From assembly GCA_000310025.1 (NCBI GenBank), contig FN649733.1:1091903-1155902 (forward strand): a DNA stretch of 64,000 bases, given 5' to 3'. Of the stretch, positions 1 to 64,000 are shown piece after piece; the first letter of the stretch is position 1, and the number at the start of each line of letters is the position of its first letter. Source of the DNA: Ectocarpus siliculosus. Its lineage: Eukaryota > Sar > Phaeophyceae > Ectocarpales > Ectocarpaceae. A model generated the notes under the pieces. The model was not told the origin of the DNA. It saw only the letters and a list, made by a program, of their open reading frames with translations, and did no database searches. The position numbers were made by a program, and so were the translations under genes.

Positions 1-3000
1 GTCGGCCGCGCCCGACTCCTGGGGCGCGGCCGGCGGCGCCGCCGGCGCATCGCGCGCGGGCGGCTCCGCGGGCCCCGGGTTTGCCGTCGTGTCAAGGTGG
101 AAACCTCCATCCTCAGGTTCTCCCTCCGCCCTCCCTCCACCGTGGCATGACGCACCCCCTCCGCCCTCGTGCTCCCCAGTCGTGAGCTCCTCGTCCTCCT
201 CTGCAATGGGGGGCAGCGGCTGGGGGTGCGCGGTCGGGGCGGCGGGCACAGATTGCCAGGTGAAGTTGCGAGTGGTGATCGCTTGGCGTTTTTCGTTCAG
301 GATGCGTACGCAATCACGGTTTGTGTTGATTCCAGGGCCGAGGTAAAAACACTTTTTTGCTTTCGGCTCTGACTTGTGCGTGCGCTTGACCTTGTATACG
401 GCGGGTTTGAGGAACGGGTACGTCGCCTCTGGGGGAGGTGGGTGCCCGTGCCACATTTCGTACGGCGATTTCTTGTCCGGGTTGGATGTGGTGGAGGCAC
501 AGTTCAGGGCGTTGCATGCCCAAGCTGTGGCTTCGGCCCAAAGGGAGGGGTAGCTTGGTGCTTCGGGGTAAAGAATCGTCGCTTGTATGCGGGCGGCTAG
601 TGCTGCATCCTTTATCAGTCCCAGTGCTCTCTCAGCTACACCGTTGTATTCTGGGCTGTATGCGGGGGTGAACTCCTGCTTGATGCAATACTTGCGGCAC
701 AGCTTTCCGAACTCTCCCTCGAAAAACTCTCCTCCGTTGTCAGACCGCACGACCATGACCTCGGATGGGGCTCCGTCTGCCCTGTTTTCCGCTAGGTATC
801 TCTCGAATGCCTCTGCAGCGTCTGACTTGTTTTTCAAGAAGTAGACGCGGTTCCACCTCGTGCAGTCATCCCTTACAATGAGAGTGTACCACTTCCCCCC
901 CAAGCTCTGCACCCTTGCCTTCCCACTCAAATCCACGAACACTCTCTGCAGTTTCTTAACTGCTCGGGTTGACGTCCTGTTGGGGATGGGCTTGGATAGC
1001 CCCTTTGCCGTCGAGCACCCCATGCACTCCCGGAGCTGGCCCACCAGAGTCACCCCTTGCTGCTTCGCCGTGTTCTTCAGCAGCACCTCGTGGGAGTGGC
1101 CGTGCGCGCAGTGGAAGTCGTTGATGTCAACGGGGGTGCGGTTCGCTTTCGCGTTACCAGGAGCAATTATGGCACAGGCTAGTTCCCTACCCGACTCTAT
1201 GCGGTGACCAGTCTGAACGAACAGGTCCCCCCATAGAGGGAAGTACACCGACTCCCCCCCACCAACGAACACCTCCAACTCACGCTCGTCTGCGGCTAAG
1301 CGGCCCTTGGTTTGCTTCAAAAGGGCTGTGAGGGACACGAGGTTGTAATTCAGCTCCGGCACATGAGCGACCCGTTTCAACAGCAGGTCTGTGGTCCCAA
1401 CGCGAGAACCGATGGACACCCTCACGTCGCCGTAGCCTACTATGGCGAAGGCTTGCTTCCCTGCGGCGACACTCAAACGTCGATCGCACTCATGGTAGTT
1501 TTCGAACGCGTTAGCGCTCGGGAACATGTGGTTGGTTGCGCCGGTATCGGCCACAAACCTTTCCTGCCTGGCCTGCTCTACACCCCCTCGATCAACGACT
1601 CTGTTCCACTCGCCTGTGAAGTCACGGACCACTAGCGCCTCCTCTGCCACGTCCAGTGCGGTGGCGTCCAAGACCGGCAGCTCCACCGCGAGCACCGCCT
1701 GCTCGGACGAGCACTTGCTCTTGTCGTGTCCGTAGCCCAGGCATTTCTCGCATCGCAGGGGCTCCGGCTTGGTACAGGCGGCCGCCTGGTGACCCTTCTC
1801 TCCGCACCGGAAGCAGCGGCCGTGCATGCTACCTGCACCGCCGCCGCCTCCGCCGCTGTTGCCACCACCACCGCCCTTGCGACCACCCCCTTTCCCCTTC
1901 TGGCTGCCACCGCCGCCGCCGCCCTTGCTGTGGCCGCCGCTGCTGCGGCCGGGCGCTCCGCCCCTGTTGCCACCGTCGCTCGCGAGGAAAGCATGCTCCG
2001 CCTTCCGCTGGCCCTTCGTGGCCCTCCTCCCCTCCGGGAGGCTCGCGTGCACGGTACTGACTACCCTGATTATCTCGCCCCGGTCCAGGTTTGTAGCCGT
2101 CTCCAACAAGAATTTGGCTTGTTGGTACTCGGGTGGAAGGGCATCGACAAAGTGTGCGAGAACAAAGGGTGTGTCAGCGTTGAGCCCTTTTTCCCGCAGT
2201 CGTGAGTACAGCAGCTCGAGCGTGTATAGATGCTCGACAGGGTTGCTGTTGCTGTGTGCGGGGATCGTGAATCGAAACATCTTCTTCATGAGGGCTTGTT
2301 TCGAGCCCTGCGACTCCGGGTTGTGTACTTTGTCGAGCTCCGCAAGGATCTCCTTTGCGGTCTCGCATTTATTCACGATTGCCTTGTCGGCTTCTCGGAC
2401 GATGGCTGTAGTCACAAAGTGGAACGCCTGGAGGCCCCTCTGAACCTCATCACTTGTGTAGCCCAAGCTATACAGCTCCGAGCTAGGCCTGTTTGGGTCA
2501 CCGACGGGTGCGTGCTTCTCGGCGTTGCCGATAAGCTGCCCGTCCAAGCCTACGGTTTTTGCGGCTTGAATAAGTGCCTTCCTCCACGAGTCGTACCCGT
2601 GGCCGCGACTCTCCCCTTCGAGACGCGGTGCATTGACCGTAACACGTTTTTGGCTACTACTGCTGTACCCATCAAAAAATGCTCCGGCCCCTCGAATTGC
2701 GGTTTGCTCACCTTGGGGGTTTAACCCCCTCGCTTCCCCGCGGTCCGGTCCTACGCCCGGGCTCATTCCGGCTGGCCCCCACAGGATTCGCTCCCGATCT
2801 ACCTGCCCAGCCAGTCGTCACTCTCGCTGGAACCCCAGGACTCGCTCCCGGTATGTTGTCCCAGCTGCTTTCCCGCGGGTGATTTCGCCCATCACGGGCC
2901 GTTTCCCGGGAAAACGCCCCGCCGCCCCCAGGCGGCAGAGCCTCTCTCTGGCTTGGGACGGCAGCACCGCCGCCCCTACTGGCATCGCCCGCCACGGCGT

Positions 3001-3157
3001 CACCAGGCTCCTTCCTCTTCAACTCCATCACTACGCTCATCAGCTGCGATAACTGGCCCTCCAGCCTCGCAATCGCCGGATCCTCGGCGTGTTGCTGTTG
3101 CATGGCTGAGGTCTCTTCCCCCAGCCCTGCGACGGAACCGCTGTCCGACGCAGACAT
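1..3157 (-). mobile_element. Ty1/copia LTR retroelement, 5' part of gag-pol, broken
   Basis: Fossil copia-type element on the minus strand, cut by the left window edge. Reading from right to left it shows a Gag start at 3157, two CCHC zinc knuckles of the CX2CX4HX4C type near 1700-1815, a protease motif (DTGATNH) near 1550, a GAG-pre-integrase HCAHGH segment near 1110, and an integrase core with RSDNGGEF near 740 and YNGVAERALG near 640. The order protease then integrase, with reverse transcriptase expected further left, is diagnostic of copia. The LTR on the right was not delimited and the other end is outside the window, so LTR divergence cannot date it; motif preservation suggests a fairly young copy. 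It appears broken, with about one or two breaks. Confidence 0.85.
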
Positions 3158-3189
3158 GACCCGATGCGGCTATCCCTCGAGGGACAATC

Positions 3190-3845
3190 AATCTAAACTC
3201 TAGAGTGTTTGTCGGCCGTACTCCGCGTACTTATCGGGTATTGTTTGTGTAGTGTATTAACTTCAGACGGTGAGGCAACGCCCGTACCCAGGGCGCTGTC
3301 GTGCTCAGAGAGGAGGAGTGGCAGCAGGGCTGCTGCACACAACAAAAGGGGGCCCCGGTGCATCATCACCGTACCCCTACCTAAAAGGTTCTACACCATC
3401 TGCGTCACACTTGTACGTACGGCTAACATATCCAAACCATGTCCGTAGACCCACGAACATAGAACAAGTGTTCGGTTCCCATTGGGTGTGTGTAAAGCTG
3501 TGGGCAGGGTTACTTGATATGCTGGTCGCCTCACCTGCTGCCCGCTGCTGTGCGCTGTACGTGCATGTTTTCACACACTTCGACCGGTGTTTGTCAGTCG
3601 ATTGGTGCCTTGTGGGTGGAGATACAGCCGGGGGGGTGTTAAGACACTTAATTCCCCCCCCCCGGGGGGATTTAGACACGCCGAAATAAGATTCAGAGGA
3701 AGACTTGCTCGCACTGCGGACTGGGAGAACGAGATGACGGTTAGGAAAGCTCCCGCTCCTGCCCCACACTCAACTGGGTAGAAAGCGGCCGTTCCCCAAC
3801 GTGCCGCAAGGCAACATACCCAAATAAATGTAGTCTTTCTTGTAG
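3190..3845. other. No gene seen; possible LTR/leader of the copia element
   Basis: This stretch lies just upstream of the Gag start, where the 5' LTR and primer-binding site of the minus-strand element should be. I could not find convincing LTR ends without the partner LTR. A short C/G-rich inverted repeat occurs near 3630-3668. No coding signal is convincing. Confidence 0.4.
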
Positions 3846-3856
3846 TGGAGGTTTTA

Positions 3857-4128
3857 TTGGTTTGTTCTACAACGTCGTTGCCAAGCGACGAAAACCCAAT
3901 CCCGATGGCAAACACCGAGGGGGGGGCTTGTTTTACAACGTCGTTGCCAAGCGACGAAAACCCAATCCCGATGGCAAACACCGAGGGGGGGGCTTGTTTT
4001 ACAACGTCGTTGCCAAGCGACGAAAACACAACCCCGATGGCAAACACCGAGGGGGGGCTTGTTTTACAACGTCGTTGCCAAGCGACGAAAACCCAACCCC
4101 GATGGCAAACACCGGGGGGGGCGGGGGG
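3857..4128 (-). repeat. Four tandem ~63-bp monomers of the poly(C) retroposon family
   Basis: Four copies of a roughly 63-66 bp unit follow one another, each separated by a run of G. The unit carries a hairpin core (CGTCG and CGACG around TTGCCAAG) and ends with GATGGCAAACACC plus Gs. The same unit occurs 1-3 times at the 5' end of the longer elements elsewhere in the window. Here the monomers stand alone, without the body or 3' end. In the retroposon orientation this copy is on the minus strand. Confidence 0.85.
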
Positions 4129-4133
4129 GCCAC

Positions 4134-6257
4134 AATGTCAAGGTAGACGAAGACATGACGTTGTAATGGTATTTGACCCCTTCCTTCAGAATCAATCACC
4201 TTTGAGCTGTGTGGAACTCTCTTGTCCGACCACAGTATCAGGTTGTTATTGCTTTCCGTTGTTCTCTTTCTCTTGATTAACGCTTTCCAAGCCAATTCAC
4301 AATATCCCACGCACACACGATCATAGATCATCTGTACGCACACACTGAACAGAAGGGCACATGTCTCGGCATAAAGCCCTGATCTAGCATGACGTCACGT
4401 CTTATCATCCGACGGCGCTAAATAACCATGATCAACCACGATCACATGTCTACCTCCAAATACCATAACAATAGCCCACCCTGAGTGGTCGTAGATGCAG
4501 ATACAGAAGAAAATCTCGGAGGGACTCTAGTCAATCAAGAGGATTGCGGGATGGATCGAAGATACGACAACTCAAAACCCTCACCCGCACCTCTCCGTTA
4601 ACCAAACCAAAGAAGCGGGACCAAGAAAGAAGAAAACAAAGAAGCCGGGGGCGGCAAACTCGGCGGATAAAATCGGAAAAAGGCACATGGGTGTGAATTG
4701 CGTTGTTGAAGAATACACCGTTGAAAGAAATGAAGCGAAGGAAGCGCAGCATTCATGCGGCATGACGACCGGATCACATAACATTATACAGCGAGAAACG
4801 GCGCGGTCGGGCCAGAGAGAAAATATAGGAAACCATGGATGGGGTAAAATGTTTCGAACGACCGGAAAAAAAACGGTGACACGTACATGTACGACACCCA
4901 TTACTAAAAATAAGACAGACACTATGGATGGCCGACCTGGTTGGGGCAGGCACAGACCTGTTTGCTAGATATGTGAGCAGTCCAGCTTTGCACTGGACGT
5001 TGTATCCAACACCAACTGTGCTACACTACCGTAGCAGGTTGTTGTGGTCCGTGGAAATGAAAGTGTCGATGGGGGCTATCCGTGCGCCTGAAGATATTGA
5101 ACTGCGTGTGAGTCATTGGTGCTGTTGCTGCTCGCGTGGGTGTACACCACGATCGCGCGCGGAGACCACTAGTCGCAACTAGGTGCACATGCACGTGACT
5201 GATTGAGAGGAGTGGTAAAAGACAGACGAAGCGGCGCCAGAGAGAGACGGGAAAAAAAACAAAAAAACGGCGATGAGATGAGCGGAGACCGACAAACCTG
5301 ACAGTCTCGTTGACTCCCTCCGCAACGGCCTCCACTTTTGCAATGGCCTCCACTTCCACTTTTGCAATGGCCTCCACTTCACTCTGGGAAACCAGCAGCA
5401 AAAATACATGTAGTAGAAAGACTCCTCCACTGTGCAACATAGGGCAGTGACTTTCACGGTACGGGTGGACGGTATCTATGTACGTACATGACACACCATC
5501 CTGGTCCGCACGAATTTTCGATAGATTCAAAACGCCTCTTTGAGAAAGGAGGGGTGGTTGCCGTTTTTCCTTTTATTTAGTACTTTGGCGCGCGACAAGC
5601 ACACCCACCAACACCAGTAGCAAATAACACCAAGCCGTTCCATCCATCGGCTAGAGCGAAAATACTCGTGTTAGTGACGTGCTCGCGGCCTCTGAAAAAA
5701 TGTCATCCCGGTAAAAAATTGCAGATACAGTCAGTTCCATCGAGAACCGCGGGGACAAGAGAGAGAGAGAGAGTATCGTAGTGACGGAAGACAAGGCGAA
5801 GATAGATGTACTGTAGTAGGATGCCAACAATCCTCCTCCAGTCGCACATGCTAAGATGATGGTGTGTGTTGCTGGCTGTACATACAATACACAGAGAGTA
5901 AACAGCAGCAGCGGGAAGAACCGATAGTTTGTCAAGTACGACTGGAGTCTCATCGTATTGTTATTATTATTGTGTTCTGGCTTCCCCTCTCATGATTTTC
6001 ATCTTCCGATCTGTCTTCTGCTATAGACTATATAGCCGTTGCTGCCCTGCTCTTCTGTCGACGAAGGGTCTGGGCGAACGGGGCCGAGAATTATTACTAC
6101 AACGAGGGGTTGATTTTTTGTAGTGTACAAATTACCAACCCAAAACGTCCCCACTTACCTAGTTAAATTATTGCTTCCACAGCAGCAGCGCCTCTCCTGC
6201 ATCCTACTTCACTTCGTGTTCATGCCGAGCGGCCACAGGTAAAACGACCCCACCCCT
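4134..6257. other. Intergenic, no gene recognised
   Basis: No exon-like stretch or protein family was recognised on either strand. It contains a short tandem repeat of a Lys/Val/Glu-coding 24-mer around 5328-5390, a GA microsatellite near 5760-5774 and A-rich patches. Open frames here are short and look random. Confidence 0.5.
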
Positions 6258-6938
6258 ATCCCCCCCCCCTCGGCCTTGTTTGCCATCGGGGTTTGGGTTT
6301 TCGTCGCTTGGCAACGACGTTGTAAAACAAGCCGCCCCCCCCGGTGTTTACCATCGGGGTTGGGTTTTCGTCGCTTGGCAACGACGTTGTAAAACGAGCC
6401 CCCGCTCGGTGTTTGCCATCGGGATTGGGTTTTCGTCGCTTGGCAACGACGTTGTAAAACAAGCCAATTCACTTCGTGAACTCGGCAACCAGGTTACCGT
6501 TTTTTTTTTTTTACCTCTGGTTTTTTTTTTGGCGGTAACCATAATGGTAGTCGAGTAGATCATGTTGTGCGGGGTCGAGAAACCTCACTCCGCGCAACGG
6601 GGGATGATCGCACCACGTTGTGTTAAAATGGTCAAGCTTCCTCGAGGCAGTTACACAGTGCTTACAACCGTCTCTGGAAGTGAAAGCACCAGAAAATAAA
6701 TTAAGTCATACGTAGCTGTCATCCGTACGCAAGGAAGTAAGCACAAGATGCCGAACACCCTTAGCAGGATGCAGCTCACCCTTCATGCGACTCGCCAAAT
6801 ACCTCACGGCGCTTCGCGCTTGGTGATGTGAGAGCCTGGTCCGGTGAGAACCCGGCGTGCTCCGTCCCGGCTTTGTAGGGATGCGAGGTCAATGGTCAAA
6901 CGACTACGGCATGCACGACTATGAGTACACCCCCCCCC
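6258..6938 (+). repeat. Poly(C)-tailed SINE-like element, copy 1 of a head-to-tail triplet
   Basis: It starts with three 63-bp monomers (6270-6465), each preceded by a C run. A conserved body of about 470 bp follows, with two T runs inside an inverted GGTTACC/GGTAACC context. It ends at the conserved ATGAGTAC plus C run near 6930. Sequence is nearly identical to the copies at 6939, 21541 and 29134. No protein is encoded; open frames through the monomers arise only from the repeat. Confidence 0.85.
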
Positions 6939-7549
6939 TGCCAGTGTTTGCCATCGGGGTTTGGGTTTTCGTCGCTTGGCAACGACGTTGTAAAACAAGC
7001 CCCCCACTCGGTGTTTGCCATCGGGATTGGGTTTTCGTCGCTTGGCAACGACGTTGTAAAACAAGCCAATTCACTTCGTGAACTCGGCAACCAGGTTACC
7101 GTTTTTTTTTTTTTACCTCTGGTTTTTTTTTTGGCGGTAACCATAATGGTAGTCGAGTAGATCATGTTGTGCGGGGTCGAGAAACCTCACTCCGCGCAAC
7201 GGGGGATGATCGCACCACGTTGTGTTAAAATGGTCAAGCTTCCTCGAGGCAGTTACACAGTGCTTGTAACTTGTCTCTGGAAGTGAAAGCACCAGAAAAT
7301 AAATTAAGTCATACGTAGCTGTCATCCGTACGCAAGGAAGTAAGCACAAGATGCCGAACACCCTTAGCAGGATGCAGCTCACCCTTCATGCGACTCGCCA
7401 AATACCTCACGGCGCTTCGCGCTTGGTGATGTGAGAGCCTGGTCCGGTGAGAACCCGGCGTGCTCCGCCCCGGCTTTGTAGGGATGCGAGGTCAATGGTC
7501 AAACGACTACGGCATGCACGACTATGAGTACACCCCCCCCCCCCCCCCC
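6939..7549 (+). repeat. Poly(C)-tailed SINE-like element, copy 2 of the triplet
   Basis: This copy begins directly after the C tail of the previous one. It has two monomers (about 6948-7066), the same body, and a tail of about 18 C. Few differences from the neighbouring copies are seen, so the array is young or recently homogenised. Confidence 0.85.
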
Positions 7550-7988
7550 TTTTTTTTTTCCTCTGTTTTTTTTTTGGCGGTAACCATAATGGTAGTCGTG
7601 TAGATCATGTTGTGCGGGGTCGAGAACCCTCACTCCGCGCAACGGGGGATGATCGCACCACGTTGTGTTAAAATGGTCAAGCTTCCTCGAGGCAGTTACA
7701 CAGTGCTTACAACTGTCTCTGGAAGTGAAAGCACCAGAAAATAAATTAAGTCATACGTAGCTGTCATCCGTACGCAAGGAAGTAAGCACAAGATGCCGAA
7801 CACCCTTAGCAGGATGCAGCTCACCCTTCATGCGACTCGCCAAATACCTCACGGCGCTTCGCGCTTGGTCATGTGAGAGCCTGGTCCGGTGAGAACCCGG
7901 CGTGCTCCGTCCCGGCTTTGTAGGGATGCGAGGTCAATGGTCAAACGACTACGGCATGCACGACTATGAGTACACCCCCGCCCCCCCC
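7550..7988 (+). repeat. Poly(C)-tailed SINE-like element, copy 3, lacking monomers
   Basis: This copy joins the preceding C tail within its internal T run, so it lacks the monomers and the first part of the body. It keeps the rest of the body and the 3' end with C tail near 7970-7988. Confidence 0.85.
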
Positions 7989-8895
7989 TCCGTCCACATA
8001 TCTGTCGACTAAGTTCGTTGCAATATAGACACAAAAGCAATTCGCTCCTGGAAAACACCGGTGTGCAGGATTGTAAGCCCGACAGATGTTGTCTTGGAAG
8101 AAGCCCGGCGTGATCGTCCGTGAATTGAAACGTACAACGTGTGTTGAATCGCTCCGAAGGACACGCCCACCGCATAAAACAAAAAGGCATTACGGCCTCC
8201 CCGACCTAGATCGTTTGGTTTCTCGAGGAACAAGCACGGCACCGAGACCCCTTAGATTCAAGCGTATCCCTGCTAACGATACAACAAACTGCAGATATCG
8301 GTTCTCGTCCGAGGTGCACAGGGTTGTACGCCTCTGGTACGATGCTTACTCTAGGTGAGGCTATGGGGCACTATGAACATCCAATATGGCTACCTACGTT
8401 GCTGTGCCGGTTGTGGTACCACATACACAGGTCCACCCATCCTACAGTATAGACTTGATACATCCATCTACCAACCGAAGTGCTAGGAACGTAACAGACA
8501 TTGAGAATCGAACAATGGTCGAAAAACAAACTGATACAAACACAACAAATTACGTGGTGAGCACCACGAAAGGCTCTATCTATGTAGTAGGCCCATGTTT
8601 AGGTCAGAGGCATCAAAGAAACTCGCTTACAAGTGCATGTGCATATTCTCCCATGTAGAATATGAGAAGTCAGTTTGTTCTTCATAACCGTCCCTCCTTC
8701 AACTTCATGCTGCTGCTGTTCTGAGCCTACTCATGTGCCATAACATGTGCCATACATACCATAACAGGGCTGAATCTGGGAAACCGTGCAGGGTGTAACC
8801 ATTGTAGTATGTACCATGTTTATTATTTGCAGCTTCTTCGTCTTGTTAATGATGAATCACCCCTTTTTCTTGTTACCATTGTTTTCTTTGCCAAC
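7989..8895. other. Intergenic, no gene recognised
   Basis: No family, repeat or RNA gene was recognised. A plus-strand frame ending near 8358 looks weakly protein-like but has no splice or homology support. Confidence 0.45.
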
Positions 8896-9048
8896 TCAAG
8901 CCGCCTTCTTACTCTCAGCAGGCAAGTTCTTCTTGGCGGCCCAGCCGTTGATGTTGGTCGCGCTTCCACCGGCGCCGGTCCCGGTGAAGACCGGCACACC
9001 TTTCTCCATCAGGCGCCCCGCCGGACATTTGCGGGTGCCCACGTTCTT
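8896..9048 (-). CDS. Candidate terminal coding exon, unknown
   Basis: A GC-rich, coding-like minus-strand stretch follows a possible acceptor (ATCAAG) and runs 50 codons to a stop. It contains Gly/Thr-rich and Lys/Ala-rich segments (GTGAGGSATN, AAKKNLPAESKKAA). It stands out from AT-richer flanks. It may be the last exon of the mpaB-like gene to the right, or part of an unrelated small gene. No family was recognised. Confidence 0.3.
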   Translation of the reverse strand, partial: KNVGTRKCPAGRLMEKGVPVFTGTGAGGSATNINGWAAKKNLPAESKKAA

Positions 9049-9511
9049 GATTTGGTAGCTTGATTGTCGAATCCGCATTCAACGATACGGGGCGGCGTCA
9101 GGATCATGTTTTAATTGTGACAACATGCACGTGTAAGTCCCAGCGAACGCAGAACCGAGTGCCTCCAAAGCCGATCATATAGACTACTCCAAGGATACGA
9201 TATTAATCCTAGTTTAGCCCTAGAACGATACGGAGGGCGGACGGGAGGATGTCAGCTTGTCTGTGATGTGATGACATATGGGTGTGCATGGACTTGCCAA
9301 AAATAGACACTCCCAAGCATCATCGAAGCTGTTAGACCAGTAAACGAGACGATGCTTCCAATCGTCGAACCCCGTTTCCCTCTCCAACTACTGGGAATCA
9401 TGCTGAAAGTGACAAGCGACAGATGCATGTAGAGTCTCTTCAACTTGCGTTGAACTTTAAACAAGTCGAGCGGGGACCCCTTGCTACGTTTCATTTCTTC
9501 ACGCGACAATG

Positions 9512-9637
9512 TCAGCCGTATTCGTTCCAGCCGTATTCGTTCAATGCGGCAAAGCTAATATTGGGTGCGGCCATGAATCGTTTAAGAGAGACGTACCCAT
9601 TCTTGTAGAACAAGCAACCTTGCTTGGCGTCGTGGAA
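9512..9637 (-). CDS. Candidate alternative 3' exon of the mpaB-like gene
   Basis: A pyrimidine-rich acceptor (AATTCTCCCAG) precedes 41 codons and a stop. It includes FYKNGYVSLKRF, loosely reminiscent of the YPxGY segment near the C-terminus of many mpaB-type proteins. The upstream donor that would join it in phase was not found, so the link is weak. Confidence 0.25.
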   Translation of the reverse strand, partial: FHDAKQGCLFYKNGYVSLKRFMAAPNISFAALNEYGWNEYG

Positions 9638-9851
9638 CTGGGAGAATTGGGGCACCCGCACGACGTCAGCATCCTCTGTCGCGTTGGTCGCGCAACCCAC
9701 AAGGCGGGACGGATGTAGAGCTATCAAATTAATGCCATGTGTACGACAACGAAATTGTCGAGAAGTGTGCCCCGTTGTGCGAAGGAGTCTGCGCGTGAGT
9801 GGGGCATTTTGTCCCGCGGGTGTATAATAAATCCTTCGTCGATAGGGAAAG

Positions 9852-10003
9852 GTGGGTTATTCTTTGAAGAAATCAACTCCTACCATAGAAAAAGAAGGTT
9901 ATCGAATTTGCCTGAGATGTCGGCAGGTGGATTGTTCTCGGAAGAAATGAACTCCTACCCTTGTAGAAAAAGAAGGGTCTCGACTTGCCTGGGATGTCGG
10001 CAG
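9852..10003. repeat. 75/77-bp tandem duplication at the 3' end of the mpaB-like gene
   Basis: Units 9852-9926 and 9927-10003 both run from GTGG to GATGTCGGCAG with scattered differences. On the minus strand they add a second Phe-rich segment to the predicted protein end, so the stop at 9873 may be a consequence of the duplication. Confidence 0.8.
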
Positions 10004-13000
10004 ACTTTACGCCCCCAGCGTTCGAGGCAAAGCACCGCGATGGCACACCACCGAGACGACTGGCGGGAGTGCGGCGTGCCGGGAAGAAGCGGGGAGGGAC
10101 GAGGTAGAGGAGAACCATGGCTCGGAGCTTGATCGCTGCATTGGCGAACCACTTGAGGAGGAGAGAAGCCTGTTTTGTTCAGAGCATGTCGGAGCGGGGT
10201 GGAGGAACTCATTTTTCATCCCGGGTTCGTCAAAACGTAGACTCCGGAATGGCACACGTCGCAAGAGGGTGGCGTCGAGGGTACGGCCACACCACAGGGA
10301 TTCACTCTAGCCGACACGATTGTTGCCGTATCGGTGTACCACTTTGCGGTTCTAACGTCAACTCGGGTTTGTGTTGTACTAGGGCTTCTACCCTCCCAAC
10401 AAAATCAAGGACAAGGGGCAAAGACTGGCACGTCTACCACGGGTTCTCCTTCCTTTGCACCGCGCTTGTCCTAGAAAAAAATCTCGAATGCTGTAGTTCG
10501 TGGTTAGCGTCTTGTGCCGCGAAAAAATAATTCAATCACATCTCTTTGATAAATTAAGACCAACGCTAGCCGCTGATTTTCCTGTCGGTCTTCGACCGAC
10601 CCTTCTTTTGAGGATGCCAAAGCAACTGCACGTTTTGCGGTGATTGCTCCCTCCCTCTCACGTGACACGCGTACAAAGTCAGGGATACTTGAAGGGGATA
10701 GGAAACGCCCTCATCGTCCGTTCATAGAGTAAGGTCAAAAGTTCATGGTTTAAGAGATAGATGCAATGAGTTTGGACAGGATACCGTCTCGTGTGGTAGC
10801 ACCACGACCTACACCAACCACAACGGCGACGGTGAAAACAACGACAGAAAGGATAGCCACAACGGCAGCAACAGTATCGTACCTCCGACAAGCCGAGGAC
10901 CTCTAACAGGGGAGGGTCCAGCAACACGCACACCGCCTTCCGGCCGAGCGGCTTCAGGAACGACGGGACGGATGAGAGTAGCAGGTCCATGTTCTGGTTG
11001 ACGAGCTCCTCGACGCCGTCTGAACGTTGAAAGTATTCCGCCTTCATTTCGATCAGGGAACAGTCCACGGTGCGCAGGGGAGGAGTCGCGATCACTTGTT
11101 TGGGTGAGCCGTGGAGGACATCGTGGTGGCGGGGCCGATTGAGCAACAACACATAGAATGCAACATGATGCGAAGCCTATTCGGCAAGGGACACGTGGCG
11201 GTGCGCTCGACTGAAATAAGAGGGTTGGGTATCACAGACTACGCCGAAGAAGATTCGTAACATATACCCTCCTCTATTTCTTGAAAACCATCACTAACGT
11301 AGCGGAGAAATAAACAAATACTAGAGCGCTGTCAATGGAACAAGCTGTTCTGTGCAAACGTCTGGTACGCCATAAGGAGAGGTACAAGGTAAAGGCAAGG
11401 GAGATGGCTTCCAAAAAAAGCACGGACGCCGTCATTTTTTGCCCTTCTTCAACCAGTCAAATGGTGTCTACCTCGTAGGCCTGCGCGTGAGCATGGGCGT
11501 CGTCCCAGATCTTCCATTCCCTGGCCCCCTTGATGCCAAGGCGTTCTCCGTAGATCTGGTAGTACGCCAGGAAGGCAGCCTTCTCGATGTCGGTACAGCG
11601 CCTCCACTCCAGCCTGTGTCCGTAATATTTTGAGGAGGGAATCGTCATCGATAGCATTCAATTGTTAGGGGTACAGCGTGGCATAAGGGAGATTCTTACT
11701 ACTCGATCGCCTGCATGAGAGCGTTGTAGGGAAAAATGTGACACTGCTTTCAGTTCTAAATTTCGTGTTAGTTTCGCCCACTCTTTTCTCGTGATTGTTG
11801 ATATTTCGTTGGAAAACCGACGTCGGCTATCGATAAGCGCATTGTCACGTTTCTCATGAACGATGTAAACGCGTAGAGCGTTGTTGTCCCCACCTGTACG
11901 CTTGTTGAACCAAACCTACCTATCGATCAAGATAGCTGGCAGCGTTGCGAACAAGGCGAGCGAGTAGAGTATGTCCGCGTTGCTGATCTGGCTGGAGAAC
12001 ACTTCGTGTATGGCGTTCACGCGGGCTACCGCGGTATTCGCGCGGTTCGACTCCGTGTGGTTCTCGAAATATTCCTTCAGCAGCAGGTCGGTGTCGTCGT
12101 ACCTTCACACACAGACGGTAGAGTATCAGAAAGCGACGTTCGCGATGATCACACAGAGATAAAACATGAGAAGTACATCATGAAATGGGGGGAAAAACAC
12201 GTGTCGCGCCGGTTTCCGAATGTTTTGAAGAGTTTTTAGGAGGTTTCGCACCCAACGGAAGCATAAACAAGTGCCACGAGGTTTGGGTCGTCTAACCACG
12301 CGCACAACTCATGCGTCATAGACTCCGATGGAACCGAAATTAGTCTACCGTATTCGCAAGTGGTTCCGTTGATGACGGCAGTATCTGTGTCTCCACGATG
12401 CAGCTCTCAGTATTTCTAAAGGCGCAAATCTCCCGATTTCCATAACATCTCTAGCCATACATCGAACACATTGTCGCCTTACCTCTTGCCCGCGTGGACG
12501 AACGATCGGCTCTTGTGGAAAACCGCGGCGGCAGAAGGGATGCCGAAGGTACGGATCAGCACTAACAGAGGCCGAAGCCCAAAAAGACAAACAGCGAGGG
12601 CAAAAAACGGATTAGGCCGATCAGCTTTTGCAGCGTTACCATTGACGCCGGACAAATCGTTGCTGGACCATTTCGCTTAATGCATAGTACGGGGATGGGG
12701 AGAACAAACACACGAACCCATATGCGTCTGGATGTCGGCCAGCCCGGTCAGACGCCAATGATCGTTGACGTTTGTTTACTCACTTAATTCTAACGCCTTC
12801 TGGGACGTAGCGGGAAATTCGAGCAAGGTGGTCTTCCGGAAAATCTCCGAAGGGTCGCGGTCTACGTCGGAGAGCTTCATGCCGCGGACCCTGATTGATG
12901 CGCCGAGCCACGCACGGCAGGGGCGAGTAGAAGGCACGAGAGTCAGCGCGCACTGTGTGATTGCGATTTTCCTCCCCTGAAAATGCTTGTCTCCCTCCGT

Positions 13001-13431
13001 GCCTTTCTTCTCCCCCCCTCCCTCTGCTCTCGGTCCGACGCTGCTTACATCCTACTACATGAAGGATCATGTTCAAGTGCCGCTTCAAGTGTTTAACCCT
13101 TTGAGAATAGTTATGTCAATGGCACAAACAAGCAAACGCGCAATTCGGAACCGAGTACAAAACGGTTTGGAGCGCGTCACTTAGTCACCCTTGATCTTCG
13201 GCGAATTGTGCTAGTCGAAACCACGGGGAGTTTCCTTTTCCGGCCGGTGTCGGGAAGCAATATGCACGACGAAGGGGTTATCATGGGCAGCCATAGTGCA
13301 GGTGCTGCAACGGCAGCAAATACACACCGACGGAAGCGCAATAGCCGGACAACGGTCATGTAGACGGCCAAGGCCGTCAATCCACATGTTGTAGTAGAGC
13401 AGGGATAAAGCTGTTCTAGGACAGCCTCCAT
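9873..13431 (-). CDS. mpaB/DUF2236-type oxygenase-like protein, 7 exons
   Basis: Minus-strand exons: 13431-13328, 12890-12784, 12561-12483, 12102-11920, 11613-11472, 11041-10883, and 10169 to a stop at 9873; all phases close, giving about 356 residues. Exon 1 encodes an N-terminal membrane anchor (LTALAVYMTVVRLL). Then come LIRTFGIPSAAAVF, RYDDTDLLLKEYF, RVNAIHEVF, ISNADILYSLALF, YGERLGIKGAREW, FLKPLGRKAVCVLLDPPLL and LKWFANAAIKLRAM. That is the order and spacing of the ER-bound mpaB oxygenase family, whose fungal member cleaves a farnesyl side chain in mycophenolate synthesis; many relatives have unknown substrates. The family match is from remembered motifs. The last exon is uncertain because a 75-77 bp tandem duplication lies at its 3' end; other 3' exons are possible at 9637-9512 and 9048-8896. 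The gene reads intact. Confidence 0.72.
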
Positions 13432-13654
13432 GTTGCCGCCTTCTTCGTGCCGAATAAGGTTCTCTCGTTTCTTCGCGTTCTGAGCATACGACAACACAAG
13501 CGAGCGCCGGCAGGTGAGGACTACAGTTAGCGATCGCGAAAGAAAGAACAAGATATGCCAATTCGTCCAGCATCAAAAATTTTAATTGTGGGCTGAAGAA
13601 CTCAGCGTACGTTGTTCAACTTCTTATGTCAAGATTCCACGTTAAACGTCAAAT

Positions 13655-14166
13655 TTGGCCTCATTGGACGTCCCATGGAACACTTGTGACGTCCACTATG
13701 GACGTGGGACGTCGATTGGGACGTCGCATGGGACGTCGCACATATACGGCCGATTAGATACCTTGGACGTCCCGGCTGGAAGTCCTTTTGGACATACTGC
13801 GCGATTTAGCACCCAGACGCACATAAGCCAAACAGATGTAGGCAATAGCACTCATAGATCGGATGCGGCGATCAGTTGTGAAGTTGTGTTTCCTGCTAGG
13901 TCAATGAAATGGGCACGTGATGGGGGTTTTCCATCCGTCGGCGCAGGCGTCCAATGGGACGGCCCACGTGTCCCATTGGACGTCCAACGGGCACCCTCGT
14001 GGGATGTCCAACGGCGTGTCCCATGGCGCCCCACGCTGTTGCACGTCCGACGTGTCCCATTGGACGTCCGACGTGTCCCATGGGACGTCCCGCGTCCAAA
14101 TGGGACCTTCCGTGCGTCCTATGGGACTTTTTTTACGTCCAATGGTGTGCAATGGGACGTCCAACG
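13655..14166. promoter_or_regulatory. Array of ACGT-core (GACGTC-like) degenerate repeats
   Basis: Two clusters (13661-13790 and 13948-14165) contain more than a dozen ACGT cores, mostly in the context CCCATTGGACGTCC or its near-palindromic variants, at irregular 10-25 bp spacing. They lie about 230-735 bp upstream of the start of the mpaB-like gene. ACGT cores are the known binding core of bZIP factors, so a regulatory role is possible, but a decaying minisatellite explains it equally well. Protein-like frames across it on both strands are products of the repeat. Confidence 0.55.
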
Positions 14167-17100
14167 CGAACTTCCAATAATGCAAGCATCCCTGACTCCG
14201 ATTTCTCGCCGACGGCTGGCTGTACATACGACCCACCCTAGAAACGAAATATATTCAGCGGCAACGTCGCTCTGCGCTACGAATTCCTGTACCCGCCCAA
14301 CAACGAGTGACGGCTGAAACTGGGTAGTCTTTCTGTGTGTGTTTTTATTACTCCAATGAACACGGCACGATGCCTCACCCGCACGCTGACACATTACCAA
14401 CAACGAAAATCACTGGTCATGTACGGGGCAGGTAGCACATGGATGGATGGGAGAGGGGGGAATAAATAGTATTGGGGTGTTTCTTACAGTATCGACACAC
14501 TCCCCAGCTACCCTTCGTTTCTTCTGTGTTGGGGTAGCGGTCGCTCCTGTGGTCTGTTGACATCATTTTCTTCTTTTTCGGGAAAATTTTGAATCTTTTG
14601 TTTCTACAGACTAAAATATCTGTTTTGAATCGCGGGCGCTAATAACTGTGTAGGGGTGCCTTTGGGAATAGGGCACGTACGTACGTATGCTTTGCGTCGT
14701 GCGGCATGCCGTAATATATTGCATCATATTTACTCCTTGCATAGCCAATATTTTCTTCAAGTTGATCCCAGACTCGTATCTATGGATTGGTAGCCTAAAG
14801 CGATGAGTTTATTTGCAAGAAAAAACAAGTGGCGATCACCTCCTGCTGTGCGTGTACGAAAGGAAAAGAGCATGACGACGTGCCTCAAAATGAACAAACA
14901 AACGTCATACTTCTACATGTAGCCCTGAATTATTATTTCGGAGCCACATGATGCCCAACTCGTCGGTGTCTTGCCGGGTGCGCTGCGGAACCGAAGAACG
15001 TTGCTACTATGCCTGCGATGTGTCACATTTGGCAGTCAGGGGTACAGAGTCTACCAGCACGCGTGCGTACACTCCTCCTAAGGTTAGTCTACCGATGAAT
15101 AATAACAACGAACGCCCGATCGATGTGCTATCGTCTACGGTGGTACTGCACAAGAGTAACGTTGCAGACAATAGCCCCCAAGGCGGAGGAGGTGGATCAC
15201 AATGCACCTTGTTCGCTCCGCGGCAATTGACTGTTCTAATCAATCCAGACCACGTCGCAACACGCTGTCTGTCGCCAACCAACTCGCGTGCTCATCGAGG
15301 TATGTATTATGCGTAGTACCTGTTGACACGTACACACCCAAGCTTGTGTCAAAGACAGCAGATGGAGAGATGTCAGTTCTGGCCCACAACGACGGGGAGG
15401 AGGGCGTGGTTGCCTTCTCTGATATTGTTTGTGATTGAGCCGAGAAGGCCGCGGGCAGAGACAGTCGTTGTTGGAGGGTGAGCGGAGGATCTTGGGCCTC
15501 GTTTGCGTCGTCCCTGGTCCCCACCAATCAATGGTCTCTACGGTAGGAATACAACAAGAGAACTAATAAAAAAAAACTAAAAACAATTGTTGCCCCGAAT
15601 AGAAACTTTCTGCGCGCGCACCCACTAAGCGTACTACATGTAGTGCATGCATGCGTGGAGGCTAACACATAGCGTTTGCTTGTTCTATAGTAACCCGATT
15701 AGCAACTCGTGATCTGATCAATGGGCGTCGGCGAAGAGTACAACGCAATATTTTTTTGTGCCCGGGCTAATTGATGGTTGGCTGATTTTCATTTTTTTGC
15801 ACAACAGCAGGCTATTCCTTGACAAATGACAAATACGACAGCACAGAGCAAGCACGTTCTCGAACAAATAGTAATTCGTATATAGCAGTACGCGTCCCCG
15901 GCCCGACTAAAAATGCAAGTTGCCTCCATCTCACAGACTTCGCCGCATAGGACGCTCACCCCCGCGTCACACATCGCGCGAGCCTCTCAATACGCGGAGA
16001 GAAGAAATATAACAACATGTCGGGCGGCGGCGGCCGACAAAGAGGGCGGAGCACGCACACTACACATGCATCTCCACGGGGCTGCGTACCACACTGCTGT
16101 TGTGCAATCAAGGGCCCGATAATATGTTCTAGTGATTTGGGGATTGCTTCAGTTAGTATAGGTTGGCGGCTAATTGGATGTCTTGGATGACTTCAGTATT
16201 ATGTAAGTTTTGCAAAAGGATTTGAAAGGTCCTAGATTTAGACGGCAGTCTTGTTCTGTTTGGATTGACAAGGGTAAACAAACGTGGATGGTCATGTTTA
16301 TACTGAGTTAGGGAATTTGAGGTCTACTGTAGTCTACGTGTTCAGATTACGTCCATGAAGGGGTACAAACTCCCCAACGCCTGGCGAGGACGGTTTACTC
16401 TTTTTACATTGACGCCCAAGAAGAGATGTCTGATTATGGTGTTGGAACGGATCGCGGATTGAAAATCCCGCTCCCCACTTGTAGCAGGTTGTTCCGTCCT
16501 CTCGAGGACGCGTGGTCAACGGTCTAATAATCGCTAAGGCATGCAAAACATATGAGTACGCACCCCCCCCCCCCCCCCCCCCATAACTTGTAGCAGGTTG
16601 TGGGTTCAATTTTGCTGTATGGAGGGTTTTCTTTGCCTACAATTTTGAAGTCGTACACCCTTGCATATTCACGGCCGACGAGGGAAGAGGGAAGGCTGAA
16701 CCCTTCTCGCGACAAAAACTAAAGCAAGTACGGCAGGAGGACAGGCGGCGTAACAACTAAAAAGCGCTCCCGTGTGACCTTCCTCGTGTTTGCCGCGGGC
16801 TGATATGATAAAACCATATGGGACACCGAAAGATTTGTGAACTAATTTGGAAAAAGACAACGAAATACGAAAGGAAACGTGGTGGGGGACCGACACCACA
16901 TCGTCGAAGTTGTTCATACTTTTATCACACAGCGACGGTGGCCGGTCCGCGTTCGAGAAAACACGCACATGACATCGTGAGGAGTGGAAAAAAATCGACT
17001 CGCCACTCGCAAAAGGGTTAAGATAGTCATGAAGTCTTCTTGCTGCCTAGAACAAGACACGGAATAGAAATAATGGGGGAATAATGTGGAGAGCACCATC

Positions 17101-18351
17101 TACATCGGGGGTATGATCTATCCTACCAAACATCTGTCGACGACGATTCCCCCCCAAGTCATGTCTATGTCCTGCGGCGGCTGAAAGTTGAGACCCTTGG
17201 CTAATGATACCCCACCCCCATTCGGCGTCAACAGCAACCGTGTTCGCATGTGTTCCGCTTCTCGATCTGATGAATGCATGGAGGGCAACCTTGTCTCCGT
17301 TGACTACACGGTTACGTGAGCTTATTGACTCCTCGATGTCTTACTTTATAATAGTTCGCGACGTTGATTGCCTATTCCGACGACAGACATGCCGTCGGCG
17401 AGTTGTCATTGAACGGACGGGAACAAGCGAGAAGCGAAGAAAGCAAAACGAAATGTACAAAACGCGATTCCATCGCAAGCGACCACAGAGCGATGACAAC
17501 ACCATGCTGTAAACAACACGACGAACAACGCGCACCACTGCTGTGCAACGCACGTGTGTGTGCATCGTGTTTCGTGGTATACCGCGGGCCTCAAGCATCG
17601 CAAGGAAACAACGCGCCCAGAATCACGTGCGAAGAACTCTTGCCGCCGCATCCTGACAGAGCAACATGTAGTTAAGGCATCGTAGCCTGTTCTACAGAGT
17701 AGTATGTATCACGTACGACACGGCATTCATCCATATGATACACGTACACGTGCCGAATCAAGACTGCCTACAATAAGGGCTTGTAGCTTGTAGACTTGTC
17801 GACCACCTGCTTACTGCTGACACACGCACGGTACACACACTTCTGCGTGTTTCTGGACGTCAAGACTGCGCGTTTCGGTATAGTACGTGGACGCACCAAC
17901 CGGGGGGTACACAGGACGAACCCTACACAGAAACTCTGTTCAGTGAACCTTCGCGCATAACACCAGCATGGGGTATCGACAGATGGAAATCGTTTCAAAC
18001 AGGGGAACAGAGGCCAAAAACATTCCATGTGTATCAGACACCGCGATAAGGGTTGAGCCCTTCCGACACCAACCTGCGTTCTTCACCATCTTATATGCAC
18101 GCCACCTAATGCCATGGCACTTCCTCTAGAACCAACTATGAACCAACTACCCCCCCCCCCCCACCCCTCCCCACGTCGCCTCCGCGTCTCTCCATGGTAA
18201 AGATAGTCCGCGTACTTAATTCCGACCAATGATAGTCCGCGTACTCCTCCGCCAGATGAAATTCGTTGTTGGTATCGTTTTCGTTTCCGCAATATCAAGA
18301 AAGGGACGCGGAAGACGTGCCAACTCTGCAGGCTCACGCTACCGCGCTGCC
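14167..18351. other. Intergenic; no gene recognised apart from a short retroposon copy
   Basis: I examined both strands for exon-like segments and saw none matching a known family. The stretch holds AT-rich sequence, a 93-bp poly(C) retroposon fragment at 16493-16585 and a C run at 18151-18162. A frame at 15202-15438 is the longest with balanced composition but has no support. Confidence 0.4.
16493..16585 (+). mobile_element. 5'-truncated poly(C)-tailed LINE 3' end with 16-bp target-site duplication
   Basis: The insert consists of the 3' end also seen after the LINE at 30076-30157 (CCGTCCTCTCGAGGACGCG ... GGCATGCAAAACAT) followed by about 20 C. It is bounded by a perfect direct repeat ACTTGTAGCAGGTTGT at 16477-16492 and 16586-16601. 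A target-site duplication, 5' truncation and a homopolymer tail together are the signature of target-primed reverse transcription. Confidence 0.85.
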
Positions 18352-21300
18352 TCAAGCCTCCTTCAGCTTGCCGTCTCGCTTGTGGTCGGCCAACACCGAC
18401 TCCCCCACGAAGAAGAAAAACAGGGCGCTGATCGCGTAGAAGGCCGCCACGGTGTAGAGGAGGACGTCCTGCAGCTCGAAGCCCCCCTGTTGGATCAAGT
18501 ACCCCATCAGCGGAGGCGCCAGCGTTCCGAACGCCGACAGTGTGCTGTTGTAAGGGGTTTCGAGGTGCGAACGCGGTAAGGGGTAGCGGGTGGGGGTCAG
18601 CGAGCGGCACGCCTTTTGCGAGGATATAAGAGACAATCAATGGAGAAGAGAGGGGGGCTTCGTATCCCTATCTCTAACCCTGCCCCTAGCCCCCAACCCC
18701 ACACCCCATGCCCCATCTACTAAAATCAAGCTTAAATTCCTTGCAAAGGCTACCGCAGCGAGCAGGCCGGGCAGGCGGTCAACTTGGGAGGGTGGAAACA
18801 CCCGGACAAGAGAAGCCGTTGAAGGACAGCAACGTGCTAGGACGCGAACAGGTGCTAGCTGCTTCATTTGGAAGTGTCCCGTTTGTGCTAATCGGCACAA
18901 CGTTTTCCGGACGGCTCCTGCTGGACACAAGATCACGTTTAACCCGGAATGCCTCGCAGCAGTATTTTACACCAGTTCGAGATTTACTCGAACGACCCAG
19001 ATACGTTCTATCGCAAACATAGTAGTTTCGATCACATTTCGTCACGCCAGTCGATCTTCGCGCGTGCACCGGAGAAGGAAGGAGGGCAGTCACCTGAAAA
19101 CCCCTTGGCCAACACCTCGCACGTTGGGCGGAAGGCCTTCCTGCAGTATCGTAACCGTGCCACCGAACCAACATTCCGCCGCGATGTACTCGGCCAGCAG
19201 GAAGGCCAGCGAAACGTAGAAGTTGGTCCCGGTGACGACCCCGATCCAGCACGGAATGGCGAGGATACACCCTGCCATAGGCACCCATGCACGCACCCGC
19301 GGGTCCTTTCGGACGGGAGAGAGGCGTGCAGTCGGGAGTTGACAGAATGGGTTAGGGGAGAAACGGGGTTCCGGCAACAACGATACGCTACTACCTTCGC
19401 TATTTTCTTATAGGGAGGGGGGGGGAGGGGGGGGGGGGGGGCTGGAATGGCAGGGGCCTTCGGGGCCCGGCCCGGGGGGGACCCTCCCAACACCTATGCT
19501 TTATGGGATCTTNNNNNNNNNNNNNNNNNNNNNNNNNNNNNNNNNNNNNNNNNNNNNNNNNNNNNNNNNNNNNNNNNNNNNNNNNNNNNNNNNNNNNNNN
19601 NNNNNNNNNNNNGGGGGGGGGGGGGGGGGGGGGGGGGGGCTGGAGTGGCAGGTGCCTTCGGGGCCCGGCCCGGTGGTGACCATCGCAGCACCTATGCTTG
19701 ATGTGATCATGTCACCGGAAGCTCTAGCAACTCAAGAAACGGAATCCACACTATTAATAGGACAAGTGTCGGCGGGTGAAATGCTTGTTGCGTACTAATA
19801 TGGTGCTCATCTTTGCTATCAGGAGCGTAAGAACATCCAACATATCATGTTCTGAACTACTGCGCCTGGATCGGGGCAGCAGTCGAAAAAAAAAGCCTCC
19901 CAGAAACGACTCGAACCTGCCGCCCATCGCAGCAAACGCCAAAAGCGTACGGCAAGTCGACGAAAAAACACGGTCAGCACGCATCGCTGATTGAAACCGA
20001 GAATCACGACAGACTTCTCAAGATTAACCGGGCTGAGAACCCACCTCGACAGAGTACTTATCCGAAATGACGCCCCCTAGGAACGACGAGAGGAGGCCCC
20101 CGCCCGCCACGACGAACGCGTTGAGGACGGCGTACTCCGAAGAGTTGGACGGGAAACGCCCTCGGAAGAAGGGGGCACACCACACCCCGATGCCGAAGCC
20201 AGCGCAGAACCGGAAGGCCGTTGCCAGGAACACCTGAGGAGGATGGGCATATGCGGGGGAGTCGGGGTTGTCATCGCTTTATTGGATAAAGGCGTAACCA
20301 TTAGACTAATACTCAATCCGTACCCTTTAGACACTTAAGACTACTCAGGAAGCTTAGTGAGTAGTCGATGGCCACCCTTTATCTTCAAAAAAAGTGCGCC
20401 GATTTCGTTCACCGCGGCATACGGCTGAAACCGCCTGCACGCGCCAATTAGAGCAGGTGATACCTTCTCCGCAACAAAATACTCCGCGGACAGCGCGTGG
20501 AAAGGTTTACGCCAGCAGCAAAACAGCTACGTCGTCTCGGTACGAGAGCGGCCAGCGCGCAAAAAATACCGCTGATGTTGTTGGTCCAACACCTTGCATA
20601 CACAGCAGCCGGAACAGCTCCAACAAAAACCGCAAAAAGAGACCGACGGAGACGGGTGTCGGATGCGATCAGCGTGTACGACGCGCTTACGCACCAGCCT
20701 GACCGTGTTGGACTTGAAAACGATACCCAGGGCCTCCTGAAACGATTCCCTCTCTTCCGACTCCTCTCCCGCACCGCCGCCACCCTTGTCGCCGCTCTTA
20801 GCGGCGGTGTTGTCCCCCGCGCCGGCGCCGGGTTCACCGGCAGTGGGGAACTCCCTCGTCGGCTCCTGGATGAGGAGGGCCGACAGGACAGCGACGGCCA
20901 CGCCTACGGCCGCCACCACGAGGTGGCTGTCGCGCCACCCGATCGCGCCTTGTCGCGTATATTTCGCAAGTGCGGGCGCAGGGTGTGTGTGTGTGTGTGT
21001 GTACTCATAGTCGTGCATGCCGTAGTCGTTTGACCATTGACCCTTTCCATCCCTACAAAGCCGGGACGGAGCACGCCGGGTTCTCACCGGACCAGGCTCT
21101 CACATGACCAAGCGCGAAGCGCCGTGAGGTATTTGGCGAGTCGCATGAAGGGTGAGCTGCATCCTGCTAAGGGTGTTCGGCATCTTGTGCTTACTTCCTT
21201 GCGTACGGATGACAGCTACGTATGACTTAATTTATTTTCTGGTGCTTTAACTTCCAGAGACAGTTGTAAGCACTGTGTAACTGCCTCGAGGATGTTTGAC

Positions 21301-24300
21301 CAATTTAACACAACGTGGTGCGATCATCCCCCTTGAGCGGAGTGAGGGTTCTCGACCCCGCACAACATGATCTACTCGACCACCATTATGGTTACCGCCA
21401 AAAAAAAACACCGAGGTAAAAAAAAAAAACGGTAACCTGGTTACGAGTTCACGAAGTGAATTGGCTTGTTTTACAACGTCGTTGCCAAGCGACGAAAACC
21501 CAACCCCGATGGCAAACACCGGGGGGCGGGGGGGGAGGGGGTGCACTCATAGTCGTGCATGCCGTAGTCGTTTGACCATTGACCTCGCATCCCTACAAAG
21601 CCGGGACGGAGCACGCCGGGTTCTCACCGGACCAGGCTCTCACATGACCAAGCGCGAAGCGCCGTGAGGTATTTGGCGAGTCGCATGAAGGGTGAGCTGC
21701 ATCCTGCTAAGGGTGTTCGGCATCTTGTGCTTACTTCCTTGCGTACGGATGACAGCTACGTATGACTTAATTTATTTTCTGGTGCTTTCACTTCCAGAGA
21801 CAGTTGTAAGCACTGTGTAACTGCCTCGAGGGTGCTTGACCATTTTAACACAACGTGGTGCGATCATCCCCCGTTGCGCGGAGTGAGGGTCCTCCACCCC
21901 GCACAACATGATCTACTCGACCACCATTATGGTTACCGCCAAAAAAAAAAAAACGAGGTAAAAAAAAAAAAAAACGGTAACCTGGTTGCCGAGTTCACGA
22001 AGTGAATTGGCTTGTTTTACAACGTCGTTGCCAAGCGACGAAAACCCAATCCCGATGGCAAACACCGAGCGGGGGGCTCGTTTTACAACGTCGTTGCCAA
22101 GCGACGAAAACCCAACCCCGATGGTAAACACCGGGGGGGGCGGCTTGTTTTACAACGTCGTTGCCAAGCGACGAAAACCCAAACCCCGATGGCAAACAAG
22201 GCTGAGGGGGAGGGGGGGGGGGGGATTATATCACCGATCACCGTTCACGTTTCACGTCCATGACTAGATGATACTTTGGATGAAGTGCCTCTTCCTACTT
22301 GTACTTTATTCAGGCTAGCTTGTGGCCACGGAAATTTACTTCTTTTCCTTGAAGAGTAGAGTAGAAGAGACATTGGATACAGGTCGAACAGTGCTTAATG
22401 TGCAGACAACGACAACAACATGGCAGGAAAGCGCGGGACTACTTAGTGTCCAATGCTGGTTGTGGAGTGGGTACTAAATCGGTCAAGGGATGGGCTACTT
22501 TCGACGAAGAAGGCGTGAGTTTCATCGTGAAAATCCATGGACGGCGGCTAGTGAACCGGATCAAACGCCGCCAGTACGAAAAGGGTACTGGGGACCCAGA
22601 CTGAATATACCGACCGACTCGCCGTGGACTTACCGTTGAGCAGCAAAGACAAGCTCGCCAACGCTCCCCCCAAGTACACCCCGGACGAGTAGATGGAGTT
22701 CGCTGTCCCTCGAACCGACGCCGGGAACAGATCGCTGATCATCGTGTAGGCCGCCGGAGTCTTGATTAGCACGATTTTTTTGGCGATTGTGAAGGGAGGA
22801 GGACCAACGCACAAGAGGTGTGAGGGAAAGGCGATCCCAAGGAGGGAGCAAGCAGCTGCTGTGGCACGCAGCAATCTGATTGGTCAAAGAGGACTTCGGT
22901 AGAAAAGAAATGCACCCGCCGACCGACAATCCTTCGGATGACGAGTGATGTTTCTTCCAAGGCCAGTTGGGAGGAAAAGCTTTCGGACACGGATGATGTC
23001 GTCGGCGGGGTTTTGATTGGGCGACCGCGGTCGGTCGTCATGTGGAGGCTTTTGGGTGGAATTCTTTCACACAAAGATTTCTGTTCTGTGGTGGGTCAAC
23101 TACAAATGGGACAGCTGGTCGAAAAACACCCAGTGGCGAGCAGTAATTTTCTGGTTGGCTGATAAACAAACAATGGATTCGGGAGAGGGCGGAGTGATTG
23201 GTGTTTTACCTGGAAATAAAATAAAAAAAATGAAGAAATAATGTTATTAGGCAGACAGATTCCAATATCAGGAACAATTAAAGACGAAGCGTCATGCAGT
23301 TTTCTTACTGGCCGAAACAAAACGTCACGCATTCCCGAATTTCGTACGGCGAATCTCTATCTCTGTGTTTAGTCCGCGAGTAGCGTCACACACGCATAAA
23401 TAACACCCGCTCACCTTAGCGTGGGTGAGTATGTGATCTGAAATTTGAGGGGCTCACGCGTGGGTGGGTAGAGCGCGGTAGACCCCGGGGGGATTCTAAT
23501 ATCGTTCCCGCACTAATGGTCAGATATAGCTCACTTTTCAACGGCGGGGCAGAGAGATTTCTGTCTATTCTGAGCCTAAAACTTTTGTGGGTGGTTGATC
23601 GGGTGGTTGATCGATGAACCAGGTGTCTTCGGAAAAGTGACATAAAATTGCCGCTTCTTGGGTGCATGTGTGAAGTGAGTAGCGGACAAACGGAAAATAT
23701 TCATAATCCTATCCCGGACATGCACGACGTTTTTCATTCGACCAGTAAGAAAAGTACGTGACACAATTCCGAAAAGGTTGCCGTTCATATCGAACACGTT
23801 CGTGCTTCGGCAGAGGTAGATGGCACACACGCAGCAGCAGCGGTGACGCACGAGACGAGCAAACGAGTGTATGCAGATGTGACGGTCGAACGTACCGGCC
23901 GAGCACCAAGGTTTCCGCAAGGAGTCGAACGCGCAACACAATGGAATACAAAAAATTACTACCAACCATCACTTCGGGCCGGGAGACAACAAATAATGCG
24001 GTTGCACAAAAACGCGGACGATAAACGTTGGTGCCCGCCCGAGCACACTTCAAAAGAGCGCATACCGCATGCACCAAGATTGTTCGACAATACCCGCGAA
24101 TAGCAGATACTCCCCACGAAATCGCACGCAAAAAGCGTCCAACCACCAGTGGTCTTTTCATTTGCAATGCGAGAATGCGGGCACGAAGCGGGCCTAAGAG
24201 CTCACCGTGAACCGACCCCAAAATGTGTCCAACCAACAGGTTCACACGCGAGTTGTTCCGCGGACACGGAAGCATGCCTAAGAGCTCACCGTGAACGCCT

Positions 24301-25879
24301 GGGCAGAGCCTTGCAGAACCCTGAGCCCGAAGACGGTGGGGAAGCCGTTCGCGATGGAGGTGCCCGCGGCCATGGCGGACCAGACTAGGCACGACGCCAC
24401 GGTCGCCGTCTTGCGGCTGACGACGTCTACGGCGCGGCCGGCGATGAGGCTGCAGGTGCTGAAGAGCAGGGTGAAGCTGAAGGACGCCAGCAACCCTGTC
24501 GCCGTGGTTGTGTTGATCACACGCGCGCAGGGTCGTGTGACCAGGGAAGTAGAGGAACGCGCAAGGCATGTCGTTGACGTCACTGCTGTGCAAAGTGTAA
24601 GAGGCGGGGGGGTGCTGAAGAGCAGCATGCATGCTGAGGGGCAATACTCTGGCTCATGTGAAGGATCAATGTCGCCCGTACACGTCCCTCGGCTCCTATG
24701 GTCCGCACCATGCAAATGGCACAGACGCACTCAACAAACGACCACACGAGCGAACACTCGCTCGTCGTTTTTGCTGACTGTTGTGTCCGTTTGCCACGAA
24801 TACGTGAAGCAGATTTGGAAGGTCCGAGAGGCTAGCGCAGCTCTCTCGGTCGCTTGCATATGTGTGAGCCGAGCCGTGCCGTGCCACCGCCCAGATAACA
24901 CTGAAATGCAGGCCCGACCGCTTAGTGCTTCTGTATCATCCGTGGATGTTCAGGGAGAATATAAGCGCCCCACCTAGGGTACTGGGGCGCGTGACGGTCC
25001 CCCTGCAGCCTCTTGGATTGCTGTCGTTCCCATCTAGTGAAGAGGTCCTGCTTGCTATGTATTCCAAGGTGCTCCCTGCGAAAGAGTACAAGGCCGGCTC
25101 ACCGTACTGAGTCTCGTCAAACCCGAGGCCGACGTTCATGAACTCCTTGGCGGTAGCTTCGGTCGTCGCCACGTCGAAGTTCTGCACGTCTGATGTGTTG
25201 ACACCCGGTCCCATCATTCACCACCGCAGGAACAACCACAGCGTTTGCCACAGCGGTCACAGAGAGCCACAGCCACAGCCGCAAATGGCGAGTATCAGCA
25301 GAGTAGGCAACGCGACGAATAACGGAGGCAACTGAAGTCAGAAATAAAATAGGGTGGCTTCGGTCGCTGCCGGTACGCCACGTGGAAACTTGACGCGTCT
25401 GTCAGGGTGTGACGACAAGCTGTCTGGAGATCAAGCCATGGATAAAATACAAGGAGTAAGACCAACGGTATGTGCCTACGAGAGTCGTGCCACCATAAAG
25501 ACGGAGACCCTTCGTACCCGTGGTGCGGAAGTGGCAAAAAAGCACTGCCCAGTGAGGCACTCTGCTGTAGTAGAATCAAGAGAGGGTAACGGTGCCGAAT
25601 GCAGTTTAGTCGGAGACAAAACACCATGCAGGTGTTCTACTGTACATCAGAAATCATTCCACTTAGCCTAGCCTGGCGCTCACAGTAAACAAGACTCCTA
25701 GTCCACTGATTGCTGATGTAGACCAGTAGCAGCATCGCCAGGGACACCCAGGACACCCAGGGCACCTTAACCTTGCTGTCGCCCTCCACCCCGCCCTTTG
25801 ATACTCCTTCCTTCGGTGACGAGGCGTTCCTCTTGTCTTGCGCCCCGGCGGGCCCCCCGTCGGTGCCTCCACCAGACAT
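18352..25879 (-). CDS. Spinster-like major facilitator superfamily transporter, 8 exons
   Basis: Minus-strand exons: 25879-25684, 25189-25103, 24495-24290, 22760-22634, 20948-20695, 20233-20045, 19305-19094, 18544-18352; every phase closes, giving 487 residues from the chosen ATG. Family evidence: TM1 (SWVSLAMLLLVYISNQW), the MFS loop motif GRAVDVVSRKTA, then RVLQGSAQAF, ISDLFPASVRG, IYSSGVYLGGALA, a long acidic Gly-rich loop after TM6 (exon 5), RFCAGFGIGVW, and the final helices QDVLLYTVAAFYAISALFFF. This is the arrangement of spinster-type MFS carriers (lipid, sphingolipid or organic-anion export); substrate cannot be called. The frame stays open to another ATG at 26236, which would add 119 residues and could include a targeting peptide. 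Introns hold two retroposon copies and a gap. The gene is head-to-head with the aldehyde dehydrogenase. Confidence 0.85.
19397..19660. other. Assembly gap with error copy of its right flank
   Basis: 100 N at 19513-19612 lie between two G runs. The left flank (19441-19512) and right flank (19640-19712) are the same sequence, the left one with many extra Gs (for example GGGGGGGACCCTCCC against GGTGGTGACCATCGC). This looks like low-quality read sequence after a homopolymer, assembled as a false duplication, inside an intron of the transporter gene. Confidence 0.75.
20984..21540 (-). repeat. Poly(C)-tailed SINE-like element, single monomer
   Basis: Minus orientation. The 3' end (AGTAC complement at 21001) adjoins a TG microsatellite rather than a C run. 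The full body follows, and one monomer (21467-21523) ends in a G-rich run. It lies in an intron of the transporter gene. Confidence 0.85.
21541..22224 (-). repeat. Poly(C)-tailed SINE-like element, three monomers
   Basis: Directly abuts the previous copy in the same orientation. It has a full body and three monomers (22012-22200) and ends in a G run near 22205-22224. This is a second head-to-tail array, reverse in orientation to the one at 6258-7988. Confidence 0.85.
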
Positions 25880-26236
25880 GCTCAATACACTGACACGGGC
25901 GGAAGACGACTCCAACCCTCCTCTTCGGGGAGCCGCACGGCCAGGTGTCAACGCGCTTCGGCGGCTCCAAGTGCTGCTGGAAGGGGCTACTGCTGCGCAA
26001 TGTTGCGGATAGCGAAAGATGTGGTTGGTACCCGTGCGGCCGCCGACACCGCCAGCCTTGGTCGAGGGAGCCAAGGCCGCTGTTTTGGGGGAGGGGGTGA
26101 CGATGCGATTGTCAGAGTCAGACCAGAGGGTACAGGATAGAGGAAGCGGCACGTGGACGCTCTGGGAGACAGCCGGAAATAGAGCGGAATACGATACAGA
26201 CAGCCTGTTCGTATACTCTGTACAGTTCGTTGTCAT

Positions 26237-26931
26237 TCGCGGGACTGTCAGCTTCCGACGTGAGACAACGCTGTGTAAACTTTCCTGTGATCCTGGGCGC
26301 TCTCTTCCTCTCTTCCTCTTCTCTGCTGCTGCTCTGTTCCTGCCAACAGGCGGTGTTCCTCACCGCGCACAAGAGCCTCCGAGCGACCGACCCAGAAAAC
26401 CGTAGCCCAGGCTACGACCAAGGTCGTGCGCACGGGCAGCATCTCCCGACCCGTTGTGCTGGTTGCGTTGCTGTTGGTGTTTGAAGAAACGGCAACAACG
26501 GTGCACAAAGCGCCCCGGCGCAGCGCTAATTTGTATTTCTGTGTATCCTCCTGTATGCTACCAGCGGCAAGTCTGTCCCGGCCCTAGTGCAATACAGGCG
26601 ACATGAACGGTGGGCCTTTCCTTCGGGCACGGACGTTGAATGGACTGCTGCTAACATGCGTGTTTTTTTTTTTTTCAAGATGCGGGGCAATCAAGCTTCT
26701 CTCCGATTTCCACGCCGCTTGTACAGCAGTACCCACTGCCATTGTACTGCTGCTGTACCCACACAGCAGTTTGCTTTCCGGCCGAGACACACACAGCAAA
26801 CACCGCGTGTGTTTGCAGCGAAGAATATCATTAAGTTCGCGGGGCGATTCGCGGCGGCGCCGATTTTGAAGGGGCTGCTGTCCTCAAGGGGAGCCGATTA
26901 CATTCCAATAACAGCAACTACAAGAACAACG
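26237..26931. promoter_or_regulatory. Head-to-head intergenic region, possible bidirectional promoter
   Basis: This interval separates the longest possible start of the transporter (26236, minus) from the start of the aldehyde dehydrogenase (26932, plus); with the inner transporter start it spans about 1.05 kb. It contains a T run at 26660-26675. No TATA box or factor site is convincing. Confidence 0.4.
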
Positions 26932-29900
26932 ATGATGACAGAAAGGATCTCCCCGCCTGCTACATCCAAACTTTTCATCAACAATCAGTGGCACGACGCG
27001 GGGTGAGTGGCGTATGGATGCTGTATAAGCAGTCGTGTCCAGGAGTGGTGCTTTCTTTCGCTGGCGTCGTTGCCGTTTTCTCCAGTCGTCGCGGGCCTCA
27101 GTTGTGGCGCATTTCTCCTTGCGCAAATCATGCTTGTCCCTTGCCCCCCCCCCATGACATGCCCCCACTAACATGGTAGCTGAGCGATCTGTTCGTGGTC
27201 CCGTGCCCGAACAACTGAATACAGCGGGGTGCACCCCGTAGTCACTTCAATTACAATATAGGTATTGGGTAGAGAGTCCCATGCCGCTACTCTTTCCTGA
27301 TGGCTGTTCGGCACGAAGCATGCGTTGATTTCAAACGGGGGTGCTATAAGCGTGCGTGTTCTTTTCGTACCCCCGGTATATATAATAAAGTGGAGTCGTC
27401 CGACACCGCGAAGTCTCGTCTAGTGCGTTCAATGCAACCAAAACCCAATGCCCCTTATCGTCCTATGCATATGTAGCGTGATTCCTGCCTGGATGTGCAA
27501 CACGACAAATGAACTCTCGATCGCCACAACGCACCAAGTACGAGGAGCTATGATGCGACTGTAAGGTACCACAGTGAACGAGGTACCCTGCTCCCATCCA
27601 CAGCATGTACATGGGGCCAGGCTCCGCTTCTAGACCCGCAAGTTACTGCAGTACTCCATGTAAAGATAGTGTTCGACCAAATGCCAAGCGTTTAACGCGA
27701 AGGCGAAGAATTATTTGACGTGTACCTATCGCGAAGTAGCGTGAGAAGTGAGCACATCTTGCGGAAGACAGACTGCTGTGCCACAACGCATTTCTTCGGG
27801 TCTGCAGAACGTAGCAGACGCGAAAAGCGAGGAATCGTAAACAAGTGCGCGTGTTGTGTGCGTCCTCGGGCCGGGCCTTAAACCGGATTTGCACACCCAG
27901 ACTTTGCACCCCAGACGAGGCTAGTCTGGAAAGTTCCACGTAACTCTTGGTGTATGTTTTTTCATTTGTGAACGGAACGATAGTCAGCGATTCCATCATA
28001 GAGTTGAGCTTGCTGGAGGTTCAGCTGGCAAAATACCGATGATCCGATCGGATGTATCCAAATCTGGGATGATTTGTGAAACCACGGATCGGACTGGATG
28101 GAACATGTTGGAGTTTTGCAACAGCACGAGACCACGACCTCTCTCCGCGACCCCGAAACCTCGCGAGCCGTCGAGGTCGGTTCTTGAATGTATGCCTCCC
28201 GCTGCAGCCCCGGCTCCTTCCTCGAATCTGCCGCAGCCAGTGCCCAACTGATCGGTGGTGTTTATGGCCTCTGCGGCCCCCATACAAGCGCTTCCCCATA
28301 CTGCGCGTCCGGGGTGCCATGGGCGCCCCGCCGGCGCTCGATCTCGCGAGTGTCTTCTTCGCGTCTGGCAAGTGCTGCAAGGAGCTTCCGCGGCTCGAGC
28401 TCTCCCGGTTGGTTGGCCACGAAGGGCTAGCCCTCGCAGTGGTGCGGATTCTTGGCCCGTGGTTTCGGCGGCTTCCGAGCACAACGCGCATGCCCCCCAC
28501 CGTTGCGGGTACGTACGTCTCGGGCAATCCGGGAGGTGGAGGCCACGCAACTCTTTGGTGCTGCACATCTTTGACCTTGGACTGTTTCCGCAACATGCTA
28601 CCCAAATCGAAGCCCCGTGGAGGAGAACAGAAGTCGAAGGTCAAGGATGTGCGGCACCGAGAGCTGCGTGGCCCCGGAAAGCGCGAGACGTACCCGCAAC
28701 GGTGGGGGGTACACGCGTTGTGCCCGGAGACCGCCACAACCTCGGGCCAAGAACCCGCACCACGGCGAGGGCACACCCTTCCTGACCAACCAACCGGAAA
28801 AGCTCGAGCGGCGGAAGCTCCTTGCAGCGTCGGGGGTATGACTTTCTGTTTTCCTTTTGGGATCGTAGGTCCTCCTCCCCCCCGAGTCTGGGCATTCGGT
28901 GGATTCAGTTTGGTTAAAAAGAAAGTTCGGGCATCCAAGAAGTGTAATCGGATCCGGATTGCACGGAGCTTTGCGCCTTCCGTGCAGCCTCGGAGAACAT
29001 GACTGAAAAAGGGTCAACCCGTTCTAGATGGCTCTGAGAGGGGATGCATTGACCGGATAACGGATGGCCGCCAGGAAATAATCCGCGCATGGCCTCCCCC
29101 ACCCCTTGCACCTACCAAGCGCAATCTTTTATCCCCCCCCCCCCCCCTCGGTGTTTGCCATCGGGGTTGGGTTTTCGTCGCTTGGCAACGACGTTGTAAA
29201 ACAAGCCGCCCCCCCCGGTGTTTGCCATCGGGGTTTGGGTTTTCGTCGCTTGGCAACGACGTTGTAAAACAAGCCCCCCACTCGGTGTTTGCCATCGGGA
29301 TTGGGTTTTCGTCGCTTGGCAACGACGTTGTAAAACAAGCCAATTCACTTCGTGAACTCGACAACCAGGTTACCGTTTTTTTTTTTTTACCTCGGGTTTT
29401 TTTTTGGCGGTAACCATAATGGTGGTCGAGTAGATCATGTTGTGCGGGGTCGAGAACCCTCACTCCGCGCAACGGGGGATGATCGCACCACGTTGTGTTA
29501 AAATGGTCAAGCTTCCTCGAGGCAGTTACACAGTGCTTACAACTGTCTCTGGAAGTGAAAGCACCAGAAAATAAATTAAGTCATACGTAGCTGTCATCCG
29601 TACGCAAGGAAGTAAGCACAAGATGCCGAACACCCTTAGCAGGATGCAGCTCACCCTTCATGCGACTCGCCAAATACCTCACGGCGCTTCGCGCTTGGTG
29701 ATGTGAGAGCCTGGTCCGGTGAGAACCCGGCGTGCTCCGTCCCGGCTTTGTAGGGATGCGAGGTCAATGGTCAAACGACTACGGCATGCACGACTATGAG
29801 TACCCCCCCCCCCCCCCCCCTCGCGGAATGTCCGTGGTACGAAGAGGAAAGGGAAGTGTACATAACTGAGCTGGGAAAAATACAAGGGACGTATAGGGAT

Positions 29901-32900
29901 GTTTGAGGCATGGAATAGAGAGGAGAGGATGGTAGCTGAACTGGGGAGTAGGAAGTGGTTTGAAAAGGCGGGAAGGGATATCGTTAGGATAGACAGACTA
30001 GGGAAGACATTTTTTAGCACCTTTGGCAAAGTAGGAAAGAACGATTGGCCATCGGTGATCGGTCCTGTGGGAACAATGCTCCGTCCTCTCGAGGACGCGT
30101 GGTCAATGGTCTAACCGCTAAGGCATGCAAAACATAAGAGTACGCCCCCCCCGCCCTCGTCATTCGTCCTTCACACTCTCAGTAGCGCTCATCGGCGTAC
30201 CGTAGGCGACATCACATGACGTAAGATATCACACCCCCTGGACTGATTTTCAGAGGAGAGTGGCGGTGCCGAAAATGGCGTTAGGCGTTGGAACCTTGTC
30301 GTCGAGAGGTTTCCGAAACCGTATCGTTCGATCTATTCTTCCTCTTCGTCGTGGAGTAGTCGAGCTTTCAAAAATCGGTCCAGGGGGTGTGATATCTTAC
30401 GTCGCCTACGGTCTTACCGGTCCGTGAAAGAGTCCATGAAACACGACGCGTAGTACTCGCTCCCGTCCCGAGAAACTCAGCCCTTCTCCGAACCCGCTTT
30501 TTAACCGGTTTGTGGAGTTTCACGCGAACGGCTACTCCGATTTGCTCATCGCAATGTTGTGACTGCGACGGTTTTTCCCGTGATCGTTTACCTGCTGGTA
30601 TAGCCCAAGAAAGAAGGCACGTCACAGGCTTCACCAACTCGTTTGCCACCTCTTTTCTCCTCGTGAGATAAACCCCCATAGCCCACGCTCTTTTGTGCGG
30701 CGCCCATCTACCACCCTAAACGTATGGTGCTGAACACGTGGCACTATGTGGTGGACGGAGCAGCTCCACTTGTCGAGAAAAAAAATCCCCCAAAAGAAAT
30801 GGTCCCCACCGGCTTTCTCAAAAACTTACACCCCATCGTTTTCGATGCCGCTGTTGTTGACGCTTGCAGAGGCGGGGCGACGTTCGAGAGCCTTAACCCA
30901 GCGACGGAGGAATTGATCTGCTCCTGCGCCAACGCGCAGGCGGAGGACGTGGACAAGGCCGTTGCCGCCGCTCGCGCATGGTGCGGAAAGAAGTCAGTTG
31001 TCCGGTCATGTGCATGGTGATACAGGAGTAGGGTTTGGCCATCATACGGTAGGGTCCGAAGGCGCAACCAGCTGCCGGCACACTTGTAACAGGCAGCCCC
31101 ACATGCGTTTCACCGGAAAGAGATGTTTCCTGGTTATCCTTGACCCCCCCCCCTTTCGCACGCGCTATCTATCTATCTCTCGTTTGTCGTTTTCACCTGT
31201 AACTTGTTGATGCATCCAAGTTTCGAAGGTCCCAACTGGGGGTTTAAGAGCACCGGGGCACAGCGGGCCGCCTGCCTGCGGGCCATGGGCAAAGCCATCG
31301 AGGACGACAAAGATGTCAGTAAAACGTTAAAAACAACACGTGTTGTAGCCCACGTGACCACAGAACCATACCACAATGGTATCCTTGAGAACTGTGGCGC
31401 GGTGGGGCAGCTGTTGGTAAAGATGAACCATATCAAGGCGGCGTCCTGCAGTAGGGCCGTGCCAGTTGCACGTCGGTAGGGAGTTCGGCATGAAGATCTC
31501 GAGGACGAACATGGTGGTGTGGCTGGCGACATCGATTGAGGTACTCAATAAGGGCGTTGCGCTGTCGAAAAAAACACAACATAGACAACTGAAATGCTTG
31601 ATCCCACTGGAAACACAGGCATTCGCCCGGCTCGAGTCGGAGGACTGCGGCAAGCCCATCAAGGAGTCTGTCGACGACATGGATCAAGCTGTAGAGGCCT
31701 TGAGGTGCGGTGCGTGGGCCCTGCCGACCGGTCTTGCGTGGTGGTGCAACACATGGTAAAACAGCAGTGTGTGCATACAACTCGAAAGCCGTGTAGGGTC
31801 ATGAGGTGAAGAAAGCACGATGCCGCCCGTTCGCCCCTCCTTGGCCAGCCTCTGAACCAGGCATCCTTGTTCCACGGATAGCGCGGGCGTGAAAGGAAAG
31901 TGGAAGCGATGCTCGCGTCTCGAGAGGAACGCTCCACGAACGAGAAACTTTGACGAGGGGGGACAAGAAATGATTGAGCCGCTCCTCCGCCGCCGCCTTC
32001 GCGGAATCTTCCCCCGATTGCTCCAGGTTTTACGCAGACTTGGCGGAAAATCTCGGCGCGGAGGAACCGGAGGAGATCGCGGTACCGGACGACAGCTTCA
32101 GGACGCGGGTGGTGCGCGAGCCGATCGGGGTGATCGGGGCTATTACCCCGTGGAATTACCCGCTGCTCATGGCGGTGCAGAAGGTGGCGCCCGCTCTCGC
32201 CGCCGGCTGCACCGTCGTCCTGTAAGTCTCAGCAGACAGCGGGCCGTTTGTTGCGAACGCCAGCCGCCTCTCGACCGTGTTGTATTTGGGGTGCTATCGG
32301 TGACACGGCTGCTGCTTCTGCTGTTGGTGGCAGTTGTCTGGTATGGGGTTGGAGGGTGCCACTCATCCTGTCTAAACATGTCTTGTCGGCCGGTTTAATC
32401 AACACGCTACTTGTAGATATTCTTCATGGCTGATTTTTCGGTTGTCGGTGACGCCGCCGGATTCACATCGACGAGGCAGAGGATAAAACACTCCCAACAA
32501 ACTCCAGCGTGGCTATGAATCTTGTCGGCCGATTTAATCGATATGCTGGGATATTCTTCGTCTCTGATTGTTCGTGGTCGGTGACGCCACCGGATTCCCA
32601 TCGACGAGCGAGCCAGAGAATAGAACACTCGCGATAATACCAACACGGCTTTCAATCCGCACACACACACAACCCTCCCCTCCCCTCCTTCCCCTCCAAA
32701 ACCCGCTGCACGTACGGCTATTCACCGTAGGAAACCCTCCGAGCTTGCCCCGCTTACGTGCGCCCGGATGGCCACTCTCGCGGAGGCGGCGGGGCTGCCG
32801 GCCGGCGCCTTGAACGTGCTCACGGGGGAAGGGTCTCCCGCGGGAGCATCGCTGTCGGCCCACCGCGGAGTGGACAAGGTGTCCTTCACGGGGTCAGTGC

Positions 32901-35900
32901 CGACGGGCCAGGTAACGTACTGCTGCTGCTGCTGTTGTTGTTGTTGTTGTCGTTGTATGTTGTTTTGGGAATGCTAGCATTTAGGGGTTGTTCTTCTTCT
33001 TGCCGTTTCGTTTTGCTTTTTGGGATGCTAGAATTGAGGGGTGACGATGACTGTAACCGCCATGGAGGCATGTGTGCCGAGTACATGGAGAGTTAGTATG
33101 GTGTTTCATGTAGATGGTGTTGCAGCAGCACCTTCGGGTTTCGTAGGACACCACACTTCCAGGACTAACCACCGATACCCTTGATGCACTCGCTTGCCGT
33201 CGATGACCATCCCGTCAGAAAGTAATGGCTGCCGCGGCGGGAGGTCCGGCGGGCGTCCATCTGGAGCTGGGGGGCAAGGGCGCCATGATTGTGTTCGATG
33301 ACATCGAAGACATCGACGCAACCGTGGACTGGTGGGTGTGACTGCGCTTGCGAAGTATCCCTTGCGTACCCACGCACCGCATCGGTACGTCAATCTGAAC
33401 CCCGGGCCATGTCTTGTTCTCTGATTTGTTGCAGAGGCTCGAGTGGTCTCCATCTCCGTGTGTTGAACTCCGTCCAATCGAACTTCATTCGAAACGACAG
33501 TAACTCAAAACATCGTCAACACAAGAACTCGAACGCCGTCTGGTCAGAGGCAAGAAACTGGAGGCAATTTTTTTCAAGAGTGTCCTGCTCCCATTACCCG
33601 TTTCTCGTATGTAGCAACAATTACCCCCGTTGTCGGGGCCGTATTTTTTTCCGTCCCCCCTCACCCTCTGTCGCTACACACCGAGCAGGATCTGCATGGG
33701 AATTTTCTTCAACTCCGGCCAGGTCTGCAGGTAAGGAACGATATGTCCCCGCTACACCCGCGATTAGCCTTGGCGAGGATATTTTAGCTTGGTTTTGATA
33801 TTTTTGAGGTTGGTTTCAGTAGGGGTTACGGGTTGGGGTTGGGGTTGGGGGTTAGGGTCAGGGATAGAGATACGAAACCCCCCACTCTATTTCATTAATG
33901 AGTACTAAAACTCCTGGCGAAGGCGACCCTCGCTCACTCTATGTGGGCACACACGAAATACATGCCGGTCACACGGTGTGGTTGTTGCATGTTGCCGTAC
34001 GCTAGGTTCTGCCAGGGGGCACAGAAGCGCTGGTTTTTGGCAACAATGATTGAATCGTACAGTGGAAAAGACTCTGTCGTCGGGCGAAGAGACGTGTCTT
34101 GAAAACGTAGGCACCGGAAAAGCGCTCAAGAGGATAACGCGACACAAATCACGCCGGTCGTGTCGACACTGGTGCCGTCCTCTTCTCTTGAGCGCCACGT
34201 CGCACCTCATACGGAAGAGGAACATCTACACACCCGACTCCCGCTCGCGAGTGTCGCAAGCTAACGTGGCGTGAGACCACGTGTCCTTGCTGATTTAAGA
34301 AGAGGATGTAAGAAGAGAAGAGACGGCAAGCTGGGGGCTTACATTTGAGGGGTACCAAGGCCGCTGGGTTATACCAGTGGTAGATGACAAGAGGACGAGA
34401 GAAAGAAGGAGCGACATTTGTCACACACACACACTGCTGCAGGTGCGGGTCGCGTCTGCCCCCCTCCCCGACCCCATAATTTCTATAACCGCCGTCGTTA
34501 CTTCCTACGACGCTGTGCGCGCCTCATGAGCCACCCAGCGCCACGTCGCGCCTGCTGCTGCACAGCAAGATTCACGACAAGGTAGTGGCCAAGATTCTGG
34601 AGCGTGCGGCGAGCGTCACGGTCGGAGGTCCCCTGCGTGCTGACGACAAGGGGGCGGAGGGGGCTTGCATGGGGCCGCTGGTCAGCGGTCCCCAGAGGGA
34701 CAAGGTTCTGGGGTTCATATCTAGGGTGAGGGGGGGGGAGGGGGAGTGAGTGTGGTACGCAGGAGGGATATGGAGATAGGTGGACGGAGGGAGAAGAAGA
34801 GCGTCTATCACCAGTCAGAGGATCGCGGTGAAGGGTAGAGAGGGTGGGTAGAGAGAGAGCGAGAGAGAGACAGAGACAGAGACAGACAGACAGACAGACA
34901 GACAGATGAGACGATAGTCACTGCTGTGGCACCTCGCTCTCTTTTCGGTCCTCGGCGACGAAAGGCGATGCAGGCGCAAAGAGGGCGACACGATACATTG
35001 CTTCTTGCTCTGCTCCTATCGCCAAGTACTTAGCAGAGACTGGCAACATTATAGTGCGAAAACAACAACAATATCAACAACAATAGCAACAACAACAACA
35101 ACAACAACAACAATGTTAATGTTTGACCACAGGCTGTGGACGCCGGGGCCAAGGTTCTCTGCGGGGGGGGTCCCCCCCCCGACGCCGACGCCGCCTCCAC
35201 CGATCGAAAGCCGGGAAAGGGCTACTACGTGTCCCCTACCGTGTTGACGGGCGTGAAGGAGACGGACGAGGCTTGGACCGCGGAGATCTTCGGGCCGGTG
35301 CTTTGCGTCCGGCAGTTCGAGGAGGAGGACGAGGCGTTGGCGGCAGCAAACAATTCGGAGTTCGGCCTTGCTGCCTCGGTTATGAGCGCCGACAAGGACA
35401 GGTGGAGAGACTATTTTTTGTTCGAGGACATTGATTGCTGGGGAGTTCTTGATCGTTGATCGTGCAGTATGACGCCCTACGGTAGTGGAGGTACTGTAGA
35501 AGTAGCTGGGCAGGAGCAGCAAGAACAGAACAAAGAGGTCGTCCTCGTAGTACTTGAGAGAATTCGGGGAGGGGGGCATAACCGTCCGTGTAGAAGTCGG
35601 CCTATTACGGTCTACCTCTTGTGGTGAGGTCTGGGCGCCGACAACGGGCATTGTGTGAAACGATCCACTCATCATGATGGTGTGGGTCATGTTGCGTGGC
35701 CGAAACGAACGAGTCTATCTTGTTAGACCCCAACCCCGCCCTTGCACCATCAAGAGACTACGCCACGCACGACTCTTGAGTACCCCTTCTGGCGAACGTT
35801 TGGTTAAATGGGATGTCCAATCAACCCATGGCATATCTGGTTTGACACAGCAAACGCAAGGATGATGAGCTGCTTCTGGTTCACCCTTGTGAAACGTACT

Positions 35901-35992
35901 AGCCTGTGCCGGCGAAAACCCGGCGTATCGCTTCGTCCCGGCATTGTGGGGATGCGAGGTCAACGGTCTAACGACTACGGCATGCGTACACG

Positions 35993-36025
<33 letters not shown>

Positions 36026-36125
36026 NNNNNNNNNNNNNNNNNNNNNNNNNNNNNNNNNNNNNNNNNNNNNNNNNNNNNNNNNNNNNNNNNNNNNNNNNNN
36101 NNNNNNNNNNNNNNNNNNNNNNNNN

Positions 36126-36158
<33 letters not shown>

Positions 36159-36404
36159 ACCACCGATCGTCTTGTTCGCACCGTGCTCGAAATGCTAAGG
36201 TGCGAGCGCGTGGCCCGTGCGCTCCGAGTCGGAATCGTGTGGCAGAACTGCTCCCAGCCCGCCTTCATCCAGGCCCCGTGGGGCGGCTACAAGAAGAGCG
36301 GCTTCGGCAGGGAGCTGGGACGGTGGGGCCTCGAGGCCTTCCTGGGCGTGAAGCAGATCACCTCTTGCGCAGGGAGCTTCAGCTACGAGTGGTACGGGAA
36401 GTAA
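26932..36404 (+). CDS. Betaine/aminoaldehyde-type aldehyde dehydrogenase, 11 exons
   Basis: Exons: 26932-27002, 30870-30992, 31221-31314, 31619-31704, 32027-32221, 32731-32911, 33219-33331, 33689-33730, 34539-34725, 35133-35401, 36200-36404; phases close, giving 521 residues. The enzyme oxidises aldehydes to acids with NAD(P)+. Landmarks in order: [29 protein letters not shown] with the oxyanion-hole Asn; KPSELAPLT and FTGSVPTGQ of the Rossmann fold; LELGGK with the general-base Glu; [15 protein letters not shown] with the catalytic Cys; [34 protein letters not shown] resembles ALDH9/ALDH10 betaine or aminoaldehyde dehydrogenases; the substrate is inferred. There is no C-terminal peroxisomal SKL (it ends YEWYGK). 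Start chosen at the ATG beside LFINN; an upstream in-frame ATG at 26656 exists. Intron 1 (3.9 kb) holds a palindrome, a retroposon, a LINE remnant and a small inverted-repeat element. Confidence 0.92.
28373..28828. repeat. Large imperfect palindrome (fold-back element) in intron 1 of the aldehyde dehydrogenase
   Basis: A left arm of about 205-230 bp from 28373 (TGCTGCAAGGAGCTTCCG) is matched in inverted form by the right arm ending at 28828 (CGGAAGCTCCTTGCAGC), with roughly 80% identity and a short centre near 28590-28620. Open frames on both strands across it resemble each other because of this symmetry. It could be a fold-back transposon or a diverged inverted duplication; no terminal target duplication was found. 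Confidence 0.8.
29134..29820 (+). repeat. Poly(C)-tailed SINE-like element, three monomers
   Basis: Three monomers (29148-29340), the standard body and a tail of about 18 C at 29803-29820. Its C tail is immediately followed by the LINE remnant. It lies in intron 1 of the aldehyde dehydrogenase, in the same orientation as the gene. Confidence 0.88.
29820..30157 (+). mobile_element. 5'-truncated LINE-like remnant with poly(C) tail
   Basis: The plus strand encodes [19 protein letters not shown] and, after one frame slip near 29876-29881, a frame through [17 protein letters not shown] to a stop near 30114. ECPxYEEER is typical of the segment following reverse transcriptase in many non-LTR elements (…ECPRYEEER…). 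The 3' part (30076-30157) carries TCTCGAGGACGCGTGGTC, GGCATGCAAAACAT and then CCCCCCC. That 3' end is shared with the truncated copy at 16493 and, more distantly, with the SINE-like elements. The LINE assignment rests on a short motif. Confidence 0.55.
30197..30413. mobile_element. Small inverted-repeat (MITE-like) element in the aldehyde dehydrogenase intron
   Basis: Ends are inverted copies of about 40-50 bp: ACCGTAGGCGAC followed by GTAAGATATCACACCCCCTG and ending near GATTTT on the left (30197-30251), and the complement on the right (30371-30413). The left arm has a short extra insert (ATCACATGAC). The interior of about 120 bp has no coding potential. No clear target-site duplication was found. 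Confidence 0.65.
32381..32655. repeat. ~137-bp tandem duplication in intron 5 of the aldehyde dehydrogenase
   Basis: Units near 32381-32519 and 32520-32655 both begin CTTGTCGGCC and share GATATTCTTC, GTCGGTGACGCC and ATCGACGAG blocks. They differ at many sites, so the duplication is not recent. Confidence 0.7.
35885..36125 (+). repeat. Diverged poly(C)-tailed retroposon 3' end and adjoining assembly gap
   Basis: 35885-36000 matches the SINE-like 3' end (AACCCGGCGT, GGGATGCGAGGTCAACGG, CTACGGCATGC) with clear divergence. A C run follows and then 100 N at 36026-36125, with further Cs on the right. The gap is evidently a homopolymer sequencing failure inside intron 10 of the aldehyde dehydrogenase. 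A further degenerate 3' end may lie at 35728-35786. Confidence 0.7.
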
Positions 36405-38655
36405 ACCCTGGGCGGGCATGCATATTCGGTCGATGATGATTTCGATTCATGTTTGTTTGGGCTGGCTCGATGATGCTTCTGCAGGAAAGCGCAGAGATGC
36501 AAGTAGTTTCAGCCAAATTGTGGCTTCGGTAGGGGGGGGAATGGACGCTACATGTGACAGGTGAGAGGTTTTCCGCTGTGATTGGAAGGAGATGGTACGA
36601 TGCAAAGAATGCTGCGTGGCGTTTTGCCTGTTGGTTCGCTGAAGAAGATGATAGTCGTTATGTACAGGGGACATGGAAGACACCGCCAGCTAAATAGTAG
36701 TCTGATCTTGTACCATGTCTAATGGTGCGGATTTTTGTCATGGCTGTGGCGGGTACACTTAGAATTGGTTGATAGCCGTTGGGGGTGGTGGGTGGACGAG
36801 ACATGCCGTTGTTGTGCCTCTTGCCCAGGGGAAACTGATTTATTTCCTCCGTGTGATGTTGCGTACTAGAGTCGAATGAGGGGTCGGACGGTCCGTGGAG
36901 GCAGGTTTGGTGTCGTCCTGTTCATTCCTTATTGGCTGAGGGCGTTGCGCGAACTCTTCGTTTTTCTGCAGACAGGGCGCTGTGTTGTGCGTGCTTTTGA
37001 TTATTCTTTCGCGTGCTTTGGTGGGTGCTTGTTGGATGTACCACTGTTGTTGTTTGGTACATTTATTTTGACGTGTCGAGAGCCTTACATTTGAGATGGG
37101 ATCCTCTCCTCTCCCCAGAGGAATTGCCCCAGACGGCAGGTTGAGATGTTTGGCTGTTGTTCCATTGCCCAAGAACGGGTTCAAGTTCACGAGAGTCGAA
37201 TCGTGGATGGGCACCGTTTTCCCCTTCAAAAAGTTTCCCTCCTCTCCCGGCGCTGCCGCGTTGCTGTCTAGCGATGACTCGCGCACGCACATTTCTACAC
37301 GCTTGGCGGACGCCCAACGTGTGGTCGCAGGATACGTCCCATCCTTCTGGACTGATGTGTTGCCTGTAGCACCCTTACCGCTACATCGCCAACTCCTCCC
37401 CTCTCACAGCCTCATTGCCCCACAACATGAGATGGTGCTAGGCAGCGGCGCCTGCATCTGCTTCTGTATGTTGTCCAGTGGAGTGGCTTCAGAACCACTT
37501 TATGGAGAAGAAGGGCATGGCCGGCGTTATCCCGGCCTAGCAGGGGCACAGGGATACATACATTCAGGCGATTCTGAAGTTGTTTGCTCGGCGTCACGTT
37601 CCGATGCGGAGCGATGGGCTCTCCCTCTTTCTGTTTCTGGATGGGGGCCTCCAAGTTTCATTGTGGTCCCGGGTCCGATCGTCTTCCCGCCTGTCTTGGG
37701 CTGCTATCGCGTTAGTTTGAGGATTTTCCGAGTCCGTTTGTTTTCCGTTCGACTTCCACGTCTGTGTTACCCTTTTTGGGGGGTTGTTGGCCTCTGTACA
37801 CGCAAGGGGCCCAAGTCAGTTGTTCCAGTACGGGTATTAGAAGGTGCTGAGTAGAGACCGAAAACACAACAACCACCGTAAAAAGTGCGAAGTCAACACA
37901 CACACGCCATACTGAGACGTTCAAAGCTCGATTGCTCCACAACCAAGAGGGTTCGAAAGCCGACCGATGGACGCAAGGAATTACCTTCCGACGCTTTCCA
38001 AAACCACCCTCTTTTGGTATGTTGGTCCGCGGGGCATTGGAGCTGTCGAAGTCGGTTTGGGGTATGTGCGCTCACTTGCTTGTACGGTGTGCACGTGGAT
38101 ACAGCCTGAGAGTCATGCATCCCGGCTTTTGACTCTTCTTGGAGACAACGTACGTGCACTGAAGCTCTTTTGCTGTTGTCGTTCTTCACACCTGAACAGA
38201 CGACATCCTTGGCAAAATGTCGATGCCGTGTGGTCGAATCTTGAGCACCTCCATGTAGCATGAGGCCGTTGCACTCAAAATTTGAGCTCCATTTATCCAA
38301 AAGAGACGCAAAGCGGGAGAACAACGTTATTGAAAAATAGGACACGAAAGAACAAAAATTAGCTACAATCACATATCGCGTGGGCAAAGAACCATCCACT
38401 TAGAGCAGTCTACGCCAGACAGCCTTCGCCCGTTCCCAACCTCTAAACTTAACCTGCTGCAACCAAGGATGGACAAGTAAGAAAGAGGACAATCACCCGC
38501 CCTGAAATCTTTGGTCGCACGCTCGAGCTGGAGCAACTCTCGCAAACAAAAACACCCGCCCATGACACAAAAAATACTACTTCTTCATCCCGAAATAAAA
38601 TTCAACTTCTTCATCCCGAAATAAAATTCCAAGAGCTTTCCTAATGATCTACCAC
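36405..38655. other. Tail-to-tail intergenic region, no gene recognised
   Basis: It lies between the stop of the aldehyde dehydrogenase (plus) and that of Hsp70 (minus). A 252-codon plus-strand frame at 37096-37854 has no recognisable domain or splice context. A 26-bp unit (CTTCTTCATCCCGAAATAAA and six more bases) is tandemly duplicated at 38580-38631. Confidence 0.45.
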
Positions 38656-51015
<12,360 letters not shown>

Positions 51016-51707
51016 TGTGATTTATTAGCCACAAACAGCTGAGAGCGATGCCACGAGGTGGTTTCCGTGTGTCGGGGAGCAGAAGGTGTAAGGCAGCAGC
51101 TAGGGCGGCCACTCGTTGCCACAAGCAGTCTGGTTTTATTTGCACGTGGTGAGTGGACCGGCTGTACCAGACACGCGTGTGTGGACGAACTGATACCCTT
51201 GCCGTTGCGTTGCTGCTTTAGCGGGACACACGGGGACTTTCGTTTTCTAGAACATGAGTGGGTACGACGTATGATTTCGCGGGGCTCCACGGCTGGAAGC
51301 GGCGCAACAAAACCCACACAACGCCTCAAGCAGCTACACCTTGCCATGGTGGGTGACTGACTTTCAGGAAAATACGCGGTCTTGCTGATGTCCAGAGGTG
51401 CAATCACCTCGAGATAAGAGACGAGACGTGAGAGTCAAGCGCGGGGTCAGCCACAAGAAGGGAGAGATAGAGGTGCCCACCCATACCAAAGCGTTCCTCA
51501 GGGAGCAGGAACACTACAACCCAGAAGGGCAGAGAGAGCGCCCAAAAGCCCGAAGCCACCTTACCCCTTGGATATATATCCACTGGTTCTTGCAAAGAGC
51601 AGTCCTTCGTGGACTCCTAGGAAGCAGCCGTAGAGAAGGTGAGTTGGGAATACGAAACTGTCCAAAATCCACGGCAGCAGCTTGCTGGAGTGTGACGACG
51701 GGCCAGC
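51016..51707. promoter_or_regulatory. Head-to-head promoter region of Hsp70 and the membrane protein
   Basis: Separates the Hsp70 start (minus) from the start of the plus-strand membrane protein. It contains the heat-shock element core below and a TATATAT stretch at about 51571-51578, some 130 bp upstream of the plus-strand ATG. Confidence 0.45.
51245..51252. promoter_or_regulatory. Heat-shock element core TTCTAGAA
   Basis: A perfect inverted TTCnnGAA core lies 230 bp upstream of the Hsp70 ATG, preceded by further T/TTC-rich pentamers. Two adjoining nGAAn units are the minimum of a heat-shock factor site; full sites have three or more, so this is suggestive only. Confidence 0.4.
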
Positions 51708-54700
51708 ATGGACAGCTTCACCTCTCCGTCCGCTCCCGACGGAACAAGCGGCAGCCAATACAGCAGCACCCGGTCAACCTTACCAGCTGCCTCGTCGGGA
51801 GCTGCGGAAGGGCAGCAACCTGAAGGAGAAGCACCGGGAGCGTCGGGGCAAGCGGCAACACCGCGGCAACAACCTCAGGGCAGCAGCATGTACGACCTCT
51901 TCCTTACCGCCGTCGGCCTGACCCCTCGAGGACTGGGAGCAGAAACTTTCTCTCCTGGCGGATCGGGGGTGGAGGCCGAGGAGGAAGAGTTCTGGTCAGC
52001 TACGAACGAAGAAGAGAAGGTCGGCGGCGTCCCAAGCGGCAGCGGCGGCGTTGTTGCTGAAAGTAGCCGCGGTGGTATGATCCCCCGCCGGCAGGAACAG
52101 CAGCAGCCGGCTGCGGCGGCGGGTGCTGGTGCAGGGGCAGAGAGCGGAAACAACAACAACAACAACAACAACGTCCCAATAGGAGGTGCAAACTCTTACA
52201 GTGCTTCGGCAGTAGCAGGGGTACGCGGTAGAGACACGATGTTCACATACAGTGCTTCAGCAGGTGCGGGGTTAGGCGGTAGAGACACGATATTTAATAG
52301 TCTTGCAGGTAGCAACCGCTCGGCGCCGGCAGCCGGCGCTCAGCGACCCTCAGCAGGGGCTGAAATAGCGCGCACGCATCCGGGCGAAGCATCTGACGGT
52401 CAGGACGCCTCTGTTGACACGGTCGCTGACGCAATGTGCACGGCAACGGGAGCCGAGGGGACTGCCAGAAGAAGAAGGAGGCTATTGGGCAGTAACGCGG
52501 CAGTAGGGCCGGAATCAGGTGCGCGACATGCCGCTCAGTTTATCAGGAACAGGCGCACTCGTCCTTGTGTTCCTAGACACGATTTTCGGTATAAGTAAGA
52601 GGATCTACGCTCCTCGGGGTGTCGTGGACATTAAAGGTTCGTCAAGTAGGAGCGTCGATTTGATCACGGAGAATTCGGACATGATATGCATGCACGCCGA
52701 ATTACGCTCGTGTCGTGTATACGCCAGAGCAACAAACACGTCTACGCCTTACCTGCCCGGCCGGACCCTCCGAATCCTTTCCCCGATTCCTCCTCCCCCC
52801 GAACTTTCGCTAACGTGTGGACAGCAGACTCGAGAGCCTCTCGCTCCCGAACTTTTTCGGCCACCACACCTCGACTCTTCAGGCGGGGCAACCCTCTGTT
52901 CCGCTCGGGCGATATAGGCTCCTTCTGGCGCTCGAACGTCTTCGCCGGAAACGCCACCTTTGACGACGAGAATGACGTAGAAGAGGACGCGGCCGGCACG
53001 GCCACTCGTGCCGTGGAAAGGGCGATCAACGGGACCTCGGCAGTGACGGCAGCAGCGACGGGTGGCCACGCTGCTGCCGCAGTGGCAGGCATGGAAGGCA
53101 ATGGCAGGGTCGCCGGCGGCAACAGTCTGGACAGTACCGAGAGGGGGGAAGGCGGTGACGGCGGAGGACAGGGACGAATATTGTTTTACCACAAGCCTAC
53201 CCTGGCCAACGTGCCAGCTGGCGACATCCCAGATGTTGTTCCGGTGTATCTGGGATGCCCCAGGGGAAACATGGCCCTGGGCTTACCATTGGATGAGGCG
53301 TGGCCAGGAGAAGAACACCAGGTGCGTTCGATTTTGCACAGGAGCGGCGGGAAAGGAGGATTGCGCTTGAATGTTGTTGCTCTCCTGCCTTTGTGACTTA
53401 TCCTTGCTGAGAGATCGGCTGACACACGCCGCTTTATTCGCACCCGACGGTTGTTGAAACAATGTTGACTCCGGGCTGTCCTGGTCGTATGGATGGGCTT
53501 CGGTTTGTCATGAATGGATGCCATGTAATAGTGCCGTCCATTATTGGGCTGCGACCGCTCCTATGCAGGCTAGGTTGGTTGCTGGACAAGGTATGCGATG
53601 TCTTGATTACCTTGCAAACGGTTTGATCGCAGGCATCGCCGAAACTCTTCAGACACCGTTGCTCCTGTCGCAGCAGTTCGCTCTGTTATCTCACGATTTC
53701 GCAGTTGAGGCACTCGGTCGTACCGGCAATCAGGTGTGCAGCAGCTACCTCAGCATACTCATCTTTGTTTTATTTTGTCTCAACTCCCGAAGGGTAACAT
53801 CAGGTTCCCTCCCTGCGGCTATTCATGACTTAACTGCCCCTGTTCGACAACTCGCAGGACACCACCTTCAACCAGAACCTGTCTTACACCATCCTCAGCT
53901 GGCCGGAAGATCACGTGCAGGACTTGCTCGAGCTGTGGCGCCTTCAGGTGCTCTTTTTCACGACGATCATCTTCAACATCTTGGTGTCGGCGCTACTTTT
54001 TTTCACGGAGAACCCTGACAGGTGAGAGGGAAAGACGCGGGTGGCCCTATCAACGCCACCCATGGAATCTAGTTGTGGTGGAGGTGTACGTATGTGCACC
54101 GAACGATGCAAGAGGTTCATGGATGTGCCAATATATTTCCCGTAAGTACTTTCTTAATCTGCGGTATCTTTTTCACACACGCACATTTCAACTATCGAGC
54201 TGGAAGGACGGGCGGCGCTTTTGGTTTTCAGCACCGCTTATTGTCACAATGCTTTGGAGGTGGGGGAGACCCGCACGGCACACGTTGAGGCTGGGGGCAG
54301 GGGTTGCATGGTTGACTTCGCACCCTTTATATGTCGCAGTTAGAACTTAGAACTGTTGCCGTTTGTGGGAGGACCACCTGGACGACACGTGCTGATTGCG
54401 TACGGTTTGCTGACCGTGGATGGTTTGTGCCGTTGCTCTCCCTTGCGACAGAACGCGCGTTGAAGGTTTCGCGAGACCGGGTGCGTTCCCAAGGCCGTTC
54501 GAAAAGCGCTCCCCCATCGATGACCCGACAGGCTTGAGATCAGAGGCAAGTAGGCAATGCGTTCACGTAAAAGAGTCTGCCGAGCGAAAGGCGGCACTTG
54601 TTTGTAGCTCGCTTTTTCTCAATATGTTTTGCACTTGACCATGCACCCTCTTCGAGGCAGAGTTCCAGTGCTTCTCGTGGGACAAGGCGGACCGTCCTCA

Positions 54701-55166
54701 ATGAGCTGGCGTATTTTTCTCTCCCGTACTCGGGTTTGTGTGGTTGCGCTTTCGTGGTTGCCCCCCACAGCCGTTCCTGTTTTCGTTGATCCTCCTGCTC
54801 CCACGCGTGTTCCAAGAGCTCGAACTTGTTGGCAATCCGCCCCCCCCGCGCGCACGCACTTCCCACATGCGCGTGCATCGGTAACTATTTTCGTTTTCGC
54901 TTCAGGCGTGGCACCTCGCGGCTGCGTTGCTCCTCAGCCTTCTTGGCATCGTGTGCGTGTTGGCGCGATTGCGGGCGGGCATTGCGCTCTACCTCGTGCT
55001 GACCGTCGTGAACGCCGTCGTCGGCCTGAGCCACTCCCCAGACCCTCTGTTCGCGTGCCGCTACGCCATAGACTTTTTGCTAGTGGCGATGGGCCGATCG
55101 TATTTGTCCTCGCTTTCGTATACATGGGTCACCGCCTCCGCAGGAGCTGGGCGGTGGGGTTGGTAG
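51708..55166 (+). CDS. Multi-pass membrane protein with long disordered N-terminus, unknown function
   Basis: Unrecognised gene, partly resolved. Exon 1 starts at the ATG 51708 and runs to about 52590; its protein is Gly/Ala/Ser/Gln-rich with a run of 8 Asn. Exon 2 (about 52728-53321) is also low-complexity until GRILFYHKPTLANVPAGD and PDVVPVYLGCPRGN. Exons 3 (53569-53733) and 4 (53858-54021) join in phase and encode a membrane segment (LFFTTIIFNILVSALLFF). The last exon (54906-55166) encodes two further helices (HLAAALLLSLLGIVCVLA and ALYLVLTVVNAVVGLS) and FACRYAIDFLLVAMGR before a TAG. At least one exon between 54021 and 54906 is missing, because the phases do not match, and the exon 1/2 junction is ambiguous. 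A stramenopile-restricted membrane protein is plausible. Confidence 0.55.
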
Positions 55167-56667
55167 GTGTAAATAAGTACGAGGGCATTTTGTGGTGGTG
55201 ACTGCGGAATGGTCCGACGCACAACTCAAGTCTCTGAAAAACACGGGGCTGCAATTGCTGTGCTGCCTTCTCCCGACAGATTTGACGGTGTTGGACGCGT
55301 ATCAGGAACTGATTTGTTCTGTCATAATTAGAATTGGTACTAGGGTTGCTCTCGAGAGATTGCTGCGCCGGTTAGTTGAGATGGAGTGTTAGGGTAAAAC
55401 TTACACATGTCTAATAAAAAAAGTTCCTGTTATGTAGCACTGGATGTCGGAGACACTCGTACGTAGTGCATCGATTGGCGATTGCTATTTTCTGTTGGAA
55501 GAGGCCACTCTTATTGGCACGAATACTTTGTGTGGATGAATGGTTTCAAGACTGCGGCGAGTCCGGGACTCTGTTGTCCGTTTCCTGTGTAAGTGATTTC
55601 ATGTGTACGTTTGGTGTAGACAAGGCGACACCATCTCCTATTTTTGGTGATTAAAACTGCAGAAGGCAGAGCTTTTCCCGAGGGGGGCAAGGTCAACACA
55701 GTCATTATCAGGCCCGAAACTCGTGTATTCCCCGATTGCGTCTCGCAGCAGTATCCAGAACCGACTAAGTTTTTGTGATGTGACACAAACGCATTTTTAA
55801 ACACTTACTCGGAGTATCATTTTTGTGTTTACCAACCTTCAACAAAAAGTCAAATCAACAAAAAGTCAAATGGAGTAAAAACATAAAACTCGCATCAAGC
55901 ACATTCCAATCCAAATAGGATTGGTTTCTGCTCCAAACGAACCTATAAAGATTCTTTTCTCGCGATTTATTGAGGATTTATTGGCCGCAGTCAATTTCTC
56001 TCAACTCGCGAAAGCTACGCGCACGAAATCGCGGCGGTGCCTTCGCGCGACCTACGCCTCGACGGTCCTGTCCAAGGGATTTCAATCGAAGCGACACCGG
56101 CTCCAAACGCAAGGATCGTTTCTTGCTTTTCCCCACACCAGCGATTCGACACTGGATTTTAGCAGTTGGTGCTGTTGCTGTTACAGTAGCATCCTCAGGC
56201 AGATTCAGGAAAGGCGACCCCCCTGTGACACGATGACCAAAGCGTGATTCGGTCGCCTCGGGCAAGGCAAGGAGCCTTGGCAAATACCAGAATCACACGT
56301 CTGATTTCGGCGAAGAGAAGCAGGGAACGAAAACAGTGCAGGGTCAAGTTCGTTGCTCAAGAGCTCAGGAGATGCCCCCAGAAGTAGCGAGCGGCTTAAA
56401 CTCAGATGTCAGCAAAGATCATGTGAGAATGCTAGGCGTGTGCCATGTCTGGCGTGGCGGCCTTCAACAATTTTTCAACGACGACATATCTCCCACACCT
56501 TCCACAAAACCAAGAAACATCACATGAGGCTCCCTGCTACTTGACGCAGCCCGAGCGATGCGACACCCCGCACCCACAACAGTGCGACACTCCCAACTGT
56601 CCTCGGGCCCGGCACCTGGAGCATTCATTGTACTATGGTTTAAAAGTGCCTGGCACTAGAAAATAGG
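55167..56667. other. Tail-to-tail intergenic region, no gene recognised
   Basis: No domain or repeat was recognised between the membrane protein and the TMEM185-like gene. A plus-strand frame at 55921-56247 has no support. Confidence 0.45.
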
Positions 56668-59600
56668 TCACGGGTCGAATTCCGACTCCAAGAGCAAGTC
56701 TAAAACGCCATTTGACTCACCGGTGTTGAAACCCTCCCCTTCAGCCCCATCGGCCTCTTCCTGTCGGGCCCGTCGCTCGGCGAAGCAGACGAGGCACGTC
56801 ACCACGAAAGTGAACCAGATGGCGGAAAAGAACTGCGCGAAAAACGTCAATGTACCATTCGCCCGAGCGCGAGAAAAGGCGTTGTCAATAGACGCTCCTC
56901 ACCAACGCTGGGAACGAAGGTGCGGTATTGACAACGCTGAGACACGTGGGAAATGCTGATTAGACGTAGGAGGCGGGAATCGGCCGTCTCAAAACAACGC
57001 CTGACCACCAAGAAAAGGAAGATGAACTGAGTGACTGCCCTAAGTTGAGGGAGGCCGATGACGACTGTTGTGCCCTCCTGCCACTGCAACCAAATCTCTC
57101 TGCAAAAAGATGTTTGCCTTTGGAGGTCCTTGCTAACTGAGGGGTAGGCGGAGATCCTTTCGGGTCGAACTTCTCGAGATCTTACAGGAGCGTGCTGCAG
57201 AGAAGGGACCACCGGTGAGCGATGAAAACTACAATTTGAAGAGGCAGTCCTTCCCCAACCCACCAAGTCTTCTGGTTTCATCGGCACGCTGGTTGATGTG
57301 TGCATTTGGGACGGGATCCGATTGAAAACGAGCGTTCAGGCGAAAAAAAAAGTTCAATCCCGACAGCGACGAGGAAGCCGCCGAACCCTTCTCGGACGCA
57401 AAGACACCGCTTTCGTGTACCACCACCCTTCCGAAGCACCACTTCTCGACCTCCAAAAAGGAAGTCTGGAGGTGTTTATGTACCTGCGGCAGGAAGACGA
57501 TGAAAGCCGAGTAGTCCGCGCCAGCGACCAGGTAGACGGCCAGCACGCTCGTCACCAGGGTGCCCCCTAACAACTTGCGGGAGTGCTTGGCGTTGTCCAT
57601 CAGGACGGATGCCTCCAGCAGCTTCCTACGTTGCTCCTGCACAAAAAAAAACGTGGTGAATCCCCCTCCTGAGGTTGGAAGCTTACGTTTTTACGATCCT
57701 CCTGCTTGCTCAAACACGTAAATTTGCACGCCCCATCACCGTGGGCGGGGCGAGTGGGTCCTCCTGTGATGCTAAATATGATATTCTCCCAAGACACACG
57801 AACACAACTGCATGATACCCACATGAGTTTACCGTTCTCGACGGATGTGTCACGTGAATTCGGAAAAAGATGAGCTACCAGGTCGTTTCCGCGGGAGACA
57901 ACAGGCAGCGCCGTGAAAGTTCTCGTAAGCGGTGTTGCCACCGAAACGCCTTCCAATTCGAATTGCAGGTATGATGGAAAGCAAGACCCCCGAAGACCGC
58001 CGAATTAACAGCGTCTTGCTGGAGAGACAAGCACGCATCTCAGGGTACACCACCCATGAACCCGGGGAGGCTTCATATGGATGGGAAAACGACTTTACCA
58101 GAAAACCGATGCGAACCAAACGACGAATACAGGCATGAATGACGTTATTCGGAGACCGACTTGTCAACCCCAACGGAGCTGGGCATCACACCTCCGTTGA
58201 GCCGTCGTTGTCTTCGAGGCCCCGCGCGAGGGACATCGCCAGGGCCTGGTTTGTACACCAGGTGAACAACTGCCCGGCGTGGAGGAGCCATGTAGGGACG
58301 AACACCACCCACCAGTTCCAGTTCACCTTCAAGAGTACGCAGCGGAATGCGCAGGGAACGACAGAGGCGTTACACGACGCGGTTGGAAACATCAGGATAC
58401 GCGAAACATCGAGACCTACTCAGGACTGGAAAGGCAGCCTAGGCAGCCTAAAAGCGTGCGCTTCGCAACAAGAGCGCACAAAAAAGCTGTCGTCGTAGAC
58501 CATAGGTCGGGCAGGTTGGATGGACATAAATATGTCCCAGAACGCTGGTGGAAAACAAACGTGCACACTTGACATGGACACGAGAGATGAAATAGCATAA
58601 TCCTATTATAGTGTCACTTGCAAGAGCACAACCAACACGAGACAAGTATGCTTTGCAAAACATCAGCCTCAACATTCGTCAGTCAGCCTCAACATTCGTC
58701 AGTCAGCCTCAACATTCGTCAGTCAGCCTCAACATTCGTCAGTCAGCCTCAACATTCGTCAGTCAGCCTCGACAAACGTTCAGCTGGGACGCATTTGAAC
58801 GTGTATCATGTATCAGAAGTCTGGCTGGCAAGCGAAAACCCTCATGCATAATGTTCACAGATCCGCCCACATTCGCATACACATGCACGAACTTGCACGA
58901 AGGGAAACAAAATTCTGGTTGCTGTTGCTGCTGTTGTAGCAACACCGCTTTGATTCCATCCAGTCATGTAAACGTACAGCAGCGTGAGAAGGGACGACAG
59001 AGTAACAACACAGGAGCAGCAAAGCCATAGGTGCCATCACACACCTCGCCGTCGAGTCTCCACATGAGGAATAACACTTGAAGGAACAGCATGGCCGCTT
59101 CGCCCATGGCCTGTGTCCCACAACAGCGGCGATAGCGACACGCGAGAGGACAAAGGGAAAAACCCGCGCTTAAGAATCGCATGCGTGCGCGCTGAACGAT
59201 ACAACAACGAACAGGCAGAAACACCAACTAGTTCAGACGAGTGCTGTTGAACAACGCGGCGTCGTAGAAACATGGGATGGTCTATGTCCGGGGGAGAGCG
59301 GGGGCGGGGGGGGGGGGGGGGGGGACCCCAAATCGGGGGTGGCGGAATCTTTTAAACATTTGCCCCCCATCCCCAACAAACCGGGGAAAAAAACGCCGGG
59401 GTTTCCCCCGGGTTTTCCATTACCAAACNNNNNNNNNNNNNNNNNNNNNNNNNNNNNNNNNNNNNNNNNNNNNNNNNNNNNNNNNNNNNNNNNNNNNNNN
59501 NNNNNNNNNNNNNNNNNNNNNNNNNNNNGGGGGGGGGGGGGGGGGGGGGGGTGTACTCATAGTCGTGCATGCCGTAGTCTTTAGACCATTGACCTCGCAT

Positions 59601-62600
59601 CCCTACAAAGCCGGGACAGAGCACGCCGGGTTCTCACCAGGCTTTCACATCACCAAGCGCGATGCACCGGGAGGTATTCGGCAAGTCGCATGAAGGGTAT
59701 GGTGCATCCTGCTAAGGGTGTTCGGCATCTTGTGCTTACTCCCTTGCGTACGGATGACAGCTGCGTATGACTTAATTTATTTTCTGGTGCTTTCACTTCC
59801 AGAGACAAGTTACAAGCACTGTGTAACTGCCTCGAGGGTGCTTGACCATTTTAACACAACGTGGTGCGATCATCCCCTTTGCGCGGAGTGAGGGTTATCG
59901 ACCCCGCACAACATAATCAACTCGACCACCATTATGGTTACCGCCAAAAAAAAAACAGAGATATAAAAAAAGCGGCAACCTTGCTGCCGAGCTCACGAAG
60001 TGATCGGCTTGTTTTACAACGTCGTTGTCAAGCGACGAAAACCCAAACCCAATGGCAAACACCGGGGGGGGGGGGTTACACACCGATAGGGCATGCAATA
60101 GTATGGGAGAAGTATTGTACACAATAGCCCTTAAGAGGGAACTAGAACCAAGGCTCGATAGAGGTTGGGAGCCTCTATTGTCTTCGAATGTAGGATTGTA
60201 GTAACAAGCAACCGGGGGCGTGGAGCGAGAAGAACGGCACTTTATCGTCACTCTATTTGTACGGACCCAGGAACACAAGAAGAACGCTTCCTCAGGAGTG
60301 AGTAGCCGTGGAGCGCCAATCGACGGTGGCGCCGAGACGGAGCTGATATACATTAATATATGCAGCGAATGATAGGTGCCAACTATTCTGGGAGCAGGTC
60401 AAGAAAAGCGGGTATATTTCATCAGGGGTGGGTTATCGTTCGAGGTTGTTTCGTCGGCGTTGCAATCCAAGAGTACGTGTACCAAGGAGAACAAACCGGA
60501 GCGCTTTCGTAGAGGCGACTACTCTCCATCATTGTTGCAGAACTGAAAGTCGTTCAAACCGCAACCGACATGATGTGTATCATCGGCACACGTGTGCTGT
60601 CGTTAATGCCAAAGTTGTCGGTGGCATCAAAACTGTGCGCCTTCCCAGACGTTTACGATGCCATTGACGAGACATGCCTCATACTGGAGACGTATCCTGA
60701 ACAGGGATGAACTGCTGTGTCCTGAACAGAGCATGAGATACCAAAGAATCTACCGTGTGGACGGTTCTCTGTTCGAAATCATTGCACGTTTGAGCGGTAA
60801 ACATTGCTGTTTCCCTCGACGTGTTTTCAACTCGACGACTCTTTCTTCCTCACCTTGATTGCGGCGATGACTCTGCCGACAAACAGCCGCTTCGTCTGAA
60901 GCACAATCTGCTCCCATGAGAAACAACGAGATGGCCAGAGAAGCAACGCCAGAGGGATGTGATGTGGGGTTAGGTTTGAGTTGGAAAGGGTGAAGCTCAA
61001 TGACAAAGCATCACGTCGGAGATAGGCACGTGGCCGTCCCTGGTCACCCCCGGAGCAATCGAGAATGGGCGATTCTGTGGGGTTTGATTCGTCACGCATC
61101 GCGATATTACACTTGTGGCGTTGGCATGTTAAGCATGACCTACCAAAAGCGACGCTAAACATGGAGGCAGACCACCCAATCCAGTGACTACGATTTCGAA
61201 ATTGTCGGGGCAGCCGTGGGGTAACGACCGTCTTGAATTTTTCCACAGAGACTCACTTTGGCTTGGTTTGAAACCCCAGTCGGTTACACTGTGTACGCTG
61301 AACAAGTACCAACACCGACCCCAGGTGCTATCTCTACCTTCTTATTCCATCCAACAACCGGGCCCCGAAATGTGCAGCGTCACGAACCGATAACCGGTAT
61401 TGCATTCACCAAACGCACCCTATACAGCTCTCCAGCAATCCGAAGCCAGACCCACGCCATGAGCGGCGCCAAAACTTCCTCCCAAGACCAGCTGATGTGG
61501 CGATCCAACCTAAGAACTAAGAGTACCTGCGCTTGTCGTTTGCAGGGAGGGTTTGCCTTTAACATTGGCTCATTTACAGGGTTGGAATCAAGGGGTGAGT
61601 GCAGCTACGGTGAAACTAACGTAGGGTTTTGCAGCTACGTATGCATCGGTGTGCACGCAACCCTAATGTGTGATATAGACATGATCAGCAGTACAGAACG
61701 AGAAACGATGACTGCCTTGGCACTTGCATGTCACGACTGCATTCAGCCAGAAAGCACTGTGGGAGTTTTGCGCCTTTCCATGGACATGCAAGGTGCTCAA
61801 CGTAGTTCGTTGATCGCCGACACGCGCGGAGGAGAGGGCAGTAGTTTCAACGCCAGAACAAAGGACACCCAGTATAGACACCAATGCAGCGGATAGAAAC
61901 GTGCTAGATGTGAAGGGCAAGTCCGTCTATGCGCGTGCCAAGTGCCGTGTTTCGCCAGGACCGCCCTATCAAGGCAGGTAGGGGGAACCCAAACCTGTGC
62001 ATGTACGTTGACCCAACAGTAGTCGGACAGCCTTGATTTCCGAAGACGATAGGCTGGAAACAGCACACATCATTCGCCGCGTCACGCCACGCCTCGCTTT
62101 CGCACAAAATCTGTTAGTGAATGATGCGCCTACTTGAAACATGCACACAACACTACAGAATATTAGCCTCTGGCCAGAGAAAACCACGCAAAGCCTACAG
62201 CAGGGGGCGCCTAAGGACGACGAAGGAATCAAGACAGTGACATCTAGCTCAGGTAACAGCCGTGTCACCGAAAGCGGTGGACGTGGTCCAGGTAACACAC
62301 CTGAAACAAAACGAGCAACCCCCACTTCACGAGCGCAAGCACCCTCATCGACATCGGGTAAGGGTCTCGCCACTCGCCCTGCCACTCGGCCGGGGCCTTG
62401 ATAGGTCCCCAGCTCACAATAAATACGAAGAACATCAACCCTGTAGTAGTGGTGGAGCAAAAAAATGATTGAAGAGTGCACACATGGGCAGCACCAACAA
62501 TGGCTCGCAGAAGTGACAAGCTCGCGATAAACCGGCAAGCGAAGACCGACGACATTAAAAGTGTAAAAAAAACTGAGCTTACAAAAAAAAGGCTACACAA

Positions 62601-63301
62601 TCAACACCTGACAGTCGTTCATCTCTAGCGAATGTGCCCAAGAAGGAAGCGGCGTAAACCATATCTACTTACAGCTGGCGATGGAACGAACTTTGTGGTA
62701 AGATCAATGGTGCTGTTGATTCCTCGTCTTTGCTACGTGCACACGGTCTAACCATTCCGAAACTTGGAGTGACATTAACTTCCTCTACAGCAACGTCAAC
62801 CGCCATGGTGGGGGGATATCTTGAAGTGTCTAGAAACAAACCCCTGAAGAGAACGAACCAGGAAACGGCATTGTGGTTGGAAACCACGCACGAAATGCCA
62901 TCCCGACATTCCTGAGGGGATCTCGCGTCGAAACATTGTTTTTTTAATACTCATAAAAAAAACAAAGCTCTCGTCCTGCACTGGCGTGTCTTACCAATGC
63001 CATCAGTAATCCACAGAGGGGTCCACACGGCCGCCCAGGACATGGAGGTCGTCCCGTCTACCCTCAGGGAGAACAAGATGGGCCACAGCAGCGACACGCT
63101 CACCAGAAGAATGACCGTGAGCACCACCAACGCGATGTCTCGCTTGCGTCTCTTGAGAAAGCCGTTCAGCAGAGACTGTTTGGTCCCGCCGTGAGCAGCG
63201 ACAGCAGCAGCAGCAGCAGCAGCAGCAACGTCGGCATGTTTGCCGTTGAAGACTCGGCGTAACGTGCGCACGCATGTACACACAGCAGTCTTCCCTACCA
63301 A
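56668..63301 (-). CDS. TMEM185/Tmemb_185A-family multi-pass membrane protein, at least 8 exons
   Basis: Minus-strand exons: (63301)-62995, 62440-62301, 61526-61419, 60907-60854, 59110-59045, 58326-58192, 57636-57484, 56832-56668; all phases close. The signature of the family, a helix ending L-R-L/V-D-G followed by a W-x-W patch and PxWL, occurs three times: FSLRVDGTTSMSWAAVWTPL, VLLVLRLDRHISWSWEEVLA, and LFLMWRLDGEVNWNWWVVFV. Two more helices follow (LVTSVLAVYLVAGADYSAFI and WFTFVVTCLVCFAERRA), then an acidic tail. The family function is unknown. The N-terminus is open: no ATG lies in frame in the first exon, which includes a 9-Ala run coded by GCN repeats, so an upstream exon is expected; a candidate ATG at about 63759 begins a hydrophobic segment. 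A good donor (ACCG|GTGAGT) at about 56719 allows an alternative 3' exon. Confidence 0.75.
58665..58770. repeat. 20-bp minisatellite, about five units
   Basis: CAGCCTCAACATTCGTCAGT is repeated about five times without visible change, with a partial unit at the end, in an intron of the TMEM185-like gene. Perfect units imply recent expansion and likely length polymorphism. Confidence 0.92.
59300..59528. other. Assembly gap with error copy of its right flank
   Basis: 100 N at 59429-59528. The left flank (59325-59428) aligns base for base with the retroposon sequence right of the gap (59551-59655), with many substitutions towards neighbouring bases and extra G/C (CCATCCCCAACAAACCGGGG against GCATCCCTACAAAGCCGGGA). 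It is best explained as a poor read beyond a G homopolymer, giving a spurious duplication. Confidence 0.8.
59529..60075 (-). repeat. Poly(C)-tailed SINE-like element, one monomer, more diverged
   Basis: Minus orientation, with a G run (complement of the C tail) at 59529-59550, full body and one monomer (about 60008-60063). It has more differences than the copies at 6258-7988, 21541 and 29134, so it is older. It lies in an intron of the TMEM185-like gene. Confidence 0.85.
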
Positions 63302-64000
63302 AATACATCATAGGTGTTTCCCCAAGCGTAGGGATAAGGCACCTAAGTGAGGCTTGCCGGTGGATGGCAGCCGCAGTTGTGTGATGTTCGCTGTTATTGA
63401 GGACCGGTCGAGGGCGTGGATGGTCGGGAAGGAGACCAAGGATTCTTCGAGCAACAACGCGCGCTTCCAAGGGACGGGTACATCATTTGAAGGCGCGTAT
63501 GGGAGCAGCCAAAAGGCAACATCATACGTCTGGTTTATGTCATACTCGCTGGGAGGCGTCCTAAGGGGTAATCGAATCGACTGTAAATGCTTTCACCTCA
63601 GTGCCGCCAAGCAGAATGGGAACGAAGTCATCGTAGCAAGCGATGGCCGTCTGCTGAGGTCCCTGTTGTGCGAGAACCGGAGAGAGGAGCCCCACAAAAG
63701 TGTAAATTAATATGACCTTCACGAGCAAGAAAAGTGTATGAAGCAATTCTATTCCCATAAACGATGGTTCAGGGGACTTGGAGGAGAGGAAGGTTTTGAT
63801 GCAATCCTGGATCGGAGCTATGTTCGGTGACAAGAGAATAATACTGCTGTTTTGGTCGATGTGTAGTACTCAGGGTACGCAGAAGAGCTCGGCACTCGCT
63901 GCAGAATATTTCCACAATGTGAACGAAACACGATGAACAGGCTCTTCAAGGACGACGTTACGAAAAACTTCGTTGGCGTCGCGCCGGGTTTTGGGAACGG
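63302..64000. other. Right edge, possible 5' exon(s) of the TMEM185-like gene
   Basis: A minus-strand frame from an ATG near 63759 encodes ELLHTLFLLVKVILIYTFVG, a membrane-helix-like stretch, and could be the first exon of the gene to the left; the splice link was not demonstrated. Nothing else was recognised. Confidence 0.3.

Follow-up and report, generated by a model that had tools for sequence, protein, structure and literature searches.

The stretch of Ectocarpus siliculosus DNA analysed here (the window, 64,000 nucleotides in length) contains a SINE-like element that is followed immediately by a fragment of a LINE, and a run of cytosines follows each of the two. The question that this locus raises is whether such C runs are tails carried by the elements, target sites into which the elements insert, or both. 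The features are listed in coordinates of the window.

29133–29147, plus strand: run of 15 C at the 5′ edge of the SINE copy, read directly from the sequence; the target tract and/or the first C run of the SINE-like element itself.
29140–29341, plus strand: 66-bp monomer of the SINE-like element, present three times and C-rich at the start of each copy (Tandem Repeats Finder).
29342–29803, plus strand: SINE-like body of about 460 bp, ending TATGAGTAC (42 scored places in the genome, six further copies in the window).
29376–29388, plus strand: T13 run within the SINE-like body.
29397–29405, plus strand: T9 run within the SINE-like body.
29713–29803, plus strand: 3′ end of the SINE, homologous to that of the LINE (pairwise alignment).
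29803–29820, plus strand: run of 18 C, the SINE tail, whose first C is common to GAGTAC (read directly).
29821–30143, plus strand: LINE piece of 323 bp, ending CATAAGAGTAC; the 5′-truncated 3′ end of a LINE, including the end of its EN–RT frame (41 scored places in the genome; reading frames).
30061–30143, plus strand: 3′ end of the LINE, homologous to that of the SINE (pairwise alignment).
30135–30137, plus strand: stop codon TAA of the LINE, in the frame used by other copies.
30144–30159, plus strand: a G, then eight C (the LINE tail, C at 30145–30152), then GCCCTCG.

Because the start of the LINE piece directly abuts the end of the SINE C run, the LINE piece was probably inserted into the SINE tail. 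A candidate duplication, CCCTCG, lies inside the GCCCTCG found 3′ of the LINE tail and is weak when taken singly (score 3.0). In BLAST searches of the window the LINE piece occurs once, and the SINE body has six more copies: three in a row at about 6.3–8.0 kb, an adjacent pair at 22.0–21.0 kb (minus strand) and a single copy at 60.0–59.5 kb (minus strand).

Both elements belong to large families in the 189-Mb assembly that contains the window and to which all genome-wide counts refer. The SINE body has at least 42 scored places at 95–100% identity (2426 first-look candidates), and the LINE piece has at least 41, of which 40 are at 95–100% and one is at 77% (2380 first-look candidates); these are lower bounds, since only the best candidates were scored. 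In the same assembly, EsV-1-7 (PF19114) had 150 scored matches from 880 candidates, and 14 control genomes gave none; this marks the assembly as that of a brown alga. Copies identical to the 21-nt SINE end number 1673 in the genome, and those identical to the 22-nt LINE end 318; neither reversed-pattern control occurs. Any base plus at least five C follows directly after 1390 of the 1673 SINE ends (83%) and 253 of the 318 LINE ends (80%), leaving 17% and 20% without. The common forms are GAGTACA(C)n for the SINE and GAGTACG(C)n for the LINE. When the two 3′ ends (about 90 nt) are aligned, the local score is 52; the highest score among 500 shuffles of the LINE piece is 26. Chance as the source of the shared ends and C tails is ruled out by the reversed-pattern controls and the alignment shuffles. 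Minimum-energy folds of the SINE and LINE 3′ ends revealed no clearly common hairpin.

These results bear out the original prediction that the LINE-like remnant and the SINE-like elements share a 3′ end and that the remnant, too, has a C tail. Two of its details require correction. All SINE-like elements were said to end in a C run, which is true of most genomic copies, as given above, and of eight of the nine window matches to the shared 3′ motif, which are directly followed by C-rich tracts; the ninth, on the minus strand with its motif at 21042, has (AC)n at its end instead. The SINE end was described as GAGTAC followed by the C run, and both parts are present, but in the common form one base stands between them.

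Coding sequence for two enzymes was recognised among copies of the LINE. A reverse transcriptase domain (PF00078, 2.6e-28) lies in copy L060, within a 372-aa frame free of interruptions, and the best PDB match of the LINE is LINE-1 ORF2p (1.7e-13). An APE-type endonuclease was matched in adjoining pieces of one copy by PF14529 (9.4e-5) and PF03372 (1e-4), both below the Pfam curated cut-off. Judged by these similarities, the 323-bp piece is the end of a LINE with a predicted APE-type endonuclease and reverse transcriptase. It had been proposed to ask whether full-length LINEs with this 3′ end encode a reverse transcriptase and end in C; endonuclease and reverse transcriptase coding was found in LINE copies with this 3′ end, together with C ends. 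The longest LINE copy read (L066 plus L038) is about 4.05 kb, its first ~0.7 kb being assigned by coding similarity only, and the frames are interrupted in all six of the longest copies read. The LINE frame stops at the TAA seven bases 5′ of the C run; the 3′ end that the LINE has in common with the SINE is therefore coding in the LINE for most of its length. Thirty LINE loci were fetched: 22 copies are truncated inside the fetched stretch, at many different points, two run into gaps and six extend past the fetched stretch. Variable 5′ truncation and, for the copies as a group, target-site duplications are thus both present.

Truncated copies permit the sequence at the 5′ junction to be compared with its surroundings. 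The loci read were the best-scoring 30 SINE and 30 LINE places of the 42 and 41 scored, not a random sample. C runs of at least five were found at 20 of 25 truncated LINE 5′ junctions and in 22 of 556 control windows taken from these flanks; runs of A, G and T were found at 1, 2 and 1 of the 25. The zone counted was the 25 nt upstream or the first 12 nt, and the control windows, of equal size, lay 100 nt or more beyond it; the 25 junctions comprise the 22 truncated loci plus L067, L068 and L070, excluding L041 and L055 (gaps) and the six copies not truncated within the fetched stretch. A 26th junction, added by eye (L032/L065), has no C run and brings the count to 20 of 26; among the six without a run of at least five, L051 resembles the product of an internal deletion, not a 5′ end. 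A separate count of 22 of these junctions gave a C run at 17, compared to 879 of 18159 windows of the whole 64-kb window.

The same tracts are repeated on the other side of the elements. Paired 5′ and 3′ flanks share strings that start in the C tract, with a summed score of 218.5 over 51 loci (22 LINE and 29 SINE) against a maximum of 192 in 20,000 permutations, although only 11 of the 51 exceed the 95th percentile of the mispaired control singly. This scoring was position-restricted; L014 was left out for its N runs, four junctions at which BLAST had over-run (L047, L052, L057, L059) were moved manually, and the script missed the duplications of L036 and L048, both of which were read by eye. 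Duplications are clear at L016, L040, L033 (CCGTGAAGTTA) and L008. Target-site duplications hence begin in the C tract.

Targets can also be viewed in unoccupied copies of occupied sites. The SINE at L008 is flanked on both sides by CCCCCGGCAGT and has a tail of 18 C (L006 is apparently a diverged copy of the same occupied site), and L071 is an unoccupied copy of this site, reading ACCA-CCCCC-GGCAGT-TTGAC, with 99% identity over the whole 118-base query of joined flanks. Among the 42 places listed for the joined flanks of a second SINE, L019, 40 cross the junction without an insert. Five L019 places were fetched; three read GCGCACCCC, and two (L075, L076) have a changed tract. One repeat has two copies that are occupied at the same CCCC, one by the SINE at L019 and the other by a LINE at L048, the latter read by eye; LINE and SINE thus share a target motif. 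A tail of 18 C at a site that has 5 C when empty indicates that the C run serves as target and tail at once.

How much of the run each role accounts for is a matter on which the copies differ. In 22 copies read by hand, which were picked by eye for a readable duplication (L002 was left out as ambiguous), the median target is 8 C and the median tail 10.5 C. The RNA might carry no C tail at all, with the duplicated C tract mimicking one, and we regard this as improbable. It would account for duplications that start in C tracts, for tract interruptions that are copied exactly in some cases (such as L034 and L027), and for the seven of the 22 copies in which the tail equals the target (three) or is shorter (four) and could be wholly target-derived. 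The remaining 15 tails exceed their targets, however, and the strict form of this explanation is ruled out by the difference between L008 and its empty site, although primer slippage could still yield the excess C without a tail borne by the RNA. The original prediction had itself named C runs that are part of the target site as the finding that would speak against it; the target is indeed a C run, but the longer tails show that the run is more than this.

The opposite explanation is that the C runs are tails only: insertion would be random, and the C runs on the 5′ side would derive from the element's own 5′ end, from tailing of the cDNA or from template jumping. In full SINE copies the 66-bp monomers are indeed separated by C runs that belong to the element, and in L017 the target sequence is repeated on the 5′ side, as template jumping would give. 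It is nonetheless very improbable, because LINE copies whose truncation points are spread over many internal positions have C runs upstream of them, flanks match in pairs, and the empty sites already hold a C tract. Tailing of the cDNA with C is ruled out on the ground of strand: C added to first-strand cDNA would give runs of G on the sense strand, and such runs stay at background level.

The C-tract duplications and the empty sites fit insertion by target-primed reverse transcription at genomic C tracts, the simplest account, and we consider it likely that the LINE and its SINE-like partner both insert in this manner. The APE-type endonuclease of the LINE would nick the G-run strand of a C tract, and the freed 3′ G run would pair with the C tail of a LINE or SINE RNA, thereby priming first-strand synthesis. 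The C run would be lengthened through RNA-borne C or slippage, and a cut in the second strand a few bases on would create a duplication consisting of the C tract plus 0 to ~11 nt, often flanking a 5′-truncated copy. The SINE-like element would be mobilised by the LINE enzyme in trans. The position of the nick, the annealing of C tail and G run, the trans use of the enzyme and the slippage are inferred steps. Mobilisation of both elements by the same machinery, as the original prediction proposed, gains support from the common 3′ end and the common C-tract target, and a single reverse transcriptase may serve both.

Since each insertion leaves a C tract behind, tails turn into targets, and nested and tandem clusters arise. 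LINE copies lie inside a SINE tail (L031, which is the copy in the window, and L058) or inside a monomer C run (L052, L057), and SINE copies directly follow a LINE tail (L009, L035, L039). A more specific version of the model, towards which we lean slightly, describes the system as a G/C mirror of LINE-1, with an endonuclease that would prefer the G-run strand of short C/G tracts and a reverse transcriptase that would start on C-tailed RNA. LINE, SINE and tails would then form a self-seeding network of C-tract targets.

The head of the short element poses a different problem. No Rfam match and no tRNA match was obtained for it, and a strict pattern detected no B box in the SINE-like element. 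T runs such as T13 and T9 usually stop polymerase III, and both are present inside the body. The 5′ monomers are repeated, and the 66-bp monomer is also found elsewhere in the window, joined to different sequence at 3862–4121 on the minus strand. The 5′ region of the published element RTEX-N1_Ec32 is likewise of untraced origin; according to PMC12477816 it could not be determined, and the status of that element as a SINE was left open. These features would fit a non-autonomous derivative that uses the LINE 3′ end and is transcribed from another promoter, as opposed to a classical polymerase III SINE. Against this stands a motif at 29423 that resembles the A-box consensus; it is located downstream of both T runs, with no later TTTT in the body. 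On balance, the arguments for and against such a derivative appear evenly matched. The matter concerns only the head and is compatible with target-primed insertion at C tracts.

Discussion of LINE tails and targets usually centres on poly(A). If the model is correct, a C/G family would allow the principle, complementarity between tail and nicked run, to be told apart from the nucleotide in which it is realised, and would make an endonuclease/reverse transcriptase pair available for testing that principle. It would also help explain the long C runs and clustered repeats in the Ectocarpus genome and would give the published Ectocarpus LINE/SINE pair a mechanism that can be tested.

Human LINE-1 nicks a T run and has a poly(A) tail complementary to the nicked run, and its target-site duplication begins in that run. 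The Ectocarpus pair would work in an analogous way, with a tail complementary to the nicked run and a duplication starting there. It differs in using C/G instead of A/T and in having a stringent common 3′ end of ~90 nt rather than a tail alone.

The closest known system is that of Ectocarpus sp. 7, in which RTEX-N1_Ec32, a non-autonomous element of ~600 bp with more than 6000 copies, has a 3′ end conserved with the autonomous RTEX-1_Ec32/RTEX-2_Ec32 (Dinatale et al. 2025, PMC12477816). Both are brown-algal systems with a very abundant non-autonomous element and a LINE-conserved 3′ end, and the SINE-like/LINE pair described here very probably is RTEX-N1_Ec32 with RTEX-1/2_Ec32, to judge by the published description. 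Through this resemblance the LINE is a candidate member of the RTE-X clade. A word search of the main text of PMC12477816 returned no C tail or C-tract target ("tail" occurs there only in "tail-to-tail"). The original prediction knew of no described poly(C)-tailed pair in this group; the partnership itself is already in print for Ectocarpus, and its C tail apparently is not.

Stringent SINE/LINE pairs, such as that of the eel, likewise involve a SINE that borrows the LINE 3′ end, with terminal repeats and slippage (PMC3747384). The tails named there are poly(A), poly(T), (ATT)n, (CTTT)n, (TTG)n, (TTGATG)n, and TAA and TGTAA repeats; unlike in the Ectocarpus pair, no C tail is among them. Non-LTR elements that target microsatellites, such as Togen at (TG)n and HERO (PMC4640811), resemble the Ectocarpus pair in choosing simple repeats, whereas the Ectocarpus pair targets a short C homopolymer, with 4–5 C being enough at two sites. 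Most target-specific families are assigned in PMC4640811 to the early-branching, Tx1 and R1 groups, not to RTE-X. As a G/C mirror of LINE-1, the Ectocarpus pair would constitute a homopolymer-C-specific system outside the lineages named there as target-specific.

The SINE copy at 21001-21462 of the window (minus strand) carries an (AC)n tail in place of C. In the copy that lies in tandem with it, at 21545-22008, the tail is C-rich as usual. Within 35700-36160 lie two related 3' ends that belong to other elements: one is at position 35777 (TGAGTACCCC), and in the other the motif at 35958 leads into a long run of C, after which come an assembly gap and a further C run. The 66-bp monomers are not confined to a single setting, since an array of approximately four of them at 3862-4121 (minus strand) is attached to sequence other than the SINE body.

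Two inverted repeats adjoin the SINE and the truncated LINE piece, one at 28374-28514 and 28688-28828 (141 nt, 87%) and a second at 30218-30250 and 30371-30403 (33 nt, 97%). Both are possibly other repeats. The SINE at genomic locus L016 is flanked by sequence resembling the second.

At another SINE locus, L017, about 22 nt of the target sequence and a C run are present again on the 5' side, between the target-site duplication and the SINE, a pattern that looks as if the reverse transcriptase had jumped onto the target at a C run.
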